A program made the translations under genes and the position numbers. A stretch of DNA of 64,000 nt from Luteibacter aegosomatissinici. GTDB taxonomy: Bacteria; Pseudomonadota; Gammaproteobacteria; Xanthomonadales; Rhodanobacteraceae. Below, in pieces: positions 1 through 64,000 of the stretch. A model generated the notes under the pieces. That model had not been told where the DNA came from. It ran no database searches and worked only from the letters and a program-made list of their open reading frames with translations. Position 1 is the first letter of the stretch, and the number at the start of each line of letters is the position of its first letter. Where the stretch lies: the NCBI RefSeq assembly GCF_023078495.1, contig NZ_CP095742.1, positions 2,046,001-2,110,000 of the forward strand, read 5' to 3'.

Positions 1-1757
1 ATATCGACCACGGTAAGTCGACCCTGGCCGACCGCATCATCCAGCTTTGCGGCGGCCTGTCCGAGCGCGAAATGGAAGCGCAGGTACTCGACAACAACCC
101 GATCGAGCGCGAGCGCGGCATCACCATCAAGGCCCAGTCGGTGTCGTTGCCGTACAAGGCGCGCGATGGCAAGACCTACCAGCTCAACTTCATCGATACG
201 CCCGGCCACGTGGATTTCAGCTACGAGGTAAGCCGCTCGCTGTCCGCTTGCGAGGGTGCGCTCCTGGTGGTCGATGCCGCCCAGGGTGTCGAAGCCCAGT
301 CGGTCGCAAACTGCTATACGGCGATCGAGCAGGGGCTTGAGGTCATTCCTGTCCTCAACAAGATCGACCTGCCCACCGCCGATATCGACAAGGCCAAGGC
401 CGAAATCGAGGCGGTGATCGGCCTTGATGCATCCGACGCCATCCCGGTCAGCGCAAAGACGGGCCAGAATGTCATCGAGGTGCTCGAGGCGATCATCCAT
501 CGCATCCCGGCGCCCAAGCCGCGTGATACCGACAAGCTGCAGGCACTGATCATCGACTCGTGGTTCGACAACTACCTTGGCGTGGTGTCGCTGGTGCGCG
601 TCATGCAGGGCGAGATCAAGCCGGGCGACAAGATCCTGGTCATGTCCACCGGCCGCACCCACCTGGTCGATGATGTCGGCGTGTTCACGCCCAAGCGGAA
701 GAAGCTCGAGAAGCTCTCCGCCGGCGAGGTGGGCTGGATCAATGCATCCATCAAGGACGTCCATGGCGCCCCGGTGGGCGATACGCTCACCCACGCCGGC
801 AAGCCGGCCGAAGAGCCGTTACCCGGTTTCCAGACCATGCAGCCGCGCGTGTTCGCCGGCCTGTTCCCGGTCTCGGCCGACGATTACCCGGCGCTGCGCG
901 AGGCGCTCGACAAGCTGCGCCTTAACGATGCCGCCATGTTCTTCGAACCGGAAAGCTCCGAAGCCATGGGCTTCGGTTTCCGCTGCGGCTTCCTTGGCAT
1001 GCTGCACATGGAAATCGTGCAGGAGCGCCTCGAGCGCGAGTACGACCTCGATCTGATCACCACCGCACCCACGGTGGTGTACGAGGTGGCCAAGACCGAC
1101 GGCAGCGTCATCAACATGGATAACCCGGCCAAGCTGCCTCCGCCGCAGCAGATCGCCGAGATCCGCGAGCCGATCATCGTCGCCAACATCCTCACGCCGG
1201 CCGAGTACGTCGGCAACGTGATCAAGCTGTGCGAAGAAAAGCGTGGCGTGCAGCGTTCCATCCAGTACCTGGCCACCCAGGTGCAGGTGACCTACGAACT
1301 GCCGCTGGCCGAAGTGGTGCTCGATTTCTTCGATCGCCTGAAGTCGGTGTCGCGCGGCTATGCGTCGATGGATTACCACCTTGATCGCTTCGATGCCGGC
1401 CCCTTCGTCCGCGTCGATATCCTGATCAACGGCGATCGCGTGGATGCGCTCAGCCTCATCGTGCATCGTTCGCACGCGGATCGCCGCGGCCGTGAACTGG
1501 TCGAGCGCATGAAGGACCTGATCCCGCGCCAGCAGTTCGATGTGGCGATCCAGGCCGCGATCGGCGCTGCGGTCATCGCCCGCTCCACGGTGAAGGCGCT
1601 GCGCAAGAACGTGCTTGCCAAATGCTATGGCGGTGACGTGTCGCGCAAGAAGAAGCTCCTCGAGAAGCAGAAGGAAGGCAAGAAGCGCATGAAGCAGGTG
1701 GGCTCGGTGGAGATCCCGCAGGAAGCCTTCCTGGCCGTGCTTAAAGTCGACAAGTAA
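1..1757 (+). CDS. lepA: Elongation factor 4 (LepA), 5' end missing
   Basis: Translational GTPase that binds the ribosome and acts in initiation/back-translocation under stress; cytoplasmic or membrane-associated. The frame is open from base 3, so the start codon and roughly the first dozen residues lie left of the window; 584 residues are visible. It opens directly in the G1 loop (IDHGKSTL), followed by G3 (DTPGHVDF), G4 (NKIDLP) and the SAKTG G5 element. The C-terminal end, with [20 protein letters not shown], is the LepA-specific domain that separates it from EF-G. lepB follows after 99 bp, the usual lepA-lepB pairing. Identification is secure from sequence; nothing unusual apart from the truncation by the window edge. 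Confidence 0.97.
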
Positions 1758-1856
1758 GCCCGCCCTCGGGTGGCATGACGTTTTACCCATGGAAACCCGG
1801 CGCCGGATGCGCCGGAATGGACCCACCGGGTCCTTCACACGACTAACGGAGATGGC

Positions 1857-2768
1857 ATGGCGGCATTTGATTTTTCGGCGTTCCTGCTGGGCGTGACGGT
1901 CCTTTTCGGGGTCATCTGGCTCTTCGATCGCCTGTTCCTTGCCAAGAGCCGCCGCGCGCGCGCCGAAGCGGAAGGCAGCGACATTCCCGAGCCATGGCCC
2001 GTGGACTGGGCACGTTCCCTGTTCCCGGTCATCCTGGTGGTGCTGATCCTGCGCTCGTTCGTCGCCGAACCGTTCCGTATTCCATCCGGGTCCATGATGC
2101 CGACGCTCGATGTGGGCGACTTCATCCTGGTCAACAAGTTCTCCTACGGCCTGCGCATGCCGGCGTTCAACAATAAGCTGGTGGCGAACGGTGAGCCGCG
2201 CCGGGGCGACGTGGTCGTTTTTCGCTTCCCAGGCTACCGCTGCCCGGATGGCACGGGCCACATCGTGCGTAGTGGCGACGTTACCTGCCAGAACCCCGCC
2301 GCCCCCGTGCCGAGCGAGAACTGGATCAAGCGCGTGATCGGCGTGCCGGGCGACCGCATTGAAACGCGTGGCAGCGAGCTGTTCATCAACGGTGAGCGGG
2401 TTGCCATGGATGAGCTGGGTCCTTACAAGGGCGATGTGAAGCAGCCGGAAGATCGCCTGCTGATGACCTACGGCTCGAAGCTGTACACCGAGCACCTGGG
2501 CAGCGTGAACCACACCATCGCCCTGACCCCGGCTTACAACATGCCGCAGGACATCCCGAACGCGGTTGTGCCCTCGGAAGTGCCCAAGGGCTGCTACATC
2601 GTCATGGGCGATAACCGCATGAACAGTACCGATAGCCGCTGGTGGGGCTGCATGCCCGAGGAAAACCTCGTCGGCAAGGCGTTCTTCGTGTGGCTGGCCT
2701 GGCGCGGGTTCGATAACGGCATTAGCGGCATGTTCGATTTCTCCCGAATGGGCAAGGTCATCCATTGA
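1857..2768 (+). CDS. lepB: Signal peptidase I
   Basis: Inner-membrane serine protease that removes Sec and Tat signal peptides on the periplasmic side. 303 residues. The N-terminal hydrophobic segment (about 5-28) and a second one (about 52-70) anchor it. The catalytic serine is S79 in PSGSMMPTL and the general base lysine is K158 in WIKRVIGVPGD; the C-terminal box GDNRMNSTDSR is present. The start at 1857 is chosen over the out-of-frame ATG at 1852, with a purine-rich ACGGAG just upstream. Follows lepA and precedes the DUF4845 gene, the standard gammaproteobacterial order. Confidence 0.96.
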   Translation: MAAFDFSAFLLGVTVLFGVIWLFDRLFLAKSRRARAEAEGSDIPEPWPVDWARSLFPVILVVLILRSFVAEPFRIPSGSMMPTLDVGDFILVNKFSYGLRMPAFNNKLVANGEPRRGDVVVFRFPGYRCPDGTGHIVRSGDVTCQNPAAPVPSENWIKRVIGVPGDRIETRGSELFINGERVAMDELGPYKGDVKQPEDRLLMTYGSKLYTEHLGSVNHTIALTPAYNMPQDIPNAVVPSEVPKGCYIVMGDNRMNSTDSRWWGCMPEENLVGKAFFVWLAWRGFDNGISGMFDFSRMGKVIH

Positions 2769-2793
2769 CCGGAACGGTGGCGCCGGTCACGGC

Positions 2794-2812
2794 CCGGGGC
2801 GTTGCGCCCCGG
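2794..2812 (+). other. GC-rich hairpin between lepB and DUF4845 gene
   Basis: A perfect 8-bp stem (CCGGGGCG / CGCCCCGG) with a three-base loop lies 26 bp after lepB. No T-tract follows, so it is not a classical intrinsic terminator. It could protect the 3' end of the upstream message or reduce read-through; role unknown. Confidence 0.3.
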
Positions 2813-2910
2813 CGTGGACAAGGTAATCTCCGCAGCGGGGCGCACGTGCGCTCCGCCGGTATCCACCGCATTACTCAGGGGAGCCGCCACGGGCGGCGGG
2901 GTCACATATC

Positions 2911-3294
2911 ATGAATTCCAGGCAGTCGGGCATTACGCTCATTGGCTTTATCATTGTCCTTGTCGTGCTGGGCTTTCTCGGCTTCATGGCCATGAAGCTC
3001 GTGCCCTCGTACATCGAATACATGGGCGTGGTGAAAGCCATGAACCAGATGGCTACCGAGCGCGGCAACGACGATATCGAGCAGGCGCGTCGCCAGCTCG
3101 CGTTCAAGATGAGCTTCCAGTACGTGGATGATTCAACGATCAAGCCGAAGGACATCACGGTGACTCGTATGAACAATACCCCGACGCTGCGGGTCGCTTA
3201 CGACAAGCGTATTCCGTTCTTGTACAACATCGATTTCCTGCTTCATTTCGATAAGCAGGTTGCACTCCGCGGCGCCGCTGGCGCCGGATATTGA
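2911..3294 (+). CDS. DUF4845 family membrane protein
   Basis: Small inner-membrane protein of unknown function, 127 residues, belonging to the DUF4845 family usually found between lepB and rnc. The N terminus (RQSGITLIGFIIVLVVLGFLG) closely resembles a type IV prepilin leader and helix, with G at position 7 before ITLIG, but the +5 glutamate typical of pilins is a glycine here. One transmembrane helix (about 8-30) is followed by a periplasmic domain. The gene sits 6 bp before rnc. The family link rests on context and overall appearance; the function is unknown. Confidence 0.85.
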   Translation: MNSRQSGITLIGFIIVLVVLGFLGFMAMKLVPSYIEYMGVVKAMNQMATERGNDDIEQARRQLAFKMSFQYVDDSTIKPKDITVTRMNNTPTLRVAYDKRIPFLYNIDFLLHFDKQVALRGAAGAGY

Positions 3295-3300
3295 GGTTTC

Positions 3301-3954
3301 GTGGAATTCCCGCACCGTTTTCGTGATCCCGGTCTCGCGACCCTGGCACTGACCCACCGCAGCGCCGGGAAGCCGAACAACGAGCGCATGGAATTCCTCG
3401 GCGATGCCCTGCTGGGCGTGCTGGTGGCTGAGTTGCTTTATGAAGCCCACCCGCACGCCAGCGAGGGCGAACTTTCCCGTCTTCGCTCCCAGCTCGTGAA
3501 TGGCCAGGCCCTGGCCGTGGTGGCACGCGAGCTGGAGCTTGGCGACCGGCTGAAGCTGGGCCCCGGGGAACTGAAAAGCGGCGGGTTCCGCCGGGACTCG
3601 ATCCTGGCCGATGCCTTCGAGGCGATGCTGGCCGCCGTTTACCTGGATGACGGCTATGACGCCTGCCGCCAGGTCGTGCGCAGGCTTTTCACGCCGCGCG
3701 TGGGAGAACTGAAGCGCTCCAGCAAGGATGCCAAGACCCGCCTGCAGGAATGGCTGCAGGGAAAGGGCTTGCCGTTGCCCACCTACGAACTGACCGACAG
3801 TTACGGCGAAGACCATGCCAAGATCTTTGACGTCAGCTGCACTATTGAAGAGCCGGAGGCCATCCGCACCGAAGGGAGCGGGGGAAGCCGGCGTGCCGCC
3901 GAGCAGGATGCCGCCGAGGCGGTCCTGCGCCGGCTGCTGGACAAGAAACCATGA
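3301..3954 (+). CDS. rnc: Ribonuclease III
   Basis: Double-strand-specific endoribonuclease for rRNA processing and mRNA decay. 217 residues starting at a GTG. The family signature [13 protein letters not shown] carries the catalytic acidic residues, and the second acidic cluster is in [16 protein letters not shown] double-stranded RNA-binding domain occupies about 148-214 ([19 protein letters not shown]...). The ATG of era overlaps the stop by 4 bp, implying translational coupling as in other proteobacteria. Confidence 0.97.
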
Positions 3955-4883
3955 ACGATAACGAATTCGAAGATAACGATACCCTGGTCGACGACGATTT
4001 CCGCTGCGGCTACGTCGCGCTTGCCGGCCGCCCCAACGTGGGCAAGTCGACCTTGCTCAATGCCCTCATCGGCGTGCGGCTTTCGATCGTCAGCCACCGC
4101 CCGCAAACCACCCGCCACCGCATTCTCGGCATTTCGACCAAGCCAGGCGGCCAGATCCTGTACGTGGATACGCCCGGCCTGCACCGTGGCGGCAAGCGGG
4201 CCATGAATCGCAGCCTGAATCGCGCCGCCCGTGCAGCCGTCACCGAGGTGGACCTTGCCGTGCAGGTGATCGAGGCCGGCCGCTGGACGGATGAGGACGC
4301 GGCGATGTACCAGGCGCTCTCCGAGCAGAAGGACATGCCGAAACTGCTGGCCATCAACAAGGTGGACCTGCAGAAGGACAAGGCGGCCATGCTGCCGTTC
4401 GTCGCCGACCTGATGCAGAAGCATCCGTTCGATGACGTGTATTACGTCAGCGCGCTGAAGTCCAAGGGTCTTGCCGGGTTGGAAAAGGGCATCCTGAAGC
4501 GCCTTCCCGAGCAGCCGGCGATTTACGGCGAGGATGAGATCACCGATCGCAGCGAGCGTTTCCTGGCGGCCGAGATGGTTCGCGAGCAGCTCATGCTTCG
4601 CCTCGACCAGGAGTTGCCGTACGCGACCACGGTCGAGATCGAGGCCTTCCAGGATCGCCCGGATGGCGTGGCCGAAGTGCACGCGGTGATCTGGGTGGAG
4701 CGCGATGGGCAGAAGGCCATCGTGATCGGTGCGGGTGGCGCGCAGCTCAAGGCGATTGGTACCTCGGCCCGCAAGGCCATGGAGACCATGTTCGAGCGCA
4801 AGGTGTTCCTCAAGCTTTGGGTGAAGGTGCGCGAAGGCTGGGCCGACGACGAAAACCTGCTCAAGCGTTTCGGTTACGAATAA
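3951..4883 (+). CDS. era: GTPase Era
   Basis: GTPase that binds the 3' end of 16S rRNA and aids 30S maturation. 310 residues. G1 [13 protein letters not shown]3 DTPGLHRGG and G4 NKVDL are present, followed by a C-terminal KH domain (about 205-300) with the GxxG loop in [14 protein letters not shown]. It begins inside the last codons of rnc (ATGA overlap). A 15-residue acidic N-terminal extension ([15 protein letters not shown]) precedes the G domain, longer than in E. coli. Confidence 0.97.
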
Positions 4884-4904
4884 GCCCGTACAGGCGCGAT
4901 CGTC

Positions 4905-5597
4905 ATGCGCGTCGAACAGCAGCCCGCTTTTGTCCTGCATGCGCGGCCGTATCGCGAGACCTCGTTGCTCGTGGAATGCCTCACGCGCGACCTCGGCCGT
5001 ATCGGCGTGGTCGCACGCGGCGTGCGCAACGAGCGTGCCCGCGCCCAACGTGCCCAGTTGGAGCCGTTCCAGCGTATTGCGCTGGATCTGCTGCTGAAAG
5101 GCGAACTGGCCACCCTGCGATCGGCCGAACCGGTGGGTACGCCGATGCGCCTGGCTGGCGATGCCGGGCTCGCTGGTTTGTATCTCAATGAACTGGTGGT
5201 TCGCCTGACCGGGCGGCAGGACCCGACCCCGGATCTGTTCGATCACTACGAAGTAACACTGCAGCGCATGGCGGCGGGTGAGCCGTTGGGCTGGACGTTG
5301 CGGCGGTTCGAACGCGACATGTTGGACGCATTGGGGTACGCGCTGCAGATGGACGTGGGTGCGGTCGATGGCGAGCCTCTCGATCCCGCTGCCACGTACT
5401 TCTATGACCCCGAATCGGGCGCCATGCCCGGCCGCCCCGGGGACCCCCATGGCCTGCGCGGTTCCGATTTACTCGCCCTCGCCAGCGACACATCGCCAGA
5501 CCAGGCCGGCCTGGCAGCGCTGCGGCGTATGATGCGGCAGGTGATCACCTTCCACCTGGGTGGCGGCGAGCTGAAAGCCTGGCGGGTGCTGCGGTAG
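4905..5597 (+). CDS. recO: DNA repair protein RecO
   Basis: Recombination mediator that loads RecA on gaps with RecR. 230 residues. N-terminal OB-fold begins QPAFVLHARPYRETSLLVECLTR, a standard RecO opening, with VVARGVRNER following; the C-terminal helical part ends FHLGGGELKAWRVLR. 21 bp after era, likely the last gene of this operon. A REP hairpin begins 13 bp after the stop and separates it from the convergent regulator gene. Confidence 0.93.
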   Translation: MRVEQQPAFVLHARPYRETSLLVECLTRDLGRIGVVARGVRNERARAQRAQLEPFQRIALDLLLKGELATLRSAEPVGTPMRLAGDAGLAGLYLNELVVRLTGRQDPTPDLFDHYEVTLQRMAAGEPLGWTLRRFERDMLDALGYALQMDVGAVDGEPLDPAATYFYDPESGAMPGRPGDPHGLRGSDLLALASDTSPDQAGLAALRRMMRQVITFHLGGGELKAWRVLR

Positions 5598-5609
5598 CGA
5601 CCTCGCTTG

Positions 5610-5640
5610 TGTAGGAGCGCGCTTGCGCGCGATCCCTACA
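5610..5640. repeat. REP hairpin between convergent genes
   Basis: A REP-type element with the core GTAGGAGCGCGCTTGCGC. Outer arms TGTAGG/CCTACA and inner GCGCGC arms form one hairpin. It lies between the convergent recO and REC-HPt gene, where it could stop transcription in both directions. Its right end provides the TAG stop codon of the minus-strand gene. Similar elements occur at 13.75, 23.95, 26.2, 45.8 and 46.95 kb. Confidence 0.8.
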
Positions 5641-6388
5641 GCGCAAGTGCGGTAATGGTCGCCTCAAGCTCCCGGCGAAACCGCTCGATCACGGCGGGCG
5701 CCATATACCTTGCATCCACGACATGCCCCTGCAGGGCCTTGGCCTGCGCCCCCAGGCGGGTTGCACCGCAGAAGCCGCATGCCGAGCGCAGGCGGTGCAA
5801 CCGGTCGACCAGGCCGGCCGGATCGTGTGCCAGGGTATGCAACTCGCTGCGCAGATCGAGAAGCTCCCTGTGCAGCAATTCGCGCAAGGTGCGCATGATG
5901 GCCGCGTCGCCCGTTGCCGTGAGCCCCTCCTTGTCATCCAGCACGTCCACGCGCGGATCCACGCCAAGCACGGCTTCCAGTGCATGCTTGAGTGCACTGA
6001 TCTTGCATGGCTTCTCAATGACACCCGCAAAGCCGGCATCGGCGAGATCGTCACGCAGTGTCCCTGGTATCTCCGCGCTGGTGGCGAAGGCAGGGGCGCC
6101 GGCCGAGGCCGCATCGATGCCTTCCCGGAGGTCGCGAAGGATATCCATGGCCCCGCCGTGCGGCATTCGGCAATCCAGCACGAGCGCATCGAACTTCGTG
6201 GCGCATGCATGGCGCAGCGCGTCCTTGCCATCCACCGCAAGCGTCACGTCATAGCCCAGTGACACCAGGGCCCCAGAGAGGAACTGGCGCGTGGAGGGGT
6301 CGTCATCCGCGACCAGTACGGCGCGCAGGGTACGGCGGTCAAGTGGGGGAGGGCGGTTCGGGTCCACGCAACGTTCCATGTCGTTCAT
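5636..6388 (-). CDS. Response regulator with REC and HPt-like domains
   Basis: Signalling protein of 250 residues. The receiver domain (about 20-140) has the acidic pocket D28-D30, phosphoacceptor D72 in LVLDCRMP, and switch lysine K126 in IEKPC. The C-terminal part (about 160-250) is all-helical and contains LHRLRSACGFCGA, which matches the HPt motif around the phosphorylated histidine; H198 would be that residue. There is no DNA-binding output domain, so it probably belongs to a multistep phosphorelay whose kinase is elsewhere. It is divergent from the ydbH homologue with about 24 bp between starts. The stop codon is provided by the neighbouring REP element. Confidence 0.85.
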   Translation of the reverse strand: MNDMERCVDPNRPPPLDRRTLRAVLVADDDPSTRQFLSGALVSLGYDVTLAVDGKDALRHACATKFDALVLDCRMPHGGAMDILRDLREGIDAASAGAPAFATSAEIPGTLRDDLADAGFAGVIEKPCKISALKHALEAVLGVDPRVDVLDDKEGLTATGDAAIMRTLRELLHRELLDLRSELHTLAHDPAGLVDRLHRLRSACGFCGATRLGAQAKALQGHVVDARYMAPAVIERFRRELEATITALAL

Positions 6389-6412
6389 CTGGTTTTGGCA
6401 GAATGGAGCAGC

Positions 6413-8440
6413 ATGCGCCGCGTATCAACCCGCCCACTCGCATTTTTCCTTGTCGCCTGGATTGCGCTCTCCTGGGGGGCGCCCGCGCATGCGGGCCTTT
6501 CGGTGGGCGCGGATAGCGTTTCCGTTCCGGGGCTCAGCCTGACCGATATGCAGGCGGACCTGAACCCGCAGGGCGACGGGAAGGGCATCCAGCTGCAACT
6601 GACGGCAAAGAAAGCCGACGTGCCCGCCATGGGCTGGCGCAAGCTTGGCCTGGCGCTGGAAGGCCAGCTGGATCGCGATGAACTGGGTCGCTGGGTGTTC
6701 GAGGGCCGGGTGCGCCTGCGTGGCGCGCCCGGTGGCGCGCTCACCGACGCTGCCGTGCGTATCGTGGCGGACGAAGCCGCCAATACGCTGGCCGTCTCGG
6801 TGACCCAGGACAAGGCGGTGGCCGAGGTCGCCTTGCCGATCGACCAGGTCACCCACGCGCAGATCACGCTGAAGAACCTGCCGGCAGGCTGGCTGCAGGG
6901 GCTCCTGTCTACTGTCTGGTCGGGCCGTCCGACCGCGGGCAAGGTCAACGCGGACCTGGCGCTGGACCTGCTCGATACCGGCACGCAGGCAGCGGGCCAG
7001 TTCGCGCTCGACGGCGTGGGCTTCGACAGCCCGGGCGGCAAGCTGGCCGGGCAGAAAATCAGCGGTAGCGGCCGACTGGGCCTCGATACCAGCCAGGAAG
7101 GCGCCACGATCGACCTCGATGCCGCCCTGCGGGGTGGTGAATGGCTGCTTGGGCCGCTCTATGCCAACCTGCCCGCGCACGCCGTGCAGGTTTCCCTCTC
7201 CGCGCGTTCCCAGAAAGGCACGCTCGGCATCCGCCGGCTGCGCCTGACCGATCCCGATGCACTCCAGCTGGAGGGTGAGCTGGGTTTTGATACGAAGGGC
7301 GAACTCAGCACGTTACGCCTCGATCGCTTCAACGCGCGCTTCCCGGCCGCCTACGACCGCTACGGCAAGGGCCTGGTGCGCACGTGGGGCCTGGATGGCC
7401 TGCGAGCGAGCGGTGATGTGGCCGGCCACCTGGCCATGGGCCCCGGCGGCCCCACGGCGTTCGCGGTCCAGACCGGTGACCTGGACCTGGCGATGGCGGA
7501 TGGCCGCCTGGGCGTGAATGGCCTGCACGGTTCCGTCGACTGGAGCGTGGATGAAGATCGCCCCACGACGCGCATGGGCTGGCAGAGCCTGCAGGTCTAC
7601 CGTATCCCCAACGGTGCCGCGGAGGGCACGTGGCGTAGCAAGGGCGGCACCCTCGCACTCGAGAAGCCCATGGCCATCCCGGTGCTCGACGGCAACCTGC
7701 GCGTCCTGTCGCTTGGCTGGAAGCCCGCGGCTGCCACTGGCGAGCGCCTGCAGACATCGCTCGCGCTGACCCAGATCGACATGGGGGCGTTCTGCCGGGC
7801 CGTAGGGTGGCCGGAGTTCGGCGGGACGCTGGGCGGTGCCGTGCCGTCACTGCGTTATGTGGATGACCGGGTGGAGCTGGGTGGCGGGCTCGCGCTGAAC
7901 GTTTTCGATGGCTTCGTCGATATCACCGGCATGACGCTGTCGCGTCCGTTCAGTGATGCTCCCGTGCTCGCCGGGAATATCGCGCTGCGCAACCTCGATC
8001 TGGCGAAAATGACCTCGGTGTTCGATTTCGGCAGCATCACGGGCCGCTTGCACGGCAGCATCGATGATGTGCGCCTGGTGGCCTGGCAGCCCTCGGCGTT
8101 CAAGGCGACGTTGCTTGCCGACCAGGGCGGCCGTATCAGCCAGAAGGCCGTCAACAACCTCACTTCCGTCGGCGGCGGCGGTATCGCCGGCGGCCTGCAG
8201 GGCACCGTGCTCAAGTTGTTCAAGACGTTCGGCTACCGGCGCATCGGGCTCAACTGCACGCTCAAGGGTGATGTCTGCAGCATGGGTGGCTTGGGCGCCA
8301 CGAAGGATGGCTACACTATCGTCGAGGGCAGCGGCCTGCCGCATCTCACCGTGGTCGGCCACCAGCGCGAGGTCGACTGGCCCACGCTGCTCCGCCGCCT
8401 CCAGGCCGCCACCAAGGGCGATGGCCCCACCATTCAATAG
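6413..8440 (+). CDS. ydbH: YdbH family (AsmA-like) envelope protein
   Basis: Probable bridge protein moving phospholipid between inner and outer membrane, as described for E. coli YdbH (redundant with TamB and YhdP). 675 residues from the ATG at 6413; a TTG at 6395 is possible, but the ATG has a GGAG-type site and starts a clean signal sequence (MRRVSTRPLAFFLVAWIAL, cleavage after APAHA). The body is long beta-rich repetitive sequence without catalytic motifs. The C-terminal block with NLTSVGGGGIAG, then FKTFGYRRIGLNCTLKGDVC, resembles the conserved end of the YdbH family. It is shorter than the E. coli protein (about 880 residues). The following gene encodes its usual partners, which supports the call. 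Confidence 0.82.
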   Translation: MRRVSTRPLAFFLVAWIALSWGAPAHAGLSVGADSVSVPGLSLTDMQADLNPQGDGKGIQLQLTAKKADVPAMGWRKLGLALEGQLDRDELGRWVFEGRVRLRGAPGGALTDAAVRIVADEAANTLAVSVTQDKAVAEVALPIDQVTHAQITLKNLPAGWLQGLLSTVWSGRPTAGKVNADLALDLLDTGTQAAGQFALDGVGFDSPGGKLAGQKISGSGRLGLDTSQEGATIDLDAALRGGEWLLGPLYANLPAHAVQVSLSARSQKGTLGIRRLRLTDPDALQLEGELGFDTKGELSTLRLDRFNARFPAAYDRYGKGLVRTWGLDGLRASGDVAGHLAMGPGGPTAFAVQTGDLDLAMADGRLGVNGLHGSVDWSVDEDRPTTRMGWQSLQVYRIPNGAAEGTWRSKGGTLALEKPMAIPVLDGNLRVLSLGWKPAAATGERLQTSLALTQIDMGAFCRAVGWPEFGGTLGGAVPSLRYVDDRVELGGGLALNVFDGFVDITGMTLSRPFSDAPVLAGNIALRNLDLAKMTSVFDFGSITGRLHGSIDDVRLVAWQPSAFKATLLADQGGRISQKAVNNLTSVGGGGIAGGLQGTVLKLFKTFGYRRIGLNCTLKGDVCSMGGLGATKDGYTIVEGSGLPHLTVVGHQREVDWPTLLRRLQAATKGDGPTIQ

Positions 8441-8484
8441 GTACATGTACGCGGTGACGCCGCAACCGATAAAGGAATAGACGA

Positions 8485-9090
8485 ATGTCCCGCAAACCAC
8501 TGATTGGCCTGATCTTCGCCGCCGCCATCGCCTTGGTCGGCTGCGTCACCATCAACGTCTACTTCCCCGAGGCGGCCGCCCAGAAGGCCGCCGACCAGTT
8601 CATCGGCAACGTGCTTGACGATAGCGGCGTCGCGCCAGCGGCGGGCGACAAAGCGCCACCCAAGCCCGCCGCCGGCAAGCAGCCTTCGGCCTCGCTTCTG
8701 GATTTGGTGATCCCCAGGGCCATGGCGGCCGAAAGCCCCGATATCCAGGTGCGCTCGCCAGAGACCGACGCGATCCGGGCACGCATGAAGGGCCGCTTTG
8801 GCGGCCAGCTCAAGACCCTGTTCGATTCCGGTGCGGTCGGCTTCACCGCCAATGGCCTGGTGGCTGTGCGCGATGCCGGCTCACTACCGCTGGATCAACG
8901 CTCGCAGGCGGCCAGCGTGGTGCGTGACGAGAACAGCGACCGCGACCAGCTCTACAAGGAAATCGCCAAAGCCAATGGCCACCCCGAATGGGAGCCGCAG
9001 ATCCGCAAGACCTTCGCCGCGGGCTGGGTCGAGCGCGCCCCCGCGGGCTGGTATTATCAGGACGCCTCCGGCGCCTGGAAACGCAAGTAA
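8485..9090 (+). CDS. Lipoprotein: YnbE-like head fused to YdbL (DUF1318)
   Basis: 201 residues. The signal peptide ends in a lipobox (IALVGC, C20), so it should be a lipoprotein. Residues 21-46 (VTINVYFPEAAAQKAADQFI) resemble the core of the small outer-membrane lipoprotein YnbE. A Pro/Ala-rich linker follows (about 50-75), then residues 90-201 resemble YdbL/DUF1318, including the ending GWYYQDASGAWKRK. In E. coli ynbE and ydbL are separate genes after ydbH; here one reading frame appears to combine both. It lies 44 bp after ydbH and is closed by a terminator. Family assignment is from recognised motifs; the fusion is an inference from order and length. Confidence 0.78.
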   Translation: MSRKPLIGLIFAAAIALVGCVTINVYFPEAAAQKAADQFIGNVLDDSGVAPAAGDKAPPKPAAGKQPSASLLDLVIPRAMAAESPDIQVRSPETDAIRARMKGRFGGQLKTLFDSGAVGFTANGLVAVRDAGSLPLDQRSQAASVVRDENSDRDQLYKEIAKANGHPEWEPQIRKTFAAGWVERAPAGWYYQDASGAWKRK

Positions 9091-9146
9091 GCCCTTCGCC
9101 AGGATCGCACGCCGCGCTGTATGCCCGCGCGGCGCCTCCCAGCCCG

Positions 9147-9180
9147 GCCCGGACCGCCCCGTCCGGGCTTTTAGTTTTTT
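9147..9180 (+). terminator. Intrinsic terminator after the ydbH operon
   Basis: Perfect 8-bp stem GCCCGGAC/GTCCGGGC with a six-base loop, followed directly by TTTTAGTTTTTT. Ends 7 bp before the rlmD start, so rlmD must be transcribed from a promoter within or near this element, or by read-through. Confidence 0.9.
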
Positions 9181-9186
9181 GAGCGC

Positions 9187-10488
9187 ATGACCGAATTCGA
9201 AGCCACCATCACCGACCTCAGCCACGACGGCCGAGGCGTCGCCCGCATCGACAACAAGGCCACGTTTGTTTCCGGCGCGCTGCCGGGCGAGCGCGTGCTG
9301 TTGAAGTACCGCAAGCGTCACCGCAACTACGACGATGCCGAGGTTGTTTCGATCATCGAGGCGTCGCCCGATCGCGTCGAACCGAAGTGCCGCCATTTCG
9401 GCCAGTGCAGCGGCTGCTCATTGCAGCACATGGCACCGGAAGCGCAGATCGCCGCCAAGCAGCGCGTGCTGGCCGAAAACTTCGAGCGCATCGGCAAGGT
9501 CACCCCGGAAAGCTGGCTGCCGCCGCTCACCGATTCGCCGTGGAGCTACCGCCGCAAGGGCCGGTTCTCCGTGCGCTTCGTCAACAAGAAGGATCGCGTC
9601 CTGGTCGGTTTCCGCGAGGAATCCAATCCGCGCTTCGTGGCCGATATCGATGTGTGCGAGGTCATCCACCCTGCGATCGGCCCGAAGGTGGGTTTGCTCG
9701 CCACGTTGATCCAGGGCCTGGATTCAGCGCGCGACATCCCGCAGATCGAGTTCGCCGCCGGTGACGACACGGTCGCCCTCGTGTTCCGCCATCTTTCGCC
9801 GCTCAGCGAGGGCGACCGCGCCAGGCTCACCGCCTTCGCGCAGGAGCACGGCTTCGCGATCTACCTGCAGCCAGGCAACCACAGCAGCGTGCATGCGTTG
9901 TGGCCGGAGGCGCCGCGCCTGTCGTTCGCCATCCCTGCGGATAACGTCGAGCTGGAGTTCCTGCCGCTCGATTTCGTACAGGTCAACGCGGGCATGAACC
10001 AGCGGATGCTTGCGCGTACGCTCGAATTGCTTGACCTGAAGTCCACCGACAAGGTGCTCGACCTGTTCTGCGGCCTGGGCAACTTCACGTTGCCGATTGC
10101 CCGACATGCGGCCGAGGTGGTGGGTGTGGAAGGTGAACACGGGCTGGTGCAGCGCGCCGCTGAAAACGCCGCCCGTAACGGCATCGCCAATGCGTCGTTC
10201 CGCGTGGCCAACCTCTTCGAAGACCAGCGCGAGGAGCCCTGGGCAAAGCAGGCCTGGGACAAGATCCTGCTCGACCCGCCGCGTGCCGGCGCCGACAAGG
10301 TGCTCGAGTACCTGCCGCGCAAGGGCACCAACCGCATCGTGTACGTCTCCTGCCACCCCGGGTCGCTGGCCCGGGATGCGGGTATCCTCGTCGAGAAGCA
10401 CGGCTTCCGGCTCGTGTCGGCCGGTGTGATGGATATGTTCCCGCACACCGCTCACGTTGAATCCATCGCGCTGTTCGAGCGCGGCTGA
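9187..10488 (+). CDS. rlmD: 23S rRNA (uracil1939-C5)-methyltransferase
   Basis: SAM-dependent methyltransferase making m5U1939 in 23S rRNA. 433 residues. TRAM domain at the N terminus (EFEATITDLSHDGRGVARID), then iron-sulfur cysteines in CRHFGQCSGC with a further one in DVCEVIHP. The SAM-binding motif is VLDLFCGLGNFTLPIA, and the catalytic cysteine is in VYVSCHPGSLARD. Length and motif order match RlmD/RumA rather than TrmA or RlmC. Confidence 0.93.
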   Translation: MTEFEATITDLSHDGRGVARIDNKATFVSGALPGERVLLKYRKRHRNYDDAEVVSIIEASPDRVEPKCRHFGQCSGCSLQHMAPEAQIAAKQRVLAENFERIGKVTPESWLPPLTDSPWSYRRKGRFSVRFVNKKDRVLVGFREESNPRFVADIDVCEVIHPAIGPKVGLLATLIQGLDSARDIPQIEFAAGDDTVALVFRHLSPLSEGDRARLTAFAQEHGFAIYLQPGNHSSVHALWPEAPRLSFAIPADNVELEFLPLDFVQVNAGMNQRMLARTLELLDLKSTDKVLDLFCGLGNFTLPIARHAAEVVGVEGEHGLVQRAAENAARNGIANASFRVANLFEDQREEPWAKQAWDKILLDPPRAGADKVLEYLPRKGTNRIVYVSCHPGSLARDAGILVEKHGFRLVSAGVMDMFPHTAHVESIALFERG

Positions 10489-10501
10489 GCAAGGGCAGGG
10501 C

Positions 10502-11020
10502 ATGGGCGTTGAAATCGAACGCAAGTTCCTCCTCGCTGGCGAAGGCTGGCGTGCACTGATCGAGCGCAGCGAGCCCATCGCCCAGGGTTACCTTGTCGGC
10601 ATGGGGGCCATCGAAGGTGGCCATGCGCGCTCATCGGTGCGCGTGCGCATCTCGGGCGAGCAGGCCTGGCTCAATATCAAATCCGCCACCCTGGGCATTG
10701 AGCGCCAGGAGTACGAGTACCCGGTGCCGCTCGCCGATGCCCGGCATATGCTCGAGACCCTTGCTGACGGGGTGGTGGAGAAAGTTCGTCATCACGTCAT
10801 GCTGCATGGCGCACACTTCGAAATCGATGAGTTCACTGGCGCCAACGCCGGCCTGGTGGTGGCCGAAATCGAGCTCGACGCGGCCGATGCCGCCTATCCG
10901 ACACCCGAGTGGCTGGGCCTCGAAGTGAGCGACCTCGTCCGCTATTACAACGTCAACCTGATCGACCGGCCGTATCGCGACTGGACGCCGGCCGAGCGGG
11001 AAGGGAAGGAGAACGCCTGA
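10502..11020 (+). CDS. CYTH domain protein (triphosphate tunnel type)
   Basis: 172 residues. The diagnostic ExExK motif is at the N terminus (VEIERKFLL), followed by alternating charged strands that form the tunnel (SSVRVRISGEQAWLNIKS; VVAEIELD). Single-domain bacterial CYTH proteins usually hydrolyse inorganic triphosphate; adenylate cyclase activity is also known in the family. The start at 10502 is chosen because it places the motif at residue 3 and has AAGGGCAGGG upstream; the longer frame would overlap rlmD. Its stop overlaps the nagZ start (TGATG). Confidence 0.88.
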   Translation: MGVEIERKFLLAGEGWRALIERSEPIAQGYLVGMGAIEGGHARSSVRVRISGEQAWLNIKSATLGIERQEYEYPVPLADARHMLETLADGVVEKVRHHVMLHGAHFEIDEFTGANAGLVVAEIELDAADAAYPTPEWLGLEVSDLVRYYNVNLIDRPYRDWTPAEREGKENA

Positions 11021-12021
11021 TGCTGCTGATCGGTCTGGAAGGCAAGGAACTGAAGCCGCACGAGCATGCGCACCTCACGGCGCACGGCGTGGCGGGCGTC
11101 ATTCTCTTCAGCCGCAACTTCGAATCCCGCGAACAGGTCACGGCATTGATCGATGCCGTGCGCGAGGTGGGTGGCGACGACCTGCTGGTGTGCGTGGACC
11201 AGGAGGGCGGCCGCGTGCAGCGCTTCCGTGAGGGGTTCACCCGCCTGCCGCCGCTGCGTGCCATCGGCAAGCTGTACGACGCCGACCCGGGTGAGGCCGT
11301 GGACCGCGCCGAAGAACATGCGTGGATCATGGCCAGCGAAATGCGCGCGATCGGCGTGGATTTCAGCTTCGCACCCGTGGCCGATATCGATCGTGGCAGC
11401 AAGGCCATCGGTGATCGCGCGTTCCATGCCGATCCGGTCATCAGCGCCGAGCTGGTCCAGGCCTATGTGCGCGGCATGCACCTGGGCGGCATGGCCGCGG
11501 TGCTGAAGCATTTCCCGGGCCATGGCTCCGTTGCGGAAGATACCCACGAGTCCATCGCCGTCGATACGCGCAGCAAGAATGAGATCCTGCGGACCGACCT
11601 GCTGCCCTTCGTGGCCGGTATCGAGGCGCGCGCCGAGGCGGTCATGGCGGCGCACGTGAAGTACACGTCCGTCGATGACCAGCCTGCCGGCTATTCGCAT
11701 GTGTGGATCGAAGAGATCCTGCGTGGCGAGCTCGGTTTCCGTGGCTGTGTGTTCGGTGATGACATCAGCATGGCCGCGGCCGGCAGCGTGGGTGGCATCG
11801 CCGCCCGCGCGCAGGCCAATCTCGATGCCGGCTGTGATCTGGTGCTGGCCTGTTTCCCCGACGTGGTTCCCGAAGCGATTGCCGCGGTCAAGGGCCGCCG
11901 GCTGCCGCCGATCGAACGCATCGCACCGTTGCGCGGTGCCATCGGATCGACCTGGGAAGGCCTTGTCGATAATCCCCAACGCGAGCGCTTCATTGCGCGC
12001 GTGACTGCCCTGGAGTCCTGA
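11020..12021 (+). CDS. nagZ: Beta-N-acetylhexosaminidase
   Basis: Cytoplasmic glycoside hydrolase family 3 enzyme removing GlcNAc from muropeptides during peptidoglycan recycling; its product also feeds AmpC induction where that exists. 333 residues. Signature KHFPGHGSVAEDTHES supplies the mobile catalytic loop, the substrate-binding VDQEGGRVQRF is present, and the nucleophile aspartate lies in FGDDISMAAA. The ATG at 11020 overlaps the upstream stop codon; the longer frame is rejected because it would run through the CYTH gene. Confidence 0.95.
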   Translation: MLLIGLEGKELKPHEHAHLTAHGVAGVILFSRNFESREQVTALIDAVREVGGDDLLVCVDQEGGRVQRFREGFTRLPPLRAIGKLYDADPGEAVDRAEEHAWIMASEMRAIGVDFSFAPVADIDRGSKAIGDRAFHADPVISAELVQAYVRGMHLGGMAAVLKHFPGHGSVAEDTHESIAVDTRSKNEILRTDLLPFVAGIEARAEAVMAAHVKYTSVDDQPAGYSHVWIEEILRGELGFRGCVFGDDISMAAAGSVGGIAARAQANLDAGCDLVLACFPDVVPEAIAAVKGRRLPPIERIAPLRGAIGSTWEGLVDNPQRERFIARVTALES

Positions 12022-12028
12022 GCTACCC

Positions 12029-12577
12029 ATGACCGCCGCCGCATCGCTCGAGCAAGCGCTCGAAAATTCCGACCTGCTGTTCAGCCGCGAGCAACTGGAT
12101 ACCGAGATCGCCCGCATGGGGCGCGAGATCGATACCGCGCTTGCCGGCGAGCGTCCGGTGTTCCTCACGGTCATGCACGGCGCGCTCATCTTCGCCGGCC
12201 AGCTGGCCCTGGCGATCAGGACCGACCTCGAGTTCGACTACGTGCACGCCACCCGTTACCGCGGCAACACCAGCGGCAGCGACCTGCATTGGCTGCGCCG
12301 CCCCGAGGTGCCGCTGGAAGGCCGCACCGTGGTGCTGGTCGATGACATCCTGGATGAAGGCCACACGCTGAAGGCCGTGCGCGATGCCTGCGTGGCCATG
12401 GGCGCGAAGCGGGTGCTGCTGGCGGTGCTCTGCACCAAGCTGCACGCTCGCCGTGCCGAGGGTATCGATGCCGATTTCAACGGCGTGAACCTGCCCGACC
12501 GTTACGTCTTCGGCTACGGCATGGATTACTACGAGCAGGCTCGTAACCTGCCGGCCATCTACGCACTGAAGGATTAA
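12029..12577 (+). CDS. hpt: Hypoxanthine-guanine phosphoribosyltransferase
   Basis: Purine salvage enzyme joining hypoxanthine or guanine to PRPP. 182 residues. The PRPP-binding loop VVLVDDILDEGHTL is clear, and the flexible loop region contains the variable HATRYRGNTSG. Located between nagZ and a thioinosine phosphorylase. The neighbour releases hypoxanthine, which this enzyme would convert to IMP, so the two genes make a coherent salvage pair. Confidence 0.92.
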   Translation: MTAAASLEQALENSDLLFSREQLDTEIARMGREIDTALAGERPVFLTVMHGALIFAGQLALAIRTDLEFDYVHATRYRGNTSGSDLHWLRRPEVPLEGRTVVLVDDILDEGHTLKAVRDACVAMGAKRVLLAVLCTKLHARRAEGIDADFNGVNLPDRYVFGYGMDYYEQARNLPAIYALKD

Positions 12578-12581
12578 CCCC

Positions 12582-13325
12582 GTGAGCATCGATCTTGCCG
12601 TGATCGGCGGCAGTGGCCTGTACGCCTTCGAAGGCCTGCAGAACCCCCAGCGGCATACCGTGGAAACCCCCTTTGGCCCGGCCTCGGGCGATATCGTCGT
12701 GGGTGACTTCAAGGGCAAGCGCCTGGCCTTCCTGGCGCGGCATGGCGAGAGCCACACCGTGCCGCCGCACCGGGTGAACTACCGCGCCAACCTGTGGGCG
12801 CTGCATTCGCTGGGTGCGCGCAAGGTCGTCGCGGTGAATGCGGTCGGTGGCATCCGCGATGACATGGGCCCGCGTGTGCTGGTCGTGCCCGACCAGGTCA
12901 TCGACTACACCCACGGCCGCTACACCAGCTTCAACGATGTGGAAGGGGCCGAGGTACGGCATATCGATTTCAGCGAGCCGTATACGGAAAGCCTGCGCCA
13001 GGCGATCCTGGCCGCGGCCCGCGCCGAAGGCCTGGCCATCATCGACGGGGGCGTCCACGGGGTGACCCAGGGGCCGCGCCTGGAGACCCGTGCCGAGATC
13101 GCCCGTATGAAGCGCGATGGTTGCGACCTGGTCGGCATGACCGGCATGCCCGAGGCCGCGCTGGCCCGCGAGCTGGACCTGGAGTTCGCCTGCCTGGCCC
13201 TGGTCGCGAATTTCGCGGCAGGTGCAGGCGACGAGGCCGAGATCAGCATCGAGGAAATCTTTGCCCACCTCGCCGCCGCCACGGCCAATGTCGCCCCCAT
13301 CCTGGGCCGCATGCTGGCCGCCTGA
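12582..13325 (+). CDS. S-methyl-5'-thioinosine phosphorylase (MTAP family)
   Basis: Purine nucleoside phosphorylase family member, 247 residues, GTG start 4 bp after hpt. It opens with the phosphate-binding [13 protein letters not shown], then [25 protein letters not shown] and [11 protein letters not shown], the MTAP-family core, and later [14 protein letters not shown]. Pseudomonas and Xanthomonas relatives prefer methylthioinosine over methylthioadenosine, and this length and context (nagZ-hpt) match them. The product hypoxanthine would go to Hpt. The substrate choice cannot be proved from the sequence alone. Confidence 0.85.
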
Positions 13326-13350
13326 CGGGGCGTATGCGAAAGAGTCCCAC

Positions 13351-13380
13351 TTGCGCGTTGGTCTAAAACATGATGATACT
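13351..13380 (+). promoter_or_regulatory. Candidate sigma-70 promoter of the cold-shock gene
   Basis: TTGCGC (-35) and GATACT (-10) are separated by 18 bp, about 88 bp before the csp ATG. This leaves an untranslated leader of roughly 80 bases, typical of cold-shock messages. Weak -35; prediction only. Confidence 0.4.
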
Positions 13381-13467
13381 TCGCTCGCGCCGCGGGGGCA
13401 GGCCAAGGGGATCTGGGGAACGCCTCGCCATCCGGGTGCTTCCAGTCCATGTCCAGAGGTTTCCGCA

Positions 13468-13674
13468 ATGCGTTTCGGTACGGTCAAGTGGTTCAACGAC
13501 GCCAAGGGTTTCGGTTTCATCGCGCCCGAGGACGGTGGGGAGGACGTGTTCGTCCACTTTTCTGCGATCAACTCGAAGGGCTTCCGTAGCCTTCAGGAAG
13601 GCCAGCGCGTGAAGTTCGAAGTGACGACGGGCCCGAAGGGTGCCCAGGCGTCGGGTGTCGAAATCGCTGCCTGA
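13468..13674 (+). CDS. Cold-shock domain protein
   Basis: 68-residue single-stranded nucleic acid-binding protein of the CspA family, an RNA chaperone. RNP1 (KGFGFI) and RNP2 (VFVHF) motifs are intact. The start at 13468 has AGAGG ten bases upstream; longer versions of the frame would run back into the phosphorylase gene. A terminator follows 20 bp after the stop, so it is probably monocistronic. Confidence 0.96.
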
Positions 13675-13694
13675 TTGATAGCGCCAAGCCACCG

Positions 13695-13724
13695 AAAACC
13701 CCGCGCTCGTCGCGGGGTTTTTTT
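13695..13724 (+). terminator. Intrinsic terminator after csp
   Basis: Eleven-bp stem (AAAACCCCGCG/CGCGGGGTTTT) with a five-base loop, ending in seven T residues. Strong rho-independent terminator. Confidence 0.92.
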
Positions 13725-13750
13725 ATGGGCGCCATCATCGCCCGCCCCGC

Positions 13751-13775
13751 TGTAGGAGCGCGCTTGCGCGCGAGC
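13751..13775 (+). repeat. REP element (single)
   Basis: Copy of the GTAGGAGCGCGCTTGCGC repeat, in the same orientation as the one at 5.6 kb, placed after the csp terminator and before the pilin-like genes. Confidence 0.75.
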
Positions 13776-13816
13776 CCGGGCAACAGCGCGTCGGTACCGG
13801 GGCCACCCGCGACGCC

Positions 13817-14266
13817 ATGACAGGCCCGGCACCTCTGCCTGCCCTTCGGCGCGGTCGGCACGCTAGCCCCATGGCAACCCTTATCGAATCCCTCACCGCC
13901 CTGGCCGTGTTCGCGTTGGGCTCTTCCGTGTCGGCCACCTGGCTTGCGCAATCAGCGGTACGTACCCATCGGGCGGATGCCTGGCTCGGCGCGCTCGCCG
14001 CGGCGACGGAGCTGGAAACCCGCATGCGCGCGAACCCGGAAGGCGTCCTTGCGGGGCATTATCAGTATGCGAATCCGGCAGCGGTTTGGTGTAACGGCGG
14101 GTGCACGGCGCTGGCTATCGCGGGTGACGACCTCTATCGCTTCAGCACCGATATCCGGCGTGCGCTCGGTCCTGGCGCGGAAGGGGCTGTCCGTTGCCGC
14201 GCTGGTCATTGCGCGATCCGCATCCAGTGGGTGGGCGGCCGTCTGGTTTGGGGCGATGTGCCATGA
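13817..14266 (+). CDS. PilV-like minor pilin
   Basis: 149 residues from the ATG at 13817 (131 if the ATG at 13871 is used). The helix TLIESLTALAVFALG and the later ETRMRANPEG are typical of PilV minor pilins of type IV pili. The longer start gives a basic leader (RRGRH) like other prepilins. The conserved glycine at the cleavage site is missing: the residues before TLIES are M-A, so processing by PilD is doubtful. Four cysteines in the distal part could form disulfides. Its stop overlaps the next start (ATGA). The rest of the usual pilVWXYE set is not here. Confidence 0.65.
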   Translation: MTGPAPLPALRRGRHASPMATLIESLTALAVFALGSSVSATWLAQSAVRTHRADAWLGALAAATELETRMRANPEGVLAGHYQYANPAAVWCNGGCTALAIAGDDLYRFSTDIRRALGPGAEGAVRCRAGHCAIRIQWVGGRLVWGDVP

Positions 14267-14766
14267 CGGTCCGGGGCATGACGCTTATCGAACTCGTCGT
14301 TGCGCTCGCCATCGCCGCCATGGTGTCGGCGGTGGTCGCCACGGGGTCGTCCGCCCTGGCGTCACAGCTGCGCCGCCACCTGGCCATGGTTCGCCACAGT
14401 GACGGGCCTGGCGACGCGCTTGCCGGCATCCTTGCGGACATACGCAGCGATCCGGACTGGACGGCGTGCCTGCCTGCCTACGGCTGCCCGGCGTATGTCG
14501 GTAGCAGCCATGGCATGGCGGTCGTGGCGAACGGGCATGCATGGGCCATCCACGATCGCGGGTTGCGCACTTGCTTTCGCGACCGGTGCGAGCTCGCGCT
14601 CGCAGGGGTTTCTTCGCTGCAGGTAGTTGTCGACACCCATGATGGTGCCGGGATTCGCCGAGCCGAGGCCCGGCCGGAAAGCACGCGGGGGGCGCACCGG
14701 ATCGAAATCCGGTTGTGGCTGGCCGAGGGTGGCCTGCGTTCGCGCAGCGCGTGGCTCGCACGGTGA
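14263..14766 (+). CDS. Prepilin-like protein (PilW/GspJ type, short)
   Basis: 167 residues. A good prepilin start: MTVRG then MTLIELVVALAIAAMVSA, with glycine at the cleavage site and glutamate at +5. The exported part has CLPAYGC and CFRDRC, suggesting two disulfides. PilW proteins normally exceed 250 residues, so this is short for the family. Coupled to the gene before (ATGA) and to the remnant after it (GTG start inside the last codons). Confidence 0.65.
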   Translation: MTVRGMTLIELVVALAIAAMVSAVVATGSSALASQLRRHLAMVRHSDGPGDALAGILADIRSDPDWTACLPAYGCPAYVGSSHGMAVVANGHAWAIHDRGLRTCFRDRCELALAGVSSLQVVVDTHDGAGIRRAEARPESTRGAHRIEIRLWLAEGGLRSRSAWLAR

Positions 14767-15092
14767 GGCAGCGTGGCGCCATCCTGATCGTGGTGCTCGC
14801 GGCGCTTGCCCTGCTGGCGCTGCTTGGCGCGCAGGCGTCGCGCTTTGCCCATGGGCGCCAGCGCGAGGCGAATGAGACCTGGTGCCGCGAGCTGGCGCGC
14901 GCCAACCATGACGACGGTCGTGGTGGTCAGGTCCACATGGGCCATGCGACCATCGGGGATCGCGCGGGTACCGCGCCATTTTCCGAGGGGTTCCATGGAT
15001 CGCAGACGTTTCCTCCAGGGCGCGACGCTTGCGTCAGGCGTGGCTTTCGCGGCGCGCGGCGTGTCGAGCACGGCACTGCCGCCGGTGACTAA
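14763..15092 (+). pseudogene. PilX/GspK-like gene, probably truncated
   Basis: GTG at 14763 overlaps the previous stop. The first 30 residues (RQRGAILIVVLAALALLALL) are a PilX-type leader and helix. After about residue 45 the sequence loses any pilin character and continues out of frame over the start of the glycosylasparaginase gene, ending at 15092. This looks like a 3' deletion that joined the pilin gene to the next locus. A genuine 109-residue protein cannot be excluded. Confidence 0.4.
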
Positions 15093-16020
15093 GGGCGCCG
15101 GTATGGTGCCGCGCGTCTGTTCCACGTGGGATTTTGGCGTACCGGCCAACCAGGCGGCGTGGAAGGTGCTCTCGACCGGCGGCCGTGCGCTCGATGCGGT
15201 GGAGCAGGGCGTGCGCGTGCCCGAAGCGGACATGAAGAACCATAGCGTGGGCCGTGCCGGCTACCCCGATCGCGATGGCAAGGTCACGCTCGACGCCAGC
15301 ATCATGGATGAACACGGCAACTGTGGTGCCGTTGCCGCCATCGAACACATCGCACACCCCATTTCCGTGGCCCGCCGGGTGATGGAGCGGACGCCCCACG
15401 TGTTGCTCGTGGGCGATGGCGCGCTGCAGTTCGCGCTGGAGCAGGGTTTCCCGCGCGAGGAGCTGCTTACGCCCGAGAGCCGCGAAGCCTGGCAGGCCTG
15501 GCTGAAGACGGCGAAGTACAAGCCGCAGGCCAACAGCGAAGTAAAAACCTACAACGCGGGTCCGGGCGGTACGCCGGGCGATGCCTCCAACCACGATACG
15601 ATCGGCATGCTGGCCATCGATGCCAGGGGTAACCTCTCCGGTGCATGCACCACGAGCGGCATGGCGTGGAAGCTGCACGGTCGCGTGGGTGATAGCCCCA
15701 TTATCGGTGCCGGCCTGTACGTGGATAACGAGGTCGGCGGGGCCACCTCGACAGGCGTGGGCGAAGAAGTGATCCGTAATGTCGGCAGCTTCCTGGTGGT
15801 GGAGCTGATGCGCCAGGGCCGTTCGCCCGAAGACGCCTGCCGCGAAGCCGTGGAACGCATCCTGCGCCGCAAGCCTGAAGCCAAGGACCTGCAGGTCGGC
15901 TTCCTTGCGATGGACAAGAAGGGCAACGTCGGCGCGTGGGCTATCCAGAAGGGGTTCTCGTACGCCGTGTGCGATGCGCAGAAGCAGGATACGTTGATCC
16001 CCGGCAAGAGCACGTACTGA
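14995..16020 (+). CDS. Tat-exported glycosylasparaginase
   Basis: N4-(beta-N-acetylglucosaminyl)-L-asparaginase, an Ntn hydrolase that cleaves the sugar-asparagine bond at the end of N-glycan breakdown. 341 residues from the ATG at 14995, which has GAGGGG upstream and begins a twin-arginine signal (MDRRRFLQGATLASG). The autoprocessing site is in NHDTIGML, making T202 the predicted catalytic threonine. The substrate-binding HGRVGDSPIIGAGLY and the ATSTGVGE segment match the human AGA family rather than isoaspartyl peptidases. cutC follows after 2 bp. Longer in-frame starts cover the pilin remnant and are rejected. Confidence 0.92.
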   Translation: MDRRRFLQGATLASGVAFAARGVSSTALPPVTKGAGMVPRVCSTWDFGVPANQAAWKVLSTGGRALDAVEQGVRVPEADMKNHSVGRAGYPDRDGKVTLDASIMDEHGNCGAVAAIEHIAHPISVARRVMERTPHVLLVGDGALQFALEQGFPREELLTPESREAWQAWLKTAKYKPQANSEVKTYNAGPGGTPGDASNHDTIGMLAIDARGNLSGACTTSGMAWKLHGRVGDSPIIGAGLYVDNEVGGATSTGVGEEVIRNVGSFLVVELMRQGRSPEDACREAVERILRRKPEAKDLQVGFLAMDKKGNVGAWAIQKGFSYAVCDAQKQDTLIPGKSTY

Positions 16021-16022
16021 GT

Positions 16023-16742
16023 ATGGCGCTGCTGGAAGTGGCCGCGAACTCCGCCGCCTCCGCGTTCGCCGCGCAGGCGGGCGGTGCGGGTCGCGTGGAA
16101 CTGTGCGCCAGCCTGGACGAGGGCGGTGTTACCCCGTCGCACGGCACGCTGGTGCTCGCGCGCGAGGGCCTCGACATTCCGCTGTACGTGTTGATCCGTC
16201 CACGCGCTGGCGATTTCGTCTACGAAGACCACGAAATCGAAGCCATGCTCGACGACATCATGCATTGCCGGGAGCTTGGCTGTGATGGCGTGGTGGTCGG
16301 CGCACTCACGCCGGAAGGCGAGGTGGATGTGGATGCCTGCCAGCGCTTCCTTGGGGCGGCGGACGGCATGGGCGTCACCTTCCATCGCGCGTTCGACCTG
16401 GTGGTTGACCAGGGCGATGCGCTGGAGACGCTGATCTCGCTGGGCTTCGAGCGTGTGCTCACCTCCGGCGGCATGGCCAGTGCCGTGGCGGGTGCAGGGC
16501 GGCTGGCGCGTCTGGTGACGCAGGCCGGCGGTCGCATCGTAGTGATGCCCGGCGCCGGCATCGAGCCCGGTAACATCGCCGCGCTGCGCGAAGCGACCGG
16601 TGCGCATGAGTTCCACGCGTCGGCCAAGCGCCGGCTACCGTCAGCGATGCGGCGTTCACCGGCCGATGCTCTTGGCATGGGTGCGGGCGAGACGCGCTCC
16701 GATACCAACACCGTACAGGCACTCGTCGCAGCGATCGCCTGA
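16023..16742 (+). CDS. cutC: CutC family protein
   Basis: 239-residue TIM-barrel protein. Motifs include AGRVELCASLDEGGVTPS, PLYVLIRPRAGDFVY, GVTFHRAFD and VLTSGG, which are the standard CutC blocks. The family is named for copper homeostasis, but that role is poorly supported in many bacteria. It is almost contiguous with the glycosylasparaginase gene, so a function near glycan or amino-sugar metabolism is possible here. That is inference only. Confidence 0.9.
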   Translation: MALLEVAANSAASAFAAQAGGAGRVELCASLDEGGVTPSHGTLVLAREGLDIPLYVLIRPRAGDFVYEDHEIEAMLDDIMHCRELGCDGVVVGALTPEGEVDVDACQRFLGAADGMGVTFHRAFDLVVDQGDALETLISLGFERVLTSGGMASAVAGAGRLARLVTQAGGRIVVMPGAGIEPGNIAALREATGAHEFHASAKRRLPSAMRRSPADALGMGAGETRSDTNTVQALVAAIA

Positions 16743-16780
16743 CCGTTATAGTCACGGGGTCTCTCCAGAGGATGCCGCCC

Positions 16781-17278
16781 GTGACCCGACTGCAAGGATT
16801 TGCCCTGCTCGCCGGCCTGTTGATGGCCGGCGGTGCGTCCGCCGCCGATGCGGTGCACTACACCGCGCCCGGCAAGGCGCCGGTCGACCTGGATACGGCG
16901 TCGCTGGCACGCACCGAAGTGAAAGCCGGCGCGCACGGCGATGCACCCACCGCGTGGCAGGGCGTAGACCTGATCGATGTGCTGCGCGCGCAGGGCGCGC
17001 CGGTCGGCAAGGACCTTCGCGGCAAGGCGCTTTCGGATTTCGTACGCATCACCGCAGCCGATGGCTACCAGGTGATCTTCAGCCTGGGCGAGCTTGATCC
17101 GGATTTTGGCGGGCGCAAGGTCGTGCTTGTCGACAAGCACGAGGGCAAGCCGCTCGATGCGAAGGATGGCCCATACCGTATCGTGGTGCCGGATGATTCA
17201 CGCCCGGCACGCTGGATACACAGCGTGACGGCGATCGAGCTGGTAGAAGCCTCGACCGCCGAGCACCGCAAGCCTTAA
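16781..17278 (+). CDS. Exported molybdopterin-binding-fold protein lacking cysteine
   Basis: 165 residues from the GTG at 16781, preferred because AGAGG lies nine bases upstream; an ATG at 16772 directly abuts that site. A signal peptide ends near ASAAD. The remaining domain (WQGVDLIDVLRAQGAP; VRITAADGYQVIFSLGELDP; PYRIVVPDDSRPARWIHSV) resembles the oxidoreductase molybdopterin-binding (SUOX/MsrP) fold. The mature part contains no cysteine, so it cannot provide the molybdenum thiolate ligand. Probably a non-catalytic binding protein. Function unknown. Its end overlaps the convergent TonB-like gene by 4 bp. Confidence 0.72.
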   Translation: MTRLQGFALLAGLLMAGGASAADAVHYTAPGKAPVDLDTASLARTEVKAGAHGDAPTAWQGVDLIDVLRAQGAPVGKDLRGKALSDFVRITAADGYQVIFSLGELDPDFGGRKVVLVDKHEGKPLDAKDGPYRIVVPDDSRPARWIHSVTAIELVEASTAEHRKP

Positions 17279-18138
17279 CCGTTATCCAGCGGCGTGATCA
17301 GCTTCAATCCGCTATTGACGAGGAAGAGGCCATCATCGGGCAGGGCATCCGCGCTGTAACCCTCGGCGTCTTTTGCCCATGGAATGGATTGCTTCGGGCC
17401 AGGCACGTAGCCTTGCCACGTGCCGTAGCGGTCATCCGGATGCGGGCCCGCACCGCGGTTGAGGTGATAGACGATAGGGACGCTTGCGTAGAAGTAGGGA
17501 TCGTTCGCGTGCGTGCCCGTCGTAGGAATGTTGAACGTCCAGTCCTTCGCCACGCGTAGCGCCGGCTTGGCCAGTACGTTACGCCAGACGTTCATCTCGG
17601 TATCGGAGCCCACGACGCCAAGGTTCACCTGTTGGACATCGGCATCGGCCACCTTGCCATCGCGGCCCACGCGGACCAGAAGGTAGACCGTTCCCTCGAC
17701 GCCCGCCTTTGCCGCGTTCATCGGATACGCGGGTGCAACGCGTGACGCGTAGCTGATCTGCTCGCCGCCCGCGCCCTCTTCACCGAACGTGGCACCGACG
17801 ATTCGCGCGGTGAACTGGTTGTCGTCCGGTGATTCCCGCTTTGCCACAAGGCGCAGGGTCATGTGGGCATGCGCCGCCACGGCGTGGCCGTCCTGTATCA
17901 CGGGATCGAAACGCCACTTGGGCGCGGCCGCGCCAATGAGGCCGACGATCTCGCCTGGCAGCTTCTCTTGTCGGTCAAGTGTGTAACCGGTGACGCTGCC
18001 ATCGGCGGCGACGCTGATATCACCCGTGACCAGCATGCTGGCCTCCATGCGCTTACGCGCCGCACCTGGGCCCGCCGCGATGGCCACGCCGGTCATCGCC
18101 AGGCCTGCCACACCTATCAACCACTGCTTACGCTTCAT
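17275..18138 (-). CDS. TonB C-terminal domain protein
   Basis: 287 residues from the ATG at 18138 (a GTG at 18147 would add three residues). N-terminal signal or anchor segment WLIGVAGLAMTGVAIAAG. Two regions look like TonB C-terminal domains: a weak one around GDISVAADGSVTGYTLDR and a clearer one at VAPAYPMNAAKAGVEGTVY, then VRVGRDGKVADADV. There is no Pro-rich spacer, so this is not a canonical periplasm-spanning TonB. Similar proteins in Xanthomonadales are annotated energy transducers. Specific role unknown. Confidence 0.7.
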   Translation of the reverse strand: MKRKQWLIGVAGLAMTGVAIAAGPGAARKRMEASMLVTGDISVAADGSVTGYTLDRQEKLPGEIVGLIGAAAPKWRFDPVIQDGHAVAAHAHMTLRLVAKRESPDDNQFTARIVGATFGEEGAGGEQISYASRVAPAYPMNAAKAGVEGTVYLLVRVGRDGKVADADVQQVNLGVVGSDTEMNVWRNVLAKPALRVAKDWTFNIPTTGTHANDPYFYASVPIVYHLNRGAGPHPDDRYGTWQGYVPGPKQSIPWAKDAEGYSADALPDDGLFLVNSGLKLITPLDNG

Positions 18139-18258
18139 CCGTGCCACTCCCTGCCTTGTGGAATACGTTGGAGCTCACCCTGTGTGCGATGCCGTTCGCG
18201 GCCATGCCATAGGTGCTCCACGCACGATTATGCAGCCGCGTCGTGGCAAATTCATGGC

Positions 18259-18903
18259 TTAGCGCGTAGGGATGACACCCGCCGGCGTGACGGCGTAGAC
18301 CTCGCGACCTGTAAGGTTCGCAACTTCATGCAGGCCTGTGAGTGTGCCGAATGCGGGCAACATACCCACGTCGCGATCGAACACGAACGCTGGCAAACGA
18401 TGCTTGCGCCATCCATCGCGCACCACGACGCCGGGATGCACGTGGCCTGCCAGCGTGTAGCCTTCGACATGCGGATGCGGGTGGTGGGAAAGCACAAAGG
18501 GTGGCATCGGCAGGCGGTCGGGTTGCGCGGTGATGCCGAGTGCGCCTACGTCGAAGTGGCGATCGTGGTTGCCAGTCACCAGCGTGATATCGATCGTGGC
18601 GTGGCGTTCGCGCCAGGCGCGCACATCATCGACCCACGCACTGCGCGCCGTGGCGGCGCCATGTACCAGGTCGCCAAGGATCACCAGCCGCGTGGGCTGC
18701 AAGCTGGCGAACAGGGCATCGAGCCGGTGCAGGTCATCTTCCGTATCGCCGCTGGGCACGGCAATGCCCGCACGGCGGAACACCGCGCCCTTGCCGAAGT
18801 GCACGTCAGCGACGAGCAGGGTGCGCTGCGCACCCCAGTAGATGGCCCGTTCCGGATGCAGCGTAAGCTGTTCGCCGGCGAGTTCGATATCACGCGTGAT
18901 CAT
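18259..18903 (-). CDS. pdeM: Ligase-associated DNA repair endonuclease PdeM
   Basis: Calcineurin-like metallophosphoesterase, 214 residues. Metal-binding motifs in order: ADVHFGKG, LGDLVHG, TGNHDR, LSHHPHP and AGHVHPG. It is the last gene of the four-gene repair operon, overlapping the helicase stop by 4 bp. Known PdeM proteins have DNA endonuclease/phosphodiesterase activity and occur with the Lhr-type helicase. Identification rests on motifs and gene order together. Confidence 0.93.
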   Translation of the reverse strand: MITRDIELAGEQLTLHPERAIYWGAQRTLLVADVHFGKGAVFRRAGIAVPSGDTEDDLHRLDALFASLQPTRLVILGDLVHGAATARSAWVDDVRAWRERHATIDITLVTGNHDRHFDVGALGITAQPDRLPMPPFVLSHHPHPHVEGYTLAGHVHPGVVVRDGWRKHRLPAFVFDRDVGMLPAFGTLTGLHEVANLTGREVYAVTPAGVIPTR

Positions 18904-21338
18904 GCCGTCCCCGCTTCAAGCGTGGCGAGCATGCGTTCCACGCGGGATTTCCAGTCATCCGTGGCGATCCCGCCGCGCAGCCTTTCCACCCACAGCGGGA
19001 ATGCCAGCGGGCTCAGCCGCTTCGGTTCGCGCCAGAGCAGCGTCGAGCGGGCTACGCGAAGCAGGCACGCGCGCAGGCGGGTGAAGTCGAGTTGCTGGTC
19101 AAGCACCTCGCGTTCGGCCTGCCATAGCAAGGGATGCTCCGGATCGTGTCGGCGCAGTACATCGAATAGCAGGCCGCTCGATGCCTGGAGTTGGCGCAGG
19201 GTCTTCGCTTGCGCCGGGTAACCGTTGAATACCAGCCCGGCGACGCGGGCGATTTCACGGAACTGGCGACGCGCGAGTTCCGACAGGTTCACGCTCGCGC
19301 GGATATCGCGATGCAACCAGGTGGGGTGTAGCAGCATGCGCATGGTTTCCGCGTTGAGTGCAGGCATGCGCGCGGCGGTGATGGCAAGGCCGTAGTCGTT
19401 CACGGCGTAGCCGTAATCGCCGGGCTGTATCCGCGCCAGGCGCCATGCGAGCACGGCCGCGAGGCCCTCATGGGCGAGGCGGCCGGCGAAGGGAAATACG
19501 AACAGGTAATCGCCCTCGCGCGTGCGAGTGCGTTCGCACAGGATCTCGTCGAGACCGGGCACCGCCGAATGCGCGCGCTGGATGGCAAGCAGTGGCCCAA
19601 GGGCGCGCATCTCGGCACTGCGCGGGTCCGGTGCCGCCAGAGTGCGGCGTAGTTCGTCGGAGAGTTCCCCGGAGAGCGGCAGGCGACCGCCCATCCAGCG
19701 GGGCACGCCGCCGCGCCGGTTCGGAGCCGCGCGCACGTAGGCGGTCATGTCGCGCACGCGCACCAGTTCGAGGTTGCGGCCAGCGAAAAGGAAGCGGTCG
19801 CCGGGGCGAAGGCGTGACACGAAGCTTTCCTCCACGGTACCCAGCCGCGCGCCCTTCATGTAACGGACCTGCAGGGTGCCATCGGAGGTAATCGTGCCGA
19901 TCGAGAGGCGATGCATGCGGGCGACGCGTCCGCTTTGCACGACGTAGCGTCCATCGACCTGAACCAGCTTGTGGTACTCGGGATAGCTCGCCAGGGCCGT
20001 GCCGCCCGTGCACAGGTAAGCGAGCACGGCATCAAAGCGATCGCGCGGCATGTTTGCGTATGCCAGCGATGTGGTGATCTCGGCGTACGCCTCGTCGGCC
20101 GTGAAACCACCGCCAAGCGCCATGGTCATCAGGTGCTGGGCCAGCACATCCAGGCAGCCGCGCATGGGGCGCCGAGGCTCCAGGTGGCCTTCACTGAGCG
20201 CGCGCCTCGCGGCATCGACCTCCGCCAGCTCCAGCAGATGGGTGGGCACGCAGAGGATGCGCGAGGGCATGCCCGGCTGATGGCCGCTGCGGCCCGCCCT
20301 TTGCAGCAGGCGCGCCACGCTTTTCGGGCTGCCGACCTGGATCACGCGCTCAACGCTTGAGAAATCCACGCCGAGGTCCAGGCTGGACGTGGCGACGACA
20401 CAGCGCAGCGCGCCGACGCGCAGGCCTTCCTCCGTCGCGAATCGCAGCTTCGGATCGATCGAGCCGTGATGCAGCGCGAGGGTCGCCGGTGCTTCCGGCC
20501 ACACGGAAGCAAGGGCTTCGTGCCACAGCTCCGCTTGCGATCGGGTGTTGGCGAAGACCAGGCTGCTGCGCGCTTCCATCACCGCCTTGAGCACACGCGG
20601 TAGCTGGGTGAGGCCGAGATGGCCGGCCCAGGGGAATCGTTCACCGCCTTCGGGCACGGCCGTATCGATGATGGTCTTCTTTCGCGCCGCCGCGCCTACG
20701 AGGACGCCATCGCCGGTGAGCGCTTTCAGCGCTTCATCCAGGTTGCCCAGCGTGGCCGAGAGCCCCCAGATGCGTGCTTCGGGCTGCCACTGGCGCAGGC
20801 GGGTCAGCCCGAGCTGCAGGAGCGTGCCCCGCTTGTTGCCGATCAGTTCGTGCCACTCATCGACCACCACGCCGCGCAGCGTCGCGAAGCGCTCGCGGGC
20901 GTCGGGGTAGCTGAGTAACAGCGCAAGGCTTTCCGGCGTGGTCACCAGTAGCTCGCAGGCGCCACGACGCAACCGCGCGCGCTCCGCACTGCCACTGTCG
21001 CCCGTACGGCGCAGCACACGCCACGGTAGGTCCATGGCCTCCACGGCGGCGGCAAGGTGCTGCGTGGTATCGGTGGCCAGCGAACGGAGCGGGGTAATCC
21101 ATAGAAGGCGCAGGCCCGTGCCTGGGTTCAGCACGCCATCGATCAGTGGCCCGCCCGCCGCCGCGAGCGTCTTGCCCGTACCGGTGGGTGCGTGCACCAG
21201 GCCATGCTTGCCTGCGGCCCATTGCTTCCAGGCGGTGCGCTGGAACGACGCCGGGCGGCGCGCCTGCGCGGTGAACCACGCTACGAGGCGCGCCTCAGCC
21301 CGACGCCAGGCGGCGGAGGTCGTCAAGTTTGTCGGCAT
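18900..21338 (-). CDS. Ligase-associated Lhr-type DEXH helicase
   Basis: ATP-dependent 3'-5' helicase of the Lhr-core family, 812 residues. Walker A is VHAPTGTGKTLAA, motif II is VVDEWHEL, motif III SATLGNLDEAL, and motif VI QRAGRSGHQPGMPS. The C-terminal Lhr winged-helix/DUF4145-like extension is present. The start at 21338 overlaps the end of the ligase gene by 44 bp; the upstream extension of the frame to 21659 is low-complexity shadow sequence inside the ligase gene. Part of the exonuclease-ligase-helicase-PdeM operon. Confidence 0.92.
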   Translation of the reverse strand: MPTNLTTSAAWRRAEARLVAWFTAQARRPASFQRTAWKQWAAGKHGLVHAPTGTGKTLAAAGGPLIDGVLNPGTGLRLLWITPLRSLATDTTQHLAAAVEAMDLPWRVLRRTGDSGSAERARLRRGACELLVTTPESLALLLSYPDARERFATLRGVVVDEWHELIGNKRGTLLQLGLTRLRQWQPEARIWGLSATLGNLDEALKALTGDGVLVGAAARKKTIIDTAVPEGGERFPWAGHLGLTQLPRVLKAVMEARSSLVFANTRSQAELWHEALASVWPEAPATLALHHGSIDPKLRFATEEGLRVGALRCVVATSSLDLGVDFSSVERVIQVGSPKSVARLLQRAGRSGHQPGMPSRILCVPTHLLELAEVDAARRALSEGHLEPRRPMRGCLDVLAQHLMTMALGGGFTADEAYAEITTSLAYANMPRDRFDAVLAYLCTGGTALASYPEYHKLVQVDGRYVVQSGRVARMHRLSIGTITSDGTLQVRYMKGARLGTVEESFVSRLRPGDRFLFAGRNLELVRVRDMTAYVRAAPNRRGGVPRWMGGRLPLSGELSDELRRTLAAPDPRSAEMRALGPLLAIQRAHSAVPGLDEILCERTRTREGDYLFVFPFAGRLAHEGLAAVLAWRLARIQPGDYGYAVNDYGLAITAARMPALNAETMRMLLHPTWLHRDIRASVNLSELARRQFREIARVAGLVFNGYPAQAKTLRQLQASSGLLFDVLRRHDPEHPLLWQAEREVLDQQLDFTRLRACLLRVARSTLLWREPKRLSPLAFPLWVERLRGGIATDDWKSRVERMLATLEAGTA

Positions 21339-22890
21339 CGCGGATCGCAAGGTCGGTACGCCAGCGCAGGATGCGCGGAAAGCGCACCGCCACGCCGGCC
21401 TTATGGCGCCCCGAGGCCTGGATGGCTTCGAAGGCGAGTTCGAATACATGGGTGGGCTGTACCGAGCGCACGGGCCCGAAACGATCGACGGTGTTGGCGC
21501 GGATCCAGCGATCAAGTCGGCCGATCTCGTCGTCGTCGAGGCCGGAGTAGGCCTTGGCCACGGGCACCAGCGCCTCGCCATCCCACACGCCGAAGGTGTA
21601 GTCGGTGAACAGGCCTGAGCGGCGGCCGTGGCCGGGCTGTGCGTAAAGCAGCACGGCATCGATCGTGTACGGATCCACCTTCCATTTCCACCAGTCGCCG
21701 CGCTTGCGGCCGACGCGGTAGGGCGAATCCAGGCGCTTCAGCATCAGGCCCTCGGTGCGGCGTTCGCGCGCTTCGCCGCGGATGGCGGTGAGATCGTTCC
21801 ATGCGTTTGCGGGTACGGCGGGTGAGAGCATGAACACTGGCCCGTGGCCCGCCAGTAATGCGGCGAGCCGAGTCCGGCGTTCGTGCAGTGGCGTTTCGCG
21901 CAGGTCCTTGCCGTCCAGCTCAAGCAGGTCGTAGGCCATGAGCCGCACGGGCGTATCGGCGAGCAGCTTTGGGCCGGGCTTGAGTTTGCCGATGCGTTTC
22001 TGCAGTGCGGCGAACAGCAGCGGGTGCACTTCGTCCAGCGACCAGGCGAGGATTTCCCCGTCGATCACGCAGCCATCGGGCAATGTGCGCGCTGCCGTTT
22101 CCAGCTCCGGGAAGCGCCCGTCGAGGCGTTCTTCACCACGCGACCAGAGAATCGCCTCGTCACCACGGCGCATCAGTTGCGCGCGAATGCCGTCCCACTT
22201 CCACTCGGCTAGCCAATCGGTGACGGGACCAAGCGTCTCGACCTCATGTTCGAGCGGTGACGCGAGGAAGAACGGGTAGGGGCGCTCGCCCGCGTGTTCG
22301 TCCGCGCGCTCGGGTTCGGCCAGGGCCCGGAAAGCGTCGGCCGAAGGTTTCCACGTGCCGCTGAGGCGATGTGCAATCAGGTCGGTCGGCAGCGATGTCC
22401 ATTGCGCGATTGCTTGTACGACAAGGCGTTGCGATACACCGACACGCAGCGAGCCGGTCAGGAGCTTATTGACCAGGAACACCTGCGCGGCGGGCAGGTC
22501 GCGCCAGCAGTCGCGCAACGTCTCCACGCGTTCCGTGGACTCGAGGCGCCCCAGCGAGGGCAGGCGCGCCTCCATCCACACGTGCAGCGGCGTATCGGTG
22601 CCATCCGCTTCGCGACGCGGCAGCATCAGTGCAATGGTCTCCGCCAGGTCACCCACATGGGCGTAGCTGTCGTCGATCAGCCAGTCGGCATAGCCGGTCT
22701 CGGCGGCCAGCGCCGTTCGCAGTTCGGTCGACGTGGCGGTGCGTTTGAGCTTGCCGCCGCCAAGCACATACACCGCCCAGGCGGCATCTTCGGGCGGCGC
22801 ATCGGCGAAGTAGGCGGCCATGGCATCACGCTTGGCACTGGTCGATGCGGTGCGGTCCAGTGCGTCGTAGAGGGTGGCGAAGCGGCGCAT
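21295..22890 (-). CDS. ATP-dependent DNA ligase (repair cluster)
   Basis: 531 residues. The adenylation motif AEWKWDGIRAQL gives K231 as the nucleotide-accepting lysine. Motif III (VIDGEILAW), motif IV (EGLMLKRLDSPY) and motif V (KWKVDPYTIDAVLLYA) follow, and an OB-fold finishes the protein. The N-terminal all-helical domain corresponds to the DNA-binding domain of LigB/LigC-type enzymes. Overlaps the exonuclease stop by one base and the helicase start by 44 bp. Confidence 0.95.
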   Translation of the reverse strand: MRRFATLYDALDRTASTSAKRDAMAAYFADAPPEDAAWAVYVLGGGKLKRTATSTELRTALAAETGYADWLIDDSYAHVGDLAETIALMLPRREADGTDTPLHVWMEARLPSLGRLESTERVETLRDCWRDLPAAQVFLVNKLLTGSLRVGVSQRLVVQAIAQWTSLPTDLIAHRLSGTWKPSADAFRALAEPERADEHAGERPYPFFLASPLEHEVETLGPVTDWLAEWKWDGIRAQLMRRGDEAILWSRGEERLDGRFPELETAARTLPDGCVIDGEILAWSLDEVHPLLFAALQKRIGKLKPGPKLLADTPVRLMAYDLLELDGKDLRETPLHERRTRLAALLAGHGPVFMLSPAVPANAWNDLTAIRGEARERRTEGLMLKRLDSPYRVGRKRGDWWKWKVDPYTIDAVLLYAQPGHGRRSGLFTDYTFGVWDGEALVPVAKAYSGLDDDEIGRLDRWIRANTVDRFGPVRSVQPTHVFELAFEAIQASGRHKAGVAVRFPRILRWRTDLAIRDADKLDDLRRLASG

Positions 22891-23909
22891 CAGTCGCCTT
22901 CCTCGCTGGCGCGTGCGTCCGGCATCTCGCCGAGTGAACGTAGTGAGCGGGCGTCGTGGCCGCGTTCGCGCAGATAACGGATCAACGCCTCGCCATCACC
23001 GTGGGTCACGTAGATCCGCTTCGCGCCGCAGTCTTCCACGCTGCGGATCAATCCCGGCCAATCCGCGTGATCGGACACGATGAAGCCGCGATCGTAGCCG
23101 CGGCGGCGCCGCGCACCGCGCACCTGCATCCAGCCGGAGGCGAACCCGGTAGAGGCTTTCGAGAAGCGTTTCATCCACGGCGCGCCGGCAGCCGAGGGCG
23201 GGGCGAGGATGAGTTCCCCGGCGAAATCGCGGCCGTGGGCGGTTTCGCTGACCGCCTCGGTCGGCACCATGTGCACACCCGCCTCGCGGTAATCCTCCAC
23301 CAGTCGCACCATGGCGCCATGCAGGTAAACCGCGCGGTCGGTGCGCGTGGCGAGCTCGGCAAGGACCCGCTGCGCCTTGCCCAGCGCGTAGCAAAACAGC
23401 ACGGCCGGGATGCCACGTTCGGCGCAATCCGCCCACCACCCCATCAGGTCGTCGATCACCTCACCCATCGGCGGCCATCGGTAGATCGGCAGGCCGAACG
23501 TGGATTCGGTGACGAAGACATCGCACGGTACGGGCTCAAACGGTGCGCAGGTGGGATCCGGGTCGCGTTTGTAATCGCCCGACACCACGGCGACCTTGCC
23601 GCGGCCCTCGATGCGCACCTGCGCGGCCCCCAGCACATGGCCGGAGGGGTGAAGGCTAAGCACCGTCTCGCCCAGCGTGAACCGTTCACCGTAGTCGTAG
23701 GCGCGAAGGGTGGCCGTGGCGCCGAGCCGCTCGCGCATCAGCGCCGAGCCCGCGCTGGCCACGTGATACAGCGCGCTGCCTGCACGCGCATGGTCCCCGT
23801 GCGCGTGCGTGACCACGGCGCGGGCGACCGGCAGCATGGGGTCGATATAGAAATCGCCCGCCGGGCAGTAAAGCCCTTCAGGGCGGGGTAGCAGCAGGTC
23901 GCTATCCAT
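22890..23909 (-). CDS. Ligase-associated MBL-fold exonuclease
   Basis: 339 residues, metallo-beta-lactamase/beta-CASP-like nuclease of the SNM1/Pso2 type. The metal motif is VVTHAHGDHARAG, followed by LHPSGHVLGAAQV and VVSGDYKRDPD, with a late DHADWPGL. First gene of the repair operon. Proteins at this position are annotated ligase-associated DNA damage response exonuclease. A degenerate REP lies 45 bp upstream of its start. Confidence 0.92.
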   Translation of the reverse strand: MDSDLLLPRPEGLYCPAGDFYIDPMLPVARAVVTHAHGDHARAGSALYHVASAGSALMRERLGATATLRAYDYGERFTLGETVLSLHPSGHVLGAAQVRIEGRGKVAVVSGDYKRDPDPTCAPFEPVPCDVFVTESTFGLPIYRWPPMGEVIDDLMGWWADCAERGIPAVLFCYALGKAQRVLAELATRTDRAVYLHGAMVRLVEDYREAGVHMVPTEAVSETAHGRDFAGELILAPPSAAGAPWMKRFSKASTGFASGWMQVRGARRRRGYDRGFIVSDHADWPGLIRSVEDCGAKRIYVTHGDGEALIRYLRERGHDARSLRSLGEMPDARASEEGD

Positions 23910-23953
23910 GGCCCGACGCTAGGCGGCGGGGCGTCAAGGCCGCGTAGGTATCC

Positions 23954-23979
23954 TGTAGGACGGCGCTCGCGCGCGATCC
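23954..23979 (+). repeat. Degenerate REP element
   Basis: Variant of the same repeat (TGTAGGACGGCGCTCGCGCG then CGATCC), lying between the repair operon and the end of the ABC exporter gene. Confidence 0.6.
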
Positions 23980-23988
23980 GGCCCCGCC

Positions 23989-25752
23989 TCAAGCCACGAA
24001 CTGCAGTCGCGCCAGTTCGGCATAAAGGCCGCCCTGGGCCAGCAACTGCTCATGGGTGCCCTGGGCCACGATCCGGCCGGCCTCCATCACCACGATCCGG
24101 TCCGCCCGTTGCACGGTGGCCAGGCGGTGGGCGATGACCAGCGTCGTGCGACCCTTTTCAAGCCGCTCCAGCGCCTGCTGGATCGCCGCTTCCGACTGCG
24201 CATCCAGTGCCGAGGTCGCTTCATCCAGCAGCAGTAGCGGCGCATCGCGCAGGATGGCGCGAGCGATGGCGATGCGCTGCTTCTGGCCGCCTGACAGGCG
24301 CACGCCACGTTCGCCCAGCGCCGCCTCGTAGCCTTCCGGCAGTGCGGAGAGGAATCCGTCGGCTTCGGCGAGGCGCGCGGCTTCACGCACCTCATCATTC
24401 GTCGCGTTCTCACGGCCGAAGCGAATATTGTCCGCAGCACTGCCGCCAAAGATCACCGTCTCCTGCGGCACGAGCGCAATGGAGCCACGCAGGTCGGGCA
24501 GGGCCAGCGCGCGCAGGTCCACGCCATCGAAGCGAATGGAGCCCGACTTCGGATCGTGGAAGCGGAGCAGCAGGCTGAACACGGTGCTCTTGCCGGCGCC
24601 CGAGGGGCCTACCAGGGCGACGGTTTCGCCTGGCGCGATGTCGAGGGTGAAGTCCGAGAGGGCCGCTACGTCTGGGCGTGACGGGTAACGGAATTCCACG
24701 TGGTCGAAATGCAGCGAGCCGGTGACCGGCACCGGCAGCGGTTCCGGTGCCTCGGGCGTGCGGATCAGCGGCTGCTCGGCGAACAACTCGCCGATGCGCT
24801 CCATGGCGCCGGCGGCGCTCAGTACATCCCCCCACACCTCGGACAGGCCCGCCACCGAGCCGGCGGCGAAGATGGCATAGAGCACGAACTGGCTGAGCAC
24901 ACCTGGCTGCAGGGTGCCGGCGATCACATCGCGCGCGCCACTCCACAGCACGAGCGTGATCGCGCCAAAGATCAGGACGATGACCGCCGCGGTAAGCAGC
25001 GAGCGCATGCCGATGCGGCGACGCGCCGTGGCCAGGGCCAACGCGATGGCATCGGCATAGCGGCGGCTCTCGATCGGTTCGCGGTTATAGGCCTTCACCG
25101 CCTGTGCGGCATTGAGCGTCTCGTTTGCCACCGCGGCCGCATCGGCGATGCGGTCCTGGCTATGCCGTGAGAGCTTTTGCACGCGGCGGCCGAAGATGAG
25201 GATCGGCAACATCACCGCAGGGATGACCAATGCCGTGAGGCCGGCGAGGTGCGGACTCGTCCAGGCCATCGCCACGGCCGAGCCGATCAGCATCACGGCG
25301 CTGCGCAGCGCGACGGAAATGCCCGAGCCCACCAGCGTCTGGACCACCTCGGTATCGGTACCGAGGCGCGAGGTGAGCTCGCCCACGCGGGTGCTTTCAT
25401 AGAAGCCCACGTCGAGGCCGATGACGTGCTTGTATAGCGCGGCCCTGAGCGAGGCGAGCGAACGCTCACCCAGCAACGCGATGCAGTAGTAGCGCCCGGC
25501 CGTGGCGATGGCGAGCACCACCGCCACCGCAAACAGGGCCAGGAAGGTGCCATTGATGGTGGCGACGTTCGAGGCGAGGAAGCCCCGGTCGATGATGTGG
25601 CGGAGCGCCGGGGGCAGGGCCAGTGAGGCGCCGGAGGACAGGGCCAGGAACACCAGCCAGCCAAACACAAGGCCCTTGTGCGGCTTCATGAACGGCCAAA
25701 GGTTGCGCAACGCGCCGATATTGCGTGATTTCGCCCTGCGTTCGCCGCTCAT
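23989..25752 (-). CDS. MsbA-like ABC exporter (fused TM and ATPase)
   Basis: 587 residues from the ATG at 25752. The frame extends to a GTG at 25821 but that has no ribosome site. Six transmembrane helices occupy about 20-310, then an ATPase with Walker A GPSGAGKST, signature LSGGQKQR, Walker B LLLLDEATSALD and the H-loop in VIAHRLAT. Half-transporter that should dimerise. Substrate cannot be told from sequence; relatives move lipids, peptides or drugs. Stands alone after the repair operon. Confidence 0.85.
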   Translation of the reverse strand: MSGERRAKSRNIGALRNLWPFMKPHKGLVFGWLVFLALSSGASLALPPALRHIIDRGFLASNVATINGTFLALFAVAVVLAIATAGRYYCIALLGERSLASLRAALYKHVIGLDVGFYESTRVGELTSRLGTDTEVVQTLVGSGISVALRSAVMLIGSAVAMAWTSPHLAGLTALVIPAVMLPILIFGRRVQKLSRHSQDRIADAAAVANETLNAAQAVKAYNREPIESRRYADAIALALATARRRIGMRSLLTAAVIVLIFGAITLVLWSGARDVIAGTLQPGVLSQFVLYAIFAAGSVAGLSEVWGDVLSAAGAMERIGELFAEQPLIRTPEAPEPLPVPVTGSLHFDHVEFRYPSRPDVAALSDFTLDIAPGETVALVGPSGAGKSTVFSLLLRFHDPKSGSIRFDGVDLRALALPDLRGSIALVPQETVIFGGSAADNIRFGRENATNDEVREAARLAEADGFLSALPEGYEAALGERGVRLSGGQKQRIAIARAILRDAPLLLLDEATSALDAQSEAAIQQALERLEKGRTTLVIAHRLATVQRADRIVVMEAGRIVAQGTHEQLLAQGGLYAELARLQFVA

Positions 25753-25922
25753 TCCTGTATCTGGCTCCTGGTCGTTCGCATACGGATGGGGCTGGGCCGT
25801 GCTGTATTCAATCGCTGCCACCGGGGTGGTGGCCGGGCCAGCACGCCATGCAATTGGCAGAGCCTAGTTCAATGCACTGCCGAGCGAAAGAAATTGCGGT
25901 TCTTCGCGTCATCTGGAGGTAG

Positions 25923-25973
25923 ATGAATGCACGCCTTTCGGTGTTCGCGATTGTCTTGACGGCGTCGCGTTGA
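25923..25973 (+). CDS. Possible 16-residue leader peptide
   Basis: A short frame encoding MNARLSVFAIVLTASR with a strong ribosome site (GGAGG) five bases before its ATG. It ends 38 bp before the His-rich protein start. It may be a leader peptide or a remnant; nothing else supports it. Confidence 0.3.
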   Translation: MNARLSVFAIVLTASR

Positions 25974-26011
25974 AAGGCGACGTTGTGCTCCACCACTCAC
26001 GGGAGAACAGC

Positions 26012-26230
26012 ATGACTAACCACACCGACGGAAACGCAACCCGCACGCGTACGCGTCTTCTCGGCCTGCTCGTGCTGGGCGCCGCCTTCATGGCGCCGCT
26101 TGCCGCCCAGGCCGATGATCATCATCCGCCGCACCACCCGACGCGCCACAAGGTGTGCAAGCCGCATCGCGTGTATGACAGCCACCACCACTACCACACC
26201 GTGCAGCAGTGCCATTGGGTCACGCGCTGA
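26012..26230 (+). CDS. Small exported His-rich protein
   Basis: 72 residues from the ATG at 26012, with GGGAG upstream. The signal peptide (RLLGLLVLGAAFMAPLAAQA) should be cut near residue 34. The mature piece of about 38 residues holds 11 histidines and two cysteines (HHPPHHPTRHKVCKPH; SHHHYHTVQQCHW), a strong candidate for binding nickel, copper or zinc in the periplasm. No enzyme motif. Not recognised as a named family. Located before the iron-uptake cluster, which may or may not be meaningful. Confidence 0.75.
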   Translation: MTNHTDGNATRTRTRLLGLLVLGAAFMAPLAAQADDHHPPHHPTRHKVCKPHRVYDSHHHYHTVQQCHWVTR

Positions 26231-26239
26231 TCGGAGCGA

Positions 26240-26306
26240 TGTAGGAGCGCGCTTGCGCGCGATCCGGGTTGAGGCACGCCCGATCGCGCGCGAGTGCGCT
26301 CCTGCA
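26240..26306. repeat. Inverted REP pair
   Basis: Two REP copies facing each other (26240-26266 forward and 26281-26306 reverse) with a 14-bp gap, able to form a large cruciform. It follows the His-rich gene by 9 bp and may stabilise or terminate its message. Confidence 0.75.
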
Positions 26307-26384
26307 CAACCTGGGGTTTCTAAGTGGGGCCTAAGGAACATCGATTAGGGTGGATCGCGTTCCACTCTTCGGTTCTCCGGCAAG

Positions 26385-26795
26385 ATGCCCGCACGTTCGA
26401 CCAAGGCGCCACGTACCCACACTCGCTTGCCGCTTGGCCCCTCGGGAGCCCAGGCCCTGGGCGCTCAGATTCGTGAGGCGCGCCTGGCCGCCGACATGCG
26501 TATCGAAGATCTGTCCGCGCTGAGTGGTGTCCACCGTTCGCAAATTTCGCGCATTGAACGCGGCATCGCAGTGACCCTGACGCCGACGGCGCGCGGTCTG
26601 TGCGAATGCCTGGGCATTCCGCTGCCGATCGACGCGGGGCAGGGCAAGGCCGTTTTACTCAGCGCGCGCGTCGCCGCCTTGGTGCACGCGTACCCGGATG
26701 CTTCCGAGCACGTGCTGCGTGCGCTGGAAGACATAGAGCGGCAGTTCGGGCCCGTCAGCCCCAAAGACCGTCGCAAGCGGTCGAAAGCCCCCTGA
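26385..26795 (+). CDS. XRE-family transcription regulator
   Basis: 136 residues. A helix-turn-helix domain spans about 24-80: LGAQIREARLAADMRIEDLS and GVHRSQISRIERG are textbook XRE features. The C-terminal region is helical with no clear ligand domain. The last 41 bp overlap the end of the convergent Sel1 gene. Targets are unknown; the nearby iron genes are a possibility without evidence. Confidence 0.85.
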   Translation: MPARSTKAPRTHTRLPLGPSGAQALGAQIREARLAADMRIEDLSALSGVHRSQISRIERGIAVTLTPTARGLCECLGIPLPIDAGQGKAVLLSARVAALVHAYPDASEHVLRALEDIERQFGPVSPKDRRKRSKAP

Positions 26796-27474
26796 TGCCG
26801 CCTGAAGGGTGGGCGAGAAGCACTTCTTTCATGCTGGCGACAAAGGCTTCGGGTGCCTTGGACAGGCCGCGTTCCAGGAAGGCCCTGGCTTCATCATGAC
26901 GGCCCTGGCCGGCTAACACCGAGGCCCAGGCGCACTCGCCGCGATAATCCCCGGCGTTGGCCGACGCCTCGTAAAGCGCATATGCCCGCGGCAGATCCTG
27001 CGGGGTTTCCCACCCGTGCTCGAAATAGCGCGCCAGGAAACACATGGCTCGCGCGTGGCCAAGTGCGGCGGCACGACTGAACCACGCGAACGCGTCGATA
27101 CGGCTCTCGCGCAGGCCCCGCCCCTGTTCCAGCACATGGGCGTAGTTGTACATACCCCAGTCGAGGCCATGTTCGGCCGCGCGGCGGAACCACACGGCAG
27201 CCAGTTCGTGATTCACCACGGCACCCCAGCCGTTTTCGTGGCAGCGGCCCAGCATGTTCATGGCCATGGGTGAGGCCAGGTGCGCCGCCTGCATGAACCA
27301 GTACACCGCCTCCACAGGTTGGGCATCGCAGCCCTGGCCATCCAGGAACATCTGGCCGACGATGGTTTGCGCGGTGGCGTCGCCTTCCTTCGCCAGCCGC
27401 AGCGCATAGGCGTGCGCACATGTCGATGAGGTGGCGAGCTCGGTCCCGAAGGCGTCTACATCAAAGGCCGTCAT
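26755..27474 (-). CDS. Sel1-repeat protein of the piuC cluster
   Basis: 239 residues of Sel1-like helical repeats, for example DATAQTIVGQMFLDGQG, SPMAMNMLGRCHENGWG and HARAMCFLARYFEHGWE. The ATG at 27474 overlaps the piuC stop (ATGA); an in-frame ATG at 27486 is also possible. Sel1 proteins mediate protein contacts. The gene sits third in the siderophore receptor-piuC-Sel1 order common in Pseudomonas and Xanthomonas. The 3' end overlaps the XRE gene. Confidence 0.85.
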   Translation of the reverse strand: MTAFDVDAFGTELATSSTCAHAYALRLAKEGDATAQTIVGQMFLDGQGCDAQPVEAVYWFMQAAHLASPMAMNMLGRCHENGWGAVVNHELAAVWFRRAAEHGLDWGMYNYAHVLEQGRGLRESRIDAFAWFSRAAALGHARAMCFLARYFEHGWETPQDLPRAYALYEASANAGDYRGECAWASVLAGQGRHDEARAFLERGLSKAPEAFVASMKEVLLAHPSGGIRGLSTACDGLWG

Positions 27475-28157
27475 GTGATCGACCATTCGCGTAGCAGGTT
27501 GTGATACACGCCGGTTAGCCTCAGCACTGCGCCGGCATCCGCACCCTTGCTGGCCAGTTCCTGTATGGAAAGATCCATATCGAAGAGCAGCCGTCGGCGC
27601 ATCGCATCAGGCACCATGCTCTGCACCCAGAAGAAGCATGCGGTGCGCGCACCGCGGGTCACCGGCGCTACGCGGTGCAGGCTGCTTCCGGGGTAGAGCA
27701 CCATGTGCCCCGCCGGGAGCTTGATCGCATGCGTGCCGTACGTATCTTCGACGATGAGCTCGCCGCCATCGTAGGACTCGGGATCGTTGAGGAAGAGGGT
27801 AGCCGAGAGGTCGGTGCGCACGGCCAGTGGCGGCGTGTGTCGACGGTCGTAGCGGATGGCGTTATCCACATGCATGCCGAACGCCTGGCCGCCCTCGTAG
27901 CGATTGAACAGTGGCGGGTAGATGCGCAGCGGCAGGGCGGCCGCAAAGAAGGTGGGGTTGGCCAGCAGCCGCTCGACCAGGGCATCTCCCAGCGCGCGGG
28001 CAATGGGATCATCCTCGGCAACCTGGGTATTGCGCTTGGCCTGGGCGGATTGGTAGCCCGCCGTCACGCGGCCGTCGTCCCACTGTGCTTCGCGCAAACG
28101 CGAAAGCAGGGTGGCGGTGTCGTCGGCCGTAATAATGTTTTCGATCTGCAGAAGCAT
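27471..28157 (-). CDS. piuC: PKHD-type Fe(II)/2-oxoglutarate dioxygenase PiuC
   Basis: 228 residues (YbiX family). The iron ligands are H96 and D98 in FGMHVDNAIRYD and H161 in SSLHRVAPVTRGART, with a nearby arginine for 2-oxoglutarate. PiuC genes accompany catecholate siderophore receptors and are iron repressed. Lies 45 bp after the receptor gene and is coupled to the Sel1 gene. The exact substrate is unknown. Confidence 0.93.
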   Translation of the reverse strand: MLLQIENIITADDTATLLSRLREAQWDDGRVTAGYQSAQAKRNTQVAEDDPIARALGDALVERLLANPTFFAAALPLRIYPPLFNRYEGGQAFGMHVDNAIRYDRRHTPPLAVRTDLSATLFLNDPESYDGGELIVEDTYGTHAIKLPAGHMVLYPGSSLHRVAPVTRGARTACFFWVQSMVPDAMRRRLLFDMDLSIQELASKGADAGAVLRLTGVYHNLLREWSIT

Positions 28158-28202
28158 GGTGATACGCCCAGGCCGCGGTGAAGCGGCCCGGGCGTCCTCA
28201 GG

Positions 28203-30476
28203 TCAGAAGCGGAAGTTGGCGCTGAGCATACCGACGCGACCCGGTGCCACGTTGGCGTAGTGCGCGGCATAGGCCTTGTCGAAGTAGTACTTGTTCGTGA
28301 GGTTCTGCACGTTTAGTTGCAGGGTCACATTGCGGTTGAGCACATACGATGCCATCAGGTCATAGCGCGTGTAGCCCGGCACCCACTTGGTGTTGGCCGT
28401 ATTGCCGTACACACGATCCATGGCATACGCGCCGCCACCCAGCGTAAAGCGCGGAGTAAACGCATAGGTGGTCCAAAGCGTGAAGCTGTTTTTCGGCGTA
28501 TTCGGGAACTGGTTGCCCTTGCTCGCCGCATCCGCTGGCGCCGGCTTGACCAGGTCGCTATCCAGCCAGGTGTAACCACCGAAGACGTTCCACTTCTCGG
28601 TGATGCGGCCGTTGATGCCGATCTCCACGCCGTCGACGCGTTGCTTGCCCGCGTTGACCATGACGCTGCCGCGGCCACCGGTGGCAACGCGCGCGTTGCT
28701 CTTTTCACTGCGGAACACAGCGCCGGTCAGCGAAATGCGGTTGTCCAGCAGGTCCCACTTGCTGCCGAGTTCCAGGTTACGGCTGCTCTCGGGCTTGAGC
28801 GAGTCATTCGTCGCGGCGATGCCATCGGCACCGTCGCCGGCATCCACGCCCGGTGGGTTGGACGAGGTGCCCCATGACGCGTAGATGCTGCCGTTCTCGG
28901 CCGGCTTGAACACCAGGCCCGCCTGCCAGTTCCAGAACGACGAATTGTTGCGCACGCGCACGGTGGCGTTCGTGGTGGTCACCGCGGTGGACTTGGTCTC
29001 GAAGTGGTCATAACGGCCGCCAAGGTTCAGCGACCACATCTCGTTGAAGTCCATCGTATCGAACGCCCACGCAGACCGCGTGTTCGTCGTGATGCGGTTC
29101 GGGTTCTGGCCGCCGATCAGCGCGCCCTGCCACGGATCGTGCGGGTTGGGATCGATAACCGGGGCGCACCAGTAATTGGATGCCGCGCCGATACCGTACT
29201 TCGCCGAGCACGCGCCGTTGGTGATCGCGCCGATGTTGTGCGTATCGGCGGCGTTCTTTGCCGGGTCCACCAGGTACTGCGAACGGTTGGTCTTTTCGTT
29301 GGCGATTTCGATGCCGGCTGCGATGGTGTGCTTGACCGAGCCGGTTTCGAACGCACCGGTCAGGTCCGTCTGGTTGGTGAGCGAATCCGTGGCGCTGATG
29401 CGGTTGTTGGCGCGGCGCCAGATCCCGCCGTTCGCGAGGAAGTTGCCGTTGCTGTCGTCCGGCTGGGTCCACAGGTAATCGTTGGTGGAACGTGCATAGA
29501 CCGATGTGTTGCGCAGCTGCCAGCCATCGGCGAAGTTGTGCTTCACGACGATCTGGCCGATATCGTTCTTCTGCTTCTGGAAGTCGCGGTCCAGCAGGCC
29601 GTAGTACGTGTCGCGCGGCACATCGATGGGGCTGCCGCTGCGCGTGGGCGCGTTGTTCGGGTTGTTGTACGGGATGCCGCTGTCAGGCGTGTCATCCGTC
29701 TGCATGTGGTAATAGCTCAGCGTGACGCTGGTATCGGCATGCAGTCCGAAAGTGACCGAGGGTGCGACGCCCCAGCGGCTCTGGTCGGGTCCGTCGCGGC
29801 CGGGAATGTTCGCGTCATGTGCCATCAGGTTCAGGCGGAACGCGGAGTCGTCGCCGAACATCTGGTTCCAGTCCGCGGTGCCGCGGCGGTATGCATCGGT
29901 GCCCAGGCCGATCGAGCCAGCCACAAAGTTCTTCGCCTCTGGCGCCTTCGTCACCAGGTTCACGCTGCCGCCCACCGAGCCGCGGCCGGTATACGCCGAG
30001 CTTGGGCCCTTGGTCACTTCCACCTGTTCGATATCGAAGATCTCGCGTTGCTGCGAGCCGGAGCTGCGCACGCCATCGACGAAGATGGAACTTTCCGAAT
30101 CGAACCCGCGAATGATCGGGCGATCGCCGTTAGGGTTGCCACCTTCGCCCGCGCCGAACGTAATGCCGGGGACGGTGCGAAGGACATCGAGCAGGGAGAT
30201 GGCGTTGGTCTGCTGGATGATTTCCTGCGGCACGACGGTGACCGAGCGCGGCGTATCGATCAGCGGTGCGGTGAACTTGGGCGACGTGCTGTTGACCACC
30301 GTCGACTGCACCTGCATGCCTTCGAGGTTCTCGGTTTTGCGCTCCTTGCCCTTGTCCTGCGGGTCCGGGTTGGGCGCATCGGTGGCGTGGGCGGCGGAGC
30401 CGGCCATGACCAGGCCCAGGGCGCTTGCGACAAGGCGGCGGGGTGGTACGGACCTCGAGGTGATATACGACGACAT
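28203..30476 (-). CDS. TonB-dependent siderophore receptor
   Basis: Outer-membrane active transporter of the Fiu/PiuA-like catecholate group, 757 residues from the ATG at 30476 (GGGAAC upstream). Signal peptide ends near GSAAHA. The plug contains DTPRSVTVVPQEII, FVDGVRSSGSQQREIFDIEQVEVTKGPSS and GRGSVGGSVNLVTK, and the barrel ends with the C-terminal aromatic LSANFRF. The longer frame to 30677 crosses the promoter and Fur site and is rejected. Heads the piuC-Sel1 iron-uptake operon. Confidence 0.94.
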   Translation of the reverse strand: MSSYITSRSVPPRRLVASALGLVMAGSAAHATDAPNPDPQDKGKERKTENLEGMQVQSTVVNSTSPKFTAPLIDTPRSVTVVPQEIIQQTNAISLLDVLRTVPGITFGAGEGGNPNGDRPIIRGFDSESSIFVDGVRSSGSQQREIFDIEQVEVTKGPSSAYTGRGSVGGSVNLVTKAPEAKNFVAGSIGLGTDAYRRGTADWNQMFGDDSAFRLNLMAHDANIPGRDGPDQSRWGVAPSVTFGLHADTSVTLSYYHMQTDDTPDSGIPYNNPNNAPTRSGSPIDVPRDTYYGLLDRDFQKQKNDIGQIVVKHNFADGWQLRNTSVYARSTNDYLWTQPDDSNGNFLANGGIWRRANNRISATDSLTNQTDLTGAFETGSVKHTIAAGIEIANEKTNRSQYLVDPAKNAADTHNIGAITNGACSAKYGIGAASNYWCAPVIDPNPHDPWQGALIGGQNPNRITTNTRSAWAFDTMDFNEMWSLNLGGRYDHFETKSTAVTTTNATVRVRNNSSFWNWQAGLVFKPAENGSIYASWGTSSNPPGVDAGDGADGIAATNDSLKPESSRNLELGSKWDLLDNRISLTGAVFRSEKSNARVATGGRGSVMVNAGKQRVDGVEIGINGRITEKWNVFGGYTWLDSDLVKPAPADAASKGNQFPNTPKNSFTLWTTYAFTPRFTLGGGAYAMDRVYGNTANTKWVPGYTRYDLMASYVLNRNVTLQLNVQNLTNKYYFDKAYAAHYANVAPGRVGMLSANFRF

Positions 30477-30592
30477 GATGGATGTTCCCTTAAACGTGGT
30501 TCCCGCCATACGCGGGCAAAGCGAGTCCGGCGGCGCCCGGGTTAATGGGCGTCGTACGCTTTCGCGGAGAGGTGAAGTAATTACGGCGTGAA

Positions 30593-30625
30593 ACATTAAC
30601 GCATGTGATAATGATTCGCAATAAC
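30593..30625 (-). promoter_or_regulatory. Receptor promoter with Fur box
   Basis: On the minus strand, TTGCGA and TAATGT are 17 bp apart. The top-strand stretch at 30607-30625 begins GATAATGATTCG and agrees with the classical 19-bp Fur consensus at 14 positions. The box covers the -35 and spacer, so iron-loaded Fur would block the receptor-piuC-Sel1 operon. Confidence 0.7.
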
Positions 30626-30718
30626 AAATGGTCTCGATGGAAGCCGTTGGGGCCCAACGACTACGGGTTTGAATCAATGAAAAGAGAATGAGTTGAGAAA
30701 ATCGACGAGATAATGGCC

Positions 30719-30750
30719 CTTACTAAGGAAGCTTATAAAGTCCTTACTAA
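30719..30750 (+). promoter_or_regulatory. Triple CTTAnTAA repeat before efflux operon
   Basis: CTTACTAA (30719), CTTATAAA (30732) and CTTACTAA (30743), the last two 11 bp apart, which is the spacing of half-sites for PmrA/OmpR-type regulators. The outer copies also form an imperfect inverted repeat. Located about 175 bp before the outer-membrane factor gene. Function predicted only. Confidence 0.45.
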
Positions 30751-30922
30751 TAAGAGCGCATGTAATGCGCGCGCTTGTCGAACCCTGGCCATGGCCATGG
30801 CGACGTCACGGGTAGCCGCCATGGATCATCCACGCGTGGCGCCGCATGCCTGGCGTCGCACAGATTTTCCTAAGCCAGCTTGGATAGCTTGACCGGCAGT
30901 TTTCTACGGACGACGGTCTCGC

Positions 30923-32254
30923 ATGTCTGCATCCCTGGCCAGGCCACTGCTATGTGGCCTTATTGCCGCTGGCATGGCCGCGTGCGCGCACTATGCGCCG
31001 CTACCGCTTGAGCACGAACCCCAGTACGCCGATACCATCAGCGCGCTGCAGGGTGCCGCTGCCGTCCCGGCGGCCCTCACCCAGGGTGACGTCACGCGCC
31101 TGATCCTGCTGAACAACCCGTCGCTGAAGCTGGCCGGCTTGCGGCGCGCGGAGGCACGCGCTCGGGCGGAGGCCGGCGCGCTTCCACCCAACCCGTCGTT
31201 TTCCGGCAGCCTGGGCTACCTGCTCTCCGGCGCGGGCGATGCAACGGCGTGGACGGCGGCCCTCGCCGAACCGGTGAACGGCTTGATCACACTGCGTGCG
31301 CGCCGTGCCGAGGCACACGCAACGACAGCGGAGGTGGATGCGAGCCTTGCCTGGGAGGCCTGGCAAGCGGTTGCCAGGGGACGGCAGCTCACGACGGATA
31401 TCCTGCTCGATGAGCAGTTGTTTGCCCTGCAGGCGCAGATCGCGCAAACCCTCCACGAGCAATGCGCCGCCGCCAGCCGCGCCGAACGGGCGGGCGACAT
31501 GGAACGCACCGTGACGGCCCCCGTGGCACAAGCGGCCAGCGAAGCGGATGTTGCCGCGGCAGAGACCGAGCGCACGCTGGCCGGGCAACGGCGCGAGCTG
31601 CGTGCGCTCATGGGGTTGCGATTCGATGCGCCGCTCGCGCTCGCTCCCTTACCGCCGATGCCCGCCCTGGATGACGCCGCGGCTGACGCGGCGATCCACG
31701 ACCTGCCCAGGCACCGGCCTGATCTTGTAGCCCTCGCCATGGGTTACGAGGCACAGGATGCGCGCTTCCGCACGGCCGTGCTCTCGCAGTTCCCCGCGCT
31801 GTCGCTTGGCTACGACGCCTCACGCGACAACAGCCGTGTCATCAATGGCGGCCCGGCGTTTACTGTGGATCTGCCGATCTTTGACCGCGGCACCGCGAAC
31901 GCCGATGCCGAGGGGCTGACTCGCGAGCGCTTGCACGCGGAATACAGCCAGCGCATCGCTGATGCGAGGGACGAAGCCAGGGCACTCGTCGTGGCGAACC
32001 GGCTGGCCGTGCTGCAGTGGCGTCGCCTGTCGCAGCCAGAGGCGACCGAACCCGACCAGGCAGCGGCCGCTGCGGGTGCGCTGGCAAGGGGCGACCTCGA
32101 CCGTGCGACGTACAGCGGGCTGGCCGTGGCATCACTGGCCAGGCAAGTCGCGGCACTGCAAAGCGAACGAGTCATGCGCGATCAACGGATTGGGCTTGAG
32201 GCCCTGCTCGGCATGGGCATGCCGGTCATCGATACGGAAAAGGAGCGTCACTGA
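30923..32254 (+). CDS. TolC-family outer-membrane efflux lipoprotein
   Basis: 443 residues. The signal ends in a lipobox (AAGMAAC), so it is probably lipid-anchored like OprM. Two TolC-type repeats of coiled-coil and strand follow, with LPPNPSFSGSLGY near the first strand. It is the first gene of an RND operon; its stop overlaps the adaptor start. It is the only outer-membrane factor for the two RND pumps in the window and may serve both. Confidence 0.88.
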   Translation: MSASLARPLLCGLIAAGMAACAHYAPLPLEHEPQYADTISALQGAAAVPAALTQGDVTRLILLNNPSLKLAGLRRAEARARAEAGALPPNPSFSGSLGYLLSGAGDATAWTAALAEPVNGLITLRARRAEAHATTAEVDASLAWEAWQAVARGRQLTTDILLDEQLFALQAQIAQTLHEQCAAASRAERAGDMERTVTAPVAQAASEADVAAAETERTLAGQRRELRALMGLRFDAPLALAPLPPMPALDDAAADAAIHDLPRHRPDLVALAMGYEAQDARFRTAVLSQFPALSLGYDASRDNSRVINGGPAFTVDLPIFDRGTANADAEGLTRERLHAEYSQRIADARDEARALVVANRLAVLQWRRLSQPEATEPDQAAAAAGALARGDLDRATYSGLAVASLARQVAALQSERVMRDQRIGLEALLGMGMPVIDTEKERH

Positions 32255-33297
32255 TGCGTAGGACCCGTATGGCGTCGTTCGCCCTATGCCTTGGCGTACT
32301 CGCCGGTTGCCAGGCCACACCGGACGACGATGCGGCGCACGAAGTGGCGTCGGCTGCCGTGCTCGTCGCTCCGCCACAGAAGGGTGTCATGCCCCGCACG
32401 GTCGTTGCGTGGGGTGAGGTGAGCCAGGGCGCTCCCTATCAGCACATGATCACCCTGCCGTTTGATGGTTCGCTGGCGACGTTGAAGGTGGCGCAAGGCG
32501 AGGCGGTGCACAGAGGCCAGGTACTCGCCTCGTTCGACCTTGCGCCCGACGCCAGGGCTACGATGGACATGGCAAGGACCGGCGTGCAGAGCGCGGCGGC
32601 ATCGCTCGCGCATGTGCGCCGCCTGCGCAACGATGCACTGGCCACTGACGAACAGGTGGTGCAGGCATCGAAGGCACTGGCGGATGCGCAGGCGGCATTT
32701 GCGGTGTTCGCCCAGGCCGGCTCGGCAGATTCTTCAGTCGCGTTGCGTGCGCCCGTGGACGGAACCGTGGCGACGGTAGCTGTCTCGCCGGGCCAAGTGG
32801 TCGCCGCTAACACGCCTCTGCTTGCCATTTCCCCTACGGCAAGCCTTACGGTGGCCGCAGGAGTCGAGCCCGGCGCAGCGGGGATGGTGCGCGCCGGCAT
32901 GCCGGTGGATCTGGAACTCGTGGGCGGCACCCGTCGGATGTCGGGACACGTACTTGGCATCGCTGGTGCCATCGACGCACAAACGCGCCTGGTGCCGGTA
33001 CGTATCCGCCCGGATGCATCGCCGATGCCTGGAAGTACGTGGCGGGCCGAGATCACGGTGGGGGAGGCTGCGGGATGGACGGCCCCTGCGGATGCGGTCG
33101 TCGACGATAGCAGGGGCCGGTGCGTTTACCAGGTCCGTGACGGGAAGGCACATCGCGTCGACGTGCGTGTCGTCCTTGAGCGCGGCGACCGTGTATTGCT
33201 CAGCGGCGACATCGATCCATCGGTGCCGCTCGTGACCGCCGGCGGTCCCCAACTGGCTGAAGGCATGACCGTGGTCACCAGCGGCGGTGGCCGCTAA
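32254..33297 (+). CDS. RND periplasmic adaptor (lipoprotein)
   Basis: 347-residue membrane fusion protein. Lipobox GVLAGC. Lipoyl halves are seen at PFDGSLATLKVAQGEAVHRGQVLASFD and RAPVDGTVATVAVSPGQVV, separated by a short helical hairpin, followed by a beta-barrel and a membrane-proximal domain. Translationally coupled to the outer-membrane factor and the pump genes (one-base stop/start overlaps on each side). Confidence 0.9.
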   Translation: MRRTRMASFALCLGVLAGCQATPDDDAAHEVASAAVLVAPPQKGVMPRTVVAWGEVSQGAPYQHMITLPFDGSLATLKVAQGEAVHRGQVLASFDLAPDARATMDMARTGVQSAAASLAHVRRLRNDALATDEQVVQASKALADAQAAFAVFAQAGSADSSVALRAPVDGTVATVAVSPGQVVAANTPLLAISPTASLTVAAGVEPGAAGMVRAGMPVDLELVGGTRRMSGHVLGIAGAIDAQTRLVPVRIRPDASPMPGSTWRAEITVGEAAGWTAPADAVVDDSRGRCVYQVRDGKAHRVDVRVVLERGDRVLLSGDIDPSVPLVTAGGPQLAEGMTVVTSGGGR

Positions 33298-36200
33298 TGC
33301 CGGCTGCGTTCCTGGCGCGGCATGCCGCGACACTCATCCTGCTCACCGTCATGCTGGCGATGATGGGTGCGGTCGCCGCGCTCAATCTTCCGGTTGGGCT
33401 GTTCCCGCAAGTATCGTTCCCGCGGATCGTCGTGGACCTTTCGGCTGGCGACCGCCCGGCCGAAACCACATCGCTGCTCGTGACCCGGCCCGTTGAGGAC
33501 GCCATACGGTCCATCCCCGGCGTTAACAGCGTGCGCTCGGAGACATCTCGCGGCGAGGCGCAGATCTCGGTGGATTTCGGTTGGGGCCGCGACATGATCG
33601 CATCGACCCTGCTTGTCGACGCCGCCATCGCGAGGACCATGCCCGACCTGCCCGTGGGTGCGCGCTATGACGTTCGCCGCATGGACCCCACGGTCTTCCC
33701 GATTATTTCGTACGCCCTGCGCGGTGAGGGTATCTCGCCCGTGGCCCTGCGTGACTTCGCGCAATATCGCATGGCCCCCATGCTGGCTTCCGTCCCTGGG
33801 TTGGCGCGCGTCGATGTGCAGGGTGGCCAGGCCGCCGAGATCGAAGTCGACGTGGATCCGCACGCGCTCGCTTCGCGCGGCCTCACCGCCACCGATGTCG
33901 TCACCGCCATCGCCGCAGCAAACCAGGTGAGTGCGGTCGGTCGTATCCAGGATCATCACAAACTGTTTCTCGTCGTGGCAAACGATCCGGTAAGCGACGC
34001 GCGGGCCGTGGCGTCCATTCCCCTGGCCAATGCCGGTGGGGGGCGGACCACCGTGGGCGATGTGGCGACGGTGAGGAGCGGTGTGGCACCCGACTGGACC
34101 CGCGTCGCCGAGGACGGCCGGCCAGCCGTCCTCCTGAACGTATTCGAGCAGCCCGATGGCAATGCCGTGCAGATGGCGGCAGCGGTTCGGTCGAAATTGA
34201 AGAGTCTGCCGTTGCCACCCGGCATCACGTTGAAAAAGTGGTACGACCAGAGTGAGCTGGTGACGGCGTCGGCCGGTAGCGTGTGGGAAGCGATCGCGAT
34301 TGGCCTGGTCCTGGCGGCGCTGGTGCTTTTCGCCTTCCTCCGCAGCATGCGCCTCGTCGCGATCGTCTTTATCGCCGTGCCGGCCATCCTGGCGGGAACC
34401 ATTCTTTGCCTGAGCGTCACCGGGCTCAGCTTCAACATCATGACCCTGGGCGGCATGGCGGCCGCGGTGGGGCTGGTCATCGATGATGTCATGGTCATGG
34501 TTGAGCACATGGCACGCCGGGTGGCGGCGGCCGGTGGGCGCCGCTACGACGTCGTCATCTACGATGCGGCCGGGGAGTTTATCGTGCCGCTTTCAGGATC
34601 AAGCCTGGCTACGTTGATCGTGTTCGTGCCGCTGGCGTTCCTCGATGGGGTGACGGGTGCGTTCTCGCGAGCGCTATCGATCACGATGGGCGCGGCCCTG
34701 ATCGTATCCTGGATCGTCACGGCGTTCGTGGTGCCGCCGCTGGCAGCGCGCTTTTCGCGTCCACGAAGCTGGGTACACGTGCCAGCGCGATGGGAGCGCG
34801 CCTTTGCACGCGCCCACGGCCACGTGATGCGGGTAGCGTTCCGCCGCCCATGGTTCGTGGTCGCGCTTGTCGCCGGTACGTTTGCGGTAGGCATCGTTTC
34901 GTACATGCATGTGCCAACCGGTTTCATGCCCGAGGCCGATGAGGGTGGCTTCGTGCTCGATTACTACACGGCACCGGGTACCTCCATCATCGAGACGGAA
35001 CGCGAAGTCGCGCAGATCGAATCCCTGCTGCGGATGAACAAGGATATCGATACCTTCTCACGCCGCCTCGGCACCGGCCTGGGTGGGGATCTGGGCCAGT
35101 CGTACCACGGCGATTTCTTCGTCAAGCTGAAAGCTGGCCACGATGCCGCGACACTCGACGTGATGAACGACGTACGCGACCGCATTCTGCATAACGTCCC
35201 GGGCGTGCAGGTGGAGGTGGCGCAGCTCATGGAGGACCTTATCGGTGATCTGACGGCCGTCCCGCAGCCCATCGAGGTCAAGCTGTATGGGGACGACGTC
35301 TCGACGTTGCTCCCACTGGCCGATCGCATTGCCCATGCCATGGCCCATGTGCCGGGCCTGGTGGATGTGAAGAGTGGCGCACAGCTCGCGGGTGATGCCC
35401 TGGAGGTGCGTGTTGATCCAACCGCCGCGGCCGCTGAGGGTGTGACCGTTCAGGCCGTGTCCCAGGCGATTTCCGATGGCCTCGTCGGCGTCATTGCGAC
35501 AGAACTGCCCAGCGCCACCAAATCGATCGGCGTACGCGTGGTGGGTGCCGGCTCGTCGGCGTGGCGGATAACCAACCTGCTCGCGTTTCCCATACGCTCT
35601 GCCGATGGACATATGTTCCCGCTATCGCGCGTCGCTGCGGTGGTGCCGGTCGCAGGCCAGCCACAAATCACCCGTGAAGACCTGCAAGCCATGGTGCCTG
35701 TGACGGCACGCATCGAGCATGGGGGCATTAAGTCGGCCGTGGCCAGGGTGCGGGCTGAACTGGCCCGGCCGGGGGTGCTTCCGCCTGGCGTGCGATATGA
35801 ACTCGGTGGCCTCTACCAGCAACAGCAGATGGCGTTCACGGGACTGAAGAAAGTATTCGCGGCCGCTATGGGCGCGGAATTCCTGCTGCTCATGTTTCTT
35901 TACCGGCGTGCTCGCATCGCGTTGCTCGTCATTGCCGCTTCGCTTGTTTCGGCGTCTGCGGTATTCGCCGGGCTGTGGATCGCGGGCGTGGATCTTAACG
36001 TCACTGCGATGATGGGCCTCACGATGGTGCTTGGTATTGGTACCGAGATGTCGATCTTCCTGGTATCCGAATACATGGCCATCGGTTCGCGTCTTGGCTG
36101 GCGTTTGGCGATGCGTCGCGCCGTGCGCAATCGCCTTCGCCCCATCACGATGACGACGTTGGCTGCGATCCTCACGTTGTTGCCTTTGGTGCTTGCGCTA

Positions 36201-36335
36201 GGTCAGGGGGCGGATATGCAACAGCCGCTCGCGGTGGCGATTGTTGCAGGACTGTTGCTGCAGTTTCCGATGGTGCTTGTCGCACTGCCGGTGGCACTGC
36301 ACGTCGCCATGGGGCGGGTAAAAACGCTAAGTTGA
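33297..36335 (+). CDS. RND efflux pump, first system
   Basis: Inner-membrane proton-driven transporter, 1012 residues, twelve predicted helices and two large periplasmic loops. The proton-relay segment is GLVIDDVMVMVEHMARR. The second half repeats the architecture (GADMQQPLAVAIVAG near the end). Closest in style to hydrophobe/amphiphile (HAE-1) or MdtA-type pumps; the substrate cannot be deduced. Third gene of the outer-membrane factor-adaptor-pump operon. Confidence 0.9.
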   Translation: MPAAFLARHAATLILLTVMLAMMGAVAALNLPVGLFPQVSFPRIVVDLSAGDRPAETTSLLVTRPVEDAIRSIPGVNSVRSETSRGEAQISVDFGWGRDMIASTLLVDAAIARTMPDLPVGARYDVRRMDPTVFPIISYALRGEGISPVALRDFAQYRMAPMLASVPGLARVDVQGGQAAEIEVDVDPHALASRGLTATDVVTAIAAANQVSAVGRIQDHHKLFLVVANDPVSDARAVASIPLANAGGGRTTVGDVATVRSGVAPDWTRVAEDGRPAVLLNVFEQPDGNAVQMAAAVRSKLKSLPLPPGITLKKWYDQSELVTASAGSVWEAIAIGLVLAALVLFAFLRSMRLVAIVFIAVPAILAGTILCLSVTGLSFNIMTLGGMAAAVGLVIDDVMVMVEHMARRVAAAGGRRYDVVIYDAAGEFIVPLSGSSLATLIVFVPLAFLDGVTGAFSRALSITMGAALIVSWIVTAFVVPPLAARFSRPRSWVHVPARWERAFARAHGHVMRVAFRRPWFVVALVAGTFAVGIVSYMHVPTGFMPEADEGGFVLDYYTAPGTSIIETEREVAQIESLLRMNKDIDTFSRRLGTGLGGDLGQSYHGDFFVKLKAGHDAATLDVMNDVRDRILHNVPGVQVEVAQLMEDLIGDLTAVPQPIEVKLYGDDVSTLLPLADRIAHAMAHVPGLVDVKSGAQLAGDALEVRVDPTAAAAEGVTVQAVSQAISDGLVGVIATELPSATKSIGVRVVGAGSSAWRITNLLAFPIRSADGHMFPLSRVAAVVPVAGQPQITREDLQAMVPVTARIEHGGIKSAVARVRAELARPGVLPPGVRYELGGLYQQQQMAFTGLKKVFAAAMGAEFLLLMFLYRRARIALLVIAASLVSASAVFAGLWIAGVDLNVTAMMGLTMVLGIGTEMSIFLVSEYMAIGSRLGWRLAMRRAVRNRLRPITMTTLAAILTLLPLVLALGQGADMQQPLAVAIVAGLLLQFPMVLVALPVALHVAMGRVKTLS

Positions 36336-36342
36336 GCATAAG
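36328..36342 (-). promoter_or_regulatory. CTTA-N7-CTTA site before the glycosyltransferase
   Basis: On the minus strand CTTATG, five bases, CTTAGC: two CTTA half-sites 11 bp apart, the spacing of PmrA-type boxes. It straddles the pump stop codon, 23 bp before the glycosyltransferase ATG. Prediction. Confidence 0.35.
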
Positions 36343-36364
36343 CGCGTGTGGCTAGGCTGCGCGC

Positions 36365-37942
36365 ATGAAAACCGCTCGCCACGTCTTGTTCTGGCTTCGT
36401 GACCGTCCGTGGTTGGCCACGATGTTCTGGGTGATTCCCGCGGCATTGCTGCCAGCGGTGCCGATCGATGAGACACGGTATTTGTCGATCGCGTGGGAAA
36501 TGCGGCGGTCGGGCAATGCCATCGGACTGACATTGAACGGTCATCCGTACATGGATAAATCGCCGTTGCTCTTTTGGCTGATCAATGTCGCCTGGACATT
36601 GCTAGGCGTGTCGACGCTGGCCGCGCGTGCTGTATCCATCGCGTTCGCGGCGGCATCGGTGGCGACCGTTACCGCCATGGCCCGGCAGTTTGGGCTTAAC
36701 GATCCTGCCAGCGCCGGTTGGATACTGCTGCCTTTTGTTCTGTTCGGGGCCTTCGCGCCGGTCGCGATGTTTGATCTTCCCCTGGTGTGCTTCGTCGCCC
36801 TTGGCATGCTCGGGCTGGTCTGGTGGGTCAAGGGAAGGCGTGTTCACGGCGTCCTTCTTTTCCTTGTCGCCGCGATCTTCGGTCTGTTGGCGAAGGGGCC
36901 GGTCTACCTGTTGCATTTGCTCGGTCCGATGGTATTGTTGCGCTGGTGGCATGGCAGGCCGATCGAACGACCGTGGCGGTTCACCGCCGGTATCACCGGC
37001 TGCCTGGCCCTGGCCGGTGTTCCATTGGCACTGTGGGCCATCACGAACGCGGCGCGCTTTCCGGATGTACCCATGCTGCATACGCTCTCACACCAATCCG
37101 TGGGGCGCGTGGCGCACAGCTTTGCGCACAAGCGTCCTGTCGCCTGGTACCTGCCATGGATTCTACCGTTCCTTCTGCCGTGGAGTTTCCTGCTGAAGTG
37201 GCGTGGTGTGCGCACGAACCTCGCGTGCGCCATCGGTAGCGGAGAAGGGCGCCTGGGAGTGGCGGCTACCGTGCCGGCGTTTATCGCGTTCTCATTTATC
37301 AGCGGAAAACAGATCCATTACCTGTTGCCGCTGCTCCCGGGCGCCGCGCTTCTGGGTGCTGCCATGGTCGAGCATGGCGTCACGCCATTCTCGTTCGGGC
37401 GTGTGCGGCTGTTGCTCGCCGCTGTCGCACTGGCCTGGGCGTGGCCAGTGGCCAATGCAGCCGTTGGCATGCCCGGCAACGCGACCTGGTACATCGCTGC
37501 GCTGGCCACATCGGCGTTGCTCGGCCTTGGCGCCCTTGCCACGCGCGGCTTCGCCTCCCGGGCCGAAGGGGGCCAGTTGCGAACGGCGGCCTTTGCCGGG
37601 TTGATGGCCGTCGTGGCGTTGGTGCTTCTTGTGGGCGTGCACGTGAAAGCACACATGGATCCCAGCGAACTTGCCGATACGGTGAAGGAGCTGCAGCGGC
37701 GGGGCGTGGCAGTCGCAGCGGTGGGCGACGAGCCCGGCATGGTGACGTACCTGGCGCGGTTGCCGCGCCCGTTACCCCGCATCACGGAGAACGCGGCGTG
37801 GGTTCATGCAAACCCCGAAGGCCGTGCATTGGTGCATGCGAGCCAGGGCGCGCCACCCGCCTTTGTCGAGTCGCCCATCCTGCTTGCCGATGGTTGGGAA
37901 GGCTTGGTGCCGGCACCGCACCTCAACGAGGTGCATCCGTAA
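36365..37942 (+). CDS. ArnT-like glycosyltransferase (GT39/GT83)
   Basis: Polytopic inner-membrane glycosyltransferase, 525 residues. The first loop carries PIDETRYLSIAWEMRRSG, the acidic DE-x-RY motif of the ArnT/PMT family, and later HPYMDKSPLLFWL. About eleven or twelve helices and a soluble C-terminal domain (TVKELQRRGVAVAAVGDEPG) follow. ArnT adds aminoarabinose to lipid A; whether this protein uses that donor is not clear from sequence, and the arn biosynthesis genes are not in the window. Overlaps the convergent sensor kinase by 20 bp. Confidence 0.82.
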   Translation: MKTARHVLFWLRDRPWLATMFWVIPAALLPAVPIDETRYLSIAWEMRRSGNAIGLTLNGHPYMDKSPLLFWLINVAWTLLGVSTLAARAVSIAFAAASVATVTAMARQFGLNDPASAGWILLPFVLFGAFAPVAMFDLPLVCFVALGMLGLVWWVKGRRVHGVLLFLVAAIFGLLAKGPVYLLHLLGPMVLLRWWHGRPIERPWRFTAGITGCLALAGVPLALWAITNAARFPDVPMLHTLSHQSVGRVAHSFAHKRPVAWYLPWILPFLLPWSFLLKWRGVRTNLACAIGSGEGRLGVAATVPAFIAFSFISGKQIHYLLPLLPGAALLGAAMVEHGVTPFSFGRVRLLLAAVALAWAWPVANAAVGMPGNATWYIAALATSALLGLGALATRGFASRAEGGQLRTAAFAGLMAVVALVLLVGVHVKAHMDPSELADTVKELQRRGVAVAAVGDEPGMVTYLARLPRPLPRITENAAWVHANPEGRALVHASQGAPPAFVESPILLADGWEGLVPAPHLNEVHP

Positions 37943-39311
37943 CGGGAGCGGGGTGCACCGGAAACCGCACGGCGACGCGCAGGCCTTTTCCGTGCGCGCC
38001 TTCGCCTAGCGCGACCGTGGCCCCATGCAGGTGGACAACGCGATGGACGATCGAGAGCCCCAGGCCGAAGCCGTCGCCCAACCCGGTGTCCCGCTGAAAA
38101 CGCTGAAACACCGCCTCCCTACGTTCGGCAGGTATGCCGGGTCCGTCATCGGTCACCGCAAGCGTGGGAGCACCTGCTGAATCGTCGAGGGATACGGTCA
38201 CGGTGCCGCCCTGCGGTGCGTGGCGCAGGGCGTTGGCGACAAGGTTTCGCAGCATGGCATGCAGCGCAGCATCATCACCGGTCACCCACCAATAGCCGGG
38301 CGTTGTGCGCTGGCCCAGCGTGATGCCACGCATGGCAGCTTCCGCGCGGGCTTCGGTGATGGCTCCCTTGATCAGCTGTACAAGGTCGACCTTGGCGGCC
38401 GGCGCGAATCGCGCCTCATCCAGCCGTGCAAGGGTAAGCAGTTCCTCGGAGCGCTCGCGTAATACCTGCAGGCCGGCGATGGCATCGGGGAGCGCGGCCG
38501 CCAGCTCGCTGGCGGGCGCATGGCTTAATGCGCCCTCGACGTTGATCACCGCCGAGGCGATGGGCGTGCGTAGCTCGTGCGCGACATCGGCACTTAGCCG
38601 TGTTTCCCGGTCGAGGGCGTCGTCGACGCGCAGCAAATACGCGTTCACCCCGTGGATGAGCGGCGCAAGTTCGGGGCCGTGGCCTGCCATCACGATCGGA
38701 TCGCGTGTGCCCGCAGGGCGGCTGGAGAGGTGACTGGCCAGGCGCGATAGCGGCGCGAGCACGCGTTCCACCGACCACGTGGCGAGCCAGCCGAGCAACG
38801 GCAGGCCGAGCAGTAGGGGCAATGTGTGCTCAAGCCACACGGCGCGCAGGATGTCGCGCCGGCTATCGTGGCGTTCGCCGACAATGACGATCCGGTCCTT
38901 GTTCACATCGTCAAACCGATAGAGTCGCCACTTGCGGCCGTCAAGATGCACGTCGCTGAAGCCGGCAGCCGGTATCGCGGTGCCGGTGAGATGCCTGAAG
39001 TTCTCGGTCGCCAGCACATCCTGGCCGGACCGGCTGAGGACGCGGTAGCCCACCTCCAGTTCGTACGTGCGCGTGGCGCCCATGGGCGGCAGCACGGGAA
39101 CGTTCGTGATGGGCCTGCGTGCCAGTTGGTCGCCCGCAGGCGCCAGCACCATCAACTGATCCATCGTCACGGCGGCGTGGATCAGGCGTGCGTCGCAGTA
39201 TTCATCCACCTTCTGCAGGGTGAGGCGCGCCGCGACGACGCCGATCAGCCCCAGTACGCCAAGGATGGTGATGAAAATCGATAGCTGGAGGCGCCCGACA
39301 ATGGATTTCAT
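37923..39311 (-). CDS. Sensor histidine kinase
   Basis: 462 residues. Helices at about 8-30 and 160-180 enclose a periplasmic sensor of about 130 residues. A HAMP-like linker leads to the phosphoacceptor segment ADVAHELRTPIASA with H245, then N box RNLVANALRHAP and G boxes (VTDDGPGIP; GLGLSIVHRV). Similar to QseC/PmrB-type kinases. Overlaps the response regulator stop by 4 bp, so they are one operon. Confidence 0.93.
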   Translation of the reverse strand: MKSIVGRLQLSIFITILGVLGLIGVVAARLTLQKVDEYCDARLIHAAVTMDQLMVLAPAGDQLARRPITNVPVLPPMGATRTYELEVGYRVLSRSGQDVLATENFRHLTGTAIPAAGFSDVHLDGRKWRLYRFDDVNKDRIVIVGERHDSRRDILRAVWLEHTLPLLLGLPLLGWLATWSVERVLAPLSRLASHLSSRPAGTRDPIVMAGHGPELAPLIHGVNAYLLRVDDALDRETRLSADVAHELRTPIASAVINVEGALSHAPASELAAALPDAIAGLQVLRERSEELLTLARLDEARFAPAAKVDLVQLIKGAITEARAEAAMRGITLGQRTTPGYWWVTGDDAALHAMLRNLVANALRHAPQGGTVTVSLDDSAGAPTLAVTDDGPGIPAERREAVFQRFQRDTGLGDGFGLGLSIVHRVVHLHGATVALGEGAHGKGLRVAVRFPVHPAPVTDAPR

Positions 39312-39976
39312 CGGTCGGCGGGCGAGGGTAACAGGTATCCCATGCCGCGAATGGTCCGGATGTTGTCCGGCCCGACCTTGCGGCGCACGGCGTGGATAAG
39401 CACTTCCAACGCGTTGGGGCTTACTTCGGAGTCGCGCCCGTACACCAGGCTATCCAGAATATCGCGGTGTACGATGCGCCCTGCGCGCGCGGCCAGGGTA
39501 TGCAGCAGGGTGAATTCCCTGGGTGTGAAGTCCACACGCTTACCCGCGACGAGCACTTCGAAACTGTCGAGGTTCATGCGGATCGTGCCCACTTCGATGA
39601 CATGGTCCACGGCTTCGCGAGTCCGGCGGGCCACTGAGCGGATCCGGGCGCCCAGTTCGTCGAGATGGAACGGTTTGCTCAGGTAATCGTCAGCTCCCGC
39701 ATCCAGTCCGGTGACCTTCGAGCGGATATCGTCACGCGCGGTCATGATGATGACCGGTACCGTCAGCTGCTCCGACCGGGCTGCGCGTATGACGTCAATG
39801 CCGTCTATATCAGGCAGCCCCAGATCGATGAGTGCCACGTCATCCTTGCGCGTTCGCAACCGCGCCAGGGCCCTGGCACCGTCGCGCTCCCACGTGACGC
39901 CGTGCCCCAGCTGTTCCAGGGCGCGCACGATGGCCTTTCCAAGGAGGACATCGTCCTCGACAACGAGGATTTCCAC
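39308..39976 (-). CDS. OmpR-family response regulator
   Basis: 222 residues from a GTG at 39976 that has GGAG eight bases upstream. Receiver with VVEDD, phosphoacceptor D51 in LIDLGLPDIDG and lysine in LSKPF; the C-terminal winged helix ends VRRKVGPDNIRTIRGMGYLL. QseB/PmrA type. The frame's extension to 40075 has no support. Divergent from the second efflux operon, with paired half-sites in between, so it probably regulates that operon and itself. Confidence 0.92.
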   Translation of the reverse strand: MEILVVEDDVLLGKAIVRALEQLGHGVTWERDGARALARLRTRKDDVALIDLGLPDIDGIDVIRAARSEQLTVPVIIMTARDDIRSKVTGLDAGADDYLSKPFHLDELGARIRSVARRTREAVDHVIEVGTIRMNLDSFEVLVAGKRVDFTPREFTLLHTLAARAGRIVHRDILDSLVYGRDSEVSPNALEVLIHAVRRKVGPDNIRTIRGMGYLLPSPADR

Positions 39977-40084
39977 GAAGGTGGCTCCGGGCAGTTCAGT
40001 GGCGGCTCCATTATTTCCGGCGTGCCTTACGGGCTGCTTTGCGCGTAGGCGCCGGTTGCATGAAGGAGGTTTCATCGCTGGAGC

Positions 40085-40102
40085 AAGGCTTTGCTAAGGC
40101 TT
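40085..40102 (+). promoter_or_regulatory. AAGGCTT direct repeat between regulator and efflux operon
   Basis: AAGGCTT at 40085 and 40096, exactly 11 bp apart, in the 167-bp region between the response regulator and the second adaptor gene. Phasing of one helical turn is expected for tandem binding of an OmpR/PmrA-type dimer. Prediction. Confidence 0.5.
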
Positions 40103-40143
40103 GATCCGCACCCTTGGCGATCAGGATTTGCTGGAAGTTACCC

Positions 40144-41310
40144 ATGCCCCAGGCTGCATCGCCCCCATCCCGTTCGCCATGGCGCCACCGCGCCCTATGG
40201 ATGACGATTCCCGTACTGATTGGCGCCGGCGGCTTCGCCCTTGCCGGGCTCTCAGGCCGGCCCGCCACGACGGCCGTGGCACCCCCCTCGACGGTTACCA
40301 CGGTGGCTGCGGCCCGGCGCGATATGCCGCGATGGATCGCGGGCGTCGGGACGGTCACCCCGCTGAACGAAGTGATGGTGAAGGCGCGCGTGGACGGCCA
40401 GCTTGATCGCATCGCCTTCCAGGAGGGGCAGATGGTCAATGCGGGCGACCTCCTGGCCGAGATCGATCCACGGCCTTACCAGGCGGCGCTGGTGCAGGCC
40501 GAGGCCGCTGCGAAGCGCGATGAAGCGCAACGCCGGAACGCCGAACTCGACCTGTCCCGCTACCAGAAGCTTTCGACACTGCAAGTCGTCCCACGCCAGC
40601 AACTGGACTCACAGAAGGCCCAGGCCGAATCGCTCCTTGCGACGGTGGCCGCGGACCGCGGTGCGGCCGATGCAGCGCGTCTAAACGTCGCCTTTACCCG
40701 TATCACCGCGCCCATGGCCGGGCGCGTTGGGCAGCGCCTGATGGACCAGGGCGCGCAGGTACATGCCGCGGATACGACAGGCATCGTGACAGTCACCCAG
40801 ATCGAGCCGATCACGGTAGTGTTCCCGGTCTCCCAGGATCTGCTGGCGGATGTGGTCGCGGCCGAACGCCTCCGGCCGGTTCATGTCGAGGCGACGGCAC
40901 GCGATGGATCGGCGGTCCTCGGGCGCGGCACGCTTACGTTTGTCGACAGCCAGGTAGCCGCGTCGACCGGCCAGGTGTTGCTCAAGGCCCAGTTTGAAAA
41001 TCATGACCATGCGCTGTGGCCCGGCGCGTTCGTCGCGGCGCGCCTGTTGCTGGATACCCAGGCACAGGTGATCACAGTGCCATCGCAGGCCGTGCAGCGC
41101 GACCAGGCTGGCGATTTTGTCTACGTGGTGGATGCGAGCCACGTGGCTCGCCAGCGCCGGATCACCACCGGCCTCGATGCGGAAGGCTATACGGTGATCA
41201 CACGCGGCGTAGCCGAGGGCGAGCGGGTGATCGTTGAAGGGCAGGGCGACATCCAGCCCGGCGTACGCGTGGTGGAGGCTTCCCGTGCACAGCCCGGGGC
41301 AAGCGCATGA
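40144..41310 (+). CDS. RND periplasmic adaptor, second system (MdtA-like)
   Basis: 388 residues from the ATG at 40144 (GGAAG upstream). One N-terminal anchor helix (WMTIPVLIGAGGFALAG). Lipoyl domain with VMVKARVDGQLDRIAFQEGQMV and ITAPMAGRVGQRLMDQGAQV, long helical hairpin, then barrel motifs QAQVITVPSQAVQRDQ. Closest to MdtA. Overlaps the pump gene by 4 bp. Confidence 0.9.
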   Translation: MPQAASPPSRSPWRHRALWMTIPVLIGAGGFALAGLSGRPATTAVAPPSTVTTVAAARRDMPRWIAGVGTVTPLNEVMVKARVDGQLDRIAFQEGQMVNAGDLLAEIDPRPYQAALVQAEAAAKRDEAQRRNAELDLSRYQKLSTLQVVPRQQLDSQKAQAESLLATVAADRGAADAARLNVAFTRITAPMAGRVGQRLMDQGAQVHAADTTGIVTVTQIEPITVVFPVSQDLLADVVAAERLRPVHVEATARDGSAVLGRGTLTFVDSQVAASTGQVLLKAQFENHDHALWPGAFVAARLLLDTQAQVITVPSQAVQRDQAGDFVYVVDASHVARQRRITTGLDAEGYTVITRGVAEGERVIVEGQGDIQPGVRVVEASRAQPGASA

Positions 41311-44300
41311 ATGTGGCCACCGTATTCATTCGCCGGCGGATCGGCACGCTGCTGCTTGCCGCCGGGTGCCTGCTGGTGGGTGCGGTGACGTACCGACTGC
41401 TTCCCGTGGCGCCGTTACCGCAGGTGGATTTCCCGACCATCCAGATTAGCGCTCAATTACCGGGAGCCAGTGCCGAGACCATGGCATCGTCGGTAGCCAC
41501 GCCGCTGGAGCGGTCGCTATCCGATGTACCGGGCGTCACGGAGATGACCTCATCCAGTTCGCTAGGGCAGACGCAGATCGTGCTCCAGTTCGACCTGAGC
41601 CGGAATATCGATGGGGCCGCCCAGGATGTGCAGACCGCGATCAACGCTGCGGGTGGCCTGCTGCCGAAGAACCTGCCTAATCCGCCGACTTACCACAAGG
41701 TGAATCCGGCTGATTTCACCATCATGTCCATCGCCCTTACATCACCCACGCTGACGCTCACCGAGCTGGACAAGTTGATGGAAGAGCGGCTTGCCACGCA
41801 GGTCTCGCAGATGAAGGGCGTGGGCCTCGTGGACTATCACGGCGAGCAGCGGCCGGCCATCCGCCTTCGCATGGATCCTGACAAGGTGTCGGCGCTCGGC
41901 CTGAGCCTGGATGATATCCGTACTGTTGTCGCGGCGCAGACGGTGGATGCGCCCAAGGGCTCGCTCGATGGACCGCACCAGAGCATCACGCTGAAATCGA
42001 CCGACCAGATCCTCGACCCCGCCGCCTACCGGGACATGGTGGTGGCATGGCGCAACGGTGCGCCCATCCGCGTGAGCGATCTCGGTACCGTGGTCGAAGC
42101 CGCGGAGGACGTGCGCAGCGCGGCGTGGCTGCAGGGCGAGCGGGCCATCATCATGGATATCCACAAGCAGCCCGGCTACAACGTGGTGGAGACCATCGCC
42201 GCGATCAACGCACGCCTGCCGCAGCTGGCGGCGGCATTGCCGCCGTCTGTGCACGTGCGCGTCGTGGGCGACCGCACCCAGACCATCAGCGCGTCGGTGG
42301 CGGATGTCCAGTACACGCTGCTGGCGACGATCGTACTGGTCGTCGCGGTGATCGCAGCATTCCTGCGTAACGTCTGGGCAACGGTCATTCCTGCGGTGAC
42401 GATCCCGCTCTCGCTCGTGACCGCGTTCGCGGTGATGTACGTGCTCGGCTACAGCCTGGATAACCTCTCGCTTATGGGTTTGACCATCGCCGTCGGCTTC
42501 GTGGTCGATGACGCCATCGTGGTGATTGAGAACGTGGTGCGGCACATGGAGGCGGGGAAGGGGCCGTTGCACGCGGCCGTGGAGGGGACTCGCGAAGTGG
42601 CGTTCACCATCGTCTCGATGACGCTATCGCTCATCGCCGTTTTTATCCCCATCCTCTTCATGAGTGGCATCGTAGGCCGGCTGTTCCGGGAGTTCGCCGT
42701 GACGATCAGCGCAACCGTGCTTATTTCAGGCGTGATGTCCCTCACGGTAACCCCCATGCTCTGCGCGTGGCTGGTGCGGCCTGACCATGAACGGGCGCAT
42801 GGGCGGGTCTACCTGGTGCTTGAGGGCTTGCTCCAGCGTATGAACGCGTTCTACGTGCGTACGCTGGACTGTGCCCTTGGCCATCGACGGGCGGTCCTCC
42901 TCTCGCTGGCAGGAACGATTGCGTTGACCGGTGTCCTGTTTGTGCAGATTCCGAAGGGCTTTTTTCCCCAGGTTGATGCCGGTCTCATCGTTGGCTCGGC
43001 CCAGGCGTCGTCGAGCATTTCGTATGGCGCCATGTCCAGCCGTATCCAGGAACTGGGTGCGATCGTCATGCGCAACCCGAACGTCGACAACGTGTACTTC
43101 TGGATAGGCCCCAACCCTACGCTGAGCCAGGGGCGGGTCATGATCAACCTGAAACCCTTGCCGGCCCGGCATGCATCGGCCAGCGAGGTGCTCGACCAGA
43201 TCAAGGTGGCTACAGCCGGCGTGCAAGGCATAAAGCTGAAAATGCAGGTGCGGCAGGATATCCAGATTGGCGGCCGTTCGAGCGCGGCGCAGTACCAGTA
43301 CACCCTGCAATCCACGGATGTCGCCGCGCTGAATAAAGCGGCGACGGGCCTCATGGCCGAGTTCAGGCGCATGCCGTTGCTGCGCGACCTGGATTCGGAC
43401 CAGCAACCGGCGTCGAAGACCGCGACGGTAGACATCCATCGCGATACGGCGTCACGGCTTGGCGTGAGCGTGCAGGCTATCGACGATGTGCTCTACGACG
43501 CGTTCGGCCAGCGCCAGGTGGCAACGCTGTTCACCCAGAACAACCAATACCACGTGGTGCTGGAGGTATCCCCCGGGTTTCAGCTGGATACGGCATCGCT
43601 ATCGCATCTGTATGTGCGGTCAACGGGTGGTGGGTTGGTTCCGCTCAATGTCGTGGCCAGCGTCGTGGATGGCGTGGCGCCGATCACCGTGAACCACCAG
43701 GGGCTATTCCCCGCCATCACGCTATCGTTCAACCTGGCCAAGGGGGCATCGCTCAGTGATGCGGTGACGGCGATCCACGCGGCGACCCAGCGCATTGGCA
43801 TGCCGGTGTCGGTAACAGGTGCGTTCGCCGGGACGGCCCAGGCGTTCCAGGATTCGTTGGCGAGCCAGCCATGGCTCATCCTCGCCGCGGTGGTCGTGAT
43901 CTACATCGTCCTCGGCGTGCTTTATGAGAGCGCCGTCCATCCCCTGACGATCGTTTCGACGCTGCCTTCGGCCGGGCTTGGCGCCTTGCTTGCGCTGGAG
44001 CTCTTCGGACAGGATCTCTCGGTCATGGGCCTTGTTGGCATCCTCCTTCTCATCGGTATCGTGAAGAAGAACGCGATCATGATGGTGGACTTCGCCATTG
44101 AGCGGGAGCGGCACGGTGCGACACCGCTGGAAGCGATCCGCGAGGCATGCGCGCTACGCTTTCGCCCCATCCTCATGACCACGATGGCGGCGCTGCTCGG
44201 CGCCGTGCCTCTTGCGATCGGCCACGGTGCAGGCGCGGAACTACGGGTGCCGTTAGGCATAGCGATTTGCGGTGGCCTGATCGTGTCGCAACTGCTTACG

Positions 44301-44396
44301 CTGTATACGACGCCAGCGGTATACCTTGCCTTTGACCGCTTCGCGAAGCGCGAGCCGGGCGTCCTGCCGCTGGCTTCGCTATCCTCAGACGCATGA
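41307..44396 (+). CDS. RND efflux pump, second system (MdtB/C-like)
   Basis: 1029 residues. Typical opening FIRRRIGTLLLAAGC and porter domain LPQVDFPTIQISAQLPGASAET; proton-relay motif VGFVVDDAIVVIENVVRHME; late motif GIVKKNAIMMVDFAIERER. MdtC-like sequence throughout. There is one pump gene, whereas MdtBC pumps use two paralogues, and no outer-membrane factor gene follows. Instead its stop overlaps the ATPase gene below by 4 bp. Confidence 0.92.
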   Translation: MNVATVFIRRRIGTLLLAAGCLLVGAVTYRLLPVAPLPQVDFPTIQISAQLPGASAETMASSVATPLERSLSDVPGVTEMTSSSSLGQTQIVLQFDLSRNIDGAAQDVQTAINAAGGLLPKNLPNPPTYHKVNPADFTIMSIALTSPTLTLTELDKLMEERLATQVSQMKGVGLVDYHGEQRPAIRLRMDPDKVSALGLSLDDIRTVVAAQTVDAPKGSLDGPHQSITLKSTDQILDPAAYRDMVVAWRNGAPIRVSDLGTVVEAAEDVRSAAWLQGERAIIMDIHKQPGYNVVETIAAINARLPQLAAALPPSVHVRVVGDRTQTISASVADVQYTLLATIVLVVAVIAAFLRNVWATVIPAVTIPLSLVTAFAVMYVLGYSLDNLSLMGLTIAVGFVVDDAIVVIENVVRHMEAGKGPLHAAVEGTREVAFTIVSMTLSLIAVFIPILFMSGIVGRLFREFAVTISATVLISGVMSLTVTPMLCAWLVRPDHERAHGRVYLVLEGLLQRMNAFYVRTLDCALGHRRAVLLSLAGTIALTGVLFVQIPKGFFPQVDAGLIVGSAQASSSISYGAMSSRIQELGAIVMRNPNVDNVYFWIGPNPTLSQGRVMINLKPLPARHASASEVLDQIKVATAGVQGIKLKMQVRQDIQIGGRSSAAQYQYTLQSTDVAALNKAATGLMAEFRRMPLLRDLDSDQQPASKTATVDIHRDTASRLGVSVQAIDDVLYDAFGQRQVATLFTQNNQYHVVLEVSPGFQLDTASLSHLYVRSTGGGLVPLNVVASVVDGVAPITVNHQGLFPAITLSFNLAKGASLSDAVTAIHAATQRIGMPVSVTGAFAGTAQAFQDSLASQPWLILAAVVVIYIVLGVLYESAVHPLTIVSTLPSAGLGALLALELFGQDLSVMGLVGILLLIGIVKKNAIMMVDFAIERERHGATPLEAIREACALRFRPILMTTMAALLGAVPLAIGHGAGAELRVPLGIAICGGLIVSQLLTLYTTPAVYLAFDRFAKREPGVLPLASLSSDA

Positions 44397-45001
44397 GCGA
44401 GCAAGGCCTGAGTGTGAATGCATTGCGAAGCCACCGGATTGGCCCGGTGTCGTTCGAGCTCGGCCCCGGTGAGTGCGTGGCCGTCATGGGCACATCCGGT
44501 GCGGGGAAAACGCTTCTGCTGCGACTCCTCGCCGACCTGGATCCCGGTGAGGGGCGAGTCGCACTCGGTGGCGTGGATCGCAACAGCATGGGGCCGTCGA
44601 AATGGCGTCGGCGGGTGATGTTCGTGCCCGCCGTTTCCGCCTGGTGGGCTCCGACCGCGGCCGAGCACTTCACCGACGGCACGCGGGCGGAATCGGCTGC
44701 ACTTTGCCGGGAACTCAGGCTGCCCGCTGACATCATGGATCGCCCGGTGGGCCGCCTGTCCACGGGTGAGAAGCAGCGACTGGCGCTTATCCGTGCCATC
44801 GTGGAGCGGCCCGAGATGCTGCTCCTCGATGAACCGACCAGTGGCCTCGATCCTGACGCTGCGCTGGCGGTAGAGACCTACTTGGCGGGCCTGGCCAAAG
44901 GCGGTGCCGGCATGCTGTTTGTCACTCACGACCTCGGCCAGGCATGGCGCATGGCCAGCCGTGTGTATCAGCTCAAGGGTGGGAGCCTGCATCCTGCATG
45001 A
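44393..45001 (+). CDS. fetA: FetA-like ABC ATPase
   Basis: 202-residue ATPase. Walker A GTSGAGKTLLL, signature RLSTGEKQRLAL, Walker B MLLLDEPTSGLD and switch histidine in FVTHDLGQA. Paired with the FetB-like permease by a 4-bp overlap. In E. coli FetAB exports iron and protects against peroxide. Here it is translationally coupled to the RND pump upstream, which is unusual. Gene symbol is by analogy. Confidence 0.8.
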   Translation: MSEQGLSVNALRSHRIGPVSFELGPGECVAVMGTSGAGKTLLLRLLADLDPGEGRVALGGVDRNSMGPSKWRRRVMFVPAVSAWWAPTAAEHFTDGTRAESAALCRELRLPADIMDRPVGRLSTGEKQRLALIRAIVERPEMLLLDEPTSGLDPDAALAVETYLAGLAKGGAGMLFVTHDLGQAWRMASRVYQLKGGSLHPA

Positions 45002-45786
45002 CAGCCGTGACGTTCAGCGCGGTCGACGTGGCCGTCGCCAGCAGCATGCTCGTTTTCGATGGCGTGCTGTCGATCGCCCTGCGGCTGGGCATTCATCGCT
45101 CACTTGCGATCGCTGCGATTCGCATGGTGTTGCAGCTGGTCGCGCTGGGTTTCATCCTGCGCACTGTGTTCGCCATCGATGCGATCTGGCTGACATTGGC
45201 CCTAGTCTTGCTGATGACCCTGGCGGCCGCCCGTGAGGCCGGCGCGCGACCACAGCAGCGCCTGTTTCGTGGCCACTACCTCACGAGCCTCGTGGGCGTC
45301 GCAGCACCGGCACTGTTGACCTGCGTGTTTGCGCTCATCTCGTTGCTGCCGGGCGACGATGGCTGGTCGCCACGATTCGTGGTGCCGGTGGCGGGAATCT
45401 TGCTGGGCAACGTGCTCAATGCGGTAAGCCTGGGCATGGCTGACGTGCTCGAGGGCGTGACGGTCGAGGCCCCGGCGATCGAGGCGCGCCTGATGCTGGG
45501 TCACACCTACAGCGATGCCACGGGCGCCCTGCAGCGCCGCGCGATCCGGCGTGCGATGGTGCCGCTGGTGAACCAGATGAGTGCCGCCGGCATCATCACC
45601 ATGCCCGGCATCATGACGGGGCAGGTGTTGGCAGGCATGGATCCGTTGCAGGCAGCGACCTACCAGATCGTGCTGATGTTGTTGCTTGCCGGTGGGAGCG
45701 GGCTGGGCGCCGTGGTGTCAGTGAGGCTTGTCCTGCGGCAGCTAACCGATGGTCGTGAACGTTTGCGGCTCGATCGCCTGCGATAA
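44998..45786 (+). CDS. fetB: FetB-like ABC permease
   Basis: 262 residues, about seven transmembrane helices, UPF0014/FetB family. Recognisable blocks: LGIHRSLAIAAIRMVLQLVALG, GILLGNVLNAVSLG, and VNQMSAAGIITMPGIMTGQVLAG. Start at 44998 overlaps the ATPase stop (ATGA). Last gene of the operon; a REP lies 33 bp after its stop. Confidence 0.88.
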   Translation: MTAVTFSAVDVAVASSMLVFDGVLSIALRLGIHRSLAIAAIRMVLQLVALGFILRTVFAIDAIWLTLALVLLMTLAAAREAGARPQQRLFRGHYLTSLVGVAAPALLTCVFALISLLPGDDGWSPRFVVPVAGILLGNVLNAVSLGMADVLEGVTVEAPAIEARLMLGHTYSDATGALQRRAIRRAMVPLVNQMSAAGIITMPGIMTGQVLAGMDPLQAATYQIVLMLLLAGGSGLGAVVSVRLVLRQLTDGRERLRLDRLR

Positions 45787-45818
45787 ACACCTGCGCGCGA
45801 TTCACGCTACGGCGCGCC

Positions 45819-45845
45819 CGATCGCGCGCGAGCGCGCTCCTACAG
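45819..45845 (-). repeat. REP element overlapping yigZ stop codon
   Basis: Minus-strand copy of the GTAGGAGCGCGC repeat, between the convergent fetB-like gene and yigZ. The TAG inside the repeat is the stop codon of yigZ. Confidence 0.75.
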
Positions 45846-46439
45846 GTCCATGCGGCGGGGCGTGATACGGCCGCGGGTGGTGTCTACGATGCGCGCGATG
45901 ATCGCATCGAGCTTGTCGGTAGGTGCCACCACGATGAGGTCAGCTCCGTCGGTGACGAAAGTCTCGTGTTCGATGGTTCCCTCGAGTTCGCGGATGCGGG
46001 CGCTGACGAGCGCGAGGTCGGCGAACTCCGCGCGCAGCGCGATGCGGCCGGTTTCGATAATGGGCACGCGTGGCGCAAGCCGCAGGCACTCCGCTGCGCT
46101 GCCGCCATAGGCACGTACCAGTCCGCCTGCACCGAGCTTGATGCCGCCATACCAACGCGTCACGACAACGGCCACGCGATCGCAGCCTTGCCCATCGATC
46201 GCTGCAAGAATCGGCCGCCCCGCGGTGCCGCCGGGTTCACCATCGTCGTTGAAGCGATACGCGTCGCCCATGCGGTACGCCCAGCAGTTATGCGTGGCGG
46301 CGGGATCGCCCACGGCCTGGAAGAACGCGAGGGCGTCGGCGGGCGACGCGATGGGCGAGGCTTGCGCGAGGAAGCGGCTCTTCTTGATTTCTTCCTCGTG
46401 CCGGAACGGTGCGGCGAGCGTGTGAAGCGGGGTATTCAA
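45840..46439 (-). CDS. yigZ: YigZ/IMPACT family protein
   Basis: 199 residues. The family core is visible: IKKSRFLAQASPIASPADAL, HNCWAYRMGDAYRFNDDGEPGGTAGRPIL and VVVTRWYGGIKLGAGGLVRAYGG. Function of YigZ is not settled; eukaryotic IMPACT binds GCN1. The C-terminal DUF1949 domain is present. Overlaps the Pro-rich gene by 4 bp and stops inside a REP element. Confidence 0.93.
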   Translation of the reverse strand: MNTPLHTLAAPFRHEEEIKKSRFLAQASPIASPADALAFFQAVGDPAATHNCWAYRMGDAYRFNDDGEPGGTAGRPILAAIDGQGCDRVAVVVTRWYGGIKLGAGGLVRAYGGSAAECLRLAPRVPIIETGRIALRAEFADLALVSARIRELEGTIEHETFVTDGADLIVVAPTDKLDAIIARIVDTTRGRITPRRMDL

Positions 46440-47362
46440 GGTTTCAGGTCGCGGAGGTCTTGCGGCAGGTCGTAGGCAGGATACAGGCGGCGCAGTTCGG
46501 CCAGTTTGCGCAACGCTTCGGCGCGGTTGCCCTGGTCGAGCAGGCGGCGGATTTCACCGACGCGATCATCCGGGTCGAGGCCGGTGACCATGGGTTTGGC
46601 GACCAGCATGCCTTGGGACACGGGTGCCGGTGCGAATGCCGCCGATGCGGCGGGCGTGTCTGCACGGCGCTCGGTGGTATTGCCGGTGTATCCGTACACG
46701 GTGCGTTCGGGGGGCGCCGCCGCCGGCCGCGTGTCGCTGCGGGTTTCTGCGGGCGCATTCGCCACATCCATGGCGGCTGGAGGTGCGGGCGGAGCGGGCG
46801 GTGCAGGCGGAGCGGGCGGTGCAGGCGGAGCGGCGGGCGCCGGCGCCGGTGCGGATTCGGGGGGTGCCATGGGGGCGCGGAGGACTTTGGCCTGGGCGAC
46901 GATGGCTGGGCGTGGTGAGGTGGTGGTGTCATCCGCAGCCCTTGCGCGGGCCTGATCGCGCGCAAGGCGCGCTCCTGCGGGGGGTGGGGCGAGCTTGGGT
47001 GGTGCGGCAGGTGTGGCAACGGTTTCTGCTTCGGGGGCAGCGACGGGAGCAGGGGCCGGTGCCGGTGCGGCGAGCTTTTCGGCTCGCTCGGTCAGCGGGT
47101 CGCGGATAGGGGCATTGCGCAGCTGCCAGCCCACGCCTACGGCGAGTACGAGCACGGCGGCTGAGCCCAGTGCCACCGGCCAGCGCGAGCGGCGGCGCGC
47201 GGGTGAAGCGGCGCGAGGCGGAACCGCGCGCTCGGCCGCGGCGAGCACCGCGGCATCCAGCGCCGCATCGGGGTCGGCCTTGGGCAGGCGCGCGTACAGC
47301 GCGGCGAGTTCGCGCTCGTCGGGCAGTTCGTCGTCGCTCGGGGGTGGCGTGTTCGGGTTCAT
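46436..47362 (-). CDS. Pro/Ala-rich single-pass membrane protein (anti-sigma-like position)
   Basis: 308 residues from the ATG at 47362. N-terminal cytoplasmic part of about 65 residues with an acidic helix (DDELPDERELAALYARLPKA), one transmembrane helix (WPVALGSAAVLVLAVGVGW), then a long Pro/Ala-rich periplasmic region and a C-terminal helical tail (VGEIRRLLDQGNRAEALRKL). Follows an ECF sigma gene with a 5-bp gap, so it may act as its anti-sigma factor. No zinc motif. It contains a tandem repeat coding for PPAPPA units and a REP element translated in frame. Not a named family to me. Confidence 0.75.
   Translation of the reverse strand: MNPNTPPPSDDELPDERELAALYARLPKADPDAALDAAVLAAAERAVPPRAASPARRRSRWPVALGSAAVLVLAVGVGWQLRNAPIRDPLTERAEKLAAPAPAPAPVAAPEAETVATPAAPPKLAPPPAGARLARDQARARAADDTTTSPRPAIVAQAKVLRAPMAPPESAPAPAPAAPPAPPAPPAPPAPPAPPAAMDVANAPAETRSDTRPAAAPPERTVYGYTGNTTERRADTPAASAAFAPAPVSQGMLVAKPMVTGLDPDDRVGEIRRLLDQGNRAEALRKLAELRRLYPAYDLPQDLRDLKP
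46788..46833. repeat. 18-bp tandem repeat coding for Pro-Ala units
   Basis: Unit GGCGGAGCGGGCGGTGCA occurs twice in full and once in part. On the minus strand it encodes APP/PPA repeats in the periplasmic linker of the membrane protein. Likely length-variable between strains. Confidence 0.7.
46951..46980 (-). repeat. REP element inside a coding region
   Basis: Matches the REP core with one substitution and an extra C. It is translated as PAGARLARDQA within the Pro-rich membrane protein without breaking the frame. Confidence 0.65.
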
Positions 47363-47366
47363 GTCG

Positions 47367-47951
47367 TCAGGCAAACCACTGCTTGATGCGTGCCATGGCG
47401 TAGCGCAGCCGCGATTTTGCGGTTTCGCGACCTACGCCGGTGATGGCGGCGATGTCCTCCAGGGAGAGTTCGTACTCCATGCGTAACACAAAGGTCTCGC
47501 GCTGGTCCTCGGGCAGGCTTTCAATCGCCTGCTGCATGCGCCGGCGCAGCTCGAATTCGGAGAGCGCCTGCTCGGGTTGTTCCCGTTCGGGAGCGGCCTG
47601 GTTCGCGAAGATGGCATCGGCTTCATCCGACGTTGCCAGGGGCTTTTGCCGGCGGAAACCATCGATAGCCAGGTTATGCGCGATCTGCAGTAGCCACGTG
47701 CTGAACTTTGCCTCGGGCCGGTAGCGGTCGCGCGCCGCGATGACGCGCGCCCACGTTTCCTGGAACAGCTCGTCGGCCTGGGTGCGGTCCTTCGCGGTCT
47801 TCAGCAAGAAACGATACAGCGGGCCCTTGTGCCGCGCGTACAGCACTTTGAACGCGGCCGCGTCCCCGCCCACCCAGGCGAGCATCAGCGAGGCATCGTC
47901 GGCCAGGGGAGCATCCATGGCCGACGAGGTTACGGCATTCGGGCGTGGCAT
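47367..47951 (-). CDS. ECF-type RNA polymerase sigma factor
   Basis: 194 residues. Region 2 is LYRFLLKTAKDRTQADELFQETWARVI followed by FSTWLLQIAHNLAIDGFRR; region 4 is IESLPEDQRETFVLRMEYEL, then LEDIAAITGVGRETAKSRLRYAM. The two regions are joined by a charged linker. It lies between the VWA protein and the Pro-rich membrane protein on the same strand. The unbroken gene order suggests one stress-response unit. Confidence 0.93.
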   Translation of the reverse strand: MPRPNAVTSSAMDAPLADDASLMLAWVGGDAAAFKVLYARHKGPLYRFLLKTAKDRTQADELFQETWARVIAARDRYRPEAKFSTWLLQIAHNLAIDGFRRQKPLATSDEADAIFANQAAPEREQPEQALSEFELRRRMQQAIESLPEDQRETFVLRMEYELSLEDIAAITGVGRETAKSRLRYAMARIKQWFA

Positions 47952-47963
47952 AGCAGCCCTGGG

Positions 47964-49778
47964 TCAGCGCGTACCGGCTACCGGGGTCTGCATGACGCCG
48001 GCCAGGTCAGCCAGGCGCGCCATGCCTGCGCGGTAACCGCCTTCATCCTTGCCCTGGGCGGAGCGGGCCAGTTCTGCCACTTTGTCGTAGCCAAAGCCCG
48101 CGCTGTATTTGCCACCGCGCAGGTTATCGGCGAACGCGGCGACAGCGGCGGCGAAGCGCATGCGCTCGCTCGGTGTGCCGACGGTGGCGCCCAGTGGCTG
48201 CTCAATCAGCTGGCTTGCACCGCCATCGGGCGCCTTGTAACGCAGGCGCAGGAAGCCGAGCTCATCACCCTTGCCGGCCGGAGGCTCGGTGCCGTAACGC
48301 AGCGGATCCACGCTCGCCCCCTTCGCGCCCTTTAAGGTGATCTCGTACAGCGCCGTCACGTTCGCACCCGCGCCGATCTCACCAGCATCCACCGCATCGT
48401 TGTTGAAGTCTTCGCGGGCAAGCATCCGCTTCTCGTAGCCGATCAACCGGTATTCGGCGACAACACCCGGGTTGAACTCCACCTGGATCTTCACGTCCTT
48501 CGCGATCGTCATCAGCGTGGCCGACATTTCATCGACGAGCACGCGGCGGCCTTCTTCCAGGCTATCGATGTAGTGGTGGCTGCCATTGCCGACATCGGCG
48601 AGGGTCACCGCCATTTCGTCGTTGTAGTTGCCCTCGCCAAAACCGAGGGTGGTCAAGGCGACACCACTTCGGCGTTTATCGGCGATGCGGTCCTTCAGCT
48701 GCTGCACGCCGACGGTGCCGACGTTGAAGTCGCCATCGGTCGCCAGGATCACGCGATTCACACCGCCCTTGATGAAGCCCTTCGCGGCCTGTGCGTACGC
48801 GAGATCGATGCCTGCAGCGCCGTTGGTCGAGCCGCCTGCGCCGAGCGAATCGATTGCCGCGTTGATCTTCGCGTGCTGGTCGCCCGCCGTGGCGGGCAGG
48901 GCGACACAGGTGCTTCCGGCGTAGGTCACCAGCGAGATGCGGTCCTGGGCGCGCAGCTTCGGCACGATCTGCTTCAGCGAGGCCTTGAGCAGCGGCAGCT
49001 TGTCGGGCTCGTTCATCGAGCCGGAAACATCGACGAGGAACACGAGGTTCGCGGCTGGTATCTCACTGGCTGGCACGGTGTAGCCCTGGATGCCGACGAG
49101 CAGCAACTGCCGGTTCGGGTTCCACGGTGAAGGCGCGAACTCGGTGGTCACGGTGAACGGGCGCGAGCGATCCTTTGGTGCGGTGTAGCCGTAGTTGAAG
49201 TAGTTGATGAACTCTTCGCTACGCACCGCGTCGGCCGGCGGCAGCTGGCCCTGGTTCAGCAGATGGCGCACGTTGGTGTAGGAACCGGTATCCACATCGA
49301 TGCTGAAAGTGGATACCGGGTCGGCCGCGGCCTGGTGCACCGGGTTGGTGTCGCGGTGTGCGTAACGGCTGGTGTCCACATCCTGCATGGCCACGGCGCC
49401 CATGTAGCCCATCACCGGTGCGCTGGCCATGACCTTTGCCGTGGGCTGGTTCATCGCCGGTGTGCCTGGCGCGGGCGGAGCAGGCGGTGGCGGTGGTGCG
49501 GCCAGCGCCACCGGCCCTGCGTAACCCAGTGCTTCCTGGGCCACGGCGGGCGCCCCGGCGGCACGCGCGTCACGACGCACCTGCGGGCGAACCCTGGGTG
49601 GCATGGGTGCACCATAGCCATAGCCGGCATCGGTGAGGGTGGCGCAGTTCGTATCCGCTTCGGGCACGGGCGGCGCCGGCGTCGGGTGGCGCGCCTGCGG
49701 CGGCTCGGCACCGGCGGCGCCGGCGGCAACCACCAGGCCGGTGAAGAGCAGGGAAAGGGTGATGCGTAGCGTGTTCAT
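47964..49778 (-). CDS. VWA-domain protein (YfbK-like)
   Basis: 604 residues from the ATG at 49778, which has AGGAGG upstream. A signal peptide (LSLLFTGLVVAAGAAGA) is followed by a Pro-rich stretch, a VWA N-terminal region (DPVSTFSIDVDTGSYTNVR), a von Willebrand A domain with the metal site DVSGSMNEPDKLP and ATDGDFNVG, and a C-terminal DUF3520 domain. It belongs with bacterial YfbK proteins of unknown role. Upstream of an ECF sigma gene on the same strand, 12 bp apart. Confidence 0.9.
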   Translation of the reverse strand: MNTLRITLSLLFTGLVVAAGAAGAEPPQARHPTPAPPVPEADTNCATLTDAGYGYGAPMPPRVRPQVRRDARAAGAPAVAQEALGYAGPVALAAPPPPPAPPAPGTPAMNQPTAKVMASAPVMGYMGAVAMQDVDTSRYAHRDTNPVHQAAADPVSTFSIDVDTGSYTNVRHLLNQGQLPPADAVRSEEFINYFNYGYTAPKDRSRPFTVTTEFAPSPWNPNRQLLLVGIQGYTVPASEIPAANLVFLVDVSGSMNEPDKLPLLKASLKQIVPKLRAQDRISLVTYAGSTCVALPATAGDQHAKINAAIDSLGAGGSTNGAAGIDLAYAQAAKGFIKGGVNRVILATDGDFNVGTVGVQQLKDRIADKRRSGVALTTLGFGEGNYNDEMAVTLADVGNGSHHYIDSLEEGRRVLVDEMSATLMTIAKDVKIQVEFNPGVVAEYRLIGYEKRMLAREDFNNDAVDAGEIGAGANVTALYEITLKGAKGASVDPLRYGTEPPAGKGDELGFLRLRYKAPDGGASQLIEQPLGATVGTPSERMRFAAAVAAFADNLRGGKYSAGFGYDKVAELARSAQGKDEGGYRAGMARLADLAGVMQTPVAGTR

Positions 49779-49834
49779 CGTGCATGGCCTCCTTGGGGGC
49801 ATGCAGATGAAACGGAGCAACAGGGCAAACGGGG

Positions 49835-51370
49835 TTAACCGGCGCGCACTGAATTTTCCAGGCGAGCCTCGCTGGGCCCACCCACGCGGTTACGGCCGTT
49901 GTGCTTGGCGCGGTACAGGGCCCGGTCGGCCGCGTTGAGCAGCTCCAGCGGGCCGCCAGCGGTACTGGCCTGGATTGCCGCGACGCCGATGGTGATGGTC
50001 AGCACGCCGAACGGGCTGCGTGGATGGACGATATCCTGGGCTTGCACCTGGGCACGCAGGTCCTCGGCCAGTGCCATGGCTTCCATCAATCGCGTACCCG
50101 GCGCGACCACGGCGAACTCCTCGCCGCCGAAACGGGCCACGAAATCGCCTACGCGCAACCCACGCGATACCAGGGTCGAAGCCAGTGCACGCAAGCAGTC
50201 ATCGCCGGCCAAATGGCCGTAGCGGTCGTTGTACTCCTTGAAGAAATCGACATCGATCATCAACAGCGCAATGGGCTCGCGTTGGCCGGGGCGGTGCCAC
50301 TCGCGGAGCAGGCGTTCATCCAGCGCGCGGCGGTTGGCCAGCCCGGTCAGGCTATCGACGAAGACGAGGCCCTCCAGTTCGTCACGGCTGCGCGACAGGC
50401 GGAATTCTTCTTCCACCAGGTCCACCTGGGCCAGCGTGCCGCGCAGGCCAATGCCGATCACCGCCGCGATGGCCCCGGCGATGCCCAGCGAGGGGTAGCC
50501 CGGGATCACCATGAGGCCGAACCCGAGCACGCTCATGGCGAGGAAAGTGGGGCTGGCACTTTGGACAAAGCGAATGAGGTACACCGGCGGGTGCCAGTGG
50601 CGTTGCGGCTTGCGCGACAACGTGGCGATGCACAGCGCGAGGAACGGTACATCCAGCAAGGCGTCCCACGGCGAATCACCGAAATCGGGGTGGCCGCCGA
50701 GGGCGACGTAGTGGTTGTAGAAATACCCGGACGCTGCGTAGCAGACGAAGAACGCCATGACCGCGCGGAAGAAATAGTGGTCATCGGCGCGATCGGTGGC
50801 GAGGAAGCGCAGCAACGCCGCGACGGCCAGGCATACGTTCTCGAAATCGAGCATGTGCGCGACATCGATGGCCTGCTGGGGGCCCATGGCGCCTTCGAGC
50901 GAGACGATGGAGAACGTGCGCACGTAGAACAGCACGCCAAGGAGGGCGGCCAGCACCAGGTCGATCGCCAGTGCCCAGCGTTTGCGCGCGGCCACCGGCG
51001 CCGACGACACCGCAACGAGCACCGGCAGGACGTACAGGATGTAGAAGAACATGCTGTCGCCCGGTGCCGGGTTGGAATTATCCAGCACGTAGTTCTGCCG
51101 GGCCGACAGGGACATGCCCACGGTCCAGAGCATGAGGCTGCCCAGCAGCAGCCACCAACGGCTGTCCCGCGGTGTGCCCGAGCGGTGCCAGGCCAGCACC
51201 GTGCTGGACATGGCCGCGATCGAGGCGGCGAAGAAAAAGCCGTACGAGATCGCCATGCCGCCGGCCGGCGTGACCGCCAGCGCGCTAGCGTGGACCGCGA
51301 GGATGACCATCGCGGCAATGACGAGTTTCATGGCGTGCTCAATGCCCCCTGCCTGCAACGCTATGGTCAT
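49835..51370 (-). CDS. Diguanylate cyclase with membrane sensor
   Basis: 511 residues. About nine or ten transmembrane helices in the first 315 residues, then a GGDEF domain with SLTGLANRRALDE and active site RFGGEEFAV. An inhibitory site RVGD lies five residues before GGEEF, so c-di-GMP feedback is expected. The membrane part is not a family I recognise. The pgaC/pgaD genes at the right end are a common kind of target for c-di-GMP, but no direct link is visible. Confidence 0.92.
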   Translation of the reverse strand: MTIALQAGGIEHAMKLVIAAMVILAVHASALAVTPAGGMAISYGFFFAASIAAMSSTVLAWHRSGTPRDSRWWLLLGSLMLWTVGMSLSARQNYVLDNSNPAPGDSMFFYILYVLPVLVAVSSAPVAARKRWALAIDLVLAALLGVLFYVRTFSIVSLEGAMGPQQAIDVAHMLDFENVCLAVAALLRFLATDRADDHYFFRAVMAFFVCYAASGYFYNHYVALGGHPDFGDSPWDALLDVPFLALCIATLSRKPQRHWHPPVYLIRFVQSASPTFLAMSVLGFGLMVIPGYPSLGIAGAIAAVIGIGLRGTLAQVDLVEEEFRLSRSRDELEGLVFVDSLTGLANRRALDERLLREWHRPGQREPIALLMIDVDFFKEYNDRYGHLAGDDCLRALASTLVSRGLRVGDFVARFGGEEFAVVAPGTRLMEAMALAEDLRAQVQAQDIVHPRSPFGVLTITIGVAAIQASTAGGPLELLNAADRALYRAKHNGRNRVGGPSEARLENSVRAG

Positions 51371-51443
51371 ATCGGCGGGCTCGCGGCAAAGTTGAGCCCA
51401 GCGCTCAATATCTTAGGGCGCGTTTCTCGACAAATGTGAAGGC

Positions 51444-52157
51444 TCACGCCGCCCGGATGCTGCCCTTGGCGATCACCGGGCCGGTGGGCTGGCCCGTGGG
51501 TGAGCCGCCGGTGGGTTCCACCGATACAGCGAGCGCCGCCGTGGGGCCCAGGCGGTCCAGGACGGCTTTGGGCAGCGTGAAGCGCTTGGCGTCCTGTGCG
51601 GGGAACGTGCCCACCGAGATGGGTGTGCCCCCGGCGGGGATCAGCCACAGCTCTGTATCGTGCCCGGCGGCGGTGGGCTTGGGGCTCGCGGGCACCACCA
51701 GCAGTTCGCGACGATCGACGTCCATGGTCGCGGTCCACGCGGCCACGCCATCGTTACCTGCGAGCGTGGACACCATGAGCACGGCGGGGCTATGCGCAGC
51801 GGGTGGTACCTGCGGCGTGCGGTTGAAAGTCAGCACGAGCAGGCATGCGGCCAGCGCCGATGCCCCGACGCCGATCCATCGCCACAACGCCAGGCTGTCC
51901 CACAGGCTCGGGCGTGGCGGCTCGGCCAGGCCAAGGCGGCGGCAGATGCCCTCCCACGCGTGCTGCGGCGGGTCGACGGCCGCTACTTCGATGGCCAGCG
52001 GCGCAAGCCACGCCTGCCACACGGCCACGGCAGCCTCTGCCTCGGGCTGGTCGGCGATCTCCCGGGCCACCGCGGCACGTGCATCGGCATCGAGAAGGCC
52101 GAGCACGTATTCCGCGTAGCGGAGGTTGTCCTTGTCGTTATCGAAGGTCGTATTCAT
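51444..52157 (-). CDS. Anti-sigma factor, RskA family
   Basis: 237 residues from the ATG at 52157 (ATGA overlap with the sigma gene). Cytoplasmic N-terminal domain YAEYVLGLLDADARAAVAREI is typical of RskA-type anti-sigma factors; one helix at about 100-120 (WIGVGASALAACLLVLTF), then a periplasmic domain with LWLIPAGGTPISVGTF, usual for this family. It should hold the neighbouring sigma factor at the membrane until signal-triggered proteolysis. Confidence 0.92.
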   Translation of the reverse strand: MNTTFDNDKDNLRYAEYVLGLLDADARAAVAREIADQPEAEAAVAVWQAWLAPLAIEVAAVDPPQHAWEGICRRLGLAEPPRPSLWDSLALWRWIGVGASALAACLLVLTFNRTPQVPPAAHSPAVLMVSTLAGNDGVAAWTATMDVDRRELLVVPASPKPTAAGHDTELWLIPAGGTPISVGTFPAQDAKRFTLPKAVLDRLGPTAALAVSVEPTGGSPTGQPTGPVIAKGSIRAA

Positions 52158-52714
52158 GAGCCCAGGCACGCACGCAACTGCATCAGGCCGCGGCGAATCC
52201 AGCTTTTCATGGTGCCCAGCGGCACCTTGGCGCGGTCTGCCAGTTCGTTATACGTGGCGCCGCCAAAAAAGGCTTCACGGATGGAGCGGCGCTGGGGGGC
52301 GTCCAGCTGATCCAGGCAGGTGCGCAGGCGGCCGTACGCGTCGCCAGCCTCGGCGCGTGCCGCCGGGCCCGGCTCGGGATCGACGATGGCCTCCCATGCC
52401 ACATCGGTGACCGCCACGGCGCCAGGTCGCTGACGCAGGCGATCGATGGCCTTGTTGCGGACGACGGTCACCAGCCAGGTGAAGGCGCTGGACAGGGAGG
52501 GATCGAACGAGCCTGCCCGGCGCCACACGGTAACGTAGGCCTCCTGCAAGACTTCGTCGGCCTCGGCGCGGTCGCCCACCAGGCGCATGCACACACCATA
52601 GAGGCGCGGCGAGGTGGCGTTGTACAAGGCCTCGAAGGCTTTCTGGTCCCGGGCGCCCGTGCGCCGTAGCAGGTCGTTCAGCGCATCCCGCTCGGCGGGC
52701 GTGGTGCCTGGCAT
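52154..52714 (-). CDS. ECF sigma factor, SigK-like
   Basis: 186 residues. Region 2: FEALYNATSPRLYGVCMRLVGDRAEADEVLQEAY, SAFTWLVTVVRNKAIDRLRQR; region 4: LDAPQRRSIREAFFGGATYNEL, then VPLGTMKSWIRRGLMQLR. SigK/RpoE-like group usually paired with RskA-type anti-sigma, as here. Divergent from the exported protein and the fatty-acid operon, which are the likely regulon. Confidence 0.93.
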   Translation of the reverse strand: MPGTTPAERDALNDLLRRTGARDQKAFEALYNATSPRLYGVCMRLVGDRAEADEVLQEAYVTVWRRAGSFDPSLSSAFTWLVTVVRNKAIDRLRQRPGAVAVTDVAWEAIVDPEPGPAARAEAGDAYGRLRTCLDQLDAPQRRSIREAFFGGATYNELADRAKVPLGTMKSWIRRGLMQLRACLGS

Positions 52715-52845
52715 GCGTTAGGATTCCCATGGCGTTTGTGCACGGGATCTATAACACGAACGGCCGTCACGAAAACGCGACCGCGTCCGGGTCACCCTCC
52801 GCCACGTATGCCAATCACGGCGCTCCGCCTGCCTGGGATTCCCCT

Positions 52846-53586
52846 ATGACGACGAAACGCCTGACCCTCGCCGTGCTCGCCACCTGCGCATTGCCAGCAC
52901 ACGCTGCCGATCGCTACGCCGGCGATGCCAGCCCCCGCGATGGCGGCCCGGTCCTCTATCGCGAGGTGCATCTTGTCGATGGGTCGCGCCAGGTCGTGAG
53001 CTACCAGTGCCCGGATGGCAAGCCGTTTGCGTTGAAGGTGCTCGATGCGGCACGTGATCCCACCCAGCCCAATGTCACTTACCAGGATGCGCGCCGTGGC
53101 CTGAGCGAGACGGTGCAGGCCAGCGGCAGCCAGCTGGACATCAAGGTGCGCAAGAAAGGTGGCGATGAGCAAGCCAGGACAATCGATGTGCCGCAGGGCG
53201 CCGTCATCGATGCGGGCTTCGACCCGTACATCCGTTCCCACTGGGATTCGTTAGGGGCGGGTGTCTCCGTACCGTTCCTTGTCGCCAGCCGCTTTCGCTT
53301 CTTCGACGTAAAAATCCTGGGCGGGAAGGTGGCCGATGGCCAGCGCCACCTCGTGATGAAGCTGGATGCGTGGTACGCGTTCGCCGCGCCCACCATCGAG
53401 ATGACCTACGGCGCCGCGGACCGCCGGCTGCTGCGCTACGAGGGCATGGGGACCGTGCGTAATGCGAAGGGCAAGGGGATCGAGGTGCGCATCGATTTCC
53501 CGCCGTCGGGGCGGACCATGGGCCTGCCTTCCTCGGCTTTGGACGACGTGATCCACACGCCCTTGAGCGGAACCTGCGCTACCTGA
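52846..53586 (+). CDS. Exported protein of unknown function
   Basis: 246 residues from the ATG at 52846, which begins a signal peptide (MTTKRLTLAVLATCALPAHA). The longer frame covers the sigma promoter region. No known domain is recognised; the protein is rich in beta-type sequence (YREVHLVDGSRQVVSYQCPDG, FRFFDVKILGGKV) with two cysteines in the mature part. It sits between the sigma factor and the lipid operon, 71 bp before the desaturase, so it may act in the same response. Confidence 0.75.
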   Translation: MTTKRLTLAVLATCALPAHAADRYAGDASPRDGGPVLYREVHLVDGSRQVVSYQCPDGKPFALKVLDAARDPTQPNVTYQDARRGLSETVQASGSQLDIKVRKKGGDEQARTIDVPQGAVIDAGFDPYIRSHWDSLGAGVSVPFLVASRFRFFDVKILGGKVADGQRHLVMKLDAWYAFAAPTIEMTYGAADRRLLRYEGMGTVRNAKGKGIEVRIDFPPSGRTMGLPSSALDDVIHTPLSGTCAT

Positions 53587-53599
53587 CTGCCGCCGCCGT

Positions 53600-53627
53600 G
53601 CATCCGGGCATCGGATTCATCCGTATA
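53600..53627 (+). promoter_or_regulatory. Candidate ECF promoter of the lipid operon
   Basis: GCATCC, 16 bp, CGTATA, ending about 30 bp before the desaturase ATG. It resembles the GC-rich -35/-10 form recognised by ECF sigma factors. I did not find a copy with the same spacing in front of the sigma gene, so confidence is modest. Confidence 0.35.
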
Positions 53628-53657
53628 CCTCGTTGAGACCCACGGAAAGGCTGGCCC

Positions 53658-54608
53658 ATGCGACCTGATACCGCCATCGATGCGCTCAAGCCGTCACGAA
53701 CCACCGCCCTGCGGCGCTGGTTCGATACGGCCGCCGATCCAGGCGCAGACGGGGCGGCCCTGGACCGCATCGACTGGTGGCGCGCGGCGCCCTTTGTCGC
53801 CATGCACCTGGCCTGCCTGATGGTGCTGTGGACCGGGGTGTCGACCGTGGCCCTCGGCGTGGCGGTGGCATTGTATGCGCTGCGCATGTTCGCGCTGACG
53901 GGCTTCTACCACCGTTATTTTTCGCACCGCACGTTTCGCACCTCGCGTGTCGTGCAGTTTGTCTTCGCGGTCATCGGTGCCTCCTGTGTCCAGCGCGGCC
54001 CCCTGTGGTGGGCCGCACACCATCGGCACCACCATCGCCACGCCGATACCGCGGAGGACCCGCATTCGCCCGCCGTGCACGGGTTCCTGTGGAGCCACGC
54101 CGGCTGGTTCCTTACGCCCCGCGGCTTTCGTACCGACCTTTCGCGCGTGCCTGACTTTGCCGCGTATCCGGAACTGCGCTGGCTGGATCGCTTCGACACG
54201 GCGGTGCCGGTGTTGCTGGCGGTCAGCCTCTACGGCCTCGGCGCATTGCTCGCGCACATCGCGCCCGGCCTTGGAACCAGCGGTGCGCAGATGCTGGCCT
54301 GGGGTTTCTTCGTCTCCACCGTGGTGCTGTTCCACGCCACGGTCACCATCAACTCGCTGGCTCATCGGTTTGGTTCGCGCCGCTTCGCCACGCGCGATGA
54401 CAGCCGCAACAACCTATGGCTCGCGCTGCTTACCTTTGGCGAGGGCTGGCACAACAACCACCATTTCTTTCCTGGCACGGTGCGCCAGGGCTTTCGTTGG
54501 TGGGAAGTGGATGTCACCTGGTACGGCCTGTGGCTGATGGCCCGCATGGGCCTGGTTCGCGACCTGAAGCCGATCCCCGCCTGGGTGTTGGCGAAGAGGG
54601 GAGACTGA
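53658..54608 (+). CDS. Membrane fatty-acid desaturase
   Basis: 316 residues, acyl-CoA/acyl-lipid desaturase family. Histidine boxes: HRYFSH (from H85), HHRHHHRHAD (from about H121) and WHNNHHFF (from H265), which bind the di-iron centre. Four helices. First gene of an operon of lipid-modifying enzymes. The position of the double bond cannot be read from the sequence; delta-9 type is most similar by eye. Confidence 0.92.
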   Translation: MRPDTAIDALKPSRTTALRRWFDTAADPGADGAALDRIDWWRAAPFVAMHLACLMVLWTGVSTVALGVAVALYALRMFALTGFYHRYFSHRTFRTSRVVQFVFAVIGASCVQRGPLWWAAHHRHHHRHADTAEDPHSPAVHGFLWSHAGWFLTPRGFRTDLSRVPDFAAYPELRWLDRFDTAVPVLLAVSLYGLGALLAHIAPGLGTSGAQMLAWGFFVSTVVLFHATVTINSLAHRFGSRRFATRDDSRNNLWLALLTFGEGWHNNHHFFPGTVRQGFRWWEVDVTWYGLWLMARMGLVRDLKPIPAWVLAKRGD

Positions 54609-54612
54609 GCCC

Positions 54613-55875
54613 ATGCGCGTCGCCGTGATCGGTTCGGGTATCGCAGGGCTGGCCTCGGCGTGGTTGCTCTCGCCCCGGCACGATGTGGTGCTCTACGAAG
54701 CCAGCGACCGGTTGGGCGGCCACGTGCATACGCACAGCGTGGCCCTGCATGGCCACGAGTACGTGGTGGATACCGGCTTCATCGTGCACAACCCGGTGCA
54801 CTATCCGCTGCTTACGCGCCTGTTCGAGGCGTTGGGCGTGGCGACGCAACCGACGACCATGAGCTTTGCGGTCCATAGCGAAGCGTCGGGGCTGGAATAC
54901 AACGCCACCTCGCTGGATGCGCTGTTCTGCCAGCGCCGCAACCTGTGGTCGCCGCGGTTCCACGGCATGTTGCGCGATCTGTTTCGTTTCTACCGGCACG
55001 CCCCTGCGTTGCTGGATACGCCTGGCCCTGGCCCCACGCTTGGCGAATACCTGGCCGAGGGCGGCTACGGTGCGATGTTCCGCGATGAACATCTGGTGCC
55101 GATGGCATGCGCCCTGTGGTCCTCACCGTCCACCGGCATTCTCGGGTTCCCGGCGAAATACCTGGTGCAGTTCATGGCGAACCACCACATGCTGCAGGTG
55201 TCCGGTCGCCCGGCGTGGCGGGTGGTTAAGGGCGGCTCGGCCCGCTACGTGGAGGCGATGCGTGCGCGGTGGAACGTGCGTGAGCAGCTGGCCACGCCGG
55301 TCACCGCGATCCGTCGCTACGCCGATCGCGTGGATGTGGCCAGCCCCCGTGGCGTCGAAACGTTCGATGAGGTGGTGCTTGCCTGTCACGCCGACCAGGC
55401 CCTTGCGCTGCTGGCCGATGCCGAGCCTGCCGAGCGTGATGTTCTGGGTGCCATGGGATACCAGGCGAACGACACCGTGCTGCATACGGACACACGCTTG
55501 CTGCCGCGGTCGCGCAAGGCATGGGCCGCGTGGAATGCCTGGGTGCCTGCCGCGCCGGGCGGCGCATGCACCGTGAGCTACTGCATGAATCTTCTTCAAG
55601 GGATTCAATCGCCCGAGCCGTTCATCGTGACATTGAATCAGACGGAGGCCATCGACCCGGCGAAGGTGTTGCGCCGCGTGACTTATCACCACCCGGTGTA
55701 TTCACACGCCTCCGTGGCCGCGCAGGCACGCAAGGCAGAGATCCAGGGCAGGCGACGGACCTGGTTTGCGGGGGCTTATTGGGGTTGGGGGTTCCATGAG
55801 GACGGCATGCGTAGCGCGGTGGAACTCGCCGATGAGTTCGATCGCGTTGCGCACGCGCGCCGGGTGCCTGCATGA
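54613..55875 (+). CDS. FAD-dependent amine-oxidase-type oxidoreductase
   Basis: 420 residues. The FAD-binding opening VAVIGSGIAGLASAWLL with YEASDRLGGHVHTH is clear, and a late motif (FAGAYWGWGFHEDGMRSAVEL) closes the flavin site. Members beside DUF1365 and cyclopropane-synthase genes take part in fatty-acid changes such as furan or cyclopropene formation in other bacteria. Starts 4 bp after the desaturase and overlaps the DUF1365 gene by 4 bp. Confidence 0.9.
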   Translation: MRVAVIGSGIAGLASAWLLSPRHDVVLYEASDRLGGHVHTHSVALHGHEYVVDTGFIVHNPVHYPLLTRLFEALGVATQPTTMSFAVHSEASGLEYNATSLDALFCQRRNLWSPRFHGMLRDLFRFYRHAPALLDTPGPGPTLGEYLAEGGYGAMFRDEHLVPMACALWSSPSTGILGFPAKYLVQFMANHHMLQVSGRPAWRVVKGGSARYVEAMRARWNVREQLATPVTAIRRYADRVDVASPRGVETFDEVVLACHADQALALLADAEPAERDVLGAMGYQANDTVLHTDTRLLPRSRKAWAAWNAWVPAAPGGACTVSYCMNLLQGIQSPEPFIVTLNQTEAIDPAKVLRRVTYHHPVYSHASVAAQARKAEIQGRRRTWFAGAYWGWGFHEDGMRSAVELADEFDRVAHARRVPA

Positions 55876-56660
55876 GTGAATCCTTCACCAGCGCGGTTTA
55901 CGAGGGCTTCGTGACGCACCGCCGCCACGCGCCACATCCGCATGCGTTCCGTTACCGCATGGCGCAGTTGTGGCTGGACCTTGATGAAGTCGACGACGTC
56001 TTCGCGGGCCGCTGGTTGTGGTCCGCGCGCGGGCGGAATCTTGCCGAGTTTCGCCGTTCCGACTACCTCGGGCCCGTGGACGTGCCTCTGGCCGAGGCGG
56101 TGCGCGATCGGGTCGCGCTGGCGTTGGGTTCCCGGCCGCCGGGTCCGGTCCGGTTGCTGGCGCACCTGCGATACGCAGGTTACGTGTTCAACCCGGTGAG
56201 CTTCTACTACTGCTACGACACGGATGGCACGACGCTTCTCGCCGTGCTGGCGGAGATCACCAATACCCCATGGCGCGAACGACATGCTTACGTGCTGCCA
56301 GCGCCGGACGATGACATGCAGATGGTTGATGCCACGTTCGCGAAGGCCTTTCACGTATCGCCGTTCATGCCGATGGAGCGGACCTATCGCTGGCGGTTCA
56401 ATGTGCCGGACGATCACCTCCGTGTACACATGGATGTGCTGCGCGGCGACGAACACGAGTTCGATGCGCACCTGGCGCTCGAGCGTCATCCGCTCAACGG
56501 TGCATCGCTGGCGCGCGTATTGTGGCGCTACCCACTGATGACCGCCCAGGTGATCGGCGCCATCCATTTCGAAGCGTTGCGCCTGTGGCTTAAGCGCAAC
56601 CCGGTCCATGACCATCCGGGCAAGCAGCCGAGGGGAATCTATGAACGCCATCGTCCATAA
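55872..56660 (+). CDS. DUF1365 family protein
   Basis: 262 residues. Opening SAVYEGFVTHRRHAPHPHAFRYRM and central GYVFNPVSFYYCYD are standard DUF1365 features. No catalytic motif is known. In Rhodobacter the neighbour pair (flavoprotein and DUF1365) belongs to a sigma-E controlled unit linked to singlet oxygen. Here its 3' end overlaps the next gene by 20 bp, implying coupling. Confidence 0.92.
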   Translation: MSESFTSAVYEGFVTHRRHAPHPHAFRYRMAQLWLDLDEVDDVFAGRWLWSARGRNLAEFRRSDYLGPVDVPLAEAVRDRVALALGSRPPGPVRLLAHLRYAGYVFNPVSFYYCYDTDGTTLLAVLAEITNTPWRERHAYVLPAPDDDMQMVDATFAKAFHVSPFMPMERTYRWRFNVPDDHLRVHMDVLRGDEHEFDAHLALERHPLNGASLARVLWRYPLMTAQVIGAIHFEALRLWLKRNPVHDHPGKQPRGIYERHRP

Positions 56661-57876
56661 CGCGGCTGGCGCACCGGCATCGCGAGGCCTGCGCTTTCTT
56701 CGGGCGCAATTGCTTGCACGGATGGCACCGCTGCGTCATGGCCAGCTGGTGATGACGGACGCATTGGGCAAGGTCGTGCTCGGCGATGCGGCCCACGAGC
56801 CAGCGGTGCACATCGCGATCCATGACCTGGCCTTTTACCGCACGGTGGCAGGTAACGGCAGCGTGGGTGCCGGCGAGGCCTACATGGAAGGGCAGTGGTC
56901 TTGCGACGACCTGGTGGCACTCGTGCGCTTGCTGGTGCGTAACCGTGACTTGCTCGATGGCATGGAGGGTGGCATGGCCCGGCTGGGTGGCTGGGCCATG
57001 CAGGCGTGGGCGGCGCTGCGCCGGAACACCCGCGACGGCAGCCGGCGCAACATCGCCGCGCACTACGACCTGGGCAACGATTTCTTCGGGCTGTTCCTGT
57101 CCCCTGACCTCATGTACTCCTCGGCGCTGTGGGAGGGAGAGGACGACACGCTGGAGGTGGCCTCGCGGCGCAAGCTCGATCGCGTGTGCCAGTGGCTGGA
57201 CCTCCAGCCGGGTGACCGTGTCGTGGAAATCGGTACGGGGTGGGGCGGCTTTGCGCTGCACGCCGCCACGTACTACGGCTGCCACGTCACGACGACCACC
57301 ATCTCGACGGAGCAATATGCGCTGGCCGCACGGCGGGTCGCGGATGCAGGGCTGGGCGAGCGCGTGACGCTGTTGCTGCAGGACTACCGGGATCTGCAAG
57401 GCCAGTACGACAAGCTGGTGTCGATCGAGATGGTGGAGGCGATCGGTGCCCGGTATCTGGAAACGTATTTCGGAAAGCTCGGTGGGTTAGTTCGCCCCGG
57501 TGGGCGGGCGCTGCTGCAAGCCATCACCATCGAAGACCACCGCTACGCGCAGGCTGTTCGCGCGGTCGATTTCATCAAGCGACATGTCTTCCCGGGAAGT
57601 TTCATTCCTTCGCTCAATGCCCTGATGCAGGCGAAAACCCGTGTCACCGACCTCGCACTGGTACGTCAGGAGGATTTCGGTCCCTCGTACGCGCGCACCT
57701 TGCACGCGTGGCGTGAGCGGTTCCTCGCGGCGCGCCCGGAGGTCCGTGCGCAGGGCTTCGACGAACGCTTCCTGCGCTTGTGGGAGTTCTACCTCGCGTA
57801 TTGCGAGGGCGGCTTCCTGGAGCGATCCATTGGCGTTTCCCACCTGTTGTTCGCGAAGCCTGGTACCAGCGCATGA
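56641..57876 (+). CDS. Cyclopropane-fatty-acid synthase family methyltransferase 1
   Basis: 411 residues from the ATG at 56641 (AGGGGAAT upstream). The N-terminal CFA domain is followed by NIAAHYDLGNDFFGLFLSPDLMYSSALW, the SAM site VVEIGTGWGGFALHAA, and SIEMVEAIGARYLETYF. These are the CfaA/CFA synthase hallmarks, so it acts on double bonds of membrane phospholipids. Confidence 0.92.
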   Translation: MNAIVHNAAGAPASRGLRFLRAQLLARMAPLRHGQLVMTDALGKVVLGDAAHEPAVHIAIHDLAFYRTVAGNGSVGAGEAYMEGQWSCDDLVALVRLLVRNRDLLDGMEGGMARLGGWAMQAWAALRRNTRDGSRRNIAAHYDLGNDFFGLFLSPDLMYSSALWEGEDDTLEVASRRKLDRVCQWLDLQPGDRVVEIGTGWGGFALHAATYYGCHVTTTTISTEQYALAARRVADAGLGERVTLLLQDYRDLQGQYDKLVSIEMVEAIGARYLETYFGKLGGLVRPGGRALLQAITIEDHRYAQAVRAVDFIKRHVFPGSFIPSLNALMQAKTRVTDLALVRQEDFGPSYARTLHAWRERFLAARPEVRAQGFDERFLRLWEFYLAYCEGGFLERSIGVSHLLFAKPGTSA

Positions 57877-58661
57877 GCACGCTCAATACGCTGCTTACCC
57901 TGTGGCTTACGGCCGCTTGGGTCATGGCGGGTGGCTGGGCATGGCAGCGCCGCAAGCGCAATGCCGGCATCGTGGATGCGTTATGGGCCGCGGGGCTGGC
58001 GGTCGCGGCCGTGTTCGCCGCGGTGGTGGGGCAGGGTGCGGCGTCGAGCCGGTGGTGGGTGGCCGTGCTGGGTGGCCTTTGGGGTGCCCGGCTGGCGCTG
58101 CACCTGTGGCGGCGCGTGCGCAGCGAGCCTGAGGATGGGCGCTACCGGCAGTTGCGTGCGCACTGGCAGGGGCACCAGGGAAAGTTCTTCGCCTTCTTCC
58201 AGTTCCAGGCCTTCCTGGTCGGCGTGTGTGCCGTGCCCTTCATCGCGGTGGCGGCGAACCCAGAAGGCCCCGGCACATGGATCGTGCCCGCGCTGATCAC
58301 ATGGGTCGTGAGCGTCGTGGGCGAGGCGCTGGCGGACCGCCAGCTCGTGCGCTTCCGCGCGGATCCGGCCCATCACGGAAAGACCTGCCGCGATGGGCTG
58401 TGGCGCTATTCGCGCCATCCCAATTACTTCTTCGAGTGGCTGCACTGGTTCACGTACGTATTCCTGGCCGTGGGCTCGCCGATCGGTTGGCTCGCATGGG
58501 TTGGGCCCGTCCTGATGTTCCTGTTCGTGCGTTACATCAGTGGCGTGCCGCTCACCGAAGCCCAGGCCGTGCGTACACGTGGCGACGACTACCGCCGCTA
58601 CCAGCGCGATACCCCAACGTTGATTCCCTGGTTCCCCAGGCACACTGGCGAGGATGTATGA
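57873..58661 (+). CDS. DUF1295 membrane protein (steroid-reductase fold)
   Basis: 262 residues with six or seven helices, overlapping the previous stop by 4 bp. C-terminal signature GLWRYSRHPNYFFEWLHWFTY and YRRYQRDTPTLIPWF belong to the DUF1295/isoprenylcysteine methyltransferase-like fold. The role in this operon is unknown, but such proteins reduce or methylate lipid substrates. Coupled to the next gene by TGATG-type overlap. Confidence 0.9.
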   Translation: MSTLNTLLTLWLTAAWVMAGGWAWQRRKRNAGIVDALWAAGLAVAAVFAAVVGQGAASSRWWVAVLGGLWGARLALHLWRRVRSEPEDGRYRQLRAHWQGHQGKFFAFFQFQAFLVGVCAVPFIAVAANPEGPGTWIVPALITWVVSVVGEALADRQLVRFRADPAHHGKTCRDGLWRYSRHPNYFFEWLHWFTYVFLAVGSPIGWLAWVGPVLMFLFVRYISGVPLTEAQAVRTRGDDYRRYQRDTPTLIPWFPRHTGEDV

Positions 58662-59746
58662 CCACCATCGCAAGCACCACCGCGTACGCCCGCGAAGATG
58701 CACCCGCCCCGGGACTGGTGGGCCTTGCCGAGCGCGGACTGGTGCCCGATGCACTGTTACGCCTTGGCATTCGCCGGCAGTGCGCGGCACGGCTGGCCGA
58801 CGAGCGTGCCGGCGGTGAAAGCGCGGCGGCCGGGCGCTTCCAGGCGTTGATCGAAACGTTGCGCCATAGTGACGTGGCGATCCATACCGATGCGGCCAAC
58901 GGGCAGCACTACGAGCTGCCGCCCGCGTTCTTCGAGCTCTGCCTCGGCCAGCGCCTGAAGTACTCCAGCTGTTACTACCCGCGCCCCGGCATGACGCTGG
59001 ATGAGGCGGAAGACGCCATGCTGGCGCTTTATGGGCAGCGCGCCGAGCTGGCCGATGGCCAGTCGATCCTTGAACTGGGCTGTGGCTGGGGCTCGCTCAC
59101 GCTGTGGATGGCCCGGCATTACCCGCACGCAAGCATCACCGCCGTATCCAATTCAGCCTCGCAACGTCGGCATATCGAGGCGCGCTGCGTGGCACTGGGC
59201 ATTCGCAATGTGCAGGTCATCACGGTGGATGTGAACACCCTGGACCTGGCCGAGGCGGACTACGACCGTTGTGTCTCCGTCGAGATGTTCGAGCACATGC
59301 GCAATTACGCCACGCTGCTCGGCAGGATCGGCCGCTGGCTAAGGCCCGGCGGCAAGCTGTTCGTCCATATTTTTGCCCATCGCACGCTCATGTACCCATT
59401 CGAGACCGATGGACAGGGTGACTGGATGGCCCGCCACTTCTTCACCGGCGGGCTGATGCCTTCGGCCGATACCCTTCTTTGGTTTCAGGATGACCTGCGC
59501 GTGGAGGCGCGCTGGCTGCTGGACGGTACGCATTACCAGCGCACGGCAAACCACTGGCTGGCCCGGCAGGATGCGAACCGTGCGGCGGTCCTGGCGGTGC
59601 TGGCCGAGGCCTATGGCGATGCGGCACCCTTGTGGTTCCAGCGCTGGCGCATGTTCTGGATGGCTTGTGCGGAGCTGTTCGGCTATGCGGGCGGCAGCGA
59701 GTGGGGCGTGGCCCACTACCGGTTCACGCGCCCGCGCGAAGGCTAG
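58658..59746 (+). CDS. Cyclopropane-synthase-like methyltransferase 2
   Basis: 362 residues from the ATG at 58658. The longer frame is a shadow of the DUF1295 gene. Motifs: ELPPAFFELCLGQRLKYSSCYY, SAM site ILELGCGWGSLTLWMA, and SVEMFEHMRNYATLLGRI. It differs from the first methyltransferase in its N-terminus. Might methylate an already desaturated or differently placed fatty acid, as UfaM does in furan fatty-acid synthesis; that is inference. Last gene of the operon. Confidence 0.9.
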   Translation: MTTIASTTAYAREDAPAPGLVGLAERGLVPDALLRLGIRRQCAARLADERAGGESAAAGRFQALIETLRHSDVAIHTDAANGQHYELPPAFFELCLGQRLKYSSCYYPRPGMTLDEAEDAMLALYGQRAELADGQSILELGCGWGSLTLWMARHYPHASITAVSNSASQRRHIEARCVALGIRNVQVITVDVNTLDLAEADYDRCVSVEMFEHMRNYATLLGRIGRWLRPGGKLFVHIFAHRTLMYPFETDGQGDWMARHFFTGGLMPSADTLLWFQDDLRVEARWLLDGTHYQRTANHWLARQDANRAAVLAVLAEAYGDAAPLWFQRWRMFWMACAELFGYAGGSEWGVAHYRFTRPREG

Positions 59747-59766
59747 GGCAGGCCTGACGTGGGGCG

Positions 59767-59788
59767 GGCAGGAATGTCCAATCCTGCC
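59767..59788. promoter_or_regulatory. GGCAGGA-N8-TCCTGCC inverted repeat
   Basis: Perfect 7-bp inverted repeat 20 bp after the last lipid gene and 107 bp before the DUF427 gene. No T-tract follows. Could be an operator or weak terminator; unassigned. Confidence 0.35.
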
Positions 59789-59894
59789 ATCTGTGCCTGC
59801 GAGACATTTCACCTTTTCCAGCCTGTTGGCTTGGCTTGGGCGCCCGGCGGTCCCACGATGAGCCGCCTGCACGTCCGCTACGAAGGAGAGTGAG

Positions 59895-60272
59895 ATGTCC
59901 TCCCGTCCCGTCAGGATCCCCGGCCCCGATCACCCCATGTCCATCTCGCCCGCAGGCGGGCGCGTGGTGGTGCGCGATGGCGACCGGGTCATTGCCGATA
60001 CCCGCCATGCCCTCAGCCTGAAAGAGGCCACCTATCCGGTCGTGTTCTACATCCCCCGCGGGGATGCCGACATGGCCGCACTGCGGCGCACGGAGCACAC
60101 CACTTGGTGCCCCTACAAGGGTGAGGCGTCGTACTACAGCCTGCCCGGCAACAGTGAGCGCGCGATCAACGCCATCTGGACCTATGAAACCCCGAGCGAG
60201 GCGGCCCGCGAAATACGCGAGCACCTCGCCTTCTACCCCGATCGCGTGACGATCGAGCACACGCCCGATTGA
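59895..60272 (+). CDS. DUF427 family protein
   Basis: 125 residues, single DUF427 domain: RVVVRDGDRVIADTRHALSL, TYPVVFYIPRGDAD, HTTWCPYKGEASYYSLPG are typical. Function unknown. AAGGAGAG sits just upstream of the start. Lies 19 bp before the ergothioneine gene and is probably cotranscribed with it. Confidence 0.9.
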   Translation: MSSRPVRIPGPDHPMSISPAGGRVVVRDGDRVIADTRHALSLKEATYPVVFYIPRGDADMAALRRTEHTTWCPYKGEASYYSLPGNSERAINAIWTYETPSEAAREIREHLAFYPDRVTIEHTPD

Positions 60273-60291
60273 GCCGCCGGAGCTAATCCCC

Positions 60292-62469
60292 ATGCAAGCC
60301 ATCTTCGATACCTGGGCCGCGGGCAGCGCGGCTGCCCCCGCTGGTTGTAGCCCTGCCGCCACGCTGACCCTGGCTGAGCGCTACGATGCCGTACGTGCGC
60401 GCACCGATGCCCTCGTGGCGGCGCTGCAGCCGGAAGACATGCAGGTGCAATCCATGCCGGATGCCAGCCCGGCCAAGTGGCACCTGGCCCACACCACGTG
60501 GTTCTTCGAAACCTTCCTGCTCGGTCCCAACGTACCGGGCTACACGGTGTTCGATGCCGCGTTCGGTTACCTCTTCAATTCCTATTACGAAGCCGTCGGG
60601 CCGCGTTATCCGCGCCCCACGCGCGGCCTCGTGACCCGGCCTGGCATCGATGGCGTGCGCGCGTACCGCAAGCATGTGGACACGCACATGCGCCGGTTCA
60701 TTGCCGCTGGGCTGGATGCGGAGCGCGAGGCATTGCTCCGGCTGGGGCTGGCTCACGAAGAACAGCACCAGGAGTTGCTGGTGATGGATGTGCAGCACCT
60801 GTTCGCCCAGTCACCGCTCAAGCCCGCGTTCGATCCCGCGTGGCCAGCCACACCGGCGGGTCCCGCGGGCCGTTACCGCCATGTCGCGGGTGGCCCGGTG
60901 CGCGTGGGCGCGGCGGATGAGCCGTTTGCCTTCGATAACGAGGGCCCGCGCCACACCGCGTGGCTCGAACCCTTCCAGCTTGCCGATCGCCTTGTGACGA
61001 ATGGCCAGTGGCTGGCCTTCATGGCGCTGGGCGGTTACCGCCGCGCCGAGCTTTGGCTCTCCGATGGCTGGGCGCAATGCCAGGCGGAGGCTTGGGAAGC
61101 GCCGCAATACTGGCAGCGCGAGGGTGACACGTGGTTCCACATGACCCCGGGTGGCTGGAAGCCCGTGGATCCGGATGCCGCCGTGGTGCACGTGAGCTAT
61201 TACGAGGCCGATGCGTACGCACGCTGGGCGGGTGCACGCCTGCCCACCGAAGCCGAGTGGGAGCATGCCGTGCGCACACGGCACGACCTGGAGCAGGTGT
61301 ATGACACGGCCTGGCAGTGGACCGCGAGCGCCTATACCCCGTACCCGGGCTTTCGCGCCGCGGACGACGCCGTGGGCGAATACAACGGCAAATTCATGAG
61401 CGGCCAGATGGTGTTGCGTGGCGGCGCCTCGGTCACGCCGCCGGGCCACTCCCGTCCGTCGTATCGAAACTTTTACCGGCCCGGCCAGCGCTGGATGTTC
61501 GCCGGGCTGCGCCTGGCTCGCGATCTTGCACTGGGTGAGGACGACGAACGCAGCGAGTTCCTGCGTGACACCCTGGCCGGCCTGTCGGCGGCGCAGAAGG
61601 CGTTTTCGCCAAAGTACTTCTACGACGGCGCAGGGTCGGCGTTGTTCGAAGCGATTTGTGAGACACCCGAGTACTACCCGACCCGTACGGAAACCGCGTT
61701 GTTGAAGACGATCGTGCCGGCGCTGTCCGCGGCCATGCCGGAGGGTGCGGTGCTGCTTGAGCTGGGCAGCGGGGCCAGCGAAAAGACCCGTTTGTTGCTC
61801 GATGCGACGCCGGCGCTGGCCGCTTACATCCCGGTCGATATCAGCCCTGATGCGCTGCAGGGCGCGGCGGAGCGCCTGCGCGCGGCCTATCCCGCGCTAC
61901 CGATCGTACCGGTGGTGGCCGACTTCACTCGCGGTATCGAGGTTCCCGAAGCATTGGCGGACAAGCCGGTGGTCGCCTTCTTTCCCGGCTCGACGATCGG
62001 CAACTTCGAGGCCGATGAGGCCGTGGCGCTGATGCACGCGGTGCGGCGCCGGCTCGGGCCGGGTGCGCGTTTCATCGTGGGCGCCGACCAGGTGAAACCG
62101 ATCGATACGTTGCTGGCCGCCTATGACGATGCCGAGGGCGTGACCGCTGCGTTCAATCGCAACGTGCTGGTACGGATCAATCGCGAACTGGGCGCCGATT
62201 TCGACGTGGATGCGTTCGAGCATCGTGCTGTGTGGAATGCGGCGAAATCACGCATCGAGATGCACCTGGAAAGCGCCGTGGCGCAGACCGTGACGGTAGC
62301 GGGGCAGCGCTTTGCCTTCGAAGCCGGTGAAACCATCCATACCGAGAACTCGCACAAGTTCACGCCCGAATCGTTCGCGGCGCTGGCAGCGCGGGCAGGG
62401 TGGGCGGTGGAGCAGCAGTGGATTTCCGAGGACCCCGCGTTCGGCGTGTTCTTGCTCAGGGCGCCATAG
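60292..62469 (+). CDS. Fused ergothioneine enzyme, EgtB-EgtD order
   Basis: 725 residues joining two enzymes. Residues 1-about 415 are EgtB: DinB-type iron ligands H67 (HLAHTTWFF) and H155/H159 (AHEEQHQEL), and a C-terminal sulfatase-modifying-type domain (ARLPTEAEWEHAV; MVLRGGASVTPPGHSRPSYRNF) that binds substrate and oxygen. Residues about 416-725 are EgtD, histidine N-alpha-methyltransferase: KYFYDGAGSALFEAICETPEYYPTR and SAM motif LELGSGASEKTRLLL. One protein could make trimethyl-histidine and its sulfoxide product. The lyase EgtE is not in the window. Confidence 0.93.
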   Translation: MQAIFDTWAAGSAAAPAGCSPAATLTLAERYDAVRARTDALVAALQPEDMQVQSMPDASPAKWHLAHTTWFFETFLLGPNVPGYTVFDAAFGYLFNSYYEAVGPRYPRPTRGLVTRPGIDGVRAYRKHVDTHMRRFIAAGLDAEREALLRLGLAHEEQHQELLVMDVQHLFAQSPLKPAFDPAWPATPAGPAGRYRHVAGGPVRVGAADEPFAFDNEGPRHTAWLEPFQLADRLVTNGQWLAFMALGGYRRAELWLSDGWAQCQAEAWEAPQYWQREGDTWFHMTPGGWKPVDPDAAVVHVSYYEADAYARWAGARLPTEAEWEHAVRTRHDLEQVYDTAWQWTASAYTPYPGFRAADDAVGEYNGKFMSGQMVLRGGASVTPPGHSRPSYRNFYRPGQRWMFAGLRLARDLALGEDDERSEFLRDTLAGLSAAQKAFSPKYFYDGAGSALFEAICETPEYYPTRTETALLKTIVPALSAAMPEGAVLLELGSGASEKTRLLLDATPALAAYIPVDISPDALQGAAERLRAAYPALPIVPVVADFTRGIEVPEALADKPVVAFFPGSTIGNFEADEAVALMHAVRRRLGPGARFIVGADQVKPIDTLLAAYDDAEGVTAAFNRNVLVRINRELGADFDVDAFEHRAVWNAAKSRIEMHLESAVAQTVTVAGQRFAFEAGETIHTENSHKFTPESFAALAARAGWAVEQQWISEDPAFGVFLLRAP

Positions 62470-62481
62470 CCAATTGGCTCA

Positions 62482-62578
62482 CGTAGGAGCCCACCCTGTG
62501 GGCGACATCTTTTGCGACATCGCCACAGGGCCTGCGGTCGTGTCGCGAACAGCGTCGCCCACAGGGTGGGCTCCTACG
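62482..62578. repeat. Perfect inverted REP-like pair
   Basis: A 25-bp sequence starting CGTAGGAGCCCACCCTGTGG at 62482 is repeated exactly in reverse at 62554. A 47-bp centre separates the arms. It shares the GTAGGAGC head with the other REPs but has a different stem. Located between the ergothioneine gene and the convergent pgaD. Confidence 0.9.
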
Positions 62579-62590
62579 TTCGTGTGGTAG

Positions 62591-63034
62591 CTAACGAGAT
62601 TCCTTCAGGGTCATGAAGCCATCGTCCGCTACGCTCACGACGGCACGGCGCGAGCCTTGCAGGCGTACGGCTTCGTCGGTGTGGGCGCCGATCTTCGCTG
62701 CTGTTTCGGCCACGCCCACGGGCGAGTTGCCGCGACGTTTCTGTTTGCCGACGAAACGGGCGTAGTTGTAGCCCGACCAGGCTGTGAAGATGGCGGCAGT
62801 CGCAAAGGCCACGATCAGCACGATGTGGATATCGCCGCCATCGGTGATCGGGTCCATCAGGTGCAGTTGGGTCATGGCATCCCGGATGCCGTAGGCCCAC
62901 GCGCCCAGGGTGACCAGCGGTAGCCACAGGAAGGCCCAGGCCACCCACAAGGTGACGGTGACCAGGCCGAACATGGCTTTCTGCGCAGTGCTTTGGCGTT
63001 CGGGCCGCTGGATAACAATGGCTTCGGCTTTCAT
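62591..63034 (-). CDS. pgaD: PNAG synthesis accessory protein PgaD-like
   Basis: 147 residues from the ATG at 63034, overlapping pgaC by 4 bp. Two transmembrane helices (about 22-50 and 70-95) with a charged C-terminal tail. PgaD is short and variable; identity rests mainly on the position after pgaC and topology. With PgaC it forms the inner-membrane synthase of poly-beta-1,6-N-acetylglucosamine and responds to c-di-GMP. Confidence 0.8.
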   Translation of the reverse strand: MKAEAIVIQRPERQSTAQKAMFGLVTVTLWVAWAFLWLPLVTLGAWAYGIRDAMTQLHLMDPITDGGDIHIVLIVAFATAAIFTAWSGYNYARFVGKQKRRGNSPVGVAETAAKIGAHTDEAVRLQGSRRAVVSVADDGFMTLKESR

Positions 63035-64000
63035 CGCAGGCCCCGGTCCGGGCTGACCCAAACGGCGCGCGTGCCCTTGCGCTTCATGATGGCCTTGGGC
63101 AACGCGACGATGGACGTGGCGGTGTTGAGGATCCAGTAGATAAGCGGGTACCAGATCATCCAGTAGTAGTTGCGGCCGATGCGTGTTTCGTAGCGGCGAT
63201 CGACCAGCAGGCTGATGCCGAACTGAAGCAGGCAGATGATGCCCAGCACGACGCCATGCCACTGCGGTAGCAGGGTATCGATATACAGAGAGGGCGGCAG
63301 CTGGATGAAGTGACCCAGCGCCCAGAGCGTGATGATGGTGCCCATGGTGTACGACCACAGCAGGCTGGTGAAGTACTCGAACGCCACTGGCCACATGCGC
63401 CGCTGGCGCCAAGCCATTAGCTTCCCGGTGTAACGCAGCAGCACTTCGGAGCCGCCCTGCGCCCAGCGCAGGCGCTGCTTCCACAGGCCGCGTACCGTCT
63501 CGGGCATGAGGATCCAGCACAGTGCGTTGGGTTCGTAACGGATTTCCCAGTGGCGCATCTGCAGCCGCCAGCTCACGTCGATGTCCTCCGTGACCATATC
63601 GGTGCTCCAGTAGCCCACATCGTGCAGGGCGCTCTTGCGGAAGCAGGCGATGACGCCCGATACCGTGAAGATGCGGCCATACACGCGCTGGGCGCGCTTG
63701 ATCAGCCCGATGATGGAAGAGAACTCGCCGACCTGGAGCTTGCCGAGCAGCGTGGAACGGTTGCGGATACGCGGGTTGCCGGTCACCGCGGCCACGCGCG
63801 GGCTATCCAGCATGTGCGAGACCATCCAGTGCGTGGCGAAGTCATCCAGCAACGCATCGCCATCCACGCACACCAGGAAATCGGCGTTGGAGGCGAGGGC
63901 GGCAGCACGCAGCCCCATGGCCTTGCCCTGGTTGGAGGCCATGTGGATCACGCGCAGCTTTGGGTACTGGTCCAGCAGCTGGTCCAGCTGCGCGCCGGTA
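63031..64000 (-). CDS. pgaC: PNAG synthase PgaC/HmsR, 5' end outside the window
   Basis: Family 2 glycosyltransferase, 323 residues visible; the N-terminal membrane helices and first UDP-binding motifs lie right of the window. Seen: FLVCVDGDALLDD, MVTEDIDVSWRLQM, LCWILMPETVRGLWKQRLRWAQGGSEVLL (the ED and QxxRW motifs), then four or five C-terminal helices. Makes the adhesive PNAG polymer for biofilm. pgaB and pgaA would be expected further right on the same strand. Confidence 0.93.
   Translation of the reverse strand, partial: TGAQLDQLLDQYPKLRVIHMASNQGKAMGLRAAALASNADFLVCVDGDALLDDFATHWMVSHMLDSPRVAAVTGNPRIRNRSTLLGKLQVGEFSSIIGLIKRAQRVYGRIFTVSGVIACFRKSALHDVGYWSTDMVTEDIDVSWRLQMRHWEIRYEPNALCWILMPETVRGLWKQRLRWAQGGSEVLLRYTGKLMAWRQRRMWPVAFEYFTSLLWSYTMGTIITLWALGHFIQLPPSLYIDTLLPQWHGVVLGIICLLQFGISLLVDRRYETRIGRNYYWMIWYPLIYWILNTATSIVALPKAIMKRKGTRAVWVSPDRGLR

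Follow-up and report, generated by a model that had tools for sequence, protein, structure and literature searches.

A two-gene locus, in which a ydbH-like gene is followed by the gene for a single lipoprotein that joins a short N-terminal head to a YdbL domain, was characterized in Luteibacter aegosomatissinici (single contig, 4.99 Mb). It lies in the window, by which we mean the whole stretch of 64,000 nucleotides analysed. This arrangement of a ydbH-like gene and a fused lipoprotein gene is real, general and old. We propose, with a probability of roughly 0.57, that it represents the YdbH-YnbE-YdbL operon in a two-gene form, in which the lipoprotein docks the groove protein and also supplies the YdbL chaperone or cap. 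The operon of Escherichia coli K-12 (b1381-b1383) has the same gene order, a YdbH-type groove protein, a lipoprotein encoded directly after ydbH, and YdbL (DUF1318). It differs from the window system in that here lipoprotein and YdbL form one polypeptide, the head has no detectable homology to YnbE, and the groove protein is 675 rather than 879 aa long, with a signal-peptide-like N-terminus.

The fused lipoprotein is an alternative form of this known phospholipid-bridge operon that was not met in our literature search, which reached few subscription papers and found no paper pointing to a YnbE/YdbL fusion. Both the docking of YnbE on YdbH and the function of YdbL are questions of recent date. 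That a docking head and YdbL are joined in one widespread polypeptide is genomic evidence that docking and YdbL act on the same step, and a two-protein system is a simpler target to reconstitute.

The features of the locus are given in Table 1. The two genes are separated by 44 nt. A divergent response-regulator gene lies to the left of the ydbH-like gene, and an RlmD-like methyltransferase gene lies beyond the terminator-like hairpin; the region holds three terminator-like sites against a mean of 1.7 in shuffles, which is hardly over chance. The best named relative of the lipoprotein among the matches listed, from which the records of the genome itself may have been omitted, was that of Luteibacter yeojuensis (88% identity).

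Table 1. Features of the ydbH-like/fused lipoprotein locus (positions in the window)
Feature	Position	Strand	Remarks
ydbH-like gene	6413..8440	+	675 aa; predicted periplasmic, beta-rich (AsmA-like/repeating beta-groove)
Predicted signal peptide of groove protein, aa 1-27 (...APAHA/G)	6413..6493	+	short hydrophobic stretch, then small-x-small
Fused lipoprotein gene	8485..9090	+	201 aa
Lipoprotein signal peptide and lipidated Cys20 (LVGC)	8485..8544	+	from sequence; lipobox ends at Cys20
Head: VTINVYFP strand-like segment (aa 21-28) and helix (aa 29-45)	8545..8619	+	proposed YdbH-docking element
Variable Pro/Ala/Lys linker, aa 46-69	8620..8691	+	from entropy and low pLDDT
Conserved island LLDLVIPRAMA, aa 71-81	8695..8727	+	signal-peptidase-I-like AxA
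YdbL/DUF1318 domain, aa 108-201	8806..9087	+	PF07027
Terminator-like hairpin	9146..9169	+	3' of lipoprotein gene; weak basis

Tail and head of the lipoprotein

A sequence-only reading of this DNA had held that the gene after ydbH encodes a lipoprotein with a YdbL-like tail. This was borne out by the lipobox at Cys20 and by a match of the tail to PF07027 at E 5.7e-22 (78.5 bits against a cut-off of 27), and the resemblance to YdbL was also recovered on profile comparison, where hhalign of 56 fused lipoproteins with 17 split YdbL proteins gave E 9e-14. An AlphaFold2 model of the lipoprotein (74 sequences, mean pLDDT 86.3) matched the crystal structure of E. coli YdbL (28oj; PDB molecule name 'Probable chaperone-like protein') in Foldseek with E 4.2e-4, probability 1.00 and TM(target) 0.81. 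Both sequence and fold identify the tail as a YdbL domain. The likeness to 28oj lies in the fold of the DUF1318 part; the E. coli protein is stand-alone, with 87 residues in the crystal, whereas in the window the domain is joined to a head anchored by lipid. No NCBIfam family matched the lipoprotein, even at E values up to 1.

In lipoprotein sorting, the residue after the lipidated cysteine decides the membrane (the +2 rule). Here it is Val, so that an outer-membrane location is expected. The helix of the head was modelled with pLDDT blocks of 93 and 85. Because the sequences in the two alignments, A1 and A2, had been selected for the head motif, the conservation of the head in them is partly built in: Cys20 was invariant in both, F27 and P28 in A1, and V21, T22, N24, Y26, F27 and P28 in A2, and in A1 the mean column entropy was 1.01 bits in the head versus 1.52 in DUF1318. 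The fair figure for the head motif is 43 of the 45 genomes of the class with a long lipoprotein, because those genomes were located by DUF1318 alone; the other two have degenerate heads.

The claim that the head resembles YnbE did not survive comparison of the sequences. PF13617 (YnbE) did not match the lipoprotein in a profile search. In favour of the sequence-only reading, no separate ynbE or ydbL gene was found elsewhere in the 4.99-Mb genome, in which the YnbE family had nothing over cut-off (best E 0.144, at another place) and no second DUF1318 was found. When a head profile was compared by hhalign with YnbE profiles of 21 (narrow) and 49 (wider) sequences, after removal of the lipidated cysteine, the alignments covered 5-6 columns only (VTINVY/ITINMN or VTINV/ITINM). 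The true head scored 11.3 and 11.4, values that column shuffling equalled or exceeded in 16 of 300 and 13 of 200 trials, and the reversed version outscored it both times (12.6 and 11.6). Identification of the head as YnbE by sequence was rejected on these shuffled and reversed heads with both YnbE profiles; head and YnbE would have at most a strand motif in common. A second YnbE candidate, the DIxIxTPAI segment after the AxA motif, was also rejected, as 53 of 200 shuffles scored as high.

Fused and split forms across genomes

DUF1318 was found in 66 of 229 genomes of the class. PF13617 was present in 21 of the 229, each also with PF11739 and DUF1318, and PF11739 (YdbH) in 22, among them all 21 with PF13617. 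The long lipoprotein occurred in 45, the window genome included, and neither PF13617 nor PF11739 was found in any of these. Thus, the two forms (45 long, 21 split ynbE and ydbL) were together in none of the 229 genomes. We conclude that the head stands in for YnbE, because of its gene position and its mutual exclusion with the split form. Alternatively, the lipoprotein could be a mere outer-membrane-tethered YdbL, its head being an anchor or sorting element, while the groove protein uses another partner or none. The lack of significant YnbE similarity in the head would fit this; however, PF13617 is absent from all of the long-form genomes of the class, and a head motif kept in 43 of 45 is unexpected for a simple anchor. 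We consider this explanation unlikely.

Inspection of 65 of the 67 DUF1318 places in the genomes of the class (those of the window and of genome G210 were not refetched) gave 42 long lipoproteins by motif, 18 places with ynbE by motif and 5 unmatched; with 15 loci of the order added, the counts were 55, 20 and 5. The unmatched places were two that are split by PF13617 (G123, G263), two long lipoproteins with degenerate heads (L111, L116) and a lone short DUF1318 (G158) beside a long one in the same genome.

The whole lipoprotein was searched for in the window genome and those nearest to it, 81 genomes in all; 64 gave a match and 17 did not. The match was nearly full length in 62; in the other two (G055 and G080) it covered the tail only, with ynbE upstream, so that both states exist within the order. 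A scan of one genome per species found at least 556 stretches that encode relatives. Among the best 80 of these, a ydbH-like ORF, called by position and a loose tail pattern, preceded the lipoprotein gene in 68 of 73 named loci with a median gap of 43 nt, the remaining 7 loci being unread by the script.

In a sample of the phylum, DUF1318 was present in 94 of 299 genomes and PF13617 in 76 (71 over cut-off). Twenty places from this sample were inspected, chosen mostly for long open frames. Five had a CVTVN(I/V)YFP head, and PF13617 was found in none of their genomes. A third type of head, CGGPLLEVT..DERTALENQ or near it, was seen in six; of the remaining nine, eight are short and one, L263, resembles a degenerate long form. 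One family (f200) holds split (G311, G318) as well as fused (G314) genomes.

A DUF1318 tree was built from 77 rows, comprising every second one of the 55 fused proteins of class and order plus that of the window, 37 split, 5 VTVN and 6 type-3 proteins. The fused and VTVN rows (34) fell on one branch with a support of 91, under the program's mark of 95, while the 37 split rows had a support of 95 and type 3 one of 98. Three changes account for the four groups, the minimum possible. The tree covers 98 columns with many forks open and is unrooted, and hence gives no direction between fusion and fission. The fused form is one old group, present outside the class too.

The groove protein and its N-terminus

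The product of the first gene had been called a YdbH homologue. PF11739 had no match in the 675-aa protein or anywhere in the window genome, and Pfam gave nothing above cut-off in six groove proteins of related loci. A remote homology was detected by profile-profile comparison. The hhalign comparison of 33 fused-type groove proteins (of 45 collected, 12 being dropped for doubtful ORF start or identity) with split-type YdbH (one of 17 dropped) gave E 6.6e-6 and a probability of 85. C-terminal tails from a larger set scored 43.5, which none of 150 column shuffles reached (maximum 24.3); reversed tails scored 16.2. Cross-family matches of such strength do occur among AsmA-like proteins, because the split YdbH profile reaches YicH at E 4.3e-5. 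Single E. coli AsmA-like sequences were uninformative as a means of placing the groove protein: against the fused groove profile, TamB (29.1) and AsmA (28.4) outscored YdbH (25.7), followed by YicH (24.0), YhjG (23.5) and YhdP (17.5), an order that weighs against a two-gene YdbH bridge, as does the lack of significant similarity between head and YnbE. Homology of the groove protein to the AsmA-like/YdbH group is supported by these comparisons. Synteny with DUF1318 and the profile result point to YdbH as its possible nearest family, although the comparisons did not set YdbH apart from other AsmA-like families.

The AlphaFold2 model of the groove protein (mean pLDDT 89.9) is almost all beta. Foldseek in the PDB retrieved beta-rich proteins with low TM only (top matches ApoB100, teneurin and LptD; TM(query) at most 0.20 in the 50 rows shown), and when the groove profile was compared with the sequences of solved structures, no hit appeared up to E 1.

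The protein falls short of E. coli YdbH by 204 aa, close to the earlier estimate of about 200 residues. The difference may be more than one of length, as judged from the sequences, in that the inner-membrane anchor is apparently absent. The N-terminal helix of the model spans aa 7-21 only, with low pLDDT. We used a heuristic, not SignalP: the most hydrophobic 12-residue segment was located, and a small-x-small motif was sought near its end. In the two sets of fused-type groove proteins, 31 of 33 and 61 of 64 had the motif, as did 16 of 17 split YdbL proteins, which are exported and served as the positive control, versus 4 of 13 split YdbH proteins, the anchored negative control (4 of 16 in an earlier run); start codons were chosen by script, with 12 of 45 class and order proteins excluded, as well as 4 of the 17 split YdbH, whose starts were uncertain. 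The median length of the hydrophobic stretch was 14 residues in split YdbL, 18 in split YdbH, and 14 and 14 in the fused sets. A strict AxA discriminated less well: it was present in 17 of 33 and 47 of 64 fused-type proteins, in 6 of 17 split YdbL and in 1 of 13 split YdbH.

These figures suggest that the fused-type groove protein of gammaproteobacteria has a cleaved signal peptide instead of an inner-membrane anchor, which makes one ask if such a system requires a fixed anchor in the inner membrane. Its apparent absence counts against a continuous bridge from inner to outer membrane. An anchorless ydbH-like protein could be a periplasmic shuttle, or a half-bridge hung from the outer membrane that needs another inner-membrane partner. 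The contrast with split YdbH speaks for this possibility, which is compatible with the other readings; against it stand the heuristic nature of the rule, the script-chosen starts and the dropped proteins, the weaker result with strict AxA, and the groove proteins of fused systems outside the class, where the motif was found in 2 of 4 and some look anchored by eye. We hold it tentatively, at somewhat less than even odds.

The linker island and the proposed mechanism

The Pro/Ala linker that had been described was present as a Pro/Ala/Lys-rich stretch with a mean column entropy of 3.02 bits in A1 and, from aa 51 on, a pLDDT of about 60. The island that follows has a similar pLDDT (about 60) and lower entropies than the linker before it (2.00 versus 3.02 bits in A1, 1.33 versus 2.79 in A2). 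Its pattern across relatives is "LLD..IP.A.A", and A79 and A81 are 98-100% Ala in both alignments. An AxA motif after the hydrophobic run was placed by script in 122 of 128 distinct fused lipoproteins and by eye in 5 more, the last having AxS; these are raw counts in Ala-rich linkers. An earlier script, in which the site was placed by hydrophobicity, gave 104 of 128, with the site misplaced in several rows. The residues around AxA are most often Pro at -5, H/Q/Y at -2 and A/Q at +1. Signal peptidase I sites prefer residues that Pro at -5 and H/Q/Y at -2 fit.

With a signal-peptidase-I-like AxA in the linker, the YdbL part may not stay membrane-bound, and the island could, on sequence grounds, permit release of the YdbL domain. 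The lipoprotein might then be a polyprotein, cut after the AxA at aa 79-81, probably by signal peptidase I, into a lipid-anchored head of 62 residues (a YnbE-like size) and a free periplasmic YdbL; if so, fusion would set stoichiometry and not membrane attachment. The near-universal AxA within a variable, low-pLDDT linker and the residues around it agree with such a cut, and so does the AxA island that inspection by eye showed in five relatives of the lipoprotein beyond the class and in the two with degenerate heads. However, the 18 residues before the hydrophobic run carry a mean net charge of -0.5, and in 109 of 123 islands the 12 residues ahead of AxA include a charged one, unlike a signal peptide. 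The topology of the segment at the membrane would also be unfavourable for signal peptidase I in a lipoprotein, type-3 lipoproteins outside the class have no such island by eye, and the partial misplacement in the first script and the Ala-rich linkers weaken the count itself. Cleavage is, in our estimate, rather unlikely. The island may instead be a docking segment. We consider an internal translation start that would yield a separate exported YdbL improbable, since the residues ahead of the hydrophobic island are on average slightly negative. We also give a low probability to a combination for the gammaproteobacterial fused clade, in which a soluble anchorless groove protein would accompany a precursor cut at AxA into a docking peptide and a free YdbL (1:1), and lipids would pass through a groove hung from the outer membrane and not through a two-membrane bridge. 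The signal-peptide-like groove start and the AxA island, both outside the sequence-only reading, may matter more than the features it described.

For the preferred reading of a docking lipoprotein with a YdbL domain in cis, the roles of the E. coli proteins are the guide. YnbE reportedly lengthens the groove by strand augmentation, and YdbL is said to stop runaway YnbE multimers. One source proposes that YdbH, TamB and YhdP of E. coli, which the cell cannot lose together, transport phospholipids, and names the outer-membrane lipoprotein YnbE as an interaction partner of YdbH (PMC12977461). A plasmid carrying ydbH-ynbE-ydbL relieves the bile-salt sensitivity of an E. coli K-12 strain without yhdP and tamB (PMC8593681). 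Another source proposes the YnbE contact at the YdbH C-terminus and describes in TamAB a comparable AsmA-like protein with an outer-membrane partner (PMC12045153). That partner is a beta-barrel, unlike the lipoprotein here. From the reported roles of YnbE and YdbL together with the YdbH-YnbE contact, we infer a dock with its own chaperone, and with it the docking site, the outer-membrane location, chaperoning in cis and lipid transport. The ydbH-like protein would be a periplasmic beta-groove for lipid, and Cys20 would anchor the lipoprotein in the outer membrane. The VTINVYFP strand and helix would bind the groove at its C-terminal end and tie it to the outer membrane, the job of YnbE. The YdbL domain would act in cis as the chaperone or cap that E. 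coli YdbL supplies in trans, keeping the docking strand from self-assembly and setting a 1:1 ratio. Separate matches to TamB and YhdP also exist in the window genome, so that the fused system may be only one among redundant routes, as in E. coli.

Genes flanking the fused lipoprotein gene

The fused lipoprotein gene and the ydbH-like gene before it are flanked by a divergent response-regulator gene and an RlmD-like methyltransferase gene (see table). Of the 68 named fused loci, 52 have a downstream RlmD-like enzyme motif on the same strand, as do 14 of the 55 loci from the class/order sample, where flanks were shorter.

Genes flanking the window locus
Gene	Position	Strand	Remarks
Response regulator, divergent	5636-6388	minus	receiver domain, then weak sub-cut-off Hpt-like region
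RlmD-like methyltransferase	9187-10488		downstream of fused lipoprotein gene

Variant lipoproteins

Two fused lipoproteins from the same genus (L111 in genome G121, L116 in G261) had degenerate heads, CATTNAYFP and CTTNKRYFP, respectively; inspection by eye revealed that the signal-peptidase-I-like AxA motif was still present in the linker of both. A third type of lipoprotein-DUF1318 architecture was observed at six phylum-sample loci (L264-L269), with the head CGGPLLEVT(L/V)VDERTALENQ or a near variant, and formed a group of its own in the DUF1318 tree. The ORF before the lipoprotein gene was 1046-1077 aa long at four of these loci and 612 aa at a fifth; the remaining locus was cut short. The two long upstream ORFs scanned against Pfam gave YhdP or AsmA matches, all below cut-off.

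Stand-alone and interrupted DUF1318 genes

Genome G158 encodes a short stand-alone DUF1318 protein (L081) in addition to the long fused lipoprotein (L079). No ynbE was found near L081 by motif search of the locus, and a profile search of the genome gave no PF13617 match. The assembly is 81% complete and may therefore be contaminated.

In two genomes of one genus (G136 and G272), the split ydbL is broken by a TGA inside DUF1318 (L107 and L113). As the interruption is common to both, a shortened YdbL may be normal in this genus.
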